Of a DNA stretch of 50,912 nt, positions 1 through 50,912 are shown in pieces (the first letter of the stretch is position 1; every line of letters starts with the position of its first letter). Where the stretch lies: IMG/VR virus record IMGVR_UViG_3300031696_000008, positions 1 to 50,912 of that record. One strand, given 5' to 3'. Both the position numbers and the translations under genes were made by a program. The notes under the pieces were generated by a model. That model had not been told where the DNA came from. It searched no databases and saw only the letters and a program-made list of their open reading frames with translations. This DNA comes from a virus.

Positions 1-521
1 GCAGAACCGATAGTACCGGCATTTGATATGCGAATGCCACCAGTTACCGTAACACCGTTACCTGTGGTTTCAACTTTCTTTATATTGTTATGGTAAAGTT
101 CTACTGCGCCGTCCTTAGCAAACTTCGCTAAGGTTTCAGTTCCGGCAGCACCCAAGATTTGAATGTCATCACCTTGAACCTTTGTGATTCCTGTAGAGTT
201 CTTTATGATACTGTCGGTAGCATCATGATATATTTCTAGATCAGCACCAACACCAAAGTTAACCTTATCGTTATCACCGAAGTTTAAGTCACCCGTCATT
301 GTATCACCAACAACATCGACATACGTTGCCGGTATTAAAGCGATAATATCTTCTGCAGTTTTAAGGTCGGTAGAAATATCAGTCAACGCACCAACAACAT
401 CAGTGCCTCGAGTAAGGGCTTCTGTTAAATTAGTTAATTCACCAACAGCAGTACCAGTCTCATTAGTCTTGATGCGCCATTCGTTGAATGTATTTGCCGT
501 TGTTACGTTTACTATTGCCAT
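1..521 (-). CDS. Tail fibre-like structural protein, C-terminus cut by window edge
   Basis: The ATG is at 521-519 on the minus strand and the frame stays open to base 1, giving about 173 residues of a longer protein. The N-terminus (MAIVNVTTANTFNEWR) is followed near residues 80-110 by a segment with TGDLNF and ADLEIYHD, then a YHNN..KVETTGNG..VTGG motif. These short beta repeats are typical of fibre or appendage proteins of marine T4-like phages. It follows the 66-aa gene in the same direction at the end of the baseplate operon, so a virion role is likely. The exact fibre type cannot be told from this part. Confidence 0.6.
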   Translation of the reverse strand, partial: MAIVNVTTANTFNEWRIKTNETGTAVGELTNLTEALTRGTDVVGALTDISTDLKTAEDIIALIPATYVDVVGDTMTGDLNFGDNDKVNFGVGADLEIYHDATDSIIKNSTGITKVQGDDIQILGAAGTETLAKFAKDGAVELYHNNIKKVETTGNGVTVTGGIRISNAGTIGS

Positions 522-522
522 G

Positions 523-723
523 TTATCTCTCTATTAATTGTTTGAGCATCATTTTAATGTCTGATACATCTCGTTCTACCTGGTTTAATCTAGCTGCATC
601 CTTCGCCATCCTAGCTCTATTGGCAGAGTGTTGTGCACCTTCGTTACTTATATTTATAATAGCACCAGACTTGTTATCACGCATTATGCCTTCATGCCCC
701 TTAATAGGGGTCATTCCGATCAT
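523..723 (-). CDS. Small conserved virion-operon protein, 66 aa
   Basis: This short protein is rich in Asp, Arg and Ala and has a predicted helical C-terminal half (about residues 30-66). Its ATG overlaps the TGA of the 1669-aa gene upstream (TGATG), a sign of translational coupling. A second in-frame Met at residue 4 is an alternative start. Similar small proteins with a DNKSGAIINIS-type segment occur beside fibre genes in marine T4-like phages, from memory of the family. No function is known to me; its place suggests a tail or fibre accessory role. Confidence 0.6.
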   Translation of the reverse strand: MIGMTPIKGHEGIMRDNKSGAIINISNEGAQHSANRARMAKDAARLNQVERDVSDIKMMLKQLIER

Positions 724-3700
724 CAGACTTTCAACGCTATAGCTCTAAGGCTTTGACACGACGGAACATTACTTGTTCCAGTAGATCGCATTACAATCTT
801 TAAAGCAAATATAGTGAACGTTGAAGCAGGGGTAATAGTATACGTGGTCTCATCGAATGTAGATCCATCAGAGAATGCAACACCGTTAGTGGCTGTTGCT
901 GCTATCCATGATTCAGTATCAAATGTTCCTGCCGTGTTGCCAGTCTTATAGTACAAATCAACCCAAGTGTTATTAGGACGATTGATATCTAAATAAACCT
1001 TAATACCATCCGACGTATCTTGTAATTCAACAGTCTTAGTAAGATACTTTGCAAGAGTAGATCCCTTAGAAGGATCAGTCTCAACTACAGCAGCAGCGTT
1101 ATTATCAATTCTGTTACCGATAGTGATCACAGAACAACGTTCCATATCAATCACAGGGGATAGATAATCATCAGTTGAACTGAATGTGCCATCAAACTGC
1201 AATGTCTCTGTTGCACCAGACTTAATAACTTTAGGATATAAAGGAGTATAATCCTCATTAATAACCACGGCAGTACTAGTAGATGATATAGATCCAGTTG
1301 ACATTAATGAATCTTTAATTGACCAAGTCTGTACAGTCTTAGGTAGAACCATGCTTTGAATAATTGGATGTACTGTATTCCAAGCTAGATGCTGGGTTGC
1401 TTGAGCAGCAGTACCACCACCGATACCAGCAGTAATCGCAGCAGCGTGGGCAGCAGCAAGAACTTGTATCGTATAACTATCCACCGTTGTAGTAACAATC
1501 GTATGAGTAATATTTAACTCAGCTGCAGTATAACCGTTCGTTGCAGCGAAGCCAGCGAACGTTACTGTGTCATCAGTTTTCATACCGTGATCTCTATGAG
1601 CCACAGTGAATGTGTTATTAGCACCTGCAGTAGATACCACAGTTGTTAACGGATGGTTCACTAATTGACGTGAAGGCAATGCATCGTTTCTAAGTACGCA
1701 GTTACGAGCAACTGAGATATCAAATACCGCACGGTTCATAATGAATGTTAAGTCTTTGTTCTGATCCGCGGTCCATGTAGAAGCATTCTGAGACTTAAAC
1801 AATACACCATTGTATGGCTGTGATGAAATTCTGTTACCGTTCTGATCTTCAGCACCGATACCAGCGTATCGAACGTTGTACTTGTTTGAGTTAGCAATAA
1901 CTGTTATTGCATATTCAACACCATCTTGTAAGAATACAGGAGAGTCAAAAGTGAACGTTGAAGCAGTACCATCAACATTAACAGCAGATGGATTAATCGT
2001 TACATCAGAGAATGGGATAACAACCTGAGTTGGGAATCCATTAACCATTTTTCTAATCTGTACTTGTACAGGGATAGCACTATCTTTAGTGGTAAAGAAT
2101 AATTGGACTGAAGTAATAAATGCAGACTTATCAAGCAAGATAGACTGTGCAAGTGGATCACCCCAGTTAACTCTTACACCAGTATCTCTAAGAGCAGATT
2201 TAGATTCATTGCCAGCAGAAGTTTTCTGAATGAAAGGAGTTCTTGTTGACATGATAACATTTTCTACAGTCTCAAGTAAACCTGTTGCGGCATACATTGC
2301 AGATGCAGATGTAGTGGTTACATCATCATCGTTAGTAGATGACTGTGTTAACTTAAATTCTTTTTCGCCAGTCTTAAAGTTTAATGCACTGTTATTAGGT
2401 ATTAAGAACGTACCTGATACAGCACCGTTAGCATCAGTTGTTAATGTAGTTGCCCCAGCTGGATGAGCTGCAACAGTGTTAACACCAACTAAAGGAGTAT
2501 AACTTGAAGCTGTTGTAGAAACATAGTTAGCCACTGCAATGTCATCAAAGAATGCATAGACCTGCACACCAGGTTTCATACGCTTGGCAGAGAATGCAAC
2601 TAGACGTGTTCTCATGAATGGTATAAAGTTAACTTCAACTATACGATCACCAACACTAAACCTAGATGTAATAACATCAATTGATTGATTAACACCTGAT
2701 CTAGTGGTTGTGCCTGTGTCCATTAACTTACTGCGTCGTGCACCACCATCTCGTTCCCAGCGTTGACCAGTCCAGTTGGTTGACCATTCACCCCATACAG
2801 TACCTACCTGAGGCTCCAGAACTTTCACCATGGCATCGAATTCACCATCGTTATTGATTACTACCTCTGGGCGTCTATCAATATCACGCCATTCATCAGT
2901 AGAAGGGGTCAGTGTCATACCACCCGTCCAGTTGAATACGTCGTATGGGTTAACGTTAATGCTACCAGAATACTGTGTCTGCGTTATAATAGCAGCTGAA
3001 GTATATGGTAATGTAACTAAGTCACCAGTTTTTGTTGTAGTAGATGATACATGGTATGCCATCGCAGCATTACCTTGAGCAAAAGGAGGACGCAATGTAC
3101 GATTCTTAATATCAACAGATGCTTTATATTCTGATGAACTAGATCTTGACATACGAGTATTTGCAAAGGCATCAACTAAATATCCAGACTTCCATCTTGG
3201 ATTATTAGATGCATCTAAAACTTGTTTGTTCTGTGCTTCAGATTCTAAGAAGTTAAGAACAGAATAATATTCTATTTGATTAACCCTCTTATCAATACGA
3301 CCGATATCACGCATGGTGTATCTACGTTGATCAATGAAGTCAACAACAACCTCACCCGCATTTAATGTATATGCAGGAATAGTCATTGTATATAGATGCA
3401 TTGAATCACTTGGAATATTAGGAGCGGCTGGATATCTTGAAGGTACACCAGGTGAAACACCAAACTTTCCTTTAGAATCCAAATACACTTTATCAATTCG
3501 TGGTAAGTAGAACTGTACATCAGTTTCAAACTGTGAGTATCTTACTGGGGCAAACGATGTAGACCTACCAGTGGTTGTAAATTCACCACCAGCGTTTGAC
3601 ACACGAGGCCTGAAGTCAACAGCAGATCTTAATTCTATATCACCAAGCTTAGGGATATTTGAATAATCAACTTGACCAGTATAAGAATCAACAGTGAAGA

Positions 3701-5732
3701 AGTCACCAGTTGAATGCGAGAAGTACTTGTATGTAACAGTAAGTGCTATAGCAGCAGTATAGTGTGATGTGGTCTTAAGTTTAATACGACCAATGTCATA
3801 GTAATCATCTCGTTGACCATTGTCTAAATCAAAGTGAGATGTTACATCAGCAGATCCTACAGTCTCGACAACAGATACTAATTCGTATATGTCTGCATGA
3901 CCAAGCGCTTGTCCTGTACCAGTAAAGTCTGTACCGATACTAAATGATGAAGTAGTATTTGCAGATAACGTTTTAGTCTTATGATCTGCGGTACGTACTA
4001 TTGGAGCAATCAATCTTACATTATCACTATCAGCGCTTGCAGATATATTAGATATAACAACACTTGGAGGATTAGCAGCATTATCGATAGCGATGTTAGC
4101 AGTTAAGATTTCTTCACCACCCACAGTCGAATCAGTATCGTTGATTAGGATCCAGTTTGAGTTTAATGATCTAGAACCAAACTGCTCACCGGCTGCAGCT
4201 GCAGTAAATGTTGCAGTAAGACCTACAGATACTTCAGCTGTACCAACAATACGGTTAGTTTCATATCTAAAGTTATAATCTGCAGTGGCAGTATCATCAA
4301 CCTCAGTGTTAAGTGTTTTAATTCTCTTGTATGGCAATTCATATACTAATGAATCAGGACCAATGTTATATGCAGTGGCAGCACCAGAGTCAGCAATGGT
4401 CGCAGCGAAAGTATAAAATGTAGGGTTTGTTCCAACAGTAGCATCAGTAGATACTAAGCTAGCGGCCGCAGTCATTGTGCCTGTGAAATCGAATATATGA
4501 ATTCTATATCGTGAACCAGCGGATGCGCCATTACCACTCACACGTTCAATTGAGCGAGGACGACATGTACCAACAACACTACTACCACTATTTAAGATAT
4601 TTATTTTACGGTAATTAGTAATGTCTGGGGTGTTAACTAAGCTTGTTACTTCGATATAGTTGTTATGATTTATTTCTACAACTTTGTCAGTAACTCTCTC
4701 TGTAGTTCTTGCTTTATCAAAGTGTACGTTAGTAGTACCTAATGTTTGTATCTCATAGCCACGTACGTAAGCCTTAGAAGGTTCAACACCAAGAGTTAAC
4801 TTAGTTGCATCAGGGCTTGGAGCCACGTGATCTTTAACCAACGCTTTGAATGGGTTAACATAGTAGTTACCAGATTCATCGAATGTTCTACGAGCTAACT
4901 CATCAGCTAAATGATTGTAGTCGGCTGTACGAGCATTCTTAGTGATAGCACCACTTTCTAGTCGAGCGATAAGAACAAAGTTACCTGACGTAGCATTAAC
5001 TGCTTGAGTACTTAGCACGGCTGTAATAGAATAACGATGTGCACCTGGAGCTGATTCGTTAGGAGTACCCGTTGCGTTATCAGTTAATGATGCATCAGAA
5101 CCTGAAGCAACTAGTTTTTCTGTAACAAGCAAACCAATATCAAATGATACATTATGTGTGTATTTAGATAACACGATGGTCTTAGCTTTTGCCACAACCA
5201 TATGTTTCTTGATATAGTAGATACCGTCTTCGATTGATACAATCGAACCGAAGCCCGTTGCAGAAGAAGCAGATACTGTGGCTGTCTTACCAGTTGCTGT
5301 TAGTGAAGCACTATTTGCAAAGACTGTGCCAGATGTATATTGCACCCAAACTGTAATAGCATCAGTACCAGTGGCCAGTTCGGCATGAATAACCTTTGCG
5401 GTGTTAGTGCCATCACTAAATTCAGTACCAACCAATTCTGCGACTGTTGAATTAGCAACGCCGGTCAAAGCAGCAGACAGTTTCACATAGTCAATTTTAT
5501 TGTGTAAGTGTACTGCACCAGGAACAACAACTGAACCATCTTTAAACGTGTGATCTCCCAAAGAAGATACTTGATGTTGTAGAGTGGTTTGTAGTTGAGT
5601 TAACTCTCGTGCCTGAACCGCCTTACCGGGCCTGAATAATATTCTTTGATATTTTTCTTTGGGGCTTAGTCCATCCGCTCCAGCGGTTTCGAAGTCATCC
5701 CAATATGGTTCTACGTTAAATGAAATTGCCAT
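723..5732 (-). CDS. Giant virion structural protein, DUF4815-type N-terminus (1669 aa)
   Basis: The N-terminus (residues 1-80) has the pattern YWDDF...KYQRILFRPGKAVQARELTQLQTTLQ, which is characteristic of the DUF4815 domain of large virion proteins in T4-like cyanophages. The rest is Thr/Ser/Ala-rich and beta-predicted, as expected for an extended particle protein, with no obvious enzyme motif. It directly follows gene 8 (12 nt gap) and occupies the position of T4 genes 9-12, so it is likely a baseplate-periphery or fibre-attachment protein. The start has ATG GCA ATT with a purine-rich upstream stretch. Naming it as a specific T4 gene would be a guess. Confidence 0.75.
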   Translation of the reverse strand: MAISFNVEPYWDDFETAGADGLSPKEKYQRILFRPGKAVQARELTQLQTTLQHQVSSLGDHTFKDGSVVVPGAVHLHNKIDYVKLSAALTGVANSTVAELVGTEFSDGTNTAKVIHAELATGTDAITVWVQYTSGTVFANSASLTATGKTATVSASSATGFGSIVSIEDGIYYIKKHMVVAKAKTIVLSKYTHNVSFDIGLLVTEKLVASGSDASLTDNATGTPNESAPGAHRYSITAVLSTQAVNATSGNFVLIARLESGAITKNARTADYNHLADELARRTFDESGNYYVNPFKALVKDHVAPSPDATKLTLGVEPSKAYVRGYEIQTLGTTNVHFDKARTTERVTDKVVEINHNNYIEVTSLVNTPDITNYRKINILNSGSSVVGTCRPRSIERVSGNGASAGSRYRIHIFDFTGTMTAAASLVSTDATVGTNPTFYTFAATIADSGAATAYNIGPDSLVYELPYKRIKTLNTEVDDTATADYNFRYETNRIVGTAEVSVGLTATFTAAAAGEQFGSRSLNSNWILINDTDSTVGGEEILTANIAIDNAANPPSVVISNISASADSDNVRLIAPIVRTADHKTKTLSANTTSSFSIGTDFTGTGQALGHADIYELVSVVETVGSADVTSHFDLDNGQRDDYYDIGRIKLKTTSHYTAAIALTVTYKYFSHSTGDFFTVDSYTGQVDYSNIPKLGDIELRSAVDFRPRVSNAGGEFTTTGRSTSFAPVRYSQFETDVQFYLPRIDKVYLDSKGKFGVSPGVPSRYPAAPNIPSDSMHLYTMTIPAYTLNAGEVVVDFIDQRRYTMRDIGRIDKRVNQIEYYSVLNFLESEAQNKQVLDASNNPRWKSGYLVDAFANTRMSRSSSSEYKASVDIKNRTLRPPFAQGNAAMAYHVSSTTTKTGDLVTLPYTSAAIITQTQYSGSINVNPYDVFNWTGGMTLTPSTDEWRDIDRRPEVVINNDGEFDAMVKVLEPQVGTVWGEWSTNWTGQRWERDGGARRSKLMDTGTTTRSGVNQSIDVITSRFSVGDRIVEVNFIPFMRTRLVAFSAKRMKPGVQVYAFFDDIAVANYVSTTASSYTPLVGVNTVAAHPAGATTLTTDANGAVSGTFLIPNNSALNFKTGEKEFKLTQSSTNDDDVTTTSASAMYAATGLLETVENVIMSTRTPFIQKTSAGNESKSALRDTGVRVNWGDPLAQSILLDKSAFITSVQLFFTTKDSAIPVQVQIRKMVNGFPTQVVIPFSDVTINPSAVNVDGTASTFTFDSPVFLQDGVEYAITVIANSNKYNVRYAGIGAEDQNGNRISSQPYNGVLFKSQNASTWTADQNKDLTFIMNRAVFDISVARNCVLRNDALPSRQLVNHPLTTVVSTAGANNTFTVAHRDHGMKTDDTVTFAGFAATNGYTAAELNITHTIVTTTVDSYTIQVLAAAHAAAITAGIGGGTAAQATQHLAWNTVHPIIQSMVLPKTVQTWSIKDSLMSTGSISSTSTAVVINEDYTPLYPKVIKSGATETLQFDGTFSSTDDYLSPVIDMERCSVITIGNRIDNNAAAVVETDPSKGSTLAKYLTKTVELQDTSDGIKVYLDINRPNNTWVDLYYKTGNTAGTFDTESWIAATATNGVAFSDGSTFDETTYTITPASTFTIFALKIVMRSTGTSNVPSCQSLRAIALKV

Positions 5733-5744
5733 GCTTGTTTCCTA

Positions 5745-7250
5745 TTAAAATGCGATTACTAATCTTACTGTTTCAACTTGATCTGTGTTTCTACTTGTTG
5801 CTGTCTTATTCTCAATGAACATGATATCACCTGAATCATGATTAATTAGAGGGGCTATAACTGCTGAGCAATCTTCACCTGATATAGAAGTACCACTCTC
5901 ACGAATAAAGTCAGAGGCGGTAAAATCAGTAAATCCAGTGGTTTCATTTTGCATATAGTATAAAGTACCTGCCGCCAGATATTCTACAACATAAGCCTTA
6001 GCGCCAGTTATAGTACCCTCGATCAATTGATCTACAGGGAATGTATTACCGGTAGTGACCGTAAGACTTTTACATGTATTATATGCGTTAGCTTCTGCAA
6101 CCTGAGCAGCAGTACCCATACCAGCACCACCAGTTCCTACCGTAAGAGCTTTAAATATTTCACCAATACTTTCAGTTTTCATACCAGCGGCAACGTTGTT
6201 AGGTGATGTTGTATTACCTAACGTTAATACTTTGTAGAAGTTACCTACAACAAATGATCCGTGGTTGACTGCTTGGTTAGCTAACTCAATTGGATTCTTA
6301 ATAAGTGATATTTGTCTAAAGTCATTAGAATCAGGGATGGTAGCTGACTCATCACCTGTAAATGCTTTGTTAATAGTCACATAGTGAGACCGAAGATCGT
6401 TAGTGGAGTCATAACCAAAACCACCTTGAGGACCAATAACAGGCCTTACTGCGCCAGTGGTAGATGATCCGCTTGTGCTTATAGTAACAGTAGCATGAGT
6501 GTAACCCGCACCAACCGCAACCATATTAACACCAGTGATAACACCCGTTGTGCCACCAGAAAGTACCGCTGTAGCTGTGGCTAATACAGAACCATCACCG
6601 ACGACAGTCAATGTAGGGACAGATGTATAACCAACACCAGCAGTTGTGACCTTCATATTGTAGATCGCACCATCAACTGCATTGCTCTGTACACTCCATT
6701 GGTTTGTTAGAGCTGTGTCAGAACCTGCAACAGGGACTACTTTAATCCGTCTAACTGGCATGAAAGAAGATGTTAAGAACTTCGATACATCAACCGTGGG
6801 AACAGTAAACATATATTTCCATATGTAACCATCAGAACCAGTAACGTGAACGCCAGAGGTTTGTACACCAATGATGTCTGGGTTAGTTGAACTTGTTCCG
6901 CCACCAGCTTTGAGACACATATATACGTTGTTATTATCTGAGATAACAAAATACTTTTTGCTTTCAAGGTTTGTGTCTCGGTCATCATACTCTGCGTATG
7001 TTGTACCAGATACCCATAGGTTTCTTGGTGAACTGTGCACAATATCCGTGGCATCGATCTTCTTCATAGCAAACATGTTTTGCCATAAAGTGTTGTTAGT
7101 ATTATCATTCTCATATGGAATATCTGGAGTAGTGTCATCTGCCCAGGCATTTGGTCTTCCCAACGCCATATAAAATTGGTTTTCTGAAAGACTAGTTACG
7201 AATTTGTTCGTAGTATCTAATCTAAATTTACTGGTTATAATTGCTGACAT
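5745..7250 (-). CDS. 8: Baseplate wedge protein gp8-like
   Basis: Several blocks match the T4 gp8 pattern: an N-terminal ITSKFR...FYMALGRP.AW segment (residues 5-37), GSDGYIWKYMFTVP (about 137-150), FRQISLIKNPIELA (about 312-325) and a C-terminal SGDIMFIENK...TDQVETVRLVIAF. T4 gp8 is 334 aa; this one is 501 aa, with Gly/Thr-rich insertions around residues 180-270 and 335-440. In T4, gp8 is a dimer in the baseplate wedge, assembled after gp10-gp7. It sits downstream of the gp7-like gene, as in T4. Confidence 0.85.
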   Translation of the reverse strand: MSAIITSKFRLDTTNKFVTSLSENQFYMALGRPNAWADDTTPDIPYENDNTNNTLWQNMFAMKKIDATDIVHSSPRNLWVSGTTYAEYDDRDTNLESKKYFVISDNNNVYMCLKAGGGTSSTNPDIIGVQTSGVHVTGSDGYIWKYMFTVPTVDVSKFLTSSFMPVRRIKVVPVAGSDTALTNQWSVQSNAVDGAIYNMKVTTAGVGYTSVPTLTVVGDGSVLATATAVLSGGTTGVITGVNMVAVGAGYTHATVTISTSGSSTTGAVRPVIGPQGGFGYDSTNDLRSHYVTINKAFTGDESATIPDSNDFRQISLIKNPIELANQAVNHGSFVVGNFYKVLTLGNTTSPNNVAAGMKTESIGEIFKALTVGTGGAGMGTAAQVAEANAYNTCKSLTVTTGNTFPVDQLIEGTITGAKAYVVEYLAAGTLYYMQNETTGFTDFTASDFIRESGTSISGEDCSAVIAPLINHDSGDIMFIENKTATSRNTDQVETVRLVIAF

Positions 7251-7263
7251 ATTGTCTCCGTTA

Positions 7264-8610
7264 TTATGATATTACGATCGGGATCGTACCTAATTGTATT
7301 CCTATGTTGTTATTTATACCATCCTGAATAGTATAATGACCAAATGCGCCGTTACCGCCCCACCAATTGAATTTATTATTCTCCCAGTGGTCCCACATGC
7401 CAACATCCCACTTACCATCAGTGTCAGCGCTTGATCCAGTCGCTGGTATTGACCAAGTCTTTTCTACATAACTTCCAATATCATTGAATGTAACTGGACC
7501 AATCTGCTTCTGCGGCAGGTTTATATTAAATAATCCAGCAGGGATCAACCAACCAGGTTGTAAGGTAGTATTACGTGAAGTTAATAACTTAATAAAGATT
7601 AAGATCTCACCGAAGAATATAAATCCTGCGGGGTGAACTAATCTGGTAAATGCATTCTTCCATTTAGATACGTTTGATCCAGTCTTAAGAACGTATGAAA
7701 ACTTTTGCCAATAGTGTGAGTCTTGTATGTACTTCTTATCAGACAAGAAACCATTCGCTGTAGTAAACAATCCAGCAGGATACGTTTTAACCACATCACC
7801 ATTCGATAATGGATTGGTGAATGTTAACTTGTACTTTGTTGTTGTGTCTGAATATACTGCTTCAGTGTAATCTGTACCTGAAACCTGATGTACATCATTG
7901 ACAAAGACAACATCATCATCAAAGAATACAGCAACCAACTCATCACTTAGGCCAGCAACTAAGTTTGATGATGCTGTACCTGTTCCTAATCCTGTGGTTG
8001 CTGCGGTAAATGTATCACCTACCACATAGGTAACACCACTTGTTCCAGCGGCTGTATTCCATCTTGCTTGGCTAGTGCCAGTTAATACTGTTATTTTATA
8101 TTTAAGTCCTACAACAAAGGAGCCAGCGGCAGTGGCAGCTATTGTAATTATGTTCCAAGGTGTATACTTAGATTGGTTGATTTTAATATCAGCCGATTGA
8201 TCAGTCCAATCACCATCCGATGGATTTAATAGATCTGTATATGGAAAGTATGTCTCAACCTCATCGTCATAAATCATTCTAAAGAATGATGTGATAGATT
8301 CAGGTGTACCCCTACTTCTATAGAACTCAATTAAGTGCTTATAGAAGTTACGTGGGTCGGTGGCAAAATCTCGTGGTACGGCTATACCAATTTCATTCTG
8401 CAACTCGGTAAGTAAACTCTCTTCTACCTGATCAATATCCCTTTGAATATCAAGTGAGTTTAAATAAAACCCAGAGTTGTTTGATCGTTCTAAATAGAGG
8501 GCATATACCTTAATAAACTCAACAAGATCCGGATACGTAGAAGCTACGTGTTCCGGTATTAAGTCATTAACGTATGACGATATATTGTACTTACCTAAAG
8601 TTGCTGACAT
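7264..8610 (-). CDS. 7: Baseplate wedge protein related to the C-terminal part of gp7
   Basis: The region around residues 85-125 (FYKHLIEFYRSRGTPES...FFRMIYDDEVE) and the block near residues 310-340 (SKWKNAFTRLVHPAGFIFF) match segments in the C-terminal third of T4 gp7. At 448 aa it is much shorter than T4 gp7 (1032 aa) and lacks its N-terminal beta-rich part. Gene order 6-7-8 agrees with T4. Its ATG overlaps or abuts the end of gene 6 at 8610. It likely forms the wedge core that links gp6 to gp8 and peripheral proteins. The T4 number is an inference from these two blocks and from synteny. Confidence 0.7.
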   Translation of the reverse strand: MSATLGKYNISSYVNDLIPEHVASTYPDLVEFIKVYALYLERSNNSGFYLNSLDIQRDIDQVEESLLTELQNEIGIAVPRDFATDPRNFYKHLIEFYRSRGTPESITSFFRMIYDDEVETYFPYTDLLNPSDGDWTDQSADIKINQSKYTPWNIITIAATAAGSFVVGLKYKITVLTGTSQARWNTAAGTSGVTYVVGDTFTAATTGLGTGTASSNLVAGLSDELVAVFFDDDVVFVNDVHQVSGTDYTEAVYSDTTTKYKLTFTNPLSNGDVVKTYPAGLFTTANGFLSDKKYIQDSHYWQKFSYVLKTGSNVSKWKNAFTRLVHPAGFIFFGEILIFIKLLTSRNTTLQPGWLIPAGLFNINLPQKQIGPVTFNDIGSYVEKTWSIPATGSSADTDGKWDVGMWDHWENNKFNWWGGNGAFGHYTIQDGINNNIGIQLGTIPIVIS

Positions 8611-10496
8611 TAGCTGCTCACCGTTGTATAATCGATACCAGCGGTTGTGCCGCCAGTTGCCATAGTATCCACCTCACCAGTTATTTGAGCTGTTGAAGTA
8701 TTGATAGTTAGTAGCACATTTCTCTTAGGTGCTACGTCAGTAGATGCAGGTTTAACCGTAACGTTAATTGTAGATAATCCAGTAGGTAATGCAGTAGGAG
8801 TAAAGCTATCTAGTGTGACCGCTCCAGTTTCCTCATTAACATTACCAACGTTTGTGTTGTATACCAATCCTGTGGTATCAACGATCTGAACAATTCGAGT
8901 ATCACTTGAAGCATCATAGAAATCTTTCAACACACACCGTACACCACTGTATGTAAACACAGTTGATGTTACATAAGAGCCAGTAGATTTTGTGGTTGCA
9001 TCCAAATCAGTTAATGCTTGGTTAAACTTAAGTTCGTATTTAGTATCTATTCCAAGCTTGGGCACAATCTTCTTAGTCATTTTAACACGAGTGATGTTAG
9101 ATAGAATGGCAATGTTAGTATCATCGATCTTTCTAACAACGTTAGATGCTCTAAATACACCGCCGAAGGTTTTCAATGTTGCAGTATCATATGCCACAAT
9201 AGTATTCCTCACTGAAGCAACCAAACCACTTGCTGTTACTGTAGCGAGGTTAGGGTTATACTTAAAGAAAACCTCAAGATCAATGTACGTATATTCAGGA
9301 TCAACAAGAACTGGTGTAATAGATACAACGTTTTTAGGTTTAAGAATATTTGTTTTAATTGTTTCTTTTTGGGCAGTAGTAAGTACTTCGGCTGATAAAG
9401 GTTTAATACTTATATACACCTTGCCATAGTCTGGTACATCGTGATCTTCACCACCCCATACCGCAACAGCTTGAATATCAGCAAACTCATTCTTAAGGAT
9501 GGTTTTATAATCATCAGGTGTTACTGCTCTGTTCTGAGATACATAAGCAAGAGGAGCATTGAACTTGATGGCCTCTTTAGTCTCTCTTGCAGCACCACCA
9601 GTAGCTTTAGTGACAAGGGTTACTGTTTCATCAGTGTTACCATTCAATGAATCTGTCATGGTGAACACGGTGGCACCATCTACATTTGTTCCAGATGGAA
9701 TTGTAGAGTACTCAATCTTAACAGTGTTACCATTGCCAGGTCTCTTACCGATGATGTTATCACCAAACTTAACTTCGTAATAACCATCTCGTCCTTCCTC
9801 TAAGAAGAAGACTTCACTCGCTCCAGTCAAGTTAACAATGTTACTGTTTAATGTATAAACTTTAGAAGCAGAAGTAACCGCTGAATCGGTAACAGTAACT
9901 CTAATCGATTTAGTGTTTACATTTGCCTGTGGAATTATATATTGCTCATACACATTGTTTTGGTAAGTATATGTTATATTTGTTAGTATACCTTGCTCAA
10001 GTGAAACATTAGAGAAGTTCCAACCAGTGGATGGATTAAATGCAATCGTATCTGTTACACTTGAAAACATCGGGTATGTGATGCCGTCAATAGTCGTAGA
10101 GAACTTGGTTCCTCTTGGTAGACTCAAAGGCATTGGGTTATTAGATGCATCATGATTCCACAAAGGTGTTGCTGTGGTATCGTAATTCATGGCCATGTTT
10201 ACAAAAGCAACTGAAGGTGCAATAGAACGTGGGGTGTATCCTAATAGTTTGGCATGGGATACTACTGAAGACCTGAGCTGTGCTGTGTCAAGGAAGGTCT
10301 CGTTCAAAGCAAAGTTTGCATTCATTGAGTTGATGTGGGTTATGTATGCCAGCACATCAATAATGGTTGACATTGCAGATCCATCATAGTTATAATCATT
10401 GAAGGTTGTATCTGTCGCCTTCATATAGCTAACTAAATTTGATTTAATCTGGTCAAAGTCTAATTCACTTGCTGAAATTCTGCGTTCGATTGCCAT
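8610..10496 (-). CDS. 6: Baseplate wedge protein gp6 (baseplate J-like)
   Basis: The N-terminus (SASELDFDQIKSNLVSYMK..., residues 8-27, then DYNYDGSAM and NEAxLDTAQLRSSVVSHAKLLGY near 64-90) is the signature of T4 gp6 and the baseplate J family. At 628 aa it is near T4 gp6 (660 aa). In T4 two copies per wedge form the inner iris-like ring that controls sheath contraction. It starts right at the end of gene 25 (shared base at 10496), so the 25-6-7-8 block is tightly coupled. Confidence 0.9.
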   Translation of the reverse strand: MAIERRISASELDFDQIKSNLVSYMKATDTTFNDYNYDGSAMSTIIDVLAYITHINSMNANFALNETFLDTAQLRSSVVSHAKLLGYTPRSIAPSVAFVNMAMNYDTTATPLWNHDASNNPMPLSLPRGTKFSTTIDGITYPMFSSVTDTIAFNPSTGWNFSNVSLEQGILTNITYTYQNNVYEQYIIPQANVNTKSIRVTVTDSAVTSASKVYTLNSNIVNLTGASEVFFLEEGRDGYYEVKFGDNIIGKRPGNGNTVKIEYSTIPSGTNVDGATVFTMTDSLNGNTDETVTLVTKATGGAARETKEAIKFNAPLAYVSQNRAVTPDDYKTILKNEFADIQAVAVWGGEDHDVPDYGKVYISIKPLSAEVLTTAQKETIKTNILKPKNVVSITPVLVDPEYTYIDLEVFFKYNPNLATVTASGLVASVRNTIVAYDTATLKTFGGVFRASNVVRKIDDTNIAILSNITRVKMTKKIVPKLGIDTKYELKFNQALTDLDATTKSTGSYVTSTVFTYSGVRCVLKDFYDASSDTRIVQIVDTTGLVYNTNVGNVNEETGAVTLDSFTPTALPTGLSTINVTVKPASTDVAPKRNVLLTINTSTAQITGEVDTMATGGTTAGIDYTTVSS

Positions 10497-10894
10497 TATC
10501 GTAGTCTCTCTATTGTGGTAGTAATATCAATTATTTCATTAGTTGATTTGACCCTACCGGTTACTGTTATAAATACCTCATTGCTATCATGCATTGTCTG
10601 TATATTAGTGTTGAGTACTTCTATCCGTGGTTCATAATTCTTTAAAGCAGTATTAATAGAGGTAGACATATTTGCTGCTGTTATATGATTCATGTTCTCA
10701 AATAAATATGATCTTAGGTTTGCACCAAAGTCATAATTAAATGGGCGTTCACCATTATTTGTTCGTAAGATATTAAGGCAACTTTGAATTACCGCTGCAT
10801 TGTTCTTCTTTATTCCGACGTCATTGGTATTAGGATTTTGCTTAAAAGTAAAATCTAAATCTTTGTACGTTGCTTCTCTTGCTATAGTTGCCAT
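10496..10894 (-). CDS. 25: Baseplate wedge protein gp25 (GPW/gp25 family)
   Basis: At 132 aa this is the size of T4 gp25. It carries the family hallmark NNGERPFNYDFG at about residues 46-57, followed by a charged C-terminal beta segment ending in TTTIERLR. gp25 joins gp6 and gp53 at the inner baseplate near the sheath. A TATAAATA late promoter lies just upstream (10900-10907), so this gene can start its own late transcript that also covers 6, 7 and 8. Confidence 0.9.
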   Translation of the reverse strand: MATIAREATYKDLDFTFKQNPNTNDVGIKKNNAAVIQSCLNILRTNNGERPFNYDFGANLRSYLFENMNHITAANMSTSINTALKNYEPRIEVLNTNIQTMHDSNEVFITVTGRVKSTNEIIDITTTIERLR

Positions 10895-10899
10895 ATATC

Positions 10900-10907
10900 T
10901 ATTTATA
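10900..10907 (-). promoter_or_regulatory. T4-type late promoter (TATAAATA) for gene 25
   Basis: The minus strand reads TATAAATA in the 18-nt gap between gene 5 (stop at 10913) and gene 25 (ATG at 10894). This is the exact T4 late -10 consensus, which needs the sliding clamp, gp55 and gp33. A gp33 homologue is present in the window. Confidence 0.7.
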
Positions 10908-10912
10908 CCTCG

Positions 10913-11764
10913 TTATTCGGGAACTGGAACCGATACATCACTTTGTGATGTAGCATCAGCAGTAGTATCTGGTTGGGTGTGTACATGTGTATTAACATTA
11001 ATAGCAGCACCATCAGTATTAGTTCTTAATACCTTAGTCACATCAACGTTGCCATTCAATGTAATCTTCTTACCGGCCTCAGTAGCTTTAAGTGTTATGT
11101 CTCCCATAGAGTCAGCACTTATATTACCACTAACCGAAGCAGTAAGGTTACCAGCCACAGCAACATCTACATGACCGCTAACAATAATTCTCACATTGCC
11201 ATATACTTCTAATGTGTCATGACCTACAACTAATCTATAGTTGTCACGTACAATTCTTTCAACTCTTGAACCATTTGGTGATACTTCGTATTGAGTACCA
11301 CTCTTATGTCTCTCTGTTATGCGTTCGTTGCCAGGAGTATCATCGTATTCTTTTACATGACCACTCTCAGTTTCCATAACATTATTATATGGATACTTAG
11401 GGGAGTATGTACTTACTTCTGGCTCGTATGTTCCTTTAGGTTCACCTGCATTAGGATCAGCTTCTTCTCTTACTCTTACATTATTATCTTGTACGCCGTC
11501 AGTCTTTGTTGGTAAAGTTCCCATCACCAAAAATTCTTGCATGGAATTATCTAAAAATATACCAGCAACCAATGTACCAACCAGTAGATTTGTTGATGAA
11601 CCTACTCCACCTTTAGCTGGATTAGTTGATGGCATAAGAACCATATTCCATGCAAGGTCTTTAGTTTCGATGTTATCGTGTATACCATACACATTCACCT
11701 TAGCCCTACCAAGTTTCTCCGGGTCATTAATATCTTTTACTAATCCAAATTTTATATCATTCAC
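10913..11764 (-). CDS. 5: Baseplate hub/needle protein gp5-like, no lysozyme domain
   Basis: The N-terminal domain (residues 1-85: FGLVKDINDPEKLGRAKVNVYG, then GIFLDNSMQEFLVMGTLP) is the gp5/VgrG-type OB fold. The C-terminal part (about 165-250) is a series of short beta strands with VxGxV repeats, as in the beta-helix needle. At 283 aa it lacks the lysozyme domain that sits between these parts in T4 gp5 (575 aa). It overlaps the start-side of the gp27-like gene end (ATG at 11764, upstream stop at 11757), matching the gp27-gp5 hub pair. Confidence 0.85.
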   Translation of the reverse strand: MNDIKFGLVKDINDPEKLGRAKVNVYGIHDNIETKDLAWNMVLMPSTNPAKGGVGSSTNLLVGTLVAGIFLDNSMQEFLVMGTLPTKTDGVQDNNVRVREEADPNAGEPKGTYEPEVSTYSPKYPYNNVMETESGHVKEYDDTPGNERITERHKSGTQYEVSPNGSRVERIVRDNYRLVVGHDTLEVYGNVRIIVSGHVDVAVAGNLTASVSGNISADSMGDITLKATEAGKKITLNGNVDVTKVLRTNTDGAAINVNTHVHTQPDTTADATSQSDVSVPVPE

Positions 11765-12881
11765 GAGCTAATCCTAAATCTTGAGTGTACATATAATCTC
11801 CACCATCTATTGTAAAATTGTGTTGTATATGTTTGACTAAGTATTTTCCATCTTGTTTACTAGATGATTGATTACCACCCCCTAATGAAACGTTAATACA
11901 CATTCCAGCACCTAGATTTGGTAATGCCACCATCTGGTTTACTTCCATGATTGTGTTGAATACCCGAAACTTATGATTCTGTATACTACTAACAGCAACA
12001 TCACCACGAGAAGAGAATATACTCTTCACATTATTTGTATACAATTTATCACTAAGTTTGAATTTAGTTTTGGGAATCGACGTAGCTTCTTTAGTGATGT
12101 TGGCTTTACGCGTAGTCTCATCTAAGTTAATTGTGTTAACCGCTTCACCCCATACACCGTCTTCTAATTTCTGTATGAAATCCATATTGTATTCTTTCAA
12201 TTCATACTTGTCAGCAGTACCTAAGGTAGCCCGTGCTCCCATCGTAGCCTGATTTATAACGGCTTGCTTAATACTCACTGGCTGGTTGTTCTCATCAACA
12301 AAAGAACTTTCTAACATATCACCAAGCGAAGTTAATCTACATGCATTGTTATCAAAAAATCTTTGATATAAAAACATTCCAGTTTTTTTAATATCATAAG
12401 CGTTATTTACAAGAGTGTATAAAGATTCTCTCGCAGCAATATTTGGTGCAATGTATCTACCTTTAGTGTCAGTTATAGTGTCAATATGTAAGACACTTTC
12501 TTCAGCACTAATATCTGTAAATATTTTATTAATTATTTGATCTGATCTTCCAGTGAATGTGTTGTTTATAGTTTCAGCAAAAACAGGAGTATATATGGAT
12601 TTTAAATGGATAATATAATTTTTCTGTTGCTTAGCAATTTTCATATTGGAAATGCCATCCATATAAAACCCGCATCCGTATGTATTACCTAGATATTCAA
12701 AGGTAAAACTAACATCAGCCAACTCAGTGCCTATAAAGTTATCAAAGAAGTTAATACCATCTTTTATTGATATTGCACCTTTTAGCATTCCGAATACACT
12801 TTCGTATATAGTTACACCAGTAACCATTTTACTAATATCTATTTCACGGATTTCAATCTTTATATTATCTAAATTAAGCAT
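11757..12881 (-). CDS. 27: Baseplate hub protein gp27-like
   Basis: The protein is 374 aa, close to T4 gp27 (391 aa). It starts MLNLDNIKIEIREIDISKMVTGVTIYE and has an early FFDNFIGTELADVSFTF segment like the first tube-like domain of hub proteins. The C-terminal part has KYLVKHIQHNFTIDGGDYMYTQDLGLAR, a form common in phage hub proteins related to gp27/gpD. It ends inside the start of gene 5, its known partner. I assign gp27 from size, fold-like pattern and neighbour; direct sequence similarity to T4 is weak. Confidence 0.65.
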   Translation of the reverse strand: MLNLDNIKIEIREIDISKMVTGVTIYESVFGMLKGAISIKDGINFFDNFIGTELADVSFTFEYLGNTYGCGFYMDGISNMKIAKQQKNYIIHLKSIYTPVFAETINNTFTGRSDQIINKIFTDISAEESVLHIDTITDTKGRYIAPNIAARESLYTLVNNAYDIKKTGMFLYQRFFDNNACRLTSLGDMLESSFVDENNQPVSIKQAVINQATMGARATLGTADKYELKEYNMDFIQKLEDGVWGEAVNTINLDETTRKANITKEATSIPKTKFKLSDKLYTNNVKSIFSSRGDVAVSSIQNHKFRVFNTIMEVNQMVALPNLGAGMCINVSLGGGNQSSSKQDGKYLVKHIQHNFTIDGGDYMYTQDLGLARE

Positions 12882-13606
12882 TACTTGTTCATCGCTTTTA
12901 TAAACTCTCTTGCTACATTCTTAATGTGTTCATTCTTTATAACTTTAATATTTCTGTTCTGTTCAGTGATCGCTGCTTCATAATCAAGCAAGCTATATGC
13001 AGTTGTTCCTGCAGTGCGGCGAGGTACCCAATCTCCAGTTGAATCATCTACGTGGTGATGTGGTGCATAAGCCTGCGACTTAATAAAATTACATGCAGCT
13101 GAATCTTCAGAATTGATACCAGTTATAGTCTCACCCGACACAGCAAATTTGCCGGTGGTTCTCTGCAATACAATATACCCTAAATTAAGATGGATCTCTT
13201 TAATAATACCAGTAGCACCTGATATAGAACCAGCAACAGTCTCACCTAAAAGAAATTTATTGTTTAAGTTATTATCAGCGGTAGGTGATATATCAGCGGC
13301 AAGGTACTGGTATTTGTTTACACAATACTCAACCAATTGCCCATGCTTCATAGGCCAATCATCCCAAATGTTTTTAATTTGAGGGTTAAGCAATAAGAAT
13401 GTCCAATGGTATTGAGGTGAACCATACAGCCGTTGACTTAAATGATCTGGCCTTTCACCGTCTTGAATTTCTACTGTTTGATAAAATCCAGTGTTATTAA
13501 TTAATGAATCAGATATTTGAGATTTGGCAGTTAGATTTTTCATTAAATCTAGGTTACCAGATCCATCTACATCTATCGCCACGTTTGTTATATTTTTAAA
13601 ATACAT
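12881..13606 (-). CDS. 53: Baseplate wedge protein gp53
   Basis: Residues 43-75 (FYQTVEIQDGERPDHLSQRLYGSPQYHWTFLLLN) contain the gp53 signature: an IxDGERPDxxS.xLYG LysM-like motif followed by a Trp-rich stretch. At 241 aa it is slightly longer than T4 gp53 (196 aa) because of an internal Gly/Thr region around 110-165. gp53 holds gp6 and gp25 together in the inner baseplate. It is coupled to both neighbours, with ends at 12881 and 13606 next to the gp48/54-like gene. Confidence 0.85.
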   Translation of the reverse strand: MYFKNITNVAIDVDGSGNLDLMKNLTAKSQISDSLINNTGFYQTVEIQDGERPDHLSQRLYGSPQYHWTFLLLNPQIKNIWDDWPMKHGQLVEYCVNKYQYLAADISPTADNNLNNKFLLGETVAGSISGATGIIKEIHLNLGYIVLQRTTGKFAVSGETITGINSEDSAACNFIKSQAYAPHHHVDDSTGDWVPRRTAGTTAYSLLDYEAAITEQNRNIKVIKNEHIKNVAREFIKAMNK

Positions 13607-13607
13607 A

Positions 13608-14723
13608 TTAGTATCCCGCCTCTATGTCATCTACATACAATGGAACCATTTCTTTAAGTGTTATAGCCAATACAATTTCTACTGGAGAATTATTTTTTTT
13701 AAAGAATGAAGATACATTTGGGTTGTATGTAACGTTAACTGATTCAATGACACACGGCGGCAATTGAATCATATCCTTAGCTCCATGGAATGATGTAACA
13801 ACGTGATCTGGAACTGTTATTGTTATTGGATTATTTCTTTTAGCATGAGCAGAGGATCTAAATAATTTAACAAGGCCTGCTGCTTGATTTGATTCTGACT
13901 CAGAATCCGGCAATATTGTCCAATTGAATGAAAAGCTTCTTAATGCAGTTGATTGGTATGCAATGAATTCATTAGGGTTTAAAAGCGCTCCAGTAGATCT
14001 TTGCATCTCAGCAGAAACAATATCGCCTAAACCGTAACCAACCAAAGCACCTACTATACCTTTACCAATTCCTTTACCAAGTGCAGCCGATCCTAAAGTG
14101 ACAGCTTGCTTAGAAGCTGCTACTGCTTTATTGTTAAAAGCATTACCACCTCCTGTCAATAATTCATTTGCTCCAGCTGCAAACTGTCTAGTATCTTCAT
14201 TATATATCATGGTGTCGTTTATAGAAATATCTGTCGGCATATACATTGCTATTGAGCCACTATAATTTCTCTTTACCGGCGTTGTTAATGATACTAACAT
14301 CTCTTTAGCTTTTTGAGCCCCAGTCGATGCAGCACTACTGGCCATGGTTTTTAATTCATCCCCCGATGCCATTTGGTGCACGGATTGTAAAGCTTTACCT
14401 GATCCTAGGTATTCGGCCTTTGCTTGGGCAGTATCAATAGCAAGGCTTAAAGTATTTTGTAATTTATGTTCAGTTTGTTGAAACTTTTCATCTACCTTCA
14501 TGAACTCAAACAGCACGAATGGTTCATTAGATGCAGTGGATAGTCTACCCATACGTCTAATTGCATACTCACTAGTTGAATGACTATTAAAATTTACAGT
14601 ATCATCATTAGTGTCGTTGCCTACAGTGTCTGGGTATTTCCAATGTTGAGTTGGCGTTGAGCCTGTAGATTTAATATTAACTCCACCTATTTGCTGCATT
14701 CGTTGCGCGTCGTTCATAGACAT
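13608..14723 (-). CDS. 48: Tail-tube/baseplate junction protein, gp48/gp54-like
   Basis: The protein is 371 aa, near T4 gp48 (364 aa). A central Ala/Gly-rich helical zone (about 125-235) is followed at about 245-290 by FIAYQSTALRSFSFNWTILPDSESES...LVKLFRSSAHA, the conserved block of gp48/gp54 tube-cap proteins. The C-terminus (PPCVIESVNVTYNP...VEIVLAITLKEM) fits the tube fold. It is the first gene of the minus-strand baseplate operon, 28 nt downstream of a late promoter. I cannot separate gp48 from gp54 by sequence; gp48 is chosen because a second tube-like gene lies at 15901. Confidence 0.65.
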   Translation of the reverse strand: MSMNDAQRMQQIGGVNIKSTGSTPTQHWKYPDTVGNDTNDDTVNFNSHSTSEYAIRRMGRLSTASNEPFVLFEFMKVDEKFQQTEHKLQNTLSLAIDTAQAKAEYLGSGKALQSVHQMASGDELKTMASSAASTGAQKAKEMLVSLTTPVKRNYSGSIAMYMPTDISINDTMIYNEDTRQFAAGANELLTGGGNAFNNKAVAASKQAVTLGSAALGKGIGKGIVGALVGYGLGDIVSAEMQRSTGALLNPNEFIAYQSTALRSFSFNWTILPDSESESNQAAGLVKLFRSSAHAKRNNPITITVPDHVVTSFHGAKDMIQLPPCVIESVNVTYNPNVSSFFKKNNSPVEIVLAITLKEMVPLYVDDIEAGY

Positions 14724-14750
14724 ATTTTGTTCCTTTACGTGTATAATACT

Positions 14751-14758
14751 TATTTATA
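14751..14758 (-). promoter_or_regulatory. T4-type late promoter for the baseplate operon
   Basis: The minus strand reads TATAAATA 28 nt upstream of the ATG at 14723, with an aaaggaac ribosome site between. It stands back to back with the plus-strand late promoter at 14766-14773 and should drive 48/54-53-27-5 and possibly further genes. Confidence 0.75.
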
Positions 14759-14765
14759 CGGTTTA

Positions 14766-14773
14766 TATAAATA
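14766..14773 (+). promoter_or_regulatory. T4-type late promoter for the gp4-gp29 unit
   Basis: The plus strand reads TATAAATA five nt before the ATG at 14779. T4 late transcripts begin about 6 nt after this box, so the first message would have almost no leader for gp4. The main use may be for the downstream tail genes. Confidence 0.7.
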
Positions 14774-14778
14774 CTTGT

Positions 14779-15285
14779 ATGAAAAAAACATATTCAGGTA
14801 AGTGGAAGCCGAAGCATCCTGAGAAATATAATGGCGATGTTGATAAGATACATTATAGATCTCTTTGGGAAAGGAATGCATTTCGATATTTAGATGACGC
14901 GTCATGGGTCAAGTGGTGGCAAAGTGAGGAGACTGTTGTACCATACATATGCTCGACAGACCGTAAGCCTCACAGGTACTTTATCGATCTCACGATACGT
15001 ACCAAGACTGGTCGAACGCTGGTGGTTGAGATAAAACCTCATGCCCAGACTCAACCCCCTAAACGTAAGCATCTTAATGAAGCATTAACGTTCATGAAGA
15101 ATACTTCTAAGTGGGATTATGCTAGGAAGTATTGTGAAGCTAGAGGTTATGAGTTTCAAATATGGACCGAGCACGAGTTAGAGGCAATGGGCATACGAAC
15201 TATGACCGTTGGATTCAAGTTGAAGAAGACTAAGACCGGAAAGAGAATATGGAAAACTCTAGGTAAGCGAAAGAAAAAGGTATAA
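14779..15285 (+). CDS. 4: Head completion protein gp4
   Basis: The 168-aa protein begins with the gp4 pattern PKHPEKYNGD...HYRSLWERNAFRYLDD...WWQSEETVVPY (residues 11-55), then HRYFIDLTIRTKTGRTLVVEIKPH (about 65-88). This D...ExK arrangement matches the PD-(D/E)xK/TnsA-like nuclease fold noted for gp4. T4 gp4 (150 aa) is added to filled heads before tail joining. The C-terminus is strongly basic (KLKKTKTGKR...GKRKKKV), as expected for DNA contact. A late promoter lies just upstream and a second overlaps its 3' end. Confidence 0.85.
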   Translation: MKKTYSGKWKPKHPEKYNGDVDKIHYRSLWERNAFRYLDDASWVKWWQSEETVVPYICSTDRKPHRYFIDLTIRTKTGRTLVVEIKPHAQTQPPKRKHLNEALTFMKNTSKWDYARKYCEARGYEFQIWTEHELEAMGIRTMTVGFKLKKTKTGKRIWKTLGKRKKKV

Positions 15286-15288
15286 ATA
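15281..15288 (+). promoter_or_regulatory. T4-type late promoter upstream of the gp2-like gene
   Basis: TATAAATA overlaps the last codons and stop of the gp4 gene and lies 31 nt before the GTG start at 15320, a normal late-leader distance that leaves room for the aggaat ribosome site. Confidence 0.65.
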
Positions 15289-15319
15289 CAGTTATGAATA
15301 AACGTAATAGGAATATTTA

Positions 15320-15901
15320 GTGGCTAGTCTATTTGATAAATTAGAATCAGAAGCTTTCCGTAAGGGTATAACGACCCGTACTAAAGAAGCCGACGAATGG
15401 TTTCAAAAGAAAGTAAAGGCACTTGGAAAACAGGGTGCATCTATTCTTAACGATGATAGACTAAGATCACAGAAAGGTGCTCACTCAGGTGACATGGTGA
15501 TGTACACATATGATCCTAAGGGCAAATCAACCTTACCATTCTATGATACATTCCCTTTAACTATTGTTGTTGGTCCTGCCAAGGATGGTTTCTATGGTAT
15601 TAACTTACACTATTTGCCACCCAAAGTTCGTGCAATATTTCTTGACAAGTTAAATGACATAACAAACAATCAGAAGTTTAATGCAACAACTAGATTTAAG
15701 ATTACGTACCAATTATTAAAAGCAACAAAGAACTATAAATACTTTAAACCGTGTTTCAAGCACTATCTCACTAAGGGTGTAACCTCAAATATAATGAAGG
15801 TTAATGCTGCTGAATGGAACATCGCAATATTTTTACAAACATCCTCATTCAAGAAAGCTGGTGAAGGCGCTGTTTGGGCTGATTCGAGGACTAAATACTA
15901 A
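15320..15901 (+). CDS. 2: DNA end protector protein gp2-like
   Basis: The 193-aa protein begins at a GTG (15320-15322) after an AGGAAT site; the ATG at 15294 runs into a stop after eight codons. Residues 55-95 (GDMVMYTYDPKGKSTLPFYDTFPLTIVV...GFYGINLHYLPP) carry the block found in proteins annotated as DNA end protectors in marine T4-like phages. In T4, gp2 caps DNA ends in the head and guards injected DNA from RecBCD. T4 gp2 is longer (274 aa). It follows gp4, its functional partner. The next gene starts at its stop codon. Confidence 0.65.
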   Translation: MASLFDKLESEAFRKGITTRTKEADEWFQKKVKALGKQGASILNDDRLRSQKGAHSGDMVMYTYDPKGKSTLPFYDTFPLTIVVGPAKDGFYGINLHYLPPKVRAIFLDKLNDITNNQKFNATTRFKITYQLLKATKNYKYFKPCFKHYLTKGVTSNIMKVNAAEWNIAIFLQTSSFKKAGEGAVWADSRTKY

Positions 15902-16599
15902 TGTCATTACCAGTAAGCATCGATACAATGAAGTCAACGATCAACCGTCGTGGTGGCGTAGCACGAGGAAACAGATTCGGCGTGTACGTTTCCCATCCTT
16001 CCAAAGGGATGAATAGCCTACTAAATTTTAATCCATCCACATTATTGAGCAATTTAATATCGGGCGATGGCGTTAACATTGGAGACTTTATACAAGATCC
16101 TAGGGATATGTTTTTGTTATGTCAGTCTTGTAGTTTTCCTGGCAAGAGAATCATGACCACCGAAGCTACACATAACCATCACAACACAAAGAAACCGTAT
16201 TCAGCTGCGACTGATGAAGTCACTATGACATTCTTATTAACTAATGATTATTATATTAAGAAGTATTTTGACATGTGGCAAGAGATGATTATAGATACAT
16301 CACACGAACATTATAAGACTTTCTATAAAAGTGATTATTCTAGTGATGTGACTATACAGCAATTATCACAAGGTAATGATATTATCCCAGGATACTCAAT
16401 TAAATTAGAAAATGCGTACCCTATACAGGTTGGTGCAGTTGAGTTAGGTAATGGTTCAGATGGTTTAATGGAAATTTCCATCACATGGGAATACGATAAT
16501 TTTAGGAACGTTGGTTTAGTAGATGGCTTCACAGATGTGTTGAGTCATATAACATCCATCGGTAAGGATACGTTTAGTACGATTAAGAATTTTTTATAA
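15901..16599 (+). CDS. 54: Tail-tube-fold protein, gp54-like (or gp19 paralogue)
   Basis: The N-terminus (about 15-35, GGVARGNRFGVYVSHP) and the LCQSCSFPGKRIMTTEATH segment near 73-92 match the tube-protein pattern shared by gp19, gp48 and gp54. The 232-aa length is between gp19 (163) and gp54 (320). It lies between gp2 and gp26 in the late plus-strand unit. With the gp48/54-like protein encoded divergently, a role as tube initiator gp54 is reasonable, but a second tube protein is also possible. The main gp19 is not in the window. Confidence 0.55.
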   Translation: MSLPVSIDTMKSTINRRGGVARGNRFGVYVSHPSKGMNSLLNFNPSTLLSNLISGDGVNIGDFIQDPRDMFLLCQSCSFPGKRIMTTEATHNHHNTKKPYSAATDEVTMTFLLTNDYYIKKYFDMWQEMIIDTSHEHYKTFYKSDYSSDVTIQQLSQGNDIIPGYSIKLENAYPIQVGAVELGNGSDGLMEISITWEYDNFRNVGLVDGFTDVLSHITSIGKDTFSTIKNFL

Positions 16600-16619
16600 A
16601 ATAATGGAGAGAAGTTGAT

Positions 16620-17330
16620 ATGTTGCCACTAATTGCAACCCCAAAGTATGATATGATTGTGCCTTCTACGGGCGAGAGTATTACATATAGACCATACGTG
16701 GTCAAAGAAGAGAAGATTTTATTAATAGCATTAGAGTCGCAAGATGATATAGCTATTGAAAGATCTGTTACAGATATTATTAAAGCTTGTATAGAGTCGC
16801 CAATCGACATTAATAAGTTGACTACATTTGATATCGAGTTTATGTTTATTAACTTGCGGAGTAAGTCTGTAGGTGAAGGCATTAGATTAAATATGAAATG
16901 TGACAGCGAGGATTGTGATGCTACAACCGAACAGAAGATTGATTTAGGTTTAGTAAGCGTAAGCAATTTAGAAGAGAAGGCTAACAACCATATTAAGCTC
17001 AATGCTGATATTAGTATTGATTTGCGCTGGATGTCTATGAATGATAAATTGACTAAAGCTCAAAGGACTACGCAAACAGATACTGTTATTAATTCTGTTG
17101 CTAAATCCATTGAAACGGTTTATAGTGGTGAAGATATATTTGCCGCTAAAGATGTTACTCATAAAGAACTTGTGTCATTTGTTGAAAGTTTAAATACTGA
17201 TCAATTTGCCGAGATCATTAAATTTATGGAAGCAGCACCGGCATTAAGTTATACTATGAAATACAATTGTACATCGTGCGGGCACGAGAATACACGGGAG
17301 TTAAAGGGCTTAGCTGATTTTTTTACATAG
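16620..17330 (+). CDS. 26: Baseplate hub assembly protein gp26 (T4-type)
   Basis: Residues 1-45 (LPLIATPKYDMIVPSTGESITYRPYVVKEEKILLIALES) are the signature of the T4 gp26 baseplate family. T4 gp26 is 208 aa; this is 236 aa. Two cysteine pairs, C94/C99 and C217/C220, could bind a metal. A ggagag ribosome site precedes the ATG. The reading frame ends in GAT TTT TTT ACA TAG, and the T-run fits a -1 slippery site that would add 61 residues from the downstream frame (see the next entry). With the tape measure following, this recalls the lambda G/GT chaperone arrangement. Confidence 0.8.
   Translation: MLPLIATPKYDMIVPSTGESITYRPYVVKEEKILLIALESQDDIAIERSVTDIIKACIESPIDINKLTTFDIEFMFINLRSKSVGEGIRLNMKCDSEDCDATTEQKIDLGLVSVSNLEEKANNHIKLNADISIDLRWMSMNDKLTKAQRTTQTDTVINSVAKSIETVYSGEDIFAAKDVTHKELVSFVESLNTDQFAEIIKFMEAAPALSYTMKYNCTSCGHENTRELKGLADFFT
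17318..17324 (+). promoter_or_regulatory. Putative -1 frameshift slippery site (T TTT TTT)
   Basis: Seven T residues lie in the gp26 frame as T TTT TTT, two codons before its TAG. After a -1 slip the ribosome reads Y-I-G-L-S-H-D and continues without a stop to 17509, joining the MNFAMMQ frame. Both Phe codons can re-pair after the slip. I did not identify a definite stimulatory stem-loop. Confidence 0.55.
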
Positions 17331-17509
17331 GCCTTTCTCATGACAGCATTGCTAATCATTTAAAAATGAATTTTGCAATGATGCAGCATCATAATTATTC
17401 ATTGAGTGATTTAGATAATATGCTACCATGGGAGAGGGAAATATACCTAGCCCTTTTACATGAACATATAGAAGAAGAAAACCGAAGACAGGAACAAGCT
17501 AATGGCTAA
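17325..17509 (+). CDS. Frameshift extension of gp26 / small gp51-position protein
   Basis: The -1 frame after the T-run encodes 61 residues, including GLSHDSIANH, NFAMMQHHNYSLSDLDNM and PWEREIYLALLHEHIEEE. If translated alone, it would start at the ATG at 17366 and give 47 aa, but no ribosome site precedes that ATG. In T4 the gene after 26 is 51, a hub assembly catalyst, though this piece is far shorter. The PWExxxxxxLL plus acidic tail resembles tail-assembly chaperone C-termini. The most likely product is a 296-aa gp26 fusion made by frameshifting. A homopolymer sequencing error is the alternative. Confidence 0.55.
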
Positions 17510-19382
17510 TAAAACTCAAGAAGGATTACTGCAAGAAGTAGTAGGTCTGTTAAGAAAGCAGAATCAACTAAGTACGCGTGACAGACTCAGGGAATCTGAA
17601 GAAGCCAAACGGGCTGAAAAACTAGCAGTAAATTCTGACGAGTCTATCGGCATGCAGGGTGCTGCTATCGATGGTGCCACAGACTTTCAACGAAGGTTTT
17701 TGGCTGGCCAGGCTGGAGCGTTAACAACTGATTCTAGAAAGGATACTCCTAAAGGTCCTGTTCAAAGAGCTATTCTAAAGTCATCAGAAAGAATTGCAAA
17801 TTATCTTGAGAACTCTAATGATATGGCTAAGGCCTGGAGAGCACAAGATCAACGTGATAAAGCTGAAGACAAACGTGAAAGACCACCTAGCCCATTAGTG
17901 GTGGCTGGTCGTGCTACTAGCAGTTATCTGAAGAAAGAGAAGGATGAAGGTTTTCTTGCAGACATGTGGGATAAAGCTAAATGGACCGTGTTCCTTGCTA
18001 CAGCGGTTGCAACACTTGCTGCATATGAAGGAATGCATCTATGGCATACCAAAGCCCTTAAGGGTCTTAAGGTTGTAGGCAAATGGGCAGGTAGCTTCGG
18101 TGAACTTGGGGTATTAGCAACAGAGTTTAAAACCAAGGTACTCAAATGGTTTGGTTATGACAAGCATGGCAAACCTATTGAGAAGGTAAAGAACTTTAAA
18201 GCTGGAACAATTCTTAATATTGCTGGCCTCCAAACTATCATAGGTAATCAATTAGCGGCACTTAAAGCTAAAGCTTATAGGGCGGTTGGTTTAGGTGTGG
18301 ATGGTAAGAAGCTTGGCAATACTTTTAAAGGATCACCTGGATCTATTAAGCCTGGTATGGCTGGTGGATTTGGATCAGGATTCTTTAAAACACTTACTGG
18401 CAAGATCGGTAGTATACTGTCGCCATTAATAAGGATTGGTTCTGCTATCACTGCATGGACATTAGGAACCTCTGGTAAAATGGTTACATCAGGTTTAAAA
18501 TCTCTTGGTGGAACTCTAATGAAATTCCCAGGTGTTAAACTTATTGGTAAGTTACTATGGCCAGTTACTTTGTTGTTCTCTATCTTTGAAGGATTTAAAA
18601 AGGGTAGTGAAGAGGCTGAGAAGGAAAGCTCTACGTGGTATACTATATTAGGTGAAGGAACTGGTGGCGTGTTAGGTTACATCTTTGGTGGTTTGGCTGA
18701 CTTAGTTAAGAACGGTGCTGTATGGTTAATCACTAAGGGTCTTGGTTTAAAGACAGATGAAAATGGAAAGATTTTAGGTGATGGCATGGGTAAAAAAGCT
18801 CTTAATGCAATAAAAGAGTTTAGCTTCATGGATTTGATTAGTGATATTGTCGCAGCGCCTTTCCACTTAATATCTAAGATCGTTGGATTTGTAGGTAAAT
18901 TGTTTACTGATGCAGATTATCGTGCGGGTGTATGGGATTGGGTTAGTGAGTTAGAAAACCGGTTATCTCAGTGGATGAAAGGTCTTATGCCTAAATGGAT
19001 GCGGGATGCATTCGGTATTGAATACGAAGATTTTGATGCCACTAGTTTGAATCAAAAGAGAGTTCAAAAATCGTATGGGGAAATGTTAAAAGAAAAGTAC
19101 AAGTATACAAATCCAGTTACTGAAGCTCCATGGACTCATCCTAGAAACAAAAAGAGGTATATAGCCCAACAACAAGCACTATTTAATGATAGCCCTGATT
19201 TGCAGCAGCAATATAAATTTGATGCAGAGCAAAAAATATTACTTGCCGCTATAGCAAAACAAACATCAATAGAAAGGGCGCAAGCTCAATATAAACCTGG
19301 CGATAATATAACCCATATACAAGTCATTAATTATGAAGCTGGTGGATATGGTAATTATCTTAGAGAAGCTTTCGCCAGGTAA
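17502..19382 (+). CDS. 29: Probable tape measure protein (gp29-like)
   Basis: The 626-aa protein starts with a polar helical part (residues 1-145, many KAE/RE repeats) and continues with Gly/Ala/Lys-rich helical segments containing hydrophobic stretches near 165-180 and 350-365. It ends in IQVINYEAGGYGNYLREAFAR. T4 gp29, which sets tail length from the baseplate, is 590 aa. Its place directly after the gp26/chaperone-like frame and its composition fit a tape measure. Its ATG overlaps the preceding stop (ATGGCTAA). Direct T4 similarity is not evident, so the number is inferred. Confidence 0.6.
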   Translation: MANKTQEGLLQEVVGLLRKQNQLSTRDRLRESEEAKRAEKLAVNSDESIGMQGAAIDGATDFQRRFLAGQAGALTTDSRKDTPKGPVQRAILKSSERIANYLENSNDMAKAWRAQDQRDKAEDKRERPPSPLVVAGRATSSYLKKEKDEGFLADMWDKAKWTVFLATAVATLAAYEGMHLWHTKALKGLKVVGKWAGSFGELGVLATEFKTKVLKWFGYDKHGKPIEKVKNFKAGTILNIAGLQTIIGNQLAALKAKAYRAVGLGVDGKKLGNTFKGSPGSIKPGMAGGFGSGFFKTLTGKIGSILSPLIRIGSAITAWTLGTSGKMVTSGLKSLGGTLMKFPGVKLIGKLLWPVTLLFSIFEGFKKGSEEAEKESSTWYTILGEGTGGVLGYIFGGLADLVKNGAVWLITKGLGLKTDENGKILGDGMGKKALNAIKEFSFMDLISDIVAAPFHLISKIVGFVGKLFTDADYRAGVWDWVSELENRLSQWMKGLMPKWMRDAFGIEYEDFDATSLNQKRVQKSYGEMLKEKYKYTNPVTEAPWTHPRNKKRYIAQQQALFNDSPDLQQQYKFDAEQKILLAAIAKQTSIERAQAQYKPGDNITHIQVINYEAGGYGNYLREAFAR

Positions 19383-19383
19383 T

Positions 19384-19414
19384 AAAAAGCCCTCACTAAG
19401 AGGGCTTTCTTTTC
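19384..19414. terminator. Bidirectional intrinsic terminator
   Basis: A perfect 9-bp stem AAAGCCCTC / GAGGGCTTT with a 5-nt loop has A-rich sequence on one side and TTCTTTT on the other. It lies in the 46-nt gap between two convergent genes, so it can stop both the plus-strand tail transcript and the minus-strand gene 32 transcript. Confidence 0.9.
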
Positions 19415-19428
19415 ACTTCAATTAAGTC

Positions 19429-20334
19429 TTAGGCTTCAGCCGCTAACTTAGCAAAGTAACTCATCGTATCATCAGCAGCAACTGGTGTTGGTGATGGGAT
19501 GGGGGTAGAGCTTGCGGCGAACGAAGGCTCTTCGCGAGTAATTTGAACAGCAGATTGTTCATAAGACTCTTCCTCTTGAGCCACATCACCACGAGTAACC
19601 AATTCCTCACCTAACACACGAGTCAACTTAAGATTAAGTTCACTATATGATTTAAAGGTATCTACATCAGTGAACTCTTTAAGAGAATATTCCTGGTCAT
19701 ACGCACGTTCCATTACTGAATCATCTGTGTTCAACACTTCTGCTGCACCAAAAGCTGAACGATCATAGTTACGGAAACCCGCCACTTGAGAGATCTTCAT
19801 CTTAAAGTTAGCACCTTTCCATAAATCGAACGGATTCATAGGTGATTCATCTTGATACTTTGGTTGCATCGCATCTGTGATCTTCTCAAAGATCTTCGCA
19901 CCGTATGTATATAACATTACCTTACCTTCGTTCTCACGATTCTCAGGGTCTGATACTACATAGATGTTTGACACATAATGTAAACGACGCTTGCGACGAC
20001 GAGCTGTATCTTTATCTGCTTCAATGCCAGTATTCCATAGCTTTGAATTCATCTCAGAGACAGGGTCATCCTTGTTGATTGTAGTAAGAGATTTCTCTAC
20101 ATACCATTGTCCTGTTGGACCTTGGAAGAAGTGATCCCAATACTTAGCCCAAGGTAAGTCATCACCTTCGACTGTTGGTAGGAAACGAATAACAGCATAG
20201 CCGTTACCTGCTTTGTCCACCGTTGGTTTCCACATGCGGTCATCGCCGAATGATTTCTTTTCGTTAGTGCTTGAAGCTGCACCTACCAATGAACTCATGT
20301 CACTAGCTTTAGCTTTTAAGTCTGCAAAAGACAT
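19429..20334 (-). CDS. 32: Single-stranded DNA-binding protein gp32
   Basis: The 301-aa protein matches T4 gp32 (301 aa) over the core: RFLPT near 50, WDHFFQGPTGQWYVE near 66-80, ENEGKVMLYTYGAKIFEKI near 133-151 and PFDLWKGANFKMKISQVAGFRNYD near 168-191. It coats ssDNA in replication, recombination and repair. The zinc site of T4 (His64, Cys77, Cys87, Cys90) is lost: only the His remains and the protein has no cysteine at all. The C-terminus is acidic and Ser/Pro/Ala-rich, as in T4. It is transcribed from the early-type promoter at 20392-20419. Confidence 0.92.
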   Translation of the reverse strand: MSFADLKAKASDMSSLVGAASSTNEKKSFGDDRMWKPTVDKAGNGYAVIRFLPTVEGDDLPWAKYWDHFFQGPTGQWYVEKSLTTINKDDPVSEMNSKLWNTGIEADKDTARRRKRRLHYVSNIYVVSDPENRENEGKVMLYTYGAKIFEKITDAMQPKYQDESPMNPFDLWKGANFKMKISQVAGFRNYDRSAFGAAEVLNTDDSVMERAYDQEYSLKEFTDVDTFKSYSELNLKLTRVLGEELVTRGDVAQEEESYEQSAVQITREEPSFAASSTPIPSPTPVAADDTMSYFAKLAAEA

Positions 20335-20391
20335 ATTTTATTCTCCATTAAGAATTAGTATAAATTTATATTTACTTTGTATCTTGTGTAC

Positions 20392-20419
20392 ATTATATCA
20401 TAGTTTTGATACTTGTACA
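20392..20419 (-). promoter_or_regulatory. Early-type promoter for gene 32
   Basis: The minus strand reads TGTACA, 16 bp, then TGATATAAT. It lies 58 nt upstream of the gene 32 ATG. A further TGTACA directly follows the -10 box (20386-20391), which could be an operator copy. Confidence 0.75.
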
Positions 20420-20423
20420 CACC

Positions 20424-21002
20424 TTATTTGAAAATATCTAAAACAATATTTTTCATTTTATTGTCATCAACCTTAAGGAACGATTGAAACTTAGATATCT
20501 TTTTGAACAAGTCTGGCCACAATATAGTATCTGTAACCTCTTTGTTCGCCCTTGTAATAAACCCAGTCAAGCGGTTTACTATGCATAGTGTCTCGAAAGA
20601 CACCACTCCCTCAAGATGAAGCTGGACTATTCTTGGATACGTATCTTCTACGCTCAAGAGTTCGTCAAACTTTACATCCGAAATCTCTTCTAACTCATTA
20701 CGAAACACATAAGACATACTATCTATCTTCTTTATAAAGGCTGTGTATGTGTCTTCGTCTCTAATCATATCACTACTATACTTGTTACCAGCAACTTGAT
20801 GTGCGGCAAAGTACATGGTGATATCATCACGGGTTTTAAATCGTTTACCTATCTTAGACAGCTGGAATTTATCAGGCCGTTTCCAGTAAGTCTTCTCACT
20901 CACATTTGTTTTAAAATTATACTTAAAACAATCGTAAGCTCCGTTGAAATGCAAATTAACTGCATTGTGAAATTGAAATGCCTCATATCCAGTCATCCTC
21001 AT
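20424..21002 (-). CDS. 59: Helicase loader gp59
   Basis: The 192-aa protein aligns by eye with T4 gp59 (217 aa): YDCFKYNFKTNVSEKTYWKRPDKFQLSKIGKRFK near residues 23-56 corresponds to the T4 YDVIKYN...KRRDKYFFQKLS block, and VSFETLCIVNRLTGFI near 135-150 to the T4 ISFETFILLDSF segment. gp59 loads helicase gp41 onto forked DNA covered by gp32. Its ATG overlaps the TGA of gene 33 (ATGA). Order 33-59-32 is the T4 order. Confidence 0.85.
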   Translation of the reverse strand: MRMTGYEAFQFHNAVNLHFNGAYDCFKYNFKTNVSEKTYWKRPDKFQLSKIGKRFKTRDDITMYFAAHQVAGNKYSSDMIRDEDTYTAFIKKIDSMSYVFRNELEEISDVKFDELLSVEDTYPRIVQLHLEGVVSFETLCIVNRLTGFITRANKEVTDTILWPDLFKKISKFQSFLKVDDNKMKNIVLDIFK

Positions 21003-21229
21003 ATCGGCAACATGTATGTAGGATTACCACCTACTAACAAATTAAGTTTCTTTGCTTCGAACTCAACGTGCTCTATGATCTCTTTTGAGATCAGCTTCTT
21101 GCTGTCCCTCAGGTCAATCTCATTACTCTCACACACAGTAATAATAGCATCCATATAGTTAGTGTCTTTATGGGTTCGTACGAAGGTCTCAACTAAACCT
21201 GAAAATGATTTCTTATTAATGTCTTCCAT
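20999..21229 (-). CDS. 33: Late transcription coactivator gp33
   Basis: The 76-aa protein matches the C-terminal two thirds of T4 gp33 (112 aa): YMDAIITVCESNEIDLRDSKKLISKEIIEHVEFEAKKLNLL lines up with the T4 YLEATTAFLEENSI...IIEKIQSEAIDENLL block. gp33 links RNA polymerase (beta flap) to the sliding clamp at late promoters. An AGAGGA site precedes the ATG. Its presence agrees with the TATAAATA late promoters found here. The clamp (45) and gp55 are outside the window. Confidence 0.8.
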   Translation of the reverse strand: MEDINKKSFSGLVETFVRTHKDTNYMDAIITVCESNEIDLRDSKKLISKEIIEHVEFEAKKLNLLVGGNPTYMLPI

Positions 21230-21261
21230 AGTATCCTCTCATAATGTAATTTATATGTACT

Positions 21262-21290
21262 ATTATAACATAGTATGCGGTGATTGTACA
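21262..21290 (-). promoter_or_regulatory. Early-type promoter for genes 33-59
   Basis: The minus strand reads TGTACA, 17 bp, then TGTTATAAT, 33 nt upstream of the gene 33 ATG. It has the same pattern as twelve other sites in the window. Confidence 0.75.
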
Positions 21291-21293
21291 CAC

Positions 21294-21539
21294 TTATCCT
21301 TTATATATTTTCAATATGTGTGTTTCAAATGCTTCTACCTTGTCAACTCTGTTAGGCCATTTAATATATTCCCGTTCAGGGTTGGACTTGAGGTTGTTAA
21401 GTAGTGGTATGATTGCGTTATATAACTTGTCTAACTTATCCTGTGTTGTTGCACTGGATGCTGTGGCTGTTACTAACTCTTGTGAGACATCTAAGTCTGA
21501 TTCATCAACGAGTGTAAAGCCAAAATCGAATTCTGCCAT
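21294..21539 (-). CDS. Small conserved T4-like phage protein, 81 aa
   Basis: The N-terminus MAEFDFGFTLVDE is followed by an Ala/Thr linker and a helical C-terminal part with LDKLYNAIIPLLNNLKSNPEREYIKWPNR (residues 37-65). Proteins with this N-terminus and WPNR motif are common in marine T4-like phages near genes 32/33; I know no assigned function. It ends next to the gene 33 promoter and is preceded within 4 nt by the 72-aa gene, so the two are likely co-expressed. Confidence 0.65.
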   Translation of the reverse strand: MAEFDFGFTLVDESDLDVSQELVTATASSATTQDKLDKLYNAIIPLLNNLKSNPEREYIKWPNRVDKVEAFETHILKIYKG

Positions 21540-21543
21540 AGGG

Positions 21544-21762
21544 TTAACCTAGTAATAGTTTAATGCCCAATGCCCAGTTCTCTGCTGCATCCTCAACATA
21601 GCCTAAAGCTTTGTGGGGATAATCTTCTTGTGCGAGACTGTAACCTTGAGGGTCTGAAAATGTGATTGAGTAGAAACCTTGATCTCCGTTAGTAACTCGA
21701 AAGATCTGTGCACAACTGCCATCTGGCTTGTAGTGTTCACTCAATAGTCTTCTGTTATTCAT
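21544..21762 (-). CDS. Hypothetical protein, 72 aa
   Basis: I chose the ATG at 21762 (MNNRRLLSEHYKPDG) because a TTGGAG site lies 7 nt upstream; an ATG four codons earlier has none. The protein has a beta-rich middle (AQIFRVTNGDQGFYSITFSDPQG) and a C-terminal helix with ENWALGIKLLLG. I do not recognise it. It sits just downstream of the porin terminator, so it needs read-through or an unseen promoter. Confidence 0.6.
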   Translation of the reverse strand: MNNRRLLSEHYKPDGSCAQIFRVTNGDQGFYSITFSDPQGYSLAQEDYPHKALGYVEDAAENWALGIKLLLG

Positions 21763-21776
21763 GATAAACTCCAATA

Positions 21777-21805
21777 TAAAAATAGGGGATCCGAAGACCC
21801 CCTAT
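21777..21805 (-). terminator. Intrinsic terminator of the porin gene (UUCG tetraloop)
   Basis: On the minus strand a 10-bp stem, ATAGGGGGTC / GATCCCCTAT with one G-T pair, is closed by a TTCG tetraloop and followed by TTTTT. It begins a few nt after the porin stop codon at 21810. It is the strongest terminator in the window. Confidence 0.9.
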
Positions 21806-21809
21806 AAGT

Positions 21810-22550
21810 TTAGAACTTTAGACTAGCCTTAAGACTAGCAACACCTGCGGTGCTACCAGTTTGAGCCCATTCTGCAGTCCAGATTCCACGTGTTAAACTA
21901 ACTTCTTTGGTATTATCAGTACCCATGGTTAATTTAACAACGCCTAACCCCACAAGATCTTTAGATACAGAACCTTCACTTGCTGAAGTTCCATCCGAGT
22001 CTCTATCGTGATTAGCGCTTAGTGTTAAACCAGCGATGGTGGTCGATAACGTTGTATCGATATTAGATCCAGCAGCAACCTTATTATACACTACAACAGT
22101 TTTTAGACCGCCTAAAGTATATGATGCTGTTGTCTCTCTAGTACTTGACGTCACGTCGGTCATTGCTAGCGAAACGCCACCAATCACACCAGATACATCG
22201 GCACTAGTTGCTCCACCTGACACTTGATTTAAACCAAGTTTTAGTCCACCGGCTTGCATTGTAACACCTAGAACAATTTGATCTGGATCATCACCAGATT
22301 TGTCACCTAACGTAAACGTTAAAGGACCACTTGTTGTTGTTACATATAAGTCATCTACTGTGAAGTCTTTATCTAGAATCATCGTTACCGTTGAATTACC
22401 AGAAGTTCCTACCATAGTAGTTGTTATATCTTGAGTATACGCACCATGAGAATCCAGTGTTCCTTCGTATAAACCTGAGATATTAATATCAGCAAATGCT
22501 GAAGCCGATACTGCCATAGCCGCCGTTACGACTAATAGTTTCTTAAACAT
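21810..22550 (-). CDS. Secreted porin-like outer-membrane beta-barrel protein
   Basis: The 246-aa protein begins with a clear signal peptide (MFKKLLVVTAAMAVSASAFA, cut before DINISG). The mature part is Ser/Thr/Gly-rich with alternating beta strands (for example LTFTLGDKSG, LKLGLNQVSGG, TIAGLTLSANHDRDSD). It ends in SLKASLKF, with the terminal Phe that marks BAM-inserted barrels. NISGLYEG and the general pattern resemble Gram-negative porins, though it is shorter than classical 16-strand porins. It has a good AAAGGAA site and its own terminator. A host-derived origin is likely; roles in superinfection exclusion, host permeability or nutrient entry are possible. Confidence 0.75.
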   Translation of the reverse strand: MFKKLLVVTAAMAVSASAFADINISGLYEGTLDSHGAYTQDITTTMVGTSGNSTVTMILDKDFTVDDLYVTTTSGPLTFTLGDKSGDDPDQIVLGVTMQAGGLKLGLNQVSGGATSADVSGVIGGVSLAMTDVTSSTRETTASYTLGGLKTVVVYNKVAAGSNIDTTLSTTIAGLTLSANHDRDSDGTSASEGSVSKDLVGLGVVKLTMGTDNTKEVSLTRGIWTAEWAQTGSTAGVASLKASLKF

Positions 22551-22608
22551 GTTTTTCCTTTTAGTTAAATAAAAAATTATATCTTTTTTAAAGTAGGTGA
22601 TAATTTAA

Positions 22609-22917
22609 CTACTCCGAGATACTTATATACTTTCTATATAGTATCTCTTCCATCTCGTAAGCCTCATTTTCATCAAGCTCGCGATTCTCGTGTAATTGCT
22701 GGACGTGGACCATTTCATGGCACATCGTTATTATAACCTCCTTAATACTTAAGTTACAATCAATCTCGATATCGTATTCATCGTCTTCAGCTGAATCAAT
22801 TGTCCAACCTTTAACGCTGTCCTCTCTTAGATCTTCTACTGATATAGATACTAGGATCTCTTCAGGAATATCTAACTCCTTCTTACAGAACGACACAATG
22901 TCTTCTAACAATGCCAT
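22609..22917 (-). CDS. Small HExxH metalloprotease-like protein
   Basis: The 102-aa protein has a CHEMVHVQQ motif at residues 66-74, giving the zincin HExxH pattern (His67, Glu68, His71), with downstream Glu residues (ENEAYEMEE, 83-91) that could supply the third ligand. A strongly acidic segment lies at 43-53. Small zincins of this sort occur in marine phages. It precedes the porin gene by 58 nt and follows a TATAAATA box, so both may form one late unit. The substrate is unknown. Confidence 0.65.
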   Translation of the reverse strand: MALLEDIVSFCKKELDIPEEILVSISVEDLREDSVKGWTIDSAEDDEYDIEIDCNLSIKEVIITMCHEMVHVQQLHENRELDENEAYEMEEILYRKYISISE

Positions 22918-22955
22918 ACGATACCTCTATTATTCACCACACATTCCAACAATTT

Positions 22956-22963
22956 TATTTATA
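22956..22963 (-). promoter_or_regulatory. T4-type late promoter for the metalloprotease-porin unit
   Basis: The minus strand reads TATAAATA, overlapping the stop of the 92-aa gene and 39 nt before the ATG at 22917. It implies late expression of the metalloprotease and perhaps the porin. Confidence 0.6.
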
Positions 22964-23237
22964 CAAAAGCGCCATTTGTCGCTTCATTCATTTTACTTAT
23001 AAATGCTAGGTTGTCTTTGTACCGCGTAGCAACACTTTCGTTGTTAGCGTACGAATCACCATAGCCTGATAGATAATCTTCGTATTGATTTTCTGCATCG
23101 GTATTGCCTATACATGACGCAGGTAAATCCTGAGGATTCTCACACATGTTATTTGCTGTCCAACCTGCCACATAAAATCGTGACTTAGATCTTAAGTGAG
23201 AGATTTCTTCTGCACTGTTCTTAGTTAATCTGCTCAT
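22959..23237 (-). CDS. Hypothetical protein, 92 aa
   Basis: This acidic and Asn-rich protein has two Cys (CENP, SCIG) and an EDYLSGYGDSYANNES segment around residues 53-69. The ATG overlaps the preceding TGA (CTATGAGC), so it is coupled to the 72-aa membrane protein. I do not recognise a family. Confidence 0.6.
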   Translation of the reverse strand: MSRLTKNSAEEISHLRSKSRFYVAGWTANNMCENPQDLPASCIGNTDAENQYEDYLSGYGDSYANNESVATRYKDNLAFISKMNEATNGAFV

Positions 23238-23452
23238 AGTTCTTCCTCAGGGCGGAATGCCTTAATAGCAATCGCGATACCACTATAGTGTCCATCAATC
23301 ATTGCTGTGACATTTAGTGCTACAACACCTGCTGCCAATAACAATGCTTCAGACAGTGAGTAATCACCATGAGATGATACTGCGTATACAAGCATGAATG
23401 TGAGTGCGGCTGATGCCACTGTCATTAATCGACCTGTCGTTTTGTTGTTCAT
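23234..23452 (-). CDS. Small two-helix membrane protein, 72 aa
   Basis: Two hydrophobic segments are visible, about residues 9-26 (MTVASAALTFMLVYAVSS) and 34-50 (SEALLLAAGVVALNVTAM), separated by a short polar loop. The C-terminus is charged (RPEEEL). It starts on the stop codon of the phosphatase gene (TAATG). It is unrecognised; an inner-membrane role is inferred from the helices. Confidence 0.6.
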   Translation of the reverse strand: MNNKTTGRLMTVASAALTFMLVYAVSSHGDYSLSEALLLAAGVVALNVTAMIDGHYSGIAIAIKAFRPEEEL

Positions 23453-24039
23453 TACATTTCTCCTGTAATTATTTCATAAATTTCTTTCCACTTGGTGACA
23501 CGATCACATTCATAGTTGGTGGTTTTATTCCAAGCATGGTTAATAAGAATTCCTCTTAAACCCACTAGGTTACCCATCTGAATGTTCGCTGCCTTATCTT
23601 CAATCCACCAGCATTCGGTACCTTCCCACTCTTTAAGTGCGTCGGTCTTGTCTTCACCCGTACCAAGTATAGTGAAGCCATCAAAAACATCACCGAACAC
23701 ATTTTTTAAATTCTCTTTACGATAATCTTGGGCAAGATGGTCGTTAGTCTGCGAAGTGATTACATGGAATAGATAGCCATGCTCTTCATACAATTTACGT
23801 ACATACTTAATAGAATCACGTAAAGGGGACAGAGTTTTCATGTATTTAGATGTGTTAAATCTGTTAACAAACTTTGATCCGACATGCTTTTCAACACCGA
23901 TAGCTTTAGAGATATCGTAATAGTCGTGGATCTTTTCATAACCCTCAGTAGCCTTTAGCCACTTGAAGAAATGGTATTCCCAATCTAATAGAACACCATC
24001 GCAATCCGTTAAGATTACTTTTTCATTAAGCTGTCGCAT
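23452..24039 (-). CDS. HAD-family phosphatase, probable 5'(3')-nucleotidase
   Basis: The ATG at 24039 (MRQLNEKVILTDCDGVLLDW) is chosen over an upstream one because a GAAGGAG site lies just before it and it avoids most of the overlap. The TDCDGVLL motif (Asp12, Asp14) is HAD motif I, VITSQTND near 92-99 fits motif II, and IEDKAANIQ near 145-153 fits motif IV. The 195-aa size suits phage deoxynucleotidases or related HAD enzymes. It may act in nucleotide pools, but the substrate is not shown by sequence. Confidence 0.7.
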   Translation of the reverse strand: MRQLNEKVILTDCDGVLLDWEYHFFKWLKATEGYEKIHDYYDISKAIGVEKHVGSKFVNRFNTSKYMKTLSPLRDSIKYVRKLYEEHGYLFHVITSQTNDHLAQDYRKENLKNVFGDVFDGFTILGTGEDKTDALKEWEGTECWWIEDKAANIQMGNLVGLRGILINHAWNKTTNYECDRVTKWKEIYEIITGEM

Positions 24040-24271
24040 ACACACTCCTTCGAGCTGCTGCTTCGTCGTACTTGTCCATGTTGTCCCATGCTTCTTGAGT
24101 AAACTCAGCGTAGGTACAACCAAAACCTTTTTCTAAATCAGGAAGTTTCATTGTGTCCGGATCTAAGAAAGGGTGGAACCCTGTGGCATCAAGCCATAGT
24201 TGTACAGAACGAAGACGAATGCCGTCTAGTTGATCAGTGGTCTTACGCTTGCTTGCTTTCATCCAACTCAT
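24026..24271 (-). CDS. Hypothetical protein, 81 aa
   Basis: The start at 24271 (MSWMKASKRKTTDQLDG) is chosen because the preceding 23-aa peptide ends on it (ATGA) and a GGGGA lies upstream; the longer frame to 24349 would cover that peptide. The protein is helical with a Lys/Arg-rich start, a central VQLWLDATGFHPFLDPDT segment and an Ala-rich end. Its family is unknown to me. It overlaps the phosphatase start by 14 nt. Confidence 0.55.
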   Translation of the reverse strand: MSWMKASKRKTTDQLDGIRLRSVQLWLDATGFHPFLDPDTMKLPDLEKGFGCTYAEFTQEAWDNMDKYDEAAARRSVYATA

Positions 24272-24339
24272 AATAATAATCCCCATATAAAAATATTCAA
24301 AATAACTAATGCAATCACGACGTAGTCCATCGTGCTCAT
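24268..24339 (-). CDS. Tiny membrane peptide, 23 aa
   Basis: The frame encodes MSTMDYVVIALVILNIFIWG plus three Leu, which is almost entirely one transmembrane helix. Its ATG overlaps the TGA of the gene before (ATGA) and its TGA overlaps the ATG of the gene after (ATGA), so it fits exactly into the coupled chain. That double overlap is the main evidence that it is real. The function is unknown. Confidence 0.55.
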   Translation of the reverse strand: MSTMDYVVIALVILNIFIWGLLL

Positions 24340-24530
24340 GAATCGTCACCAGTTACAAGCTCAGACAAAGTAGGAGTGCTAACAAAGTAGCCACCACTCG
24401 GTTTTGCCATAGCATCAGCTGCAGACTCAGGAGCCAGTACAGTGATCTTACCGCCATTGTCTAAGAAGTCTTGAACTTCTTTAGAGTTAGGCTTAGACGT
24501 AAATTCAAACTCTTTACCAAACTCGCTCAT
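24336..24530 (-). CDS. Hypothetical protein, 64 aa
   Basis: The start at 24530 (MSEFGKEFEFTSKPN) has a GGAGG site 8 nt upstream and a TAATG overlap with the previous gene; the longer frame from 24566 lacks such support. The protein includes a VQDFLDNGGKITVLAPESA segment. I do not recognise it. Confidence 0.6.
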   Translation of the reverse strand: MSEFGKEFEFTSKPNSKEVQDFLDNGGKITVLAPESAADAMAKPSGGYFVSTPTLSELVTGDDS

Positions 24531-24796
24531 TACACTGCCTCCATACGAGAGAACGGAACGGTCCAATTAGCATTGTCTTTTTCAACAAAGCAAACTGCCT
24601 TGGTACGATTAATCTTGGTGACCACACCAAGCAACTTGCCGAACTTAACTTTTTGTCCAACAGTGAAACCTGTTTTAGCTTTCATGTTTAACATAGAGCG
24701 ACAGTCTTTAAAGTGCTCCACTAGTTCAGATAGTTGGGCTTGATCTAGATCAAACATTAGAGTCTTAACTTGATTCATTGATTTAACGTTTTTCAT
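24530..24796 (-). CDS. Hypothetical protein with a KOW/SH3-like C-terminal region
   Basis: In this 88-aa protein, residues 1-40 are helical (VKTLMFDLDQAQLSELVEHFKD). Residues 44-85 read FTVGQKVKFGKLLGVVTKINRTKAVCFVEK...WTVPFSRMEAV, a small beta barrel of the KOW/SH3 type common in nucleic-acid-binding proteins. It is the first gene downstream of two tandem early-type promoters, so it is probably made early and strongly. A regulatory role is a guess. Confidence 0.6.
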   Translation of the reverse strand: MKNVKSMNQVKTLMFDLDQAQLSELVEHFKDCRSMLNMKAKTGFTVGQKVKFGKLLGVVTKINRTKAVCFVEKDNANWTVPFSRMEAV

Positions 24797-24825
24797 ATTG
24801 TTTCCTTATTCATTAGTATATAGGT

Positions 24826-24854
24826 ATTATATCATAGCTGGCCCATAGAGTACA
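24826..24854 (-). promoter_or_regulatory. Early-type promoter, proximal of a tandem pair
   Basis: The minus strand reads TGTACT, 17 bp, TGATATAAT, 30 nt upstream of the ATG at 24796. Confidence 0.7.
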
Positions 24855-24915
24855 CAACTATATTCACTTTTCTTATATCAGTTTGTTATATGCTTATTCA
24901 ATTTGATATAGGTAT

Positions 24916-24943
24916 ATTATATCATGAATCGCGAGGCAAGTGT
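24916..24943 (-). promoter_or_regulatory. Early-type promoter, distal of a tandem pair
   Basis: The -10 region TGATATAAT is perfect on the minus strand, but the -35 position has ACACTT in place of TGTACA, so it is a weaker member of the family. It lies 90 nt upstream of the proximal promoter. Confidence 0.5.
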
Positions 24944-25036
24944 GACTATTTAACACAGAAATAGTGTGTCTATTATAAGACACCTTATAGGGGTTGCTGT
25001 GGCTATATATGTGGCTAATGATCCTTATAAGGACTC
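24944..25036. other. Non-coding gap between the exonuclease gene and the tandem promoters
   Basis: No credible gene is visible. The stretch holds a 5-bp hairpin GTGTC/GACAC with an AT-rich 8-nt loop (24966-24983) and a CCTTATAAGG palindrome (25023-25032). Either may help to end the minus-strand exonuclease transcript, but neither has a proper U-run. Confidence 0.4.
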
Positions 25037-25684
25037 TTAGTAATCAGCGATAGCTTCAACAAGCTGCTTGTCCCAATTGTCACGGTGCTCTATAAACACC
25101 TGAGCTGGAGCATCATCCACTGAGATAATTGTTACTAGTTGAGTGATAGGTTGTCCAGTACGTTCCTCCCATGCAATAGCATAAAAGCATTCTTGCATAA
25201 AGTACTGGTGGATCCAACTCTTCTTCTTTGTCTTCTTAGAAGTCTTATAGTCAATGATACTTAACACACCATCGAACTCAGCCACACAGTCAACACGTCC
25301 AGCCACACCTAAGTGATCTGAATACAATGGTAACTCTTGACCATACACAACACCAATTCGTGTGTCTAGTATCTCTTTGATCCTATTGAAGTCATGCAGG
25401 ATGTTAGGCATTGCACCTTTAGCATAGTGTGGATCATTATTAACATACTTTTCACACATCTCATGAACCGCTGTGCCACGACCTGCAGCCTTTCTAGAGA
25501 TCTTATTTGCTTCCTCATGTCCAACACGGTCACGCCATGCCATGATAGCGGCCTTGCTTAACTTGCCAAGGACTGTTGTAATGGAAGGATAGCTGCCTTT
25601 AGGGGTGGCATACTTCCTACCACTCTCTTCAGTTACAGCAACAAGATCTTTATAACCTAGATCAATCGGTTCATGTATAAACAT
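25037..25684 (-). CDS. PD-(D/E)xK exonuclease, RecB/Cas4-like
   Basis: The 215-aa protein has the family order GRGTAVHEMCEKY (about 68-80), then HLGVAGRVDCVAEFDGVLSIIDYKTSKK (about 123-150), giving the catalytic D...DxK residues (RVD and IDYK). A YFMQECFYAIAWEE segment (161-174) is the QxxxY-type motif of RecB nucleases. Similar single-domain nucleases occur in T4-like marine phages, probably for DNA recombination or host DNA breakdown. An AGGGA site precedes the ATG. Confidence 0.8.
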   Translation of the reverse strand: MFIHEPIDLGYKDLVAVTEESGRKYATPKGSYPSITTVLGKLSKAAIMAWRDRVGHEEANKISRKAAGRGTAVHEMCEKYVNNDPHYAKGAMPNILHDFNRIKEILDTRIGVVYGQELPLYSDHLGVAGRVDCVAEFDGVLSIIDYKTSKKTKKKSWIHQYFMQECFYAIAWEERTGQPITQLVTIISVDDAPAQVFIEHRDNWDKQLVEAIADY

Positions 25685-25695
25685 TATATAATTCC

Positions 25696-25926
25696 CTATG
25701 GATTCATTAGGCTTTTTCTACCAGCCGCTTTATGAATCTGTTTCATTCTATCTTTAAAACCATCGCTTGTTTTTGAATGAACATCACCAAACTCTGATAT
25801 GATTTTCGTAGCAGTTAGTACCTGTTGGCAATCATGCTCTTTGTAATACTCATCAAGTTTAGTGTAGGACATAACTCCATCCCACTCTTCACCAGTCTTA
25901 TTACTTTTAAATGTATATAACGGCAT
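25696..25926 (-). CDS. FmdB-like small conserved phage protein, 76 aa
   Basis: It starts MPLYTFKSNKTGEEWDGVMSY, an FmdB/zinc-ribbon-type N-terminus, but has only one Cys (in HDCQQV) and so cannot form the ribbon. The C-terminal block GDVHSKTSDGFKDRMKQIHKAAGRKS is highly typical of proteins from T4-like cyanophages. An AGGAGA site precedes the ATG. The function is unknown; it keeps company with the exonuclease and RNase H genes. Confidence 0.7.
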   Translation of the reverse strand: MPLYTFKSNKTGEEWDGVMSYTKLDEYYKEHDCQQVLTATKIISEFGDVHSKTSDGFKDRMKQIHKAAGRKSLMNP

Positions 25927-25938
25927 TACTCTTCTCCT

Positions 25939-26124
25939 CTAAGCTTTGGTATTAACATTGTTTCCTTTCTTATCAGTCTTACCATCTTTCTTAACCATAG
26001 TGAACCACCAATCCCTTAACCACTCCGCTTTGATAGGATGGTGTTCAGGGTTAGGCAGTTCTTTCTTAAAGTATTTCATAAACTCTTTAAGTTCTTTGTC
26101 ATCTTTAAAGTTAAACTGTGTCAA
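25939..26124 (-). CDS. Hypothetical protein, 61 aa (TTG start)
   Basis: The proposed start is TTG (26124-26122), overlapping the TGA of the RNase H gene (TTGA). The protein is highly charged (FKDDKELKEFMKYFKKELP...KKDGKTDKKGN). An internal ATG (MKYFKKELPN) is the alternative start. It is unrecognised. Confidence 0.5.
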   Translation of the reverse strand: MTQFNFKDDKELKEFMKYFKKELPNPEHHPIKAEWLRDWWFTMVKKDGKTDKKGNNVNTKA

Positions 26125-26978
26125 AATTCATCCGCACAATCAATAAGCATTTTCATTCTATGCTCTATTAGGTATGGAAGAATGTTAGCACGAGGAGGAT
26201 ATACGTAATCCTCATAGTCATTGATCGCTTGATGTGTTATATGTTCAGGGATTCTATCCAAGTCAATCATCTCACGGTTACGCATGTAATTCCTAAACAC
26301 TTCCGTAGGCATAACCTCTTTAAGATTAGCTCTATTCTCCCACCACTCTGCCAACTTCTTTTTGGTCATAGGGGTTTGCCTAACATGGTTAACAAGACAA
26401 TCATCAGGAGACAATACGTTAGGAACACCATCACTTGAATCACCCTTAAGGATATGTTCAAAGATGTACTTAACAGGGTTATCATCCTTAATCGCTTTAT
26501 TAAACATAGGGGACCACTGAATAACGTGACCATACTTTTGTAGTTGAATAAAGTCTTTGTCAGCTGAAACAATAACAACATCTTCACCAAGAAGAGGCAT
26601 AGACTTCTCGATAGTTAATGCACCAATGATATCGTCAGCCTCAGCCTTATCAATCTTGATAACTGCATAAGGGAAGTTAGCACGAATATCATCTAAGGTA
26701 GATTCAATTAGATTGAAGATCATTGTCCAATCATGTTTGTCCTTAGCACGAGTTGTCTTACGGTTAGCCTTGTACTCAGGATACACATCCTTACGCCAAG
26801 AGTAACTGTCACAAGCTATTACTAACTTGTCATATTTTGTTGCAGGGTATTTTTTCCTGTACATACGAAGGTTGTTTAGGATAACATGTTTGACCAAATT
26901 CTCACTTAACTCTTCACCATTGCTTAACTGTCCCATGATGGAACTAATTGCTAAGCCATTAAAATCTACTAAAACCAT
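26121..26978 (-). CDS. rnh: RNase H / 5'-3' exonuclease (T4 Rnh, FEN-like)
   Basis: The 285-aa protein begins MVLVDFNGLAISS, with an early acidic residue typical of the FEN/5' nuclease family. It contains WRKDVYPEYKANRKTTR (about 62-78), IDKAEADDIIGAL (about 110-122) and VIVSADKDFIQLQ (about 134-146), all FEN acidic-cluster motifs. T4 RNase H is 305 aa and removes primers on the lagging strand with gp32. An early-type promoter overlaps the end of the upstream GIY-YIG gene and serves it. Confidence 0.85.
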   Translation of the reverse strand: MVLVDFNGLAISSIMGQLSNGEELSENLVKHVILNNLRMYRKKYPATKYDKLVIACDSYSWRKDVYPEYKANRKTTRAKDKHDWTMIFNLIESTLDDIRANFPYAVIKIDKAEADDIIGALTIEKSMPLLGEDVVIVSADKDFIQLQKYGHVIQWSPMFNKAIKDDNPVKYIFEHILKGDSSDGVPNVLSPDDCLVNHVRQTPMTKKKLAEWWENRANLKEVMPTEVFRNYMRNREMIDLDRIPEHITHQAINDYEDYVYPPRANILPYLIEHRMKMLIDCADEF

Positions 26979-27006
26979 TATATATCCTTTATTTTATACA
27001 TAGTAT

Positions 27007-27035
27007 ATTATATCATAGTTTGTTTGGTTTGTACA
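27007..27035 (-). promoter_or_regulatory. Early-type promoter for rnh
   Basis: The minus strand reads TGTACA, 17 bp, TGATATAAT, 29 nt upstream of the rnh ATG. It overlaps the last codons of the gene before it. Confidence 0.75.
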
Positions 27036-27457
27036 TACTTTTCAGATAAGTTTTTTACAGAACCTATACCAATCTTTATAGCAATGATACCATTATAGTT
27101 CTCAGGGTTCAATAAAACCTCCTCATCGAACTGTATCTTAGCTTCCATATAGTTGGTATCACCACGTGTTAGGCACAGACATATGATCTCACGCTTGAAC
27201 TTATCTTCACCTAACTCTTCTATGTCTGCCGTGAGGCGATTTGAAGAGCCCCAGTAGTCTTTCCAGTCAGTCTCTTTAATAACCTTACGTTTTCTTTTGA
27301 ACCCCATTAAAGGTTTAAGCTTGCGTACAGTCTTAAAGTACTTACGGCCTATGTAGTCGTGACCATTTGATAGATTGGTAATGCGATAAATAAAACCGTA
27401 AAAATCCCCAATATCATCAGTAGTGAATTCTCTTCCATTATACGTCCAGGGATTCAT
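27008..27457 (-). CDS. GIY-YIG family nuclease-like protein
   Basis: The 149-aa protein has GFIYRITNLSNGHDYIGRKYF at about residues 20-40, the GIY-YIG core in variant form (GFIY...YIGRK), followed by a basic loop (KLKPLMGFKRKRKVIKE) and NYMEAKIQFDEE near 101-112, which supplies the usual Glu. Such single-domain proteins are frequent in T4-like phages and may be homing-type or DNA-repair nucleases. Its ATG overlaps the stop of the 55-aa zinc-ribbon gene (ATGA), so it is a regular operon member and not an obvious recent insertion. Confidence 0.65.
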   Translation of the reverse strand: MNPWTYNGREFTTDDIGDFYGFIYRITNLSNGHDYIGRKYFKTVRKLKPLMGFKRKRKVIKETDWKDYWGSSNRLTADIEELGEDKFKREIICLCLTRGDTNYMEAKIQFDEEVLLNPENYNGIIAIKIGIGSVKNLSEKYVQTKQTMI

Positions 27458-27621
27458 TCATCATCCGCCTCATATCCGCCACGCTCTGCTAAATCAATAT
27501 CACTGCCACAAAATGGGCAGTACGGGGTTTCAACTCCTAACACTTCGGCATCAACTTCGAGGCCGTCATCTTCATTAATGAAGACGTCATAATCATTACT
27601 ATTGCATTCAACACATATCAT
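27454..27621 (-). CDS. Small zinc-ribbon-like acidic protein, 55 aa
   Basis: This short frame has CVEC at residues 3-6 and CPFC at 35-38, two CxxC pairs separated by a very acidic stretch, so it can form a zinc ribbon. Both ends overlap neighbours as ATGA (start with the glutaredoxin stop at 27618, stop with the GIY-YIG start at 27457), which strongly supports translation. The function is unknown. Confidence 0.65.
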   Translation of the reverse strand: MICVECNSNDYDVFINEDDGLEVDAEVLGVETPYCPFCGSDIDLAERGGYEADDE

Positions 27622-27866
27622 AAACTTAGCTCTCCTAGTGCCCAGTGTGTGACCATATCATCATAGCCACCTATGTATTTATCCCCTTGGTAGATCTGTG
27701 GGAACGACCTTGTTCCTGGTGGTACTGCTTCAAAGAACTGTTCAGGGGTCCAGTCTGGTCCCTCAACGTTACGTTCTTCATACTCATATCCTTTCTCATC
27801 CAACAACGCCTTTGCTCTTGTACAATAGGCACAGTTGTTCTTACTCCAAACTGTAAACTTTTTCAT
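27618..27866 (-). CDS. nrdC: Glutaredoxin (NrdC-like)
   Basis: The 82-aa protein has the active site CAYC at residues 12-15, RSFPQIYQGDKYIGGYDD at about 53-70 (with the cis-Pro of the thioredoxin fold) and the usual glutaredoxin length. It should reduce the phage ribonucleotide reductase. Its ATG overlaps the stop of nrdB (ATGA), which fits that role. Confidence 0.85.
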   Translation of the reverse strand: MKKFTVWSKNNCAYCTRAKALLDEKGYEYEERNVEGPDWTPEQFFEAVPPGTRSFPQIYQGDKYIGGYDDMVTHWALGELSL

Positions 27867-28939
27867 AAACTCATCCCTGCAAATGTTGTTTCAGTAACAT
27901 CTTGCTTAGTGCCACCAACGACATAAGATGTTATCTCGGTTTCTTGTGGAGCTACTTGAACCGCCCCGCCACTAATCCATTTCTCTGTCCATGGTAGTGG
28001 GTTGTGTTGATGTGTAGTGAATGGCACGGTGTAGTTCAAAGACTTAATTCTCTTCGCTCCAATCCAACGCACATATTCTTTTAGAAGTTCAGCATTCAAT
28101 CCAATCATTGAACCATTACCGAATAGATAGTCACACCATTCTTCTTCTTGTTGCAATGCTTCTTCAAACAAATCCTGAACTTCGTCGTTTGTTTCTTCTT
28201 TGATCTTAACGAAATCCTTATCCTCTTTGATTAGGGTTCGTATAATGTTTAGGCTTGCTGCAAGGTGAGTGTTCTCATCTCTAGCTATCAGCTTAATGAT
28301 CTTAGCGTTGCCCTCCATCTGCTTTAACTCAGCGAATGCCCACGAGCATGCAAAGCTTACGTAGAACCTAATACCTTCAAGGATGTAAATACTTACAAGA
28401 CAAAGATAGAGTAGCTTCTTGTGCTCGTAATCGCCATAGGATCCTTTGTAATTGATTAGGTTGTCGTAGTGTTCTGATATGGCGGTGCCACATTCGCTGA
28501 TTTCAGGTATTGAGGTGATCTCATCAAAGATCTTAGAAGGGTTCGCGTATACGTTGCGTATTACGTGGGTATATGACCGTGAGTGGATGGTTTCGAAGAA
28601 AGCCCATGTCTCAATCAATAATTCTAATTCAGGATTGGATGCAAGAGGCAACAATGCTAAGTCAGGACTTCTGCCCTGCACTGAGTCTAATAAGATTTGT
28701 CTCTTAAGATTACTTGTAAAGATATGCTGTTCGTTTGACGTGAGCTTATTAAAGTCAAGCTTGTCCTTTGTAACATCGATCTCATCAGGGGTCCAATAGA
28801 ACGATAACATCTTCTCATATAGTTTCTGCAAGGGTGGATATTTAACCATATCATACCGTGCAATGTCAACACCCTCATCGAAGAATAAATCTTTCTCCAT
28901 GTGGCCTTTGGTGTTAATTTTAAATACTGATTTTTTCAT
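27863..28939 (-). CDS. nrdB: Class Ia ribonucleotide reductase beta subunit
   Basis: The ATG at 28939 (MKKSVFKINTKG) overlaps the TGA of the gene before, so it is preferred over one 11 codons upstream. The protein has ETIHSRSYTHVIRN (about 128-141) with the iron ligands Glu and His and the radical Tyr, and ARDENTHLA (about 219-227) with further ligands. At 358 aa it is close to T4 NrdB (388 aa). With NrdA (30651-32951) it makes deoxynucleotides for replication. The alpha and beta genes are split by tmRNA and other genes. Confidence 0.92.
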   Translation of the reverse strand: MKKSVFKINTKGHMEKDLFFDEGVDIARYDMVKYPPLQKLYEKMLSFYWTPDEIDVTKDKLDFNKLTSNEQHIFTSNLKRQILLDSVQGRSPDLALLPLASNPELELLIETWAFFETIHSRSYTHVIRNVYANPSKIFDEITSIPEISECGTAISEHYDNLINYKGSYGDYEHKKLLYLCLVSIYILEGIRFYVSFACSWAFAELKQMEGNAKIIKLIARDENTHLAASLNIIRTLIKEDKDFVKIKEETNDEVQDLFEEALQQEEEWCDYLFGNGSMIGLNAELLKEYVRWIGAKRIKSLNYTVPFTTHQHNPLPWTEKWISGGAVQVAPQETEITSYVVGGTKQDVTETTFAGMSL

Positions 28940-29460
28940 ACGGTATACCAAGTTGGTACGACTGTTTTCCATGCTGCTATATGCTGCTTATACTTCATAT
29001 AGTAATTTCTATAGGCAGTAATGCTATCGATATCTTTGACATCTTCTGGCATGGCTTGGGTCGGTTGTGTAAACGGCTTATCACCACAATTACGTGGTGG
29101 GTTCTTTAATACTTCTTTGAGTTTTACATACGACATATGATCTTTACCATAGCGTATAACAAATTCATTATGTAAGTGGCACCACATCTCATAGAGGAAT
29201 GCGTAATTATTTATACTTTCTCGAAGCCATACATTAGACGGATGATTAACATGTGAAGCTTTATATAAATTATCTTCTTCATGTCTCCATCGTTTAATCT
29301 TACTGCCTATTTTGTTTCTATCCATGTATGGATCACCGTCAAGAACACGGTGTGCTGTAGACATGAGCTGTGCGTATTCCACAAGCATCTTGCTACAATG
29401 TTTATCGAGGTGCATTTCTGCGCTGGTTTTTGGATTGCTATCTAGATAAAATATATTCAT
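28936..29460 (-). CDS. Conserved phage protein, 174 aa, unknown function
   Basis: The protein starts MNIFYLDSNPKTSAEMHLDKHCSKMLVEYAQL and has HRVLDGDPYMD near 37-47, HPSNVWLRESINNYAFL near 73-89 and EFVIRYGKDHMSY near 98-110. This His-rich pattern is widely conserved among T4-like phages, usually as a hypothetical protein. Conserved His and Glu could bind metal. It is first in the nrdB-nrdC operon with its own early-type promoter, so a role in early DNA metabolism is likely. Confidence 0.65.
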   Translation of the reverse strand: MNIFYLDSNPKTSAEMHLDKHCSKMLVEYAQLMSTAHRVLDGDPYMDRNKIGSKIKRWRHEEDNLYKASHVNHPSNVWLRESINNYAFLYEMWCHLHNEFVIRYGKDHMSYVKLKEVLKNPPRNCGDKPFTQPTQAMPEDVKDIDSITAYRNYYMKYKQHIAAWKTVVPTWYTV

Positions 29461-29467
29461 AGTGTAT

Positions 29468-29496
29468 ATTATAACATAGTTTGTCTCAATTATACA
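29468..29496 (-). promoter_or_regulatory. Early-type promoter for the nrdB-nrdC operon
   Basis: The minus strand reads TGTATA, 17 bp, TGTTATAAT, 8 nt upstream of the ATG at 29460. The leader would be only one or two bases, so the first gene may be translated leaderless. Confidence 0.7.
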
Positions 29497-29499
29497 TAA

Positions 29500-29808
29500 C
29501 TATACTGTAAATGATTCTCCACAGCCACATCTTGCTTTTTCTTTCGGGTTATAAAATTCAAATCCTTCATTTAGTCCTTGTGTTACATAGTCTATCTCAC
29601 AACCATCAACATACGCTATTGATTTAGGATCAACAACAATGCTCACTCCCCTTTGAGAGTAATCTAAATCTTCAGGTTGGATTGTATCTGCAAATTCTAA
29701 ATGATATGCAAGGCCGGAACAGCCGGTGGTCCGCACTAATACTCTTAGCTTGCGACCTGCCACTAATACCGTTAATTTTTCTACTGCTTTTTCTGTAAGT
29801 GTAATCAT
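29500..29808 (-). CDS. A-type iron-sulfur carrier protein (IscA/ErpA/HesB family)
   Basis: The 102-aa protein is full length for the family. It has the three conserved cysteines, TGCSG at residues 28-32 (Cys30) and CGCG at 94-97 (Cys94, Cys96), and the SIAYVDGCEIDYV segment near 63-75. A-type carriers receive Fe-S clusters from a scaffold such as IscU and deliver them to target enzymes. It lies 20 nt or so after the tmRNA. An iscU end is present at the right edge, so the phage carries two parts of an Isc system. Confidence 0.85.
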   Translation of the reverse strand: MITLTEKAVEKLTVLVAGRKLRVLVRTTGCSGLAYHLEFADTIQPEDLDYSQRGVSIVVDPKSIAYVDGCEIDYVTQGLNEGFEFYNPKEKARCGCGESFTV

Positions 29809-29829
29809 AGTATTATATATCTGTTTAAT

Positions 29830-30135
29830 AATGTCCGGGGTATTGGGTTATAAGGAACCCCGGAGAAACCTCAACTAACTGTCTAAGCAGCTAGTGCATA
29901 ATCGCTATAATTGTCGATTAAATTTTTTCATGTTATAGTCTTTGTTGACTAACGAGTCTTGGGCGGTTCTTCTACCAATCGAAACCTTGTCTCCCCCATC
30001 AAAAGCACACCCCGCGGAGTCTTCTGAGTCAAATATCTGCAAACTGTTACTTCGCCTTACAGATGTGCTTTTGGTGGAGGAGGGGGGAATCGAACCCCCG
30101 TCTTGACAGCCCCTACCTAGACCTTTACGTCGTTG
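29830..30135 (-). ncRNA. ssrA: Circularly permuted two-piece tmRNA
   Basis: On the minus strand the acceptor half comes first: a T arm GGGGG-TTCGATT-CCCCC, then CTCCTCC and ACCA ending at 30072. The coding half begins at 29997 with GGGGGAG. These ends pair over 7 bp, and the third pair is G-U, the alanine identity mark of tmRNA. The 74-nt spacer between them is bounded by a 9-bp stem (AAAAGCACA/TGTGCTTTT) that would bring the ends together for processing. GTTTCGATTGG after the 5' end is the D-loop region. The 3' part has a GC-rich hairpin (29835-29863). Both outer ends are estimates. Confidence 0.85.
29883..29915 (-). other. tmRNA proteolysis-tag reading frame
   Basis: Ten codons from GAC at 29915, followed by TAG, encode DNYSDYALAA; with the tRNA alanine the tag is ADNYSDYALAA. 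The length equals the E. coli tag (ten encoded residues), the end YALAA is the classic ClpXP degron, and the upstream AAAAAATTTAATC resembles the bases before the E. coli resume codon. GAC as resume codon, in place of the common GCA, is inferred from this alignment. Confidence 0.75.
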
Positions 30136-30160
30136 TATACTAACTTCAATCTAATGAATG

Positions 30161-30385
30161 TTACGCATCACTTGAAAGTAATTTCCATAATACTGCTACA
30201 GAAATTAATCCTACCAAACCAGCATCACCGAGTTGTTGAATAATACCGATAACTGTACCGATGATATCGCCACCTAAGAAAGGCACCGCTCCACCAAATA
30301 CCACCTGCATTATAATCGCTAAGCTAATAAGCGACCAGCCTACTACGATAGCTCCGTTAACGCCGTTTGTAATTTTATCTAACAT
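30161..30385 (-). CDS. Two-helix membrane protein, holin-like, 74 aa
   Basis: Hydrophobic segments lie at about 12-35 (AIVVGWSLISLAIIMQVVFGG) and 54-70 (AGLVGLISVAVLWKLL), with IIGTVIGIIQQLGD between. A GTAGGAG site precedes the ATG. Related small proteins with an FLGGD...QQLGDAGLVGLI motif are frequent in marine T4-like phages, as far as I recall. Size and topology fit a holin or a small membrane-remodelling protein, but expression from an early-type promoter argues against simple lysis timing. Confidence 0.55.
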   Translation of the reverse strand: MLDKITNGVNGAIVVGWSLISLAIIMQVVFGGAVPFLGGDIIGTVIGIIQQLGDAGLVGLISVAVLWKLLSSDA

Positions 30386-30420
30386 ATATTCTCCTACATT
30401 TATTTAAAAATAGTTTAGCC

Positions 30421-30567
30421 TCAGTTCGGAGGTACATCATCCTCAAGCTCTTCATTTATTTTATCATTATGCTTGAGGAAAATTGGTAAAAAGAAATTGC
30501 CTAACACCACTATTGCTAGTATCGTTAACATAAACCCAATTACTGCTGCTTCTAAGAATTCTATCAT
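30421..30567 (-). CDS. Small single-helix membrane protein, 48 aa
   Basis: The frame MIEFLEAAVIGFMLTILAIV...GNFFLPIFLKHND has one long hydrophobic helix (about 7-31) and an acidic tail (INEELEDDVPP). Its start is supported by position, directly downstream of the early-type promoter at 30603-30631, with AGGAT upstream. It is unrecognised. It forms a unit with the 74-aa membrane protein and the tmRNA. Confidence 0.55.
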   Translation of the reverse strand: MIEFLEAAVIGFMLTILAIVVLGNFFLPIFLKHNDKINEELEDDVPPN

Positions 30568-30602
30568 TTATTTATATCCTGCGTGTTTCTGAACAAGATA
30601 CT

Positions 30603-30631
30603 ATTATATCATAATTTGTATGGCTTGTACA
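30603..30631 (-). promoter_or_regulatory. Early-type promoter for the membrane protein-tmRNA-IscA unit
   Basis: The minus strand reads TGTACA, 17 bp, TGATATAAT, 36 nt upstream of the ATG at 30567. No terminator is visible before the tmRNA or the A-type carrier gene, so one transcript may cover all of them. Confidence 0.75.
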
Positions 30632-30650
30632 TCTTTTTTTGAAAATAGTT

Positions 30651-32951
30651 TTAAAGAACACAAGACTCACAATAGTCATCGTATTCTTTATCACTCTTAA
30701 AGTCTTTACGTTCTGGATCCATTGTGGATTCATCTTCGCTTGCTAAGTCATTTGTATTAAAATAATATAGCTGCTTACCACCATACTTATAGAAGGTTAT
30801 TAAGTCCTTCATCATCTCTGACATAGGGACTTTGTTATCTTCGTACTGGGCAGGGTTATAACTTGTGTTAACAGATATCCCTTGGTCAACATACTTCTGT
30901 AGAACAGCCATGATCTTCAAGTAACCATCCGGTCCTTTCTGATCCCATAGTAAATCGTACTTGTTTTTAAGGCTGTGAATCTGTGGAACAACCTGTGCCA
31001 TGACTCCATCCTTAGATTGCTTGTAAGATACTAGGGCACGCGGTGGTTCTATGCCATTTGTTGAATTACTGATCTGTGCAGACGTTTCTGCGGGCATAAT
31101 GGCCATTAACGTGGAATTTCTGATCCCGTGGTCCAAAAGCTCGCGCCTGAGTGCCGACCATGGCATTCTTTCGACGGACTTGACTAATTCATTGACCTCA
31201 GGCTTGTAGGTGTCTAAGGGTAGTATACCATGGCCGTACTTAGTTTCGCTGTTTTTAGGACATTTACCTTGCTCTTTTGCTAGATTTACGCTAGCTTTGA
31301 TCAAATAGTAGCTCCAAGCCTCTGCATACTCATCCACAGTAGCTAAAGCACCTTCATCATACTTCAAACCACGCTTGGCAAGGAAGTATGCGAAGTTAAT
31401 GATGCCTACACCTAACGGTCGACGGTTCATTGTTGAACGTTGAGCTGCAAGAACAGGATAGTCTTGGTAATCTAATAGGGCATCTAGTGCACGTACAGAT
31501 AATTCACAGTACTTCTCGAAGTCCTTAGGATCATTGATCAATCCCCAATTGATTGCACTCAATGTACATAGACTGATCTCACCTTTGTCAGCATCGTCAT
31601 AAGAGTCTAAGCCATAACTTGGCAAGTTGATCTCACAACAGAGGTTGGACTGGTGGATAGGTGCTTCCTTCTCAATGAATGATCCATGAGTATTTGCATG
31701 GTCCACATTCTGTAGGTATATACGGCCTGTCTCTTTACGTTCCGTTAGGAATTGGGAGAAGACCTCAACTGCTGGTAATGTCTTCTTACGAATCTTACGG
31801 ATCTTCTCGTATTTTTCATATAAGGTTTGGAATAGATCTTGGTCCTCAAAAAATGCATCATATAATCCAGGGACATCGTTAGGACTAAAAAATGTAATGT
31901 TTCCACCGGTTAACAGCCTCTCATACATAAGCTTGTTAAATTGGAATGCATAGTCCATATTACGTACGCGTGTTTCATCTGTGCCTCTGTTGTTTTTAAG
32001 TACCACTAGATCTTCGAATTCGTAATGCCACACAGGAAGATATACTGTTGCTGCTCCACCTCGTACTCCGCCTTGCGAACAAGACTTGACGGATGCTTGG
32101 AATAATTTTAAGAATGGTATAAGTCCAGTGTGTACCACTGATCCATCACCGATATGTGACCCTGCCGCTCTGATCTTACCAGCGTTAATACCTAATCCAG
32201 CTTTCTTACTAATGTATTTAACAATAGAGGTTGACGTTGCATTGATAGAGTCTAATGAGTCATTTGTTTCCAGCACAACGCACGACGAAAATTGACGTGT
32301 AGGAGTACGTACTCCAGCCATAATAGGTGTTGGCAAAGAAATATAGAATTGGCTGATGGCATTGTAGAAGTCCTTGACATGCGTCATGCGCTTGCCGTTG
32401 TACTTAGCAAACAAGGTCATGGCAATCATCACATACAACACCTGAGGTGTTTCGTATATAATACCTGTTGATCTGTTCTGTACAAGATACTTAGAACGCA
32501 TCTGTTCCATGCCAGCATAGGTGAAATCATCATCACGACGGTGATCAAGTATGTGGTTGTTTATATAATCAATATCAGATTCAGTGTACTTGTTTAGAAT
32601 GTCTTTGTCATATACACCAGCTTCGATGTTGTGATCAATGATATCTTGCAAGTGCCACGGGTCTTTATCACCATAGACAGCTTTCTTCAACTTATAATTA
32701 ATAAGCCTTGCTGCTACGGTTTGATAGTTGGGGGTGGACTCAGTGATTAACTCAGCCGAGGATTTGATTAGAAGATCATGGATTGATGTGGATTGCATTG
32801 CATCATACAATTGAACGTTAGCACGCATTTCTATTTCAGAAATACTAACCCCAATTAAGTTATCGCAAGCCCATTCAAGTACTTGATGGATCTTATTAAT
32901 ATTGAACGGCTCAGTTTTACCACTGCGCTTGGTTACGAAAATTGAGGTCAT
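30651..32951 (-). CDS. nrdA: Class Ia ribonucleotide reductase alpha subunit
   Basis: At 766 aa it is close to T4 NrdA (754 aa). The N-terminal ATP-cone region (residues 1-90, VTKRSGKTEPFNINKIHQVLEWA) is followed by QFSSCVV (active-site Cys, about 221-227) and NLCCEINLPS (about 435-444, with conserved Asn, Cys and Glu). The C-terminus CESCVL gives the redox pair that glutaredoxin reduces. It has its own early-type promoter and is a single-gene unit or nearly so. Confidence 0.93.
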   Translation of the reverse strand: MTSIFVTKRSGKTEPFNINKIHQVLEWACDNLIGVSISEIEMRANVQLYDAMQSTSIHDLLIKSSAELITESTPNYQTVAARLINYKLKKAVYGDKDPWHLQDIIDHNIEAGVYDKDILNKYTESDIDYINNHILDHRRDDDFTYAGMEQMRSKYLVQNRSTGIIYETPQVLYVMIAMTLFAKYNGKRMTHVKDFYNAISQFYISLPTPIMAGVRTPTRQFSSCVVLETNDSLDSINATSTSIVKYISKKAGLGINAGKIRAAGSHIGDGSVVHTGLIPFLKLFQASVKSCSQGGVRGGAATVYLPVWHYEFEDLVVLKNNRGTDETRVRNMDYAFQFNKLMYERLLTGGNITFFSPNDVPGLYDAFFEDQDLFQTLYEKYEKIRKIRKKTLPAVEVFSQFLTERKETGRIYLQNVDHANTHGSFIEKEAPIHQSNLCCEINLPSYGLDSYDDADKGEISLCTLSAINWGLINDPKDFEKYCELSVRALDALLDYQDYPVLAAQRSTMNRRPLGVGIINFAYFLAKRGLKYDEGALATVDEYAEAWSYYLIKASVNLAKEQGKCPKNSETKYGHGILPLDTYKPEVNELVKSVERMPWSALRRELLDHGIRNSTLMAIMPAETSAQISNSTNGIEPPRALVSYKQSKDGVMAQVVPQIHSLKNKYDLLWDQKGPDGYLKIMAVLQKYVDQGISVNTSYNPAQYEDNKVPMSEMMKDLITFYKYGGKQLYYFNTNDLASEDESTMDPERKDFKSDKEYDDYCESCVL

Positions 32952-32983
32952 GTCACTCCAGATTAATTTAAAATTGTAGGTAT

Positions 32984-33011
32984 ATTATATCACGCTAAGC
33001 GTGTATGTACA
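32984..33011 (-). promoter_or_regulatory. Early-type promoter for nrdA
   Basis: The minus strand reads TGTACA, 16 bp, TGATATAAT, 33 nt upstream of the nrdA ATG. Confidence 0.75.
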
Positions 33012-33014
33012 CAG

Positions 33015-33551
33015 TTACAAGATATTATTAATAGATATAAAAATATTTTCTTGTGTTTTATATATAGGAACGCCAGCGAAGTATCCCACTGGGTCTATAG
33101 ATTCTAAATTCACAATGGAACCTTTGTTGCTTTCCAGCAAGGTGTGATTTAGCATATGAAGACCTGTAGTAAGGTCCTTGTACTCTTCGTTTAGGTCGAG
33201 AGCGGTGTTGTGTCCTAAGTCTTCTAACACTTTGAGGATATCTTCTTCTGCCATACCGGTCTCTTCCTTTAGAAGGTAGAGTGCCGCAGCATACGAAGCA
33301 ATTTTAGATTTACCGAATGGTACTTTCTCTAGAATCCTTTTGATATTAAAGACCAGCTTATGAAAAACAGTATAAGCTTTCTTTTGATCCGGAGTTTGAT
33401 CCTTACTCTTAACAAGCAACTTACCTTTGTCGTCAATTACACCTTCTTCAAATGCTTCGGTGTCTTTCCACTGTGTGGTAAGTAGGCGTACAAACTTATA
33501 TGTAATGAATAAGTCTACCGCACTCTCTTTTAAGTATTGGCTCTGGCTCAT
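33015..33551 (-). CDS. Conserved T4-like phage protein, 178 aa
   Basis: The protein is mostly helical. Conserved-looking blocks are YKFVRLLTTQWKDTEAFEEGVIDDKGK (about 18-44), KKAYTVFHKLVFNIKRILEKVPFGKSKIASYAAALYLLKEE (about 56-96) and a C-terminal PVGYFAGVPIYKTQENIFI. The same pattern occurs in marine T4-like phages next to the following gene, always as an unknown as far as I recall. The start overlaps the stop of the 118-aa gene. A structural or packaging role is possible but unproven. Confidence 0.6.
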   Translation of the reverse strand: MSQSQYLKESAVDLFITYKFVRLLTTQWKDTEAFEEGVIDDKGKLLVKSKDQTPDQKKAYTVFHKLVFNIKRILEKVPFGKSKIASYAAALYLLKEETGMAEEDILKVLEDLGHNTALDLNEEYKDLTTGLHMLNHTLLESNKGSIVNLESIDPVGYFAGVPIYKTQENIFISINNIL

Positions 33552-33904
33552 ATTTTCCTTAATACATCTATAATCGTTGGGTCCAATGGAACCTCAACAT
33601 AATCTTGTTCCGGTAAATAGTTTAAATATACCAAAAATGTTTTTACTATACCTAGTAACGACTTGTCAGTCTTAGACATAAGGATCTCAGCACAAATGCC
33701 AGGACCCAATACATTACCTAGTATGATAATATGATTTAGTATTAACCGCTCCTTCAAATCGTCGTCACGGTAATACCTATTGACTAGTCGGTTGATATAT
33801 TTAAACCTGGATATATCTTCCTTAAAGTCTTCAGTGGTTGCCCACTTGTCTTTTTGATAGTGCTTCGCAGCATATAGTTCGAAGTTGTTTTTATTCAGTC
33901 TCAT
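33548..33904 (-). CDS. Conserved T4-like phage protein, 118 aa
   Basis: The helical protein contains FELYAAKHYQ..WATTEDFKEDISRFKYINRLVNRYY (residues 8-45) and LILNHIIILGNVLGPGICAEIL (about 53-74). This pattern is common in T4-like marine phages (a DUF7207-type annotation from memory). It overlaps the 178-aa gene by 4 nt, and the pair is conserved together. The function is unknown. Confidence 0.6.
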   Translation of the reverse strand: MRLNKNNFELYAAKHYQKDKWATTEDFKEDISRFKYINRLVNRYYRDDDLKERLILNHIIILGNVLGPGICAEILMSKTDKSLLGIVKTFLVYLNYLPEQDYVEVPLDPTIIDVLRKI

Positions 33905-33931
33905 AATATATCTATCCTAGTAAAGGGGGTA

Positions 33932-34216
33932 TTACTTTTTCTTAGACCAAACTTTCTTCTTCTTTGCTGGTTTCTCTACTACCACTTCTTCTACAACTTC
34001 ATCAATCTCTTCCTTAGTCATGTAGTCAACTTCATGAATGGTATCAACTGGATATTTCGGAGCTTCTTCTTTTACTCCGTTCCATGCATCCATAAACGCT
34101 TTGCTGTGGATATAGAAGGTATTGTCGTTAGCTACTAACATTACACCGTCTTTGCTCTTAATTCCACTGGGTGTTGCAACGCTATCTGCTAATGCACCTG
34201 TTTTTCTTAATGCCAT
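33932..34216 (-). CDS. Hypothetical protein, 94 aa, Lys-rich C-terminus
   Basis: The N-terminal half has a compact beta-like segment (GVMLVANDNTFYIHSKAFMDAW, about 24-45). The C-terminal half is acidic (MTKEEIDEVVEEVVVE) and then very basic (PAKKKKVWSKKK). A GGAGAAG site precedes the ATG. It is unrecognised; the basic tail may contact DNA. Confidence 0.55.
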   Translation of the reverse strand: MALRKTGALADSVATPSGIKSKDGVMLVANDNTFYIHSKAFMDAWNGVKEEAPKYPVDTIHEVDYMTKEEIDEVVEEVVVEKPAKKKKVWSKKK

Positions 34217-34227
34217 TGTACTTCTCC

Positions 34228-35052
34228 TTATGTAGTTTTTATGTCTGACAACCAGAAAGTTTTAAATGTCTCTGATTCTTTCAATTTTACTTTAACGTGA
34301 TTACTTCCTAATGTATCTATAACACCTGCTTGACCATCAGTCGTAACAACACTATCATTCACACTAAATAGTTTACCCGCCACATACTTCTCACGAAGCT
34401 TGGACGAACTCTTTAATTTGATATCTTGTCTAAAAGATTTCTCTTCTTTTAAACCCATTCCCGAACGGACTGCATTCATTAGTCCTTCCGAGTCTTTGAA
34501 TCTCTTTGGTAGGCCGGAACTGAATGCAATTAGATCATTCTTACCTGCCGCAGCTCTCATCTTAGAGGCTGACATACCTTCAGCACCATCAGCATCTGGA
34601 TCTCTCTCGCCAGCACTAATGATTTTAATAGAGGTAAAGTCATAGAAACCATGTCTACCCTTCACACCATTATACTTATCCACCAGCTTTTCAAACTCTT
34701 GTATTCTATCTGATCCAACAAATAACTCTAGGTTTTTAAACCCATCATTATGTGCTATAACCAATGCATCAAATATAGTCTTAACGTTCTTATCCATTAG
34801 GATGTGACGTGCATGCGATGGGAATACCTTACGCATAAACTTTACTTTAGTCTTCCAATCCAATGGATTCTTTTTGTTGTCCTGTGACTGTGTTGCATAC
34901 ACCCGGTGTTCGCCAGAACCTTTAGACATACTTATGTCCAAGAGCTTTTCATGGCCTATAGTCGGAGGGTTAAACCGGCCGAAGTTAATCGTGACAGTTT
35001 CTGCCGCGGCCTCCTCGAGATAGTGTTCTTTAAAGGTATGCAATGTGATCAT
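34228..35052 (-). CDS. NMNAT-like nucleotidyltransferase (HxGH superfamily)
   Basis: The ATG at 35052 overlaps the TGA of the gene before (ATGA) and is preferred over one six codons upstream. Residues about 22-38 (TINFGRFNPPTIGHEKL) carry the GRFxPxxxGH nucleotide-binding motif and SASKMRAA near 160-167 corresponds to the second motif (ISSTxxR type). LELFVGSDR near 108-116 is also typical. The C-terminal 90 residues form an extra domain with a small beta barrel. The 274-aa enzyme may adenylylate NMN or a related substrate; specificity cannot be read from sequence. Confidence 0.7.
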   Translation of the reverse strand: MITLHTFKEHYLEEAAAETVTINFGRFNPPTIGHEKLLDISMSKGSGEHRVYATQSQDNKKNPLDWKTKVKFMRKVFPSHARHILMDKNVKTIFDALVIAHNDGFKNLELFVGSDRIQEFEKLVDKYNGVKGRHGFYDFTSIKIISAGERDPDADGAEGMSASKMRAAAGKNDLIAFSSGLPKRFKDSEGLMNAVRSGMGLKEEKSFRQDIKLKSSSKLREKYVAGKLFSVNDSVVTTDGQAGVIDTLGSNHVKVKLKESETFKTFWLSDIKTT

Positions 35053-36278
35053 CGTGATTCGGACTCCCATCCTTTAATAATGTCTTTGCTAAAGTTGTTG
35101 AAGCTAAATTCCATACGGTCAACAATCTTAACTGCACCATTAGTTAGGTGGTCTATGGCAACGTAGCCTTCAGCTCCTGTCACTCTAAAACCGTCTTTAG
35201 TCTTTACAAATGTATTTATACTATCCATACTGTCTAGGTGTGCCAACAACTTCTTCTTGGCTAGTACCAATTCATTCTGCATATCGAACATTGTTACTAG
35301 TCCAGCCTTATTAGCAGGAGAGAAGAATTCTAAGGCTTCTACTTTAGCGGCAGTCTTCCTGTCCTTACCCTTCTGGCTCTTCAATTTCTCTATTTCTTTA
35401 TCATATCGTGCATGAATCCATGTTATAAGTTCTTCAACATGTTTTGATGTATTGCTGATTTCAAGCTGGGCTCGTACCTTAGTATTACGGAAGGTATTAA
35501 TGAAGAGGTTAATGTCTTTGTTTGTAGATACTTCAGAGAGGGTGGATGAACTGATCTTTTGGAAGTGCTTACCAGCATTAGAAATATGCTTGGTGATTTC
35601 AGCTGTTTCTTTCTTAGATAATGTGGCTAGGCCAGATACGTCAGGGAAGTTAGCAGACTTTTGCCATACAGTTTTGACCTTCTTAAACGCAGCAACAGAC
35701 ACACCAAAGGATGCACTCATCGTTTCAAACGTTGAACCTGAATAATATGTATGCCACACCACACCAATCTTCGCTTGGAGGATTTCAGCAGCTGCTTCAA
35801 TAGGTACTGCATATACAATAGTGTTAGGGTGGAACGTTACGTACTTAATACCGTCAATGGTTTGCTTCTTAAGATCATCTTTGGTGAACATAATGTCACC
35901 TTGATAGACCCCTTTCTTTATACCAAGCTTACTTAACTCTTGGAAAGCAACTGTAAGCTTTTCTGCTAAGCCGCCAGATGTATCAGCTTGTACTTCTTTA
36001 ACTGACTTATATACCATAGGATTCTTATTAAAGATTCCTTTCTTAGCAACAAAGAACTGACCATCAGATGGGTCGATACCAGCGAATACGGCGGGTGCTC
36101 CATCCCATTTTACTGTGACTTGTTTTGTATCATTAGTATGACCTGCGAGCATATCTCGAAGATCACGTAATGCGAAAATGGCATCGCGAGCACCCTTTAC
36201 CCCACCGTCTATTACCATATCCTCTATGTGAGTCATATGTGTATTCTTAGCTTCCGCTATGTGTCGTTTTAAGTTCAT
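35049..36278 (-). CDS. Ligase-fold nucleotidyltransferase-like protein, 409 aa
   Basis: The start at 36278 (MNLKRHIAEAKN) lies one base after the upstream stop. Residues 54-66 (VTVKWDGAPAVFA) contain a KxDG motif (Lys57, Asp59, Gly60), the nucleotide-attachment signature of DNA/RNA ligases. FFVAKKGIF, GVYQGDIMFT and IGVVWHTYYSG follow in ligase-like order. The second half is a long charged helical region. This fits a family common in cyanophages (DUF6267 from memory). Ligase, capping-like or virion-internal roles are possible. It is co-transcribed with the NMNAT-like gene. Confidence 0.6.
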   Translation of the reverse strand: MNLKRHIAEAKNTHMTHIEDMVIDGGVKGARDAIFALRDLRDMLAGHTNDTKQVTVKWDGAPAVFAGIDPSDGQFFVAKKGIFNKNPMVYKSVKEVQADTSGGLAEKLTVAFQELSKLGIKKGVYQGDIMFTKDDLKKQTIDGIKYVTFHPNTIVYAVPIEAAAEILQAKIGVVWHTYYSGSTFETMSASFGVSVAAFKKVKTVWQKSANFPDVSGLATLSKKETAEITKHISNAGKHFQKISSSTLSEVSTNKDINLFINTFRNTKVRAQLEISNTSKHVEELITWIHARYDKEIEKLKSQKGKDRKTAAKVEALEFFSPANKAGLVTMFDMQNELVLAKKKLLAHLDSMDSINTFVKTKDGFRVTGAEGYVAIDHLTNGAVKIVDRMEFSFNNFSKDIIKGWESESR

Positions 36279-36279
36279 A

Positions 36280-37746
36280 TTATTTAAATCCAAACTGTTG
36301 TAATCCTGCGGTGTCTACTTTATCTACTTCAAATTCAAAGAAAGCCATAACAGCTTCGTACCCCATTTTAATTAATTGTTTCACTTTATTCATTACTTTG
36401 CTATAAAGATTAGATAGCCAGCCTTTTAATTTCTGAAATAACTGTGCTTCGCTGATAGTGCCTTCAGTCAATAATTCTCTGTGGAAATTCTGTTCTTCTA
36501 TTAACATCATGTCAGAAAACGTCGGTGCCATTTCAGATACTGTTAATCTAAATGATCCTACTGTGGCTGAAGTTCCTTGGGCTGATACTTTAGAACCCGT
36601 TGGAGTCTTAGGTGATATTCTAACCACAACTTTTTTAGCAAGCTTATCAATGAATGGTGCTGGTTTGTTTCTGCCTAATGATAGTTGTACCACATTATTA
36701 TTGGTACCACTAGCAGGATCAAACTCAACCATCCAATTAGAATTAGCGTGTGCGTCAGGTGTAAATTTAAAGTCACCAGTGGCCGCTTCGTATACAAAGA
36801 ACCTTCTAAACTCTTGATTATCTTCAAAGAACTTTCTAAATACTGGGTTAAGTTCTTTCATTGAAGATTTCCAATCAATGATTTCATTTTGTTTAGCTTC
36901 GTATTCTTTCTTATCAAACTTTATGTCTAGCTGTCGTTTACTGTTACCGACCTTGGCCTTAACGCCCTTAGGCATAGTTTTATTTTTGATTGATGTGATG
37001 ATTGTATTAATATTGCCAGGCACTGTAATTTTCTTAAGCACTGGGTCTAAGTCTTTCATCAACTTGTGAATTTCTTTAGGTGCATCACTTCCCATACTAG
37101 CTATTGCAGCGTGGAATGTTGATATAGTTTCTTCCCTATACCCAGACATTACCTGAGATCCACCCTTTTGCTTAAGGGATATATTGATACCGTCTGTTGA
37201 ATACAAATCCGTTTTAGGTGTGCCGTTAGATCCTAACCATTTAGGATTAAGTTTACCTGAACCTGATCCAAAGTGAATCATTGAATTGGGTGAAGCCTTT
37301 GTTTTAGATCTAATGTCTGCCACAATACCTGTAGCAATGTCCTTACCTAAATCATATGTTTCTTGCTTTAACCCAAATGTATCTTTAGCTTTTTCAAAGC
37401 CGCCGTTATATGCAACAACGATAACTGCTTCCATATCAGTGGCACTTACTTTACCGGCTGCTTCTGTTATAGATGATGATTCATATCGGGATTTGCGAGC
37501 GGACACCTTAGCGAAAGCTTTACGGTCTACACCGAAATGATCTGCAGCAATACCTTCGATATGTAATTTGGATAAACCCTTTGACATGACGTCTGGGTTT
37601 TTTAATAAAGCTTCAGCCATAAGCAACGCAGCCTTGAATTTATCATGCTGTTCATGCCTGTATACTGTGCGCCTTACACTCTTGGGAAGCAAAGCAATTA
37701 AGCTGGTTCCTGAGGTTTTTGATACTGATTCTTTAAAATTTAACAT
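36280..37746 (-). CDS. Large conserved phage protein with possible PD-(D/E)xK domain, 488 aa
   Basis: Residues about 165-210 (NPKWLGSNGTPKTDLYSTDGINISLKQKGGSQVMSG) give a D...SLKxK arrangement like that of restriction-type nucleases. The C-terminus (about 430-488) is helical and amphipathic. A TATAAATA late promoter lies 32 nt upstream, so it is probably made late, perhaps packaged with the two nucleotidyltransferase-like proteins that follow. I do not know a confirmed function for the family. Confidence 0.5.
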   Translation of the reverse strand: MLNFKESVSKTSGTSLIALLPKSVRRTVYRHEQHDKFKAALLMAEALLKNPDVMSKGLSKLHIEGIAADHFGVDRKAFAKVSARKSRYESSSITEAAGKVSATDMEAVIVVAYNGGFEKAKDTFGLKQETYDLGKDIATGIVADIRSKTKASPNSMIHFGSGSGKLNPKWLGSNGTPKTDLYSTDGINISLKQKGGSQVMSGYREETISTFHAAIASMGSDAPKEIHKLMKDLDPVLKKITVPGNINTIITSIKNKTMPKGVKAKVGNSKRQLDIKFDKKEYEAKQNEIIDWKSSMKELNPVFRKFFEDNQEFRRFFVYEAATGDFKFTPDAHANSNWMVEFDPASGTNNNVVQLSLGRNKPAPFIDKLAKKVVVRISPKTPTGSKVSAQGTSATVGSFRLTVSEMAPTFSDMMLIEEQNFHRELLTEGTISEAQLFQKLKGWLSNLYSKVMNKVKQLIKMGYEAVMAFFEFEVDKVDTAGLQQFGFK

Positions 37747-37777
37747 TAAGACCTTTATAAATCTGAAGATATAAAGG

Positions 37778-37785
37778 TATTTATA
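37778..37785 (-). promoter_or_regulatory. T4-type late promoter for the 488-aa/ligase-like/NMNAT-like unit
   Basis: The minus strand reads TATAAATA in the 42-nt gap between the MazG-like gene and the 488-aa gene, 32 nt before the ATG at 37746. Confidence 0.7.
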
Positions 37786-37788
37786 CGA

Positions 37789-38061
37789 TTATAAATTCTT
37801 AATAATTTTGTTCAAATCCTTGATGCCACTAAATTTCTTAAGCTTCTGCATCTTAGGTTCCATATGAGTTGCCATACGTTCTATATTAACATATCCATAG
37901 TAATCTAGGATAGCTATCATAGCAAATACATCACCCAACTCCTGCTCAAGCTTAGCTTTATTCTCTTCGTCATTCACACCAAATCTAATTAACTTAGAAT
38001 TGGCCTGAATAACCTCTGCACATTCTTCTGAAAGAATGGTTAGCGTTTCTTTAAAGTTCAT
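37789..38061 (-). CDS. MazG-like nucleotide pyrophosphohydrolase, 90 aa
   Basis: The protein has SEECAEVIQANSKLIRFG (residues 11-28) and LEQELGDVFAMIAILDYYG (38-56), the ExxE...ExxD metal sites of all-alpha NTP pyrophosphatases. It has the size of a single-domain MazG-like unit. Such phage enzymes cleave dNTPs or ppGpp-like nucleotides. In a phage that replaces dC, a dCTPase role analogous to T4 gp56 is possible. It overlaps the 103-aa gene by 11 nt. Confidence 0.7.
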   Translation of the reverse strand: MNFKETLTILSEECAEVIQANSKLIRFGVNDEENKAKLEQELGDVFAMIAILDYYGYVNIERMATHMEPKMQKLKKFSGIKDLNKIIKNL

Positions 38062-38362
38062 TTTTTTCTTTAGGACCTAATACAAAGTCCTGTTTCTCCA
38101 TAGTATCGTCTAAGATACTTCTTAATATATCACCCAGCGCTTCATTGAACTTGGTGTCACCGTGAGGATTATCACCTGGATAATCAACCACTTCATAATC
38201 AAAGTTAATGGACTTGGTGGTGTCATTTAGTTTTACATCCATGTAACGATATATGACGTCATGGTATTCACCACCCTCCATTCGTATATACCAATGACTA
38301 TCGTCCCTGCCATGTTGATCTACGAATGACCATTTCTCGAATGGTATAAATTTACTTGTCAT
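38051..38362 (-). CDS. Hypothetical protein, 103 aa
   Basis: The start at 38362 (MTSKFIPFEKWSFVDQ) is preceded by AAGGGT and overlaps the upstream 3' end by 11 nt. The longer frame from 38431 would overlap that gene far more. It has HWYIRMEGGEYHDVIYRYMDVK and NFDYEVVDYPGDNPHGDTKFNEALG segments and an acidic end. It is unrecognised. Confidence 0.55.
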   Translation of the reverse strand: MTSKFIPFEKWSFVDQHGRDDSHWYIRMEGGEYHDVIYRYMDVKLNDTTKSINFDYEVVDYPGDNPHGDTKFNEALGDILRSILDDTMEKQDFVLGPKEKNEL

Positions 38363-38609
38363 GTGTACCCTTATCAATGTATGAGTATATACCAGCCTGC
38401 GAACGTTTTTCCCAGCACTCAATAATATCATCTCTGATATATTCTATTGGAGTGCCAGTTGGATATTCATGCTTCCATTGGCCTGCTAGTAGCATAGCAT
38501 TCTTATTGATGGTTTTAATCCTACGCTTCTCGTAGTACTCACCGCGGCGTGATTCAATCTTATCTAAAAACCTTTTAGAATAAGTTTGGTTAAATAAACT
38601 TTTAAGCAT
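38352..38609 (-). CDS. Hypothetical protein, 85 aa
   Basis: This basic, helical protein has FLDKIESRRGEYYEKRRIKTINKNAM (about 14-39) and WEKRSQAGIYSYIDKG near the end. The ATG overlaps the stop region of the 42-aa basic peptide gene. It is unrecognised. Confidence 0.5.
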   Translation of the reverse strand: MLKSLFNQTYSKRFLDKIESRRGEYYEKRRIKTINKNAMLLAGQWKHEYPTGTPIEYIRDDIIECWEKRSQAGIYSYIDKGTHDK

Positions 38610-38730
38610 TTTTACACCTAGGGGATGTTGGATGGCGCTTGCATCTATATGTGCCGTGGCTCATATTCTTCTTAGTGCGTCGAACACCTTTTGCTGGTTG
38701 CTTAACATACGGTACTGTTGTCTTACCCAT
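38602..38730 (-). CDS. Small basic peptide, 42 aa
   Basis: The frame starts MGKTTVPYVKQPAKGVRRTK and continues with a Cys/His-containing part (YRCKRHPTSPRCKN). A GGAG site lies 8 nt before the ATG, and the ATG overlaps the stop of the dCMP deaminase gene (TAATG), which makes translation likely. The high Lys/Arg content suggests nucleic-acid binding. Confidence 0.55.
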   Translation of the reverse strand: MGKTTVPYVKQPAKGVRRTKKNMSHGTYRCKRHPTSPRCKNA

Positions 38731-39197
38731 TATTCTTTCTCCACTTCTATTAAATACATTACCTCAGCCTCATTAAACATGGCCTGAGCGTTATCGATTG
38801 ATTCATTCCAAGTCTCATTGTAGTTGGCAGGTCTCATAGCTACAACCTTTTTAATACCAACCTGAATAATACCCTTGGCACATTCATTACAAGTAGGTAA
38901 ACCATAGACATATAATGTAGCATCCTTTAAAGATACCCCATTGAGTGAAGCATTATATATTGCATTCATCTCACCATGTACAATTAATTCATATTTTCTC
39001 TTACGATCATTTAATCTCTCATCAGAATCTTTGATTCCTCTAGGGAAACCATTGAATCCTTGTGCCAATATCTGACCGTCAGCTCCTACCACGATAGCCC
39101 CAATCTTTGTACTAGGATCTTTACTCCAAGTAGAAATTTGTTTGGCTAACTTCATATACTTATCAGACCATTCTTTGCTTTGAACTAAGGTGCTCAT
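38730..39197 (-). CDS. cd: dCMP deaminase
   Basis: The 155-aa protein has the zinc deaminase motifs HGEMNAI (His74, Glu76) and PTCNECAKGI (Cys103, Cys106), plus SKDPSTKIGAIVV near 25-37, as in T4 Cd (193 aa). It turns dCMP into dUMP for thymidylate synthesis and so competes with the dCMP hydroxymethylase encoded at 44517-45215. Its ATG overlaps the end of gene 41 (ATGA). Confidence 0.88.
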   Translation of the reverse strand: MSTLVQSKEWSDKYMKLAKQISTWSKDPSTKIGAIVVGADGQILAQGFNGFPRGIKDSDERLNDRKRKYELIVHGEMNAIYNASLNGVSLKDATLYVYGLPTCNECAKGIIQVGIKKVVAMRPANYNETWNESIDNAQAMFNEAEVMYLIEVEKE

Positions 39198-40540
39198 ACC
39201 TTGAATCCCTCATAATTGTTAGGTTGTTTAGGTGGTTCATCCGTCACGTTGAGGGTTTGTGCAGTATCTTCCACATCATACAGTCTCATCTTAGCCCTGT
39301 CAATACCCACAACGAACTTCTGATTAGCACCAGTTGGATCATTGTATCTGTTCTTCAATTGCTTAATCATTATCTGATTCAAGTTATCCAGTTCTTCAGT
39401 GGATATAAGAGCAAACATTAAGTCAGCCGTTGCTGGTAGACCAAACGATTCAGAAGTATCTTCCAAACCTACATCAGATGATGCAAAACCACTACGTGTT
39501 GTCTGTGTTGCAGTTAGGATTGGTAGATTAAACTCCTGTCCTAAACCACGAAGCTCTTCTGCAATAGCCTTAACATATGTATATGAGTTGATTGAACCAC
39601 CCATAGCCTTCATACGTGAGCTTGAACAGATATTCAAGTAGTCTATGCATATCAATTGAGGTACGAAGTCTCTCTTCAACTGAAGTTCTTTCAATAACGA
39701 TCTAAAGTTATTTGAGTTAGCTGCACCTGTTGGATACTCTTTAATGATTAACTTACCCACACCCTTATCAGTTAGCTTCTTTATCTTATTATCAAACATA
39801 TCTTTAGATAGATTCTCTAATTGATCAATAGGCACATTCAATAAGTTGGCATCGATACGTTCAGCGATCTTTTCCTCAGCCATTTCCATGGTGATATACA
39901 ATACATTCTTCATTTGTGTTAAGGCGCCAGCGGCAACATGACACATGAACAATGATTTACCCACACCAGTACCCGCAAGGGCAACGTTCAAAGTCTTATT
40001 AACTAAACCACCTTTAGTGATCTTGTTAAACATTGATAGGTCGAATGGTAAATGTTCCTCGCTTCTATGATAAAAATCAAATCGTGAGTCAGAATCGTCT
40101 ACATAGTCATGTCCTACGCTAATATCAAAGTTAACACTTAGTGCATCACTTAATACATCGGGTAGGGCATTCTTAGTTAACGTCTCATGCTTACCTTCTA
40201 TGATATTGATTGAATCCATGATGGCAAGATAGATTGCTCTATCCTGACACCACTTTTCTGTATGTTCAATAAGCCAAGGTAATGTTTCTTCTTTACTTTG
40301 TACACTGATCTCCGGAATAAGGGCCAATGAATCAGATCCAACCTTTGTGTTGTTTCTCAATTCAATGCTAAGTGCATCTGCGCTTGGTAGTTTGTTATAT
40401 TTGTTAACAAAGTCTACAAGTTCAGAGAACACTGCACGGTAAGGCTCTTCAAAATATATAAGCTTTAAGTGAGGAATTACGGTTCTAGTGTAATCCTCAT
40501 TAAGCATCAAGTTTCGTAAGATTAATGTTTCAATTTGCAT
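39194..40540 (-). CDS. 41: Replicative DNA helicase gp41 (DnaB-like)
   Basis: The 448-aa protein (T4 gp41: 475 aa) has an N-terminal helical domain and the Walker A AGTGVGKS at about 189-196, NVLYITMEMAEEKIAERI (DnaB motif H1a, about 207-224) and LICIDYLNICSS (Walker B, about 290-301). It unwinds DNA at the fork, loaded by gp59. It is coupled to uvsX by a TAATG overlap, whereas T4 has gene 40 between them. Confidence 0.92.
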   Translation of the reverse strand: MQIETLILRNLMLNEDYTRTVIPHLKLIYFEEPYRAVFSELVDFVNKYNKLPSADALSIELRNNTKVGSDSLALIPEISVQSKEETLPWLIEHTEKWCQDRAIYLAIMDSINIIEGKHETLTKNALPDVLSDALSVNFDISVGHDYVDDSDSRFDFYHRSEEHLPFDLSMFNKITKGGLVNKTLNVALAGTGVGKSLFMCHVAAGALTQMKNVLYITMEMAEEKIAERIDANLLNVPIDQLENLSKDMFDNKIKKLTDKGVGKLIIKEYPTGAANSNNFRSLLKELQLKRDFVPQLICIDYLNICSSSRMKAMGGSINSYTYVKAIAEELRGLGQEFNLPILTATQTTRSGFASSDVGLEDTSESFGLPATADLMFALISTEELDNLNQIMIKQLKNRYNDPTGANQKFVVGIDRAKMRLYDVEDTAQTLNVTDEPPKQPNNYEGFKV

Positions 40541-41589
40541 TAAATATCCATATCTTCAGGTGATGATTTGATCATACTCGCATGACCTACTTCGTACTTC
40601 TTCTTAAGGTACGCTTTAAAGTCTGTGTTCTTAAAGATAGGTTCCCAGAAAGCTTCCGTAAGAGTTTCAGCTGCACGAACTTTCTTCTCTTCAACCTCTC
40701 CAGTCTCTTTATCCACTTTGGAGTACCAACCAATGTTAGGCTTAACTACATATCCACCTTCCATTGCTACATCTAATAGACCAGAGTAACGTTCGATACC
40801 ACCTTCCCATGTAACACTAATAGGGATCTTAGACTTCTCACGTACAAACCTAGATTTCTCTACGTTAATCACGAAGTTATACCCCATGATCTCAGTGCCT
40901 TTCTTTTCTTGCTGGCGTCCAATGATCCAGATGTTATCACTTGAGTAATAAATACCTGTTCCACCTGACACTACAGCCTTACTGAACATCTCCATGGTTT
41001 GATATGTATGGTTAACAGCAATTAATGGAATGTCTCTCATGGTTAAATATGGAGTTGTCATTCGGAATAAACCCTTAAGGGCTTTTGCTCTTGACATATC
41101 AGCCACAGACTTTCCGTCCATAGCATCATCCATTTCCTTCTTAGAGGCAAGGTTACCAATAGAGTCAATAACAATAATGACTTTATCTTTGCGTTCGATA
41201 TTCTCTAATTGATTGATTAGATCGAACTTCAGTTCTTCCACATTAGCAATAGGGCTATGTAGAACTCGAGAAGTATCAATACCGAACGACTTAAAGTATT
41301 GTTGCGGGCTACCAAACTCTGAATCATAGAATAACAAAACAGCATCGTCATACTTTGCTAAGTATGCTGCTGCCATTAACAAGGCAAACGAAGTCTTAAA
41401 ATGCTTCGATGGTCCTGCTAATACTGTTAGTCCTGAACTCAGTCCTCCGTCTGGATCACCAGATAGTGCAACGTTAATCATTGGGACCGGTGTGGGAACC
41501 AGGTCCTTGCCAGAGAATAACTTAGATTTATCGAGAACTGCTGTCTCTTTAATCCGGCTATTCTTCTGAAGTTTATCCATTATGCCCAT
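40540..41589 (-). CDS. uvsX: RecA-like recombinase UvsX
   Basis: The 349-aa protein has a Walker A of the T4 form, GPSKHFKTS, at residues 59-67 and Walker B KVIIVIDSIGNL at about 136-147, and the overall size of T4 UvsX (391 aa). It pairs strands in recombination-dependent replication and repair. The ATG has an AAGGAGC site. An early-type promoter lies 31 nt upstream, so uvsX-41-cd form one early unit. Confidence 0.92.
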   Translation of the reverse strand: MGIMDKLQKNSRIKETAVLDKSKLFSGKDLVPTPVPMINVALSGDPDGGLSSGLTVLAGPSKHFKTSFALLMAAAYLAKYDDAVLLFYDSEFGSPQQYFKSFGIDTSRVLHSPIANVEELKFDLINQLENIERKDKVIIVIDSIGNLASKKEMDDAMDGKSVADMSRAKALKGLFRMTTPYLTMRDIPLIAVNHTYQTMEMFSKAVVSGGTGIYYSSDNIWIIGRQQEKKGTEIMGYNFVINVEKSRFVREKSKIPISVTWEGGIERYSGLLDVAMEGGYVVKPNIGWYSKVDKETGEVEEKKVRAAETLTEAFWEPIFKNTDFKAYLKKKYEVGHASMIKSSPEDMDI

Positions 41590-41619
41590 GTATTTGCTCC
41601 TTTATTAATTTATGTGTCT

Positions 41620-41647
41620 ATTATAACATGAATTGTGCTAATGTACA
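41620..41647 (-). promoter_or_regulatory. Early-type promoter for uvsX-41-cd
   Basis: The minus strand reads TGTACA, 16 bp, TGTTATAAT. It overlaps the last codons of the SGNH-like gene. Confidence 0.75.
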
Positions 41648-42586
41648 CTCTTCTTCACCAAATAGTTTTCGTCTATAACACTCTGGTGAGATGTGAACAC
41701 TTGACATGTTCTCCATCTTAAGTTTGGCATAAGCCTCAGGATCCATGGTTAACCATTCAGTGGGATACATAACCTTATTCATACCAAGTTCATCCATGGC
41801 ATCAATGATTTCATTTAATACCTGCTTACGATCTGCAATGCTACCCCAAAACGGTTGACCTTTATAGTAACCAGTCTTAGGTAGTTTCCTTCCTTCGAAT
41901 TCTATTGGCCAAGGTACAGCATATTCAACTGGGATACCAAGACTATCGCCGAATTCCTTATAGGATTTCCACATCTCTTTAACACTAACACGTGCAAATA
42001 TCTTTGCATCATTTATCCTGCATATATGGTGTCTAATATCGATGTTACCAAAGACCAACGTTATGCCTTTTAGATTATTGCACTCAGCAATATGATCTCT
42101 TACATACGAGAAATCAGATTTTAATTGACCGTTGAGTGTCATACCGTTGGTCTTAACAATCATGCTACCTTCAGGGGCAAAGGCTGCAGTGTGACTATCA
42201 CCTATAGTTAACCATTCGGCGTCTAAGCCGGTGGACATTAGTGTTTCGGCACCGTCGCATTTCTCTTGGACACGAGCGCACCAGTCTTTGTCTAAGACAT
42301 CTTTACGTTTGGCTAGCATGTTTCCATAGGGAGGGCAGTCCATATCTAATGAAATTACATGCTCTGCATCTAGGAAATTGTCGATGCTTTCTTTAAGAGC
42401 ATCATTGAATCCACCAAATAGATTGATAGATCCACCGAAGTTAACTCCATGGTCAAGGTATAATAACTCAACCTTTTTGTTGGAGTGGTTAATGCCACAG
42501 TTTAAATTCTCTGCCCAGCTACGAGCCCAACCATATCCATGACTGTTTGTCTTACGAGGGATTCTACTAAAAGTACCAGTTATCAT
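41621..42586 (-). CDS. SGNH/GDSL-like hydrolase, 321 aa, in the base-modification cassette
   Basis: The central TIGDSHTAAFA (about 127-137, GDSH at 129-132) is an SGNH block I, LVFGNIDIRHHICR (about 177-190) fits block III with a conserved Asn-like position, and VHISPECYRR near the C-terminus could supply block V His. The N-terminal 100 residues (YLDHGVNFGGSINLFGGFNDAL, then SLDMDCPPYGNM) form an extra domain I do not recognise. SGNH proteins act as esterases or acyltransferases. Its place beside the dCMP hydroxymethylase cassette suggests a nucleotide or DNA modification role, as an inference. Confidence 0.55.
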   Translation of the reverse strand: MITGTFSRIPRKTNSHGYGWARSWAENLNCGINHSNKKVELLYLDHGVNFGGSINLFGGFNDALKESIDNFLDAEHVISLDMDCPPYGNMLAKRKDVLDKDWCARVQEKCDGAETLMSTGLDAEWLTIGDSHTAAFAPEGSMIVKTNGMTLNGQLKSDFSYVRDHIAECNNLKGITLVFGNIDIRHHICRINDAKIFARVSVKEMWKSYKEFGDSLGIPVEYAVPWPIEFEGRKLPKTGYYKGQPFWGSIADRKQVLNEIIDAMDELGMNKVMYPTEWLTMDPEAYAKLKMENMSSVHISPECYRRKLFGEEECTLAQFML

Positions 42587-42606
42587 TTTTTCTCCTTACA
42601 GGTTGT

Positions 42607-42634
42607 ATTATATCACAGTTTTAATGGAAGTACA
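42607..42634 (-). promoter_or_regulatory. Early-type promoter for the SGNH-like gene
   Basis: The minus strand reads TGTACT, 16 bp, TGATATAAT, 21 nt upstream of the ATG at 42586. It directly follows the stop of the PLP-like gene. Confidence 0.75.
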
Positions 42635-43513
42635 TCATAAATATTTGTCCCACTGTCTATAACTATCTGTTCGGTCGTAGATACCTATGTCCTCTAAGAC
42701 TGGTTCAGCACCAACGTTCCAAAACAATATGTCCTTATCAGTATTCTTAGGAATATACTTCCAGATCTTACCGTCATATGTGGCTATACAAGGAAATGGT
42801 GGTAGGTTCTCTGCCTTCTCAGACTGAGTAAATGCTAACTTCTCTGAGATAACATCAGCTCGTCCTAATTCGCCAGCCTTCATGTTCCTTGCCACAGCCA
42901 CTGATGTGAACTTAGCATTAGGCCAAGCGATCTGTAAAGACCTTGTGAGTACACCAGTTGATGTTGCAACGTAGACTTCATCAGGTTCTTTTAATTGAGA
43001 GGCCACTTTAACCATGGCTGCAGTGACCAACCTATGCTTAAGTCCTAGGGGGATAAAGAAGTAACCATTAAGGTTTGAATCTTCTTTGGCGATACGGTTA
43101 AGGTTCGGCATGGCTGCAATACGATGGAAGCTGACGTCAGCCCCTTGTTCAATGCAACATGCTTGGTGATGTGATATGAGTTTGCTTGAAGGCATATAGA
43201 GACGTACTTTCTTACCATGTCTCTTAGCTACATCCAATATACTTAGACCAGCAAGACCAGTCCTAGGTTGCACATAGCTAACCGTGTCAGCTTTAATGGT
43301 GGACATTAGTAAATCAGCACCACGGATTTTAGTTCCAACGACCATGTCATCTCTTACACAACGAATACCGTCATGCATAGTTTCAACAATAGGTGGGTTA
43401 GGATCTTCCCAATCACCAGCAAGATCTAAATAATAGTTCTTAGCTTCTTGTGGACTCATTCCCAATTCGATATCAATGTTTCTACCGTCTTGTACGTGAA
43501 TGTTATGTGCCAT
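42635..43513 (-). CDS. Fold-type II PLP-dependent enzyme-like protein, 292 aa
   Basis: RDDMVVGTKIRGADLL at residues 54-69 resembles the lysine region of ACC deaminase/cysteine synthase relatives (Lys62). QPRTGLAGLSILDVAKRHGKKVRLYMP (82-108) is the substrate-loop and Rossmann-like segment, and ATSTGVLTRSL (183-193) stands at the phosphate-binding loop. The fold-type II family makes or breaks bonds at the beta or alpha carbon of amino acids. It is the fourth gene of the transcript that starts with Nmad1-like and dCMP hydroxymethylase. An activity on an amino-acid donor or adduct of a modified base is inferred. Confidence 0.55.
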   Translation of the reverse strand: MAHNIHVQDGRNIDIELGMSPQEAKNYYLDLAGDWEDPNPPIVETMHDGIRCVRDDMVVGTKIRGADLLMSTIKADTVSYVQPRTGLAGLSILDVAKRHGKKVRLYMPSSKLISHHQACCIEQGADVSFHRIAAMPNLNRIAKEDSNLNGYFFIPLGLKHRLVTAAMVKVASQLKEPDEVYVATSTGVLTRSLQIAWPNAKFTSVAVARNMKAGELGRADVISEKLAFTQSEKAENLPPFPCIATYDGKIWKYIPKNTDKDILFWNVGAEPVLEDIGIYDRTDSYRQWDKYL

Positions 43514-43522
43514 TATGTAAAC

Positions 43523-44527
43523 CTATATTGGTAATGTGTTATTTAGATCACGTGGTGATCCCTGTCGTTGATCCCAGCCAGATACCCAGCCTGAACTATT
43601 ACTTATATTCGAGGGAACGTGATCGTATGTGCCGTTACCCCTTGGTACATAATTCTGTCCAAAGCGAACGAAGTCACACATAACATCCTCTAAGTCTTTA
43701 GCCTTACCACCAGTTCTTTCAACCAATAGATCCATGAACTCATCAGCTTTATATCCTGTGGATAACTTCTTCATGCAACGTATTGCATTGTTACCAAGGT
43801 ATGTGTGTGAATCCACATCAACCAGTTCAGGATAGTAGTCAGAACAATCCATAGAGAAGGCAGCATATTGAAAGTTAAACTTCCTATGACCCATCTTAGC
43901 ATTGTGTTCATTCAAATAATCTACGATCTCTTTATGGCCACGCTTCTTTTGCAATAGAAAGGTTGCAGCACTCGACATTAACTCAGGCAATTCCTTTGTC
44001 ATAAAGTCAACATTGGTTGTACCTTTCTTAGGAGCTGGTGGTTGGTTACCTGTAGAAGTAAAGATTGGACCTCTTGCTTTAGACTCTATTAAGTCCTCAG
44101 CCATATCCTGCATGTCTCTATGTCTGCCCCAACGTTGGATAATGTTGTTACGGTATCCATGATCATTCTCAAATGAAGCACCTGAACCAGTGATACGGTG
44201 ACACATCATGACATACAACCATGTAGGTAGATCCCATTGAATGGTATCGTTATCCGTATTAAGTTCACGTCTTGATGTGTTCTGCCATCTCCACTTAGGG
44301 GTCTTAGATCCAAACTTTAGGTCTTGCAATACATTAGAAAAGCCTGCTGCGTTTCTCGTCTTACAATCGTAGATCTCTACCTGCTGGAGGAGAGGATCAT
44401 TGACAAAAGAATTTGCCTCTGGCCCTTCATAATCTAATGGTCCCCAATTGACATTATCCTGAAGCCATGCGGCCTTAGGATAATAGTAATTAGTGAGAAC
44501 ATCTAGGGCTTCTTCGTTAAGCCACAT
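43523..44527 (-). CDS. Putative DNA base-hypermodification transferase (aGPT-PPlase/amino acid:DNA transferase-like)
   Basis: The 334-aa protein has CHRITGSGASFENDHGYRNN at residues 109-128, with DCKTRNAAGF near 54-63 and a C-terminal VMCDFVRFGQNYVPRGNG. The helical composition and RxTGSGASF...HGY motif recall the proteins that add groups to hydroxymethyl-pyrimidines in hypermodified phage DNA, described as relatives of helix-hairpin-helix glycosylases. I rely on memory of that pattern, so the family is tentative. The context is strong: its ATG overlaps the end of the dCMP hydroxymethylase gene by 11 nt, in the slot of T4 beta-glucosyltransferase. Confidence 0.45.
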   Translation of the reverse strand: MWLNEEALDVLTNYYYPKAAWLQDNVNWGPLDYEGPEANSFVNDPLLQQVEIYDCKTRNAAGFSNVLQDLKFGSKTPKWRWQNTSRRELNTDNDTIQWDLPTWLYVMMCHRITGSGASFENDHGYRNNIIQRWGRHRDMQDMAEDLIESKARGPIFTSTGNQPPAPKKGTTNVDFMTKELPELMSSAATFLLQKKRGHKEIVDYLNEHNAKMGHRKFNFQYAAFSMDCSDYYPELVDVDSHTYLGNNAIRCMKKLSTGYKADEFMDLLVERTGGKAKDLEDVMCDFVRFGQNYVPRGNGTYDHVPSNISNSSGWVSGWDQRQGSPRDLNNTLPI

Positions 44528-45215
44528 TAGGCATTACCGGACCAGGAGTAATTAGATCAAAGTGCTTTTCATATACATGCATATTCTGTACCTGCCATAT
44601 CATTTTGCCTGGAAGAACTTCAAGGTCATTAGCTAATTCGTTTAGCACATACTTCTGCCAAGCGTAATCGTTCTTATAACCATACACTACATCATTAGAC
44701 CTCATTTGTACAACGCAATCTAACTTACCATCTCTTATATAATAAGTCACAGTGTTAGTGCATATAAAGTCTGACATACCCTTATAGTTATACTGATTCC
44801 ACATGGTAGGTCTAGTGTAGATCATCTCAGCCCTACGACTATTAGGATTTGCAATTAACTCTTCTAATACATGTTCGTATTGAAAGCTATTGTCCTCTGA
44901 GTATATTAGATGACCATAGTTAGAATTGATATATCCATCAGGTGATGCTGCGTATTGCCACGCTGCTGGTGGTTTACGGCCATCAGTGTATATGTCATTG
45001 ACATTTAATGACTGACACATATACCATTCAATCTCTTTTTTGATATACTCTGCGTTAGGTTCACCAAAGATAGATGGTTCATCAGCAAGAAAGGATGCAC
45101 CAATAAGTTCAATGCATTTAACGCCAGTCTTATCGGTGGTCATATTCATATCACACTGCTTAGAGGATATGAAATACGACCGTACATCTTTTACTCTATA
45201 CGGATTTATCATCAT
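44517..45215 (-). CDS. 42: dCMP hydroxymethylase (T4 gp42-like)
   Basis: The 232-aa protein aligns with T4 gp42 (246 aa) over almost its whole length: IELIGASFLADEPSIFG (35-51), INSNYGHLIYSEDN (96-109), NPNSRRAEMIYTRPTM (123-138), FICTNTVTYYIRD (150-162) and RSNDVVYGYKNDYAWQKYV (172-190). The catalytic Cys is Cys152. Asp183 occupies the T4 Asp179 position that selects dCMP; hydroxymethylases for dUMP and thymidylate synthases have Asn there. It converts dCMP to 5-hydroxymethyl-dCMP. It overlaps the Nmad1-like gene by 20 nt. Confidence 0.92.
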   Translation of the reverse strand: MMINPYRVKDVRSYFISSKQCDMNMTTDKTGVKCIELIGASFLADEPSIFGEPNAEYIKKEIEWYMCQSLNVNDIYTDGRKPPAAWQYAASPDGYINSNYGHLIYSEDNSFQYEHVLEELIANPNSRRAEMIYTRPTMWNQYNYKGMSDFICTNTVTYYIRDGKLDCVVQMRSNDVVYGYKNDYAWQKYVLNELANDLEVLPGKMIWQVQNMHVYEKHFDLITPGPVMPNVA

Positions 45216-45534
45216 TTTTAGGCCTATTTAAATAATCAAGTGTTGTGTCCTGCCCTTCCATTTGACCACGGATATATGCCACAGCAAAAGATGCATAGTT
45301 AATAAGATCTTTGTATGTGTCCTCCAATGATTCAAAGTTATTGGCTTCGCCTGATTCAAGTAAAGATTGGGCACGTAACATTTTACCGTGCATGGTATCA
45401 TGAATTGAATCAACTCCACGTCGATAATGCATTGCTTGTTTCACTTGTGAATTTGGATTCTGATAGTCTTGGGACTTCTTAGATTGTAACTCAGCACATT
45501 CTTGAAGAACTAAGATTGATTCTTTTTGTTTCAT
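45196..45534 (-). CDS. Nmad1-like protein (DUF1599 type), 112 aa
   Basis: The protein reads LVLQECAELQSKKSQDYQNPNSQVKQAMHYRRGVDSIHDTMHGKMLRAQSLLESG and FESLEDTYKDLINYASFAVAYI. The SQDYQNP and DTYKDLINYA blocks are typical of the DUF1599 family, also named nucleotide modification associated domain 1. It is the first gene of the transcript that contains dCMP hydroxymethylase. An AAAGGAG site precedes the ATG and an early-type promoter lies 27 nt upstream. Its precise role in base modification is not known. Confidence 0.7.
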   Translation of the reverse strand: MKQKESILVLQECAELQSKKSQDYQNPNSQVKQAMHYRRGVDSIHDTMHGKMLRAQSLLESGEANNFESLEDTYKDLINYASFAVAYIRGQMEGQDTTLDYLNRPKNDDKSV

Positions 45535-45560
45535 GGATACTCCTTTTGGTTATGTAATAC

Positions 45561-45588
45561 ATTATATCATACTTTTGCTGGAAGTACA
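45561..45588 (-). promoter_or_regulatory. Early-type promoter for the hydroxymethylase/hypermodification operon
   Basis: The minus strand reads TGTACT, 16 bp, TGATATAAT, 27 nt upstream of the ATG at 45534. Confidence 0.75.
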
Positions 45589-46064
45589 TACTTTTGGGGT
45601 CTATAATATCTATAGCTCGAGTCGTGGATGCTTCTAGAGGTTTCATCTAAAGTTTCTTTTGCATCCTTAAAGTCTAATCCCTCTATGGTAATCATATCAC
45701 CTAACACGTATGATCGTTCAAAATGAGGGAATGTAGTATAGAAGAAGAAATAGTTTAGCTGCCCCATCTTAATAGATTGAACAAACTGATCGAACTTCTC
45801 TTTTGTGTCAATACTAAAGTACTGTGACATTACGTGCTTAACATCAACAAATTTAAAGAACGGCAATATGACGTCATGTCGCCAGTTGTTAGGAGATGTG
45901 AATCCTAGTTGTAACAGATACCATTCAAACAAGAAGAAGTCACAGTTTTTCTTACTAGAAAGATTGGCGGTTGCCCACATGTTATCACGGTAATCTAAAA
46001 ACTCTTGGGTTACTTCTATGACTAAAGGAAATCCTCTTAAGAACGTTTCCCTATACGTTTCCAT
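45567..46064 (-). CDS. Hypothetical protein, 165 aa
   Basis: I place the start at 46064 (METYRETFLRGFPLVIE), which overlaps the primase-like gene by 14 nt; the longer frame to 46226 would overlap it by 176 nt. The protein is rich in Phe, Tyr and Trp and has CDFFLFEWYLLQLGFTSPNNWRHD and LNYFFFYTTFPHFE segments. I do not recognise it. Its 3' end carries the -35 region of the modification operon promoter. Confidence 0.55.
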   Translation of the reverse strand: METYRETFLRGFPLVIEVTQEFLDYRDNMWATANLSSKKNCDFFLFEWYLLQLGFTSPNNWRHDVILPFFKFVDVKHVMSQYFSIDTKEKFDQFVQSIKMGQLNYFFFYTTFPHFERSYVLGDMITIEGLDFKDAKETLDETSRSIHDSSYRYYRPQKYVLPAKV

Positions 46065-46974
46065 AGACGAATTCGATTGCTCGATCTGCTTCTTTGTCGA
46101 AGGGTCTGGTTTTATACCAATTTCCGTTCTCATAATCAATTTCCTTACATAATATAGTGATCTCTGCTGCAGTGATGTTGTATTTTTTACGTACGGCATT
46201 ACCTGCAATAGAAACCATAATGGCATACATCTTTGTATACCAACCAGAGTCGGAGATTTGGTTATACTCCTTAACTAATTTGTTGTTAACGAATGGGCAA
46301 TCTCTGTAGTTGCTCCATGTTATGCTCGTGTTTGTCATTTCATTCTTACGATGGGCAAGAAGCTGACGACGAATTTCAGGTGGGAGATGATCTAATAGAC
46401 CACCGGATCTCTCAACATAATCATGCTTAGCCATAATCTCATATGGATTCATGATCATACTAGAGGTATTTTGGAAGATAAAGTTATATGCCCCGTCATA
46501 AAGACCGGGGATATAATACATACGACTGAGATCCTTTGTTTGGGGATCTCCAATGTCACCTAATTCTTTATTAAGAGCAAACCAAAAGTGTTTAATCTTA
46601 TCCTTAGGGACATCATCGCTTAGGGGAAATACTATTCTAAACTTTGGATGTTCTTTAGTGGATGACGCTGTGGAATATATAATGTTATTCCATTTGCCAT
46701 AGTTATTATAAAGTTCTTTCTCAAGGTCTCCATCAAATACATGTTCATCCACATCCACTGCACACCATCCAGCCCAACAGATCACACTAGCATTAGAACG
46801 GGTTGTACCCTCTTCATATACTGCTGGTGATATCAATGTGGCTGACTTCTTATCCTTACGGGGCAACATAGCAAGATCCAAAAACAGTTTGTCAAATGAT
46901 TCCGTATCATTAAAGTCTACACGTTTATGGGTCTTGTTGTCGAACACCGATTTGAATAATGTAAGTGATTTCAT
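46051..46974 (-). CDS. Primase-like protein (archaeo-eukaryotic primase/PrimPol type), 307 aa
   Basis: WAGWCAVDVDEHVF (about 67-80) gives the DxD metal motif of AEP primases, STASSTKEHPKFRIVFPLSDD (about 100-120) resembles the SxH/RxxxP region, and TKDLSRMYYIPGLYDG (about 145-160) the R..ylPG region seen in phage PrimPol relatives. The C-terminal third (GNAVRKKYNITAAEI...) looks like a PriCT-type helical tail. No T4 gp61-like (DnaG-type) primase is seen in this window, so it may prime replication. It lies between gene 43 and the modification operon. Confidence 0.55.
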   Translation of the reverse strand: MKSLTLFKSVFDNKTHKRVDFNDTESFDKLFLDLAMLPRKDKKSATLISPAVYEEGTTRSNASVICWAGWCAVDVDEHVFDGDLEKELYNNYGKWNNIIYSTASSTKEHPKFRIVFPLSDDVPKDKIKHFWFALNKELGDIGDPQTKDLSRMYYIPGLYDGAYNFIFQNTSSMIMNPYEIMAKHDYVERSGGLLDHLPPEIRRQLLAHRKNEMTNTSITWSNYRDCPFVNNKLVKEYNQISDSGWYTKMYAIMVSIAGNAVRKKYNITAAEITILCKEIDYENGNWYKTRPFDKEADRAIEFVYGNV

Positions 46975-47219
46975 TTTTTCTTAAAAACTAACTCGTTTTC
47001 CATTGTGCCGTAAGTGACTGAAATACTATAGCTACCTTTATTGGTTATAAGCTCAAAGCCATTAAAGCTTTTCACCTTCTCCTTGGTTTTGCTCTCTAAG
47101 TAATTCTTTAGATCCGTTAAGCTTCCCCAACTACGTGTTAGATGTTTAGCTGCAGGATCCACCACCTTTTTCTTAGCAGCGGGTTTCTTTTTAACTACTA
47201 CCTTCTTAGGGGTTTTCAT
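46971..47219 (-). CDS. Lys-rich small protein, 82 aa
   Basis: The ATG at 47219 overlaps the TGA of the 44-aa gene (ATGA). The first 30 residues are Lys/Val/Ala-rich (KTPKKVVVKKKPAAKKKVV), like a histone H1-type tail. The rest is a small compact domain (LTRSWGSLTDLKNYLES...SYSISVTYG). DNA binding is likely; the family is unknown. Confidence 0.6.
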   Translation of the reverse strand: MKTPKKVVVKKKPAAKKKVVDPAAKHLTRSWGSLTDLKNYLESKTKEKVKSFNGFELITNKGSYSISVTYGTMENELVFKKK

Positions 47220-47350
47220 AACTCTTCGTCTTTCTTCCATAAGGCGAATTGCTTACACCATTTGGTATGCTCTTCTAAGGTCACAGTGTATATGTCACTG
47301 TTCTTATACATCTGCAACCACAGATCATATGTTATCTTAGCCTTTTGCAT
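47216..47350 (-). CDS. Hypothetical protein, 44 aa
   Basis: The start at 47350 (MQKAKITYDLWLQMYKNSD) overlaps the end of the MazG-like gene by 14 nt and has AAGG before it; earlier Mets lie deep in that gene. The peptide is helical, with three Trp. It is unrecognised; it is supported by overlaps at both ends. Confidence 0.5.
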   Translation of the reverse strand: MQKAKITYDLWLQMYKNSDIYTVTLEEHTKWCKQFALWKKDEEL

Positions 47351-47861
47351 CAGCCTTATCCTCGTAATTGATGATACCATCATACATTGCATCTTCAAGC
47401 TCTTCCTTAACGGATGCGTTGGTATGCCAAATATCTTCATTGATTCCCTTAGGAACAAAGCTGTGTGCAATGTTACCATGGTTGCCAGCATGTGATGGAG
47501 CTTTCCATCCAGCAGGTTTGATTAGATCAGGAAGACCTAATGGATTTGGACGCTCAGGTTTTACACCAACCTCCTTAGCCATGTTAGCCTTTAAGACTTG
47601 ATCCCATGCTTTGTAAGGATCAACACCTAATGCATCTAATGTACCAATGGCAACAACACAAAGATCTATAAGACCATCTACGATCTCTTCAGCATCCTCT
47701 GCAAAGTGTGCGTTCTGAGTTTCTTCAAACTCTTCTTCAATAAAATCTAAACGAAAATCAATAAACTTTCGTAGATTATATGGACTTGCTGTTTCCATCC
47801 ACTCATGCACACCATACTTCTTATGCATTAGCGCAATGTCTTTTACCCAGTTTTTACTCAT
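47337..47861 (-). CDS. MazG-like NTP pyrophosphohydrolase, 174 aa
   Basis: Residues about 36-80 (DFIEEEFEETQNAHFAEDAEEIVDGLIDLCVVAIGTLDALG) show the EExxE...EixDglID pattern of all-alpha NTP pyrophosphatases, and KAWDQVLKANMAKEVG follows as in MazG-like phage enzymes. The C-terminal 80 residues are an extra tail. A dCTPase role that keeps unmodified dCTP out of DNA, as T4 gp56 does, would fit the dCMP hydroxymethylase nearby, but substrate choice is not visible. It is the first gene of the unit from promoter 47892-47919. Confidence 0.7.
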   Translation of the reverse strand: MSKNWVKDIALMHKKYGVHEWMETASPYNLRKFIDFRLDFIEEEFEETQNAHFAEDAEEIVDGLIDLCVVAIGTLDALGVDPYKAWDQVLKANMAKEVGVKPERPNPLGLPDLIKPAGWKAPSHAGNHGNIAHSFVPKGINEDIWHTNASVKEELEDAMYDGIINYEDKADAKG

Positions 47862-47891
47862 GATGTTGTTCCTTTATTAATTTATAAATCT

Positions 47892-47919
47892 ATTATATCA
47901 TACATTTATTGTTTGTACA
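47892..47919 (-). promoter_or_regulatory. Early-type promoter for the MazG-like/primase-like operon
   Basis: The minus strand reads TGTACA, 16 bp, TGATATAAT, 31 nt upstream of the ATG at 47861. Confidence 0.75.
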
Positions 47920-47923
47920 CTTA

Positions 47924-50446
47924 TTAACAGAAAAAAGATTCTAAGGTCATATGCCTTTCACTCTTCCAGCCAACAGCTTCAAGCACAGGTTCGATAGCAC
48001 CCAAGAAGGTCTTCTCGAATTGCAGATTGTAATCAACATACTTATCTAACTTGAATTGCTTTGGCATGTAATCAACAAAAGCAATAACATTCTCCTTAAT
48101 AGGATTCGGCTTAATCAAGTATGTAAACTTAACCTTATCACCAGATGTTATCTTTTGAATAGATCTGCTAAGCTTCTTCTCGGTTACTATATTGTTATGC
48201 AGTATTGCTCCACGAATATGGATAGGCGTTCCTTTCTTATAGATGGTATCCCTATCAGTCCACTTAGCAATGTTATTAACTCCACGTGGGAAGCTAACTT
48301 CCTCTGGAGAGGCTTGGCTAAATGCAACCTTAAACTTAGCAATGTCCTCTTGCACAGTCTCCTCATCAGTCTCGATAATTCTTTTGAATATATCTTTAAG
48401 TGCTTGACGGCATATAGCTGGTGTGGATGATTTGATGGCCTCAATGCCCATAATCTTCAGCTTAGGTTGGGCATAGCGAACACCCTCATTGTCATGCACG
48501 TTTAATATGTATCGCTTCTTAGCTGTCCATATACCACGGTCTGCAATAACCTCACGCCCCATCTCCATATGATTTTGAATACCACCAAGTGAATCATACA
48601 ATTCAGCATAACATTTCGCTAGTACTCCCTCAAGAGCTGTTGAACATATCTTATCGAGGAAGTCCACAGGATTCTTAGGATTAAACTGTTTGACCAATGC
48701 ATCCAATGTCACATAGACAGAGTCAGTATCAATGGCAACAATGTAATCCTTATCAGTCTTTAATACAGTATTAAGATAGTTGTTAAGGTTTTGCTCAGCC
48801 CAACGAATAGTTGCTTGACCAGTTAATGTGATACCCTCAGCAATTCTCATGTCGAAGTATCTAAACCATTTGTTACCCATTGCACCATACAAAGAGTTCA
48901 ATAGAATCTTAAGAGCCATTTGCTGGTTCTTAGCGATTGCAATACGTTTCTCAAGGTTATAAACCTCAGACTTATCCGTACATAACTCTAATTCTTGTTG
49001 AGCTTTTAGCTGAAGTTGCTTATGACCCACACGTTCTGTATAGATCTCTTGAATGATTGATGGTAATACCCCTAGCTTTTTTGTACAGAATCTTGTACCA
49101 TTTACCGCCAAAGCGGTGTCTTGTAAAGTATTTTGTACTTCGCCAGCAAGGACAGCCTCAACACTAACACCGAGTTCATCCTCAAGAAGTATAGTCTCAG
49201 GAGACATATTATACTGCATGATGATAGAAGGATACAGAGAGTTAAGGTCGAATGAACATACCCAATCATGCATTCCTACCTGAGGTTCTTTAACATAACC
49301 ACCAGGGTAATCACCTTTGAATGATTCAGAGTTCATAGGAACTGCCACGTTCTTACTGCTAAGGTCTCTATAGATTATAGAATCCCATATAGCCACAGTG
49401 CCAAGAACCTGATCATAGTTAACTCCACCTTTATATGCCATGGTTAGACACAAGGTGATTAGACCAAGCTTATCTTCCATGCGATCAATGAGTTCTACGT
49501 CCTTGATGTTATAGTCAATGAACTTTTGATAGTCCTTCTCATACAATTCATTTAAGTCAGAGGCTTCACCATAGTCAAGCTTCTTCTCACCAAGAACTAC
49601 ATTGGCAATATGATCTAACTTGTATGATTCCTGCGGACCGTATGTGTAACCAAACTTCTTGAAGATGGCCATGTAATCTAAGATAGCAATACCTTTCAAT
49701 TCATACTTAATCGTTGACTGGCCGAAGCCTGTCTTGGTCTCACGCATGTCCACCAAACCCCAAGGGGATAATCGTTTCATTGCAGCTTCGCCATTAACCT
49801 TAGCGATTCTATTAACCAGATACGGTATGTCGAAAAACTCTACGTTCCAACCAGTGATTACATCAGGAGATGTTGTCTCCATATGAGAGATATACTTATA
49901 TAGTAGGTCCTTCTCATTGTGACATTGGGTATACCGAACAGGTCGATCTCTCATTAAGGCTTTGCTAACATCATATACCCCACAACCAAATGTGTGATAG
50001 GTATTATCGATATTATTCTTAGTGGTGATTGCTGTGATCTCTTGATCAGCAAGTTCTGGTTCAGGGAATCCATCACCGAATTTACACTCTATGTCTAAGG
50101 AGGTAACATTGATTACGTTACGATCCCACTCTATCACACCAGGATATTCCTCGTTGAGATATTGTGCAACGTAATTTGTATTGCCATAGATTTTATAGGC
50201 GGGAATATCCTTATATGATTTAATGAAGTTTGTGGCTTCACTCATATCAGGAAAGACGATAGGTTCAACAGCAGATCCATCGAGAGCATGCCATTTGGCT
50301 AGGTGCTGCACTGGTGCTGTTACATGTAAAACAGGCTTGAACGGAACGGAGAAGCTTACCTTCCTACCGTTCTCGTAGCCTGTATATTTGATGGACTTCC
50401 CGAAACGGAAAGCATTAGTATAGAACGTTTGAGTATTTTTTTTCAT
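47924..50446 (-). CDS. 43: Family B DNA polymerase gp43
   Basis: The start is the ATG at 50446 (MKKNTQTFYTNAFRFG); an earlier in-frame ATG lies inside the promoter. In the 840-aa product the exonuclease motifs are LDIECKF (Exo I, Asp118/Glu120), GWNVEFFDIPYL (Exo II, about 199-210) and YNIKDVELI (Exo III, about 312-320). The polymerase motifs are FDLNSLYPSII (A, Asp400), KILLNSLYG (B, about 513-521) and IDTDSVYV (C, Asp573/Asp575). T4 gp43 is 898 aa. All catalytic residues appear intact. Confidence 0.95.
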   Translation of the reverse strand: MKKNTQTFYTNAFRFGKSIKYTGYENGRKVSFSVPFKPVLHVTAPVQHLAKWHALDGSAVEPIVFPDMSEATNFIKSYKDIPAYKIYGNTNYVAQYLNEEYPGVIEWDRNVINVTSLDIECKFGDGFPEPELADQEITAITTKNNIDNTYHTFGCGVYDVSKALMRDRPVRYTQCHNEKDLLYKYISHMETTSPDVITGWNVEFFDIPYLVNRIAKVNGEAAMKRLSPWGLVDMRETKTGFGQSTIKYELKGIAILDYMAIFKKFGYTYGPQESYKLDHIANVVLGEKKLDYGEASDLNELYEKDYQKFIDYNIKDVELIDRMEDKLGLITLCLTMAYKGGVNYDQVLGTVAIWDSIIYRDLSSKNVAVPMNSESFKGDYPGGYVKEPQVGMHDWVCSFDLNSLYPSIIMQYNMSPETILLEDELGVSVEAVLAGEVQNTLQDTALAVNGTRFCTKKLGVLPSIIQEIYTERVGHKQLQLKAQQELELCTDKSEVYNLEKRIAIAKNQQMALKILLNSLYGAMGNKWFRYFDMRIAEGITLTGQATIRWAEQNLNNYLNTVLKTDKDYIVAIDTDSVYVTLDALVKQFNPKNPVDFLDKICSTALEGVLAKCYAELYDSLGGIQNHMEMGREVIADRGIWTAKKRYILNVHDNEGVRYAQPKLKIMGIEAIKSSTPAICRQALKDIFKRIIETDEETVQEDIAKFKVAFSQASPEEVSFPRGVNNIAKWTDRDTIYKKGTPIHIRGAILHNNIVTEKKLSRSIQKITSGDKVKFTYLIKPNPIKENVIAFVDYMPKQFKLDKYVDYNLQFEKTFLGAIEPVLEAVGWKSERHMTLESFFC

Positions 50447-50452
50447 GTGTCT

Positions 50453-50480
50453 ATTATAACACAAAAATGCCCAAAGTACA
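50453..50480 (-). promoter_or_regulatory. Early-type promoter for gene 43, apparently leaderless
   Basis: The minus strand reads TGTACT, 16 bp, TGTTATAAT, and only six bases separate the -10 box from the gene 43 ATG. Transcription should start at or next to the A of the ATG. Confidence 0.7.
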
Positions 50481-50485
50481 ACAGT

Positions 50486-50815
50486 TTATACGATTATTTT
50501 ACCAGGAGATTCATTTAGTTGAATGACGTTAGGGCCTTTAATCATTTCCTGATATTGGTTAGCTAAGTCTTCGGTAGGGGCAAGGTTGAACATGATATGC
50601 TCTTGCTTAATCTCCATAGTATCCATATCGCAATAAGACATATAAGGCATGAAGCCGATCTGCTTATTGTTAGGGATTAAAAGGACGGGATCTGTTACAA
50701 ATAGTCTTGACTCAGTGTCAGATACAACGTGTACTAGGATTTCTTCGCCCGAGGTTAATCGGATTAATCTAATGTTATTCATAAGTGCCTTATTGATTGA
50801 TGTGATTTTACTCAT
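50486..50815 (-). CDS. Small LSm-like conserved phage protein, 109 aa
   Basis: The segment NNIRLIRLTSGEEILVHVV (about 13-31) followed by VTDPVLLIPNNKQIGFMPYM resembles a small Sm-like beta barrel, and SPGKIIV is the C-terminus. Proteins with this pattern are common in marine T4-like phages as hypotheticals. The start may be MSKITS (50815) or MNNIRL twelve codons in. It lies between iscU and gene 43, where T4 has regA next to 43, but it is not RegA by sequence. Confidence 0.6.
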   Translation of the reverse strand: MSKITSINKALMNNIRLIRLTSGEEILVHVVSDTESRLFVTDPVLLIPNNKQIGFMPYMSYCDMDTMEIKQEHIMFNLAPTEDLANQYQEMIKGPNVIQLNESPGKIIV

Positions 50816-50831
50816 AATTTAATACCGCTCA

Positions 50832-50912
50832 TTATTTATGTTTAGCTTTGTAATCCGCCACCGCTGATTTGATTGCATCCTCTGCCAACACACTACAATG
50901 TATTTTAACAGG
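50832..50912 (-). CDS. iscU: Fe-S cluster scaffold IscU, C-terminal end only
   Basis: The last 26 codons are in the window: PVKIHCSVLAEDAIKSAVAD followed by YKAKHK and TAA. This is the nearly invariant IscU C-terminus, including the third cluster-ligand Cys (KIHCSVLAE). The rest lies beyond the right edge. IscU assembles [2Fe-2S] clusters and passes them to carriers such as the A-type protein at 29500-29808. It is encoded in the same direction and 17 nt before the LSm-like gene, inside the phage replication region, so it is a phage gene. Confidence 0.85.
   Translation of the reverse strand, partial: PVKIHCSVLAEDAIKSAVADYKAKHK

Follow-up and report, generated by a model that had tools for sequence, protein, structure and literature searches.

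A candidate gene cassette for amino-acid-derived hypermodification of hydroxymethylcytosine in uncultured T4-related phages

We identified a phage gene cassette that probably directs the synthesis of an amino-acid-derived, hypermodified hydroxymethylcytosine (hmC), which would be a cytosine version of the thymidine pathway of phages M6 and ViI. The cassette combines a gp42-type dCMP hydroxymethylase with X334, a 334-residue protein predicted to resemble amino acid:DNA transferases (AADT), a fold-type II PLP enzyme (PALP) and an SGNH-fold hydrolase or acyltransferase (SGNH). It appears in a large number of uncultured T4-related phages, most of them marine. An earlier note, made from the DNA sequence alone, had inferred that hmC is made and then decorated with an amino-acid- or acyl-derived group. 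This inference is now supported by the predicted fold of X334, the kinship of PALP with M6 gp052 and the Asp found in the hydroxymethylases. The product with its attached group, the activation step and whether the reaction takes place on DNA or on the nucleotide remain unproven.

Results

The window, by which we mean the whole 50.9-kb stretch analysed, itself a fragment, carries the cassette between gp43 and uvsX (40540-41589, minus strand), which is followed by gp41. All open reading frames described in the earlier note were found in place on the minus strand. The first (45196..45534) encodes a protein of 112 aa, for which the proposed likeness to Nmad1 (nucleotide modification associated domain 1, DUF1599) was borne out by a match to PF07659 above the cut-off (E=3.8e-7, 30.8 bits, cut-off 25). 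It overlaps the open reading frame of gp42 (44517..45215) by 20 bp, and it adjoins gp42 in many, though not all, of the related loci. The genes of X334 (43523..44527), PALP (42635..43513) and SGNH (41621..42586) follow, that of PALP touching that of X334. T4 has an orthologous gp42 in the same genomic slot, and the earlier note was right that b-gt lies between 42 and uvsX there; here X334, PALP and SGNH replace the glucosyltransferase, and none of them is one, as had been claimed. The model of the T4 beta-glucosyltransferase (PF09198) found no match in eight cassette contigs and was positive with T4 as the control. These contigs are incomplete, and the genomes may hold other glycosyltransferases elsewhere.

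The proposed single early transcript and separate promoter for SGNH could not be confirmed. A promoter scan yielded 12 sigma70-like sites, below the 19.1 expected from shuffles. An extended -10-like element, TGATATAAT, can be read in the gap between PALP and SGNH (42607..42615, minus strand); it is poorly conserved, occurring at only 10 of 56 related junctions, and in some related loci the two genes overlap.

The gp42 of the window is about 55% identical to T4-type gp42, matches PF00303 (E=1e-18) and aligns over its full length with 1b49, the solved structure of the T4 dCMP hydroxymethylase (E=2e-70). The earlier assignment as a dCMP hydroxymethylase with the thymidylate synthase (TS) fold held, with Cys152 at the position of the catalytic Cys and Asp183 at that of Asn177 in ThyA. 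The dUMP-type Asn, a trait of the M6/ViI pathway, is not present in this gp42, which has Asp instead. Among 196 linked hydroxymethylase homologues, 21 were unreadable; the substrate motif ended in 'ND' in 168 of the 175 readable ones and in 'YD' in two more, with five parsed otherwise, giving Asp in at least 168. Because Asp occupies the substrate-selecting position across the X334-linked hydroxymethylases, we assign the modification to cytosine, and 5-hydroxymethyl-dCMP is well supported by sequence as the predicted product of gp42.

The earlier note had suggested a gene-neighbourhood survey as a check, and the linkage proved strong. Across 70 distinct loci, each taken as X334 with 3 kb flanks, PALP and SGNH were both present in 68 and gp42 in 60. 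The genes occur in about eight orders, including on contigs where they lie outside the gp42-uvsX slot. Since the pattern recurs in tens of independent loci, it is not due to chance. IMG/VR holds at least 536 relatives of X334. Some relatives carry a second transferase-like protein, f15, and some loci (L242 and L270) carry X334-b together with f15 but neither PALP nor SGNH. Neither megablast of the region nor tblastn of X334, its divergent form and f15 matched anything in 50,697 phage records; the X334 family is thus known only from uncultured viruses. Genes for UDP-glucose dehydrogenase and an epimerase lie near X334 in some relatives. We set these aside as neighbours in the slot rather than parts of the cassette, because C48C1 carries sugar-nucleotide genes in the same slot without gp42.

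X334 was not recognised from its sequence. Pfam and NCBIfam gave nothing useful for X334 or f15, and a PDB sequence search with X334 returned nothing beyond a designed helical protein and some chance matches. The Pfam models ADDT (PF18724) and HMUDK_hel (PF18723) matched none of 29 family members above the cut-off; among 12 cassette genomes PF18724 gave at most weak matches, in two of them, and neither lay at X334. Alignment by hhalign with the transferase domains of M6, phiW-14, ViI and 44RR was not significant, and that with f15 was modest (57%, with controls reaching 9%). X334 is therefore not a member of these Pfam families, and its membership in a wider superfamily rests on the predicted fold, with likeness in function only by inference.

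The AlphaFold model of X334 (pLDDT 85.5) was compared by Foldseek. After three orthologue-like matches, ranks 4, 5, 7, 8, 9 and 11 fell in the AADT-type superfamily, comprising an AADT, a clade 1 aGPT-PPlase, the SP10 5hmdU kinase, two helical-domain proteins and a phiW-14 protein. The probability was 1.00 for both the AADT-named A0A6J5LCY1 (E=7.6e-4, 15% identity) and the aGPT-PPlase (E=4e-3), and 0.85 for the SP10 kinase. The distant matches had TM scores of 0.38-0.5, and in the PDB there was a weak resemblance to AGOG DNA glycosylases. Many residues are invariant over a range of 23-78% identity. Placement in an unrelated family would, according to the earlier note, have refuted its proposal; the structure search had the opposite outcome. 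We predict from the model that X334 is a distant member of the AADT / aGPT-PPlase / HMUDK-helical fold superfamily, while transfer of an amino acid or amine is only inferred.

PALP had been described as a fold-type II PLP-like enzyme; among its relatives is gp052, which Pseudomonas phage M6 encodes in its known thymidine hypermodification cluster (hhalign, 96.8%, E=2.9e-10). The alignment is collinear as far as a C-terminal YDxKxWK...FWN[VI]G motif, and both proteins belong to PHROG 7093 (phrog_7093, E=6e-34 for PALP). The match of the window protein to PF00291 (E=3.5e-5) is below the cut-off; 11 of 16 family members match the Pfam PALP model. Lys62, invariant in 16/16, aligns, albeit weakly, with the lysine in SVKCRIG, a cysteine synthase motif, and is predicted to be the Schiff-base lysine.

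The fold likewise upheld the reading of the last protein as SGNH-like. In a PDB search with its AlphaFold model (pLDDT 86.9), the top 14 matches were SGNH esterases or acyltransferases (best E=2.5e-3, probability 1.00), among them GDSL esterases, the O-acetyltransferase PatB and another acyltransferase. SGNH enzymes are marked by a Ser in block I, a Gly in block II, Gly/Asn in block III and Asp-x-x-His in block V. Ser131 in GDSH, G153, GNID at 180-183 and His298 are conserved, Ser131 and His298 invariantly. The Asp of the triad (DxxH) is not in its usual place, no Asp standing three residues before His298.

A 5hmdU DNA kinase (PF18748) was not found in the eight cassette contigs (up to 212 kb), except for one sub-threshold match. 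This absence carries little weight: the contigs are incomplete, and the model detected M6 and ViI and missed phiW-14. With no HMUDK-type kinase found, the known activation step has no identified counterpart.

Discussion

The closest parallel to the cassette is the cluster of M6, which comprises gp051 (ADDT), gp052 (PALP), gp053 (radical SAM), gp054 (5hmdU DNA kinase), gp055 (HMUDK_hel) and gp058 (thymidylate synthase). In both, a TS-family hydroxymethylase, one or more transferase-fold proteins and a homologous fold-type II PLP enzyme lie together near the DNA polymerase gene. However, the hydroxymethylase of the cassette is of the dCMP type, with Asp rather than Asn, neither the ADDT nor the HMUDK_hel model recognises X334 or f15, and the conserved cassette lacks the 5hmdU kinase and radical SAM enzyme but has an added SGNH enzyme. 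In the thymidine pathway of M6, the PLP enzyme decarboxylates the attached amino acid.

Other systems also decorate cytosine. The phages with a 5hmC carbamoyltransferase, found by MetaGPA, also pair a gp42-like enzyme bearing Asp177 with an enzyme tailoring hmC (PMC8670742), but a TobZ-like enzyme adds a carbamoyl group there, without an amino acid or a PLP step. CmoX/CmoY of Synechococcus phage S-B43 produce 5-carboxymethylcytosine-glycine amide (PMC12783734). There too an amino acid ends on cytosine, although by way of a carboxymethyl handle and an ATP-dependent amide ligase, without a hydroxymethylase, an AADT or a PLP enzyme.

In the pathway that we favour, gp42 would produce 5-hydroxymethyl-dCMP, which would be phosphorylated and then incorporated into DNA to give hmC, as established for T4 and inferred here. 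X334, alone or with f15 in some relatives, would then replace or decorate the hydroxymethyl group with an amino acid, as its fold and gene context suggest. PALP may reshape the attached amino acid or make the donor amino acid, judging from its homology to M6 gp052 and the contact of its gene with that of X334. More speculatively, SGNH could perform an acyl-transfer or ester step, either activating hmC by O-acylation, a role suggested by the lack of a detected M6-type 5hmdU kinase, or capping or editing the attached group. The finished base would do what glucose does in T4, shielding viral DNA from restriction and from CRISPR nucleases. The joining of SGNH to an HMUDK_hel-like domain in phage 44RR and of PALP to a DNA methylase in phage R6L counts in favour of this pathway, and the loci with X334-b and f15 alone count against it. 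A specific form of this pathway, possible but in our view doubtful, needs no kinase: SGNH would esterify hmC in DNA, the AADT-like enzyme would exchange the ester for an amino acid, and the PLP enzyme would reshape that amino acid, yielding a base not known before in a widespread lineage of aquatic phages.

The same genes could be read differently. hmC might be O-acylated without any amino acid, SGNH being the transferase, X334 a derivative of the AADT fold that binds or presents DNA, and PALP the source of a small acyl or amino donor. The acyltransferases among the fold matches of SGNH, its occurrence without X334 or PALP in cultured gene-42 phages and the failure to find a kinase would fit, but the M6 pathway includes a homologue of PALP, phage 44RR joins SGNH to an AADT-type domain, and X334 has the many invariant residues expected of an enzyme, so that we regard O-acylation alone as unlikely. 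Tailoring of free hydroxymethyl-dCMP or hmdCTP, with DNA receiving a pre-made base, seems more improbable still. The 5hmC carbamoyltransferase does accept 5hmdCTP (PMC8670742), and nucleotide-pool genes (MazG-like and DUF1599) adjoin the cassette; against this, in M6, ViI and phiW-14 the modifications derived from 5hmdU are made once the DNA has been replicated (PMC6449724), phage R6L has a PALP relative joined to a DNA methylase, and the fold of X334 resembles DNA-acting proteins.

It is similarly improbable that an unrecognised sugar transferase encoded elsewhere glycosylates hmC and the cassette modifies the sugar, for example with an aminoacyl or acyl group. The incompleteness of the window and the sugar-nucleotide genes near X334 in some relatives leave room for this, as does phage Aes012, in which the SGNH gene follows genes for UDP-galactopyranose mutase and an unknown 358-aa protein. 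The T4 beta-glucosyltransferase was nevertheless absent from the eight cassette contigs, and C48C1 has its sugar genes without gp42. C48C1 could also be cited in favour of a mere sharing of a gene-dense slot by auxiliary metabolism or lysis genes, PALP serving host amino-acid metabolism, as its metabolic Pfam and NCBIfam names might suggest, SGNH acting as a cell-envelope esterase and X334 having nothing to do with DNA. We consider this highly improbable, given the near-constant company of X334, PALP and SGNH in rearranged orders and other genomic places, the joint absence of gp42, PALP and SGNH from C48C1, and the likeness of PALP to M6 gp052 and of X334 to AADT.

Thymine is the base on which amino-acid hypermodification is known, and hmC is known to be glycosylated or carbamoylated. 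If amino-acid decoration of hmC is true, the transferase/PLP toolkit can serve more than a single base, and the product would be a novel form of DNA protection. Hundreds of IMG/VR contigs carry the module, so that the modified base may be widespread in the DNA of aquatic viruses, with effects on restriction, CRISPR resistance, and metagenomic and nanopore sequencing.

In 2010 it was asked what, if anything, protects hmC in gene-42 phages without a glucosyltransferase, such as the Aeromonas phages 44RR and 31 (PMC2993671). The cassette supplies a concrete candidate for the answer, and 44RR is cultured. SGNH is the one cassette member that occurs in cultured gene-42 phages, its homologues in T4-like Aeromonas phages, namely ORF233c of 44RR and 31 (Biquartavirus) and proteins of phage 25, Aes012 and IME13, being 26-33% identical. 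These phages also have a gp42 with Asp, but they lack X334 and PALP. In 44RR and 31 the SGNH domain is fused to a probably transferase-like domain, which in 44RR is HMUDK_hel-like, and the kinase-independent route could possibly operate in 44RR through this fusion. In the Aeromonas phages the SGNH gene is located close to motA and asiA and does not adjoin gp42.

Cassette genes in the glucosyltransferase slot

The window comes from a fragmentary virus record of 50,912 bases, and its minus strand encodes, in this order, polB (gp43), a MazG-like protein, a primase-like protein, DUF1599 (Nmad1; 45196-45534), gp42 (44517-45215), a 334-aa protein termed X334 (43523-44527), a fold-type II PLP protein termed PALP (42635-43513), an SGNH-fold protein (41621-42586), uvsX, gp41 and dCMP deaminase. 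The DNA polymerase is nearest to that of phage C48C1 (52%), followed by those of cyanomyoviruses (46%). The earlier note had placed the X334, PALP and SGNH genes in the slot holding b-gt in T4, which we could confirm; its claim of a separate promoter for the SGNH gene found only weak support. It had further proposed that the cassette (the gp42, X334, PALP and SGNH genes) makes hydroxymethyl-dC and then adds an amino-acid- or acyl-derived group. The finding is real and widespread, and the cassette is undescribed in the literature searched. Each part is of a kind known before, and the chemistry is only inferred without experimental test; what is new relative to the sources consulted is that an amino acid:DNA transferase (AADT)/PLP toolkit is paired with a dCMP hydroxymethylase and an SGNH enzyme.

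By homology, gp42 is a real dCMP hydroxymethylase as proposed: it matched the solved T4 enzyme over its full length, with catalytic Cys152 and with Asp183 where ThyA has the dUMP-selecting Asn177. Asp at this position marks contigs with modified cytosine (eLife MetaGPA study, PMC8670742). Among 196 gp42-family ORFs in the retrieved loci, the substrate motif was ND in 168 and YD in 2, unreadable in 21 and otherwise in 5; Asp was also present in two TS-family genes of other lineages, one in the contig of L253, where it lies 4 kb from the module, and one in that of L276, far away from it. These residues favour hydroxymethylcytosine (hmC) over hmU as the handle, in line with the cytosine-based proposal.

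Conservation of the cassette

X334 has no relative among 50,697 deposited phage records; homologues are encoded in at least 536 IMG/VR stretches and match in seven GTDB contigs, mostly with the cassette around, the Chthonomonas match (L173) being weak. They form two subfamilies with about 31% identity between them. Restricting the count to distinct X334 ORFs flanked by 3 kb or more on each side (n=70), and to neighbours within 4.5 kb, we found both PALP and SGNH near X334 in 68 and gp42 in 60, the two exceptions without PALP/SGNH having only X334 and f15, a second transferase-like protein. PALP, SGNH and gp42 were all present in the 33 of 33 loci retrieved via X334 alone. The gene order (X, X334; P, PALP; S, SGNH) varied among g42-X-P-S, g42-S-P-X, g42-X-f15-P-S, g42-X-f15-S-P, g42-f15-S-P-X, S-X-f15-P and g42-X-P-f15-S, and several S-X-f15-P loci lay outside the gp42-uvsX slot, on contigs of up to 212 kb. 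Since the genes stay together despite changing order and place, they are best read as one putative pathway.

At L242:4030-7002, where X334-b and f15 occur without PALP/SGNH, a 266-aa ORF precedes that by eye resembles endonuclease III type glycosylases. In the non-T4-slot loci L253:3007-3309, L274:3337-3636 and L276:3171-3479, the place of DUF1599 by the cassette is taken by a small protein that Pfam assigns to DUF6378 in L253 and that is similar in the other two loci.

X334 and f15

The AlphaFold model of X334 is all-helical and confident (pLDDT 85.5, pTM 0.86). Searched against the viral structure library, it gives three top matches that look like orthologues, at 26-31% identity; one of them bears the name 'Amino acid:DNA transferase domain-containing protein'. 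The AADT and aGPT-PPlase families had been suggested for comparison, and the distant fold matches in this library bore this out, nearly all of them belonging to a single superfamily: another AADT-named protein, aGPT-PPlase clade 1, SP10 5hmdU kinase, two helical-domain proteins and phiW-14. Against the PDB, only a faint likeness to AGOG-type DNA glycosylases was found. As X334 sequence profiles did not reach the Pfam families ADDT and HMUDK_hel (helical domain of 5hmdU kinase), X334 does not belong to them, and only by inference from the predicted fold may it work like an AADT. The RITGSGASF...HGYRNN motif pointed out in the earlier note coincides with a low-confidence loop (residues 117-125); within the motif, R111, G114 and S115 do not vary, and G124, Y125 and N127 hardly do.

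Many loci also encode f15 as an additional helper, whose profile similarity to X334 is modest. Examples linked to X334 (L050:9029-9985, L217:5998-6936, L253:5878-6936) have about 320-370 aa. It occurs in at least 407 IMG/VR stretches, and also solitarily in pelagimyophage-like contigs, beside peptide deformylase-like and PhoH-like genes.

PALP and the phage M6 pathway

The window PALP matched Pfam PALP only under the cut-off, and 11 of 16 diverse members matched it (best 2e-8). Its invariant Lys62 aligns, weakly, with the Schiff-base lysine motif of cysteine synthases. Judged from sequence, the decisive link is homology to gp052 of phage M6 (hhalign 96.8%, E=2.9e-10, 222 columns), which reaches the C-terminal tryptophan-rich end; both proteins share PHROG 7093. 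M6 DNA contains 5-(2-aminoethyl)dU, made from 5hmdU via a phosphorylated intermediate (PMC6449724). In M6, gp052 is flanked by gp051, which scores 160 bits against Pfam ADDT, and by the radical SAM gene gp053; after these come gp054 (5hmdU DNA kinase), gp055 (HMUDK_hel) and thymidylate synthase gp058. Later work from the laboratory that described the M6 base reportedly traced the added groups to amino acids, which radical SAM isomerases and PLP-dependent decarboxylases remodel. A second tie of PALP to DNA modification is its relative in Erythrobacter phage R6L, fused to a DNA methylase.

This methylase is of the N6/N4 type (L157:6816-9236); a PALP relative and such a methylase are adjacent in Microcystis phage Mae-JY30 (L158:7111-8702).

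The SGNH protein and a possible activation of the hydroxymethyl group

Eight cassette contigs contained no T4 beta-glucosyltransferase and, save one sub-threshold match, no M6-type 5hmdU kinase. These absences are only suggestive because the contigs are fragments and the kinase model also misses phiW-14. If the kinase is truly absent, something else must activate the hydroxymethyl, and because the SGNH gene is constantly present, O-acylation is the natural, if speculative, candidate. For the SGNH model (pLDDT 86.9), the top 14 PDB fold matches all fall among SGNH/GDSL enzymes, the O-acetyltransferase PatB being one of them; their E values all exceed 0.001, but their probabilities are near 1. 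Ser131 and His298 are invariant in 29 diverse members, and there is no Asp at the usual place ahead of the His.

Among cultured phages, 43 records encode a member of the SGNH family (38 Aeromonas and 2 Stenotrophomonas T4-like phages and 3 Tenacibaculum phages), and all five T4-like genomes tested have gp42 with Asp. Neither SGNH nor PALP was found in C48C1, which lacks gp42. For gene-42 phages without glucosyltransferase (such as RB69, JS98, 44RR, 31 and 25), another hmC modification was left open (Petrov et al., 2010; PMC2993671). The SGNH domain of 44RR is joined to a C-terminal domain that matches HMUDK_hel at 17.2 bits, short of the cut-off of 25; a second search gave this match again. 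The protein, ORF233c (795 aa, L155:5992-8379), is a candidate for tailoring hmC in a phage that is in culture and for which no glucosyltransferase is known.

In the jumbo Tenacibaculum phage PTm1, an SGNH homologue (L353:6566-7585) lies between ribonucleotide reductase genes; its second TS-family gene is too divergent for reading the residue at position 177. In Aeromonas phage Aes012 (L156:3764-7038), the SGNH gene comes immediately after genes for a UDP-galactopyranose mutase and a 358-aa protein of unknown kind, an arrangement that could hint at a galactofuranose-type hmC decoration.
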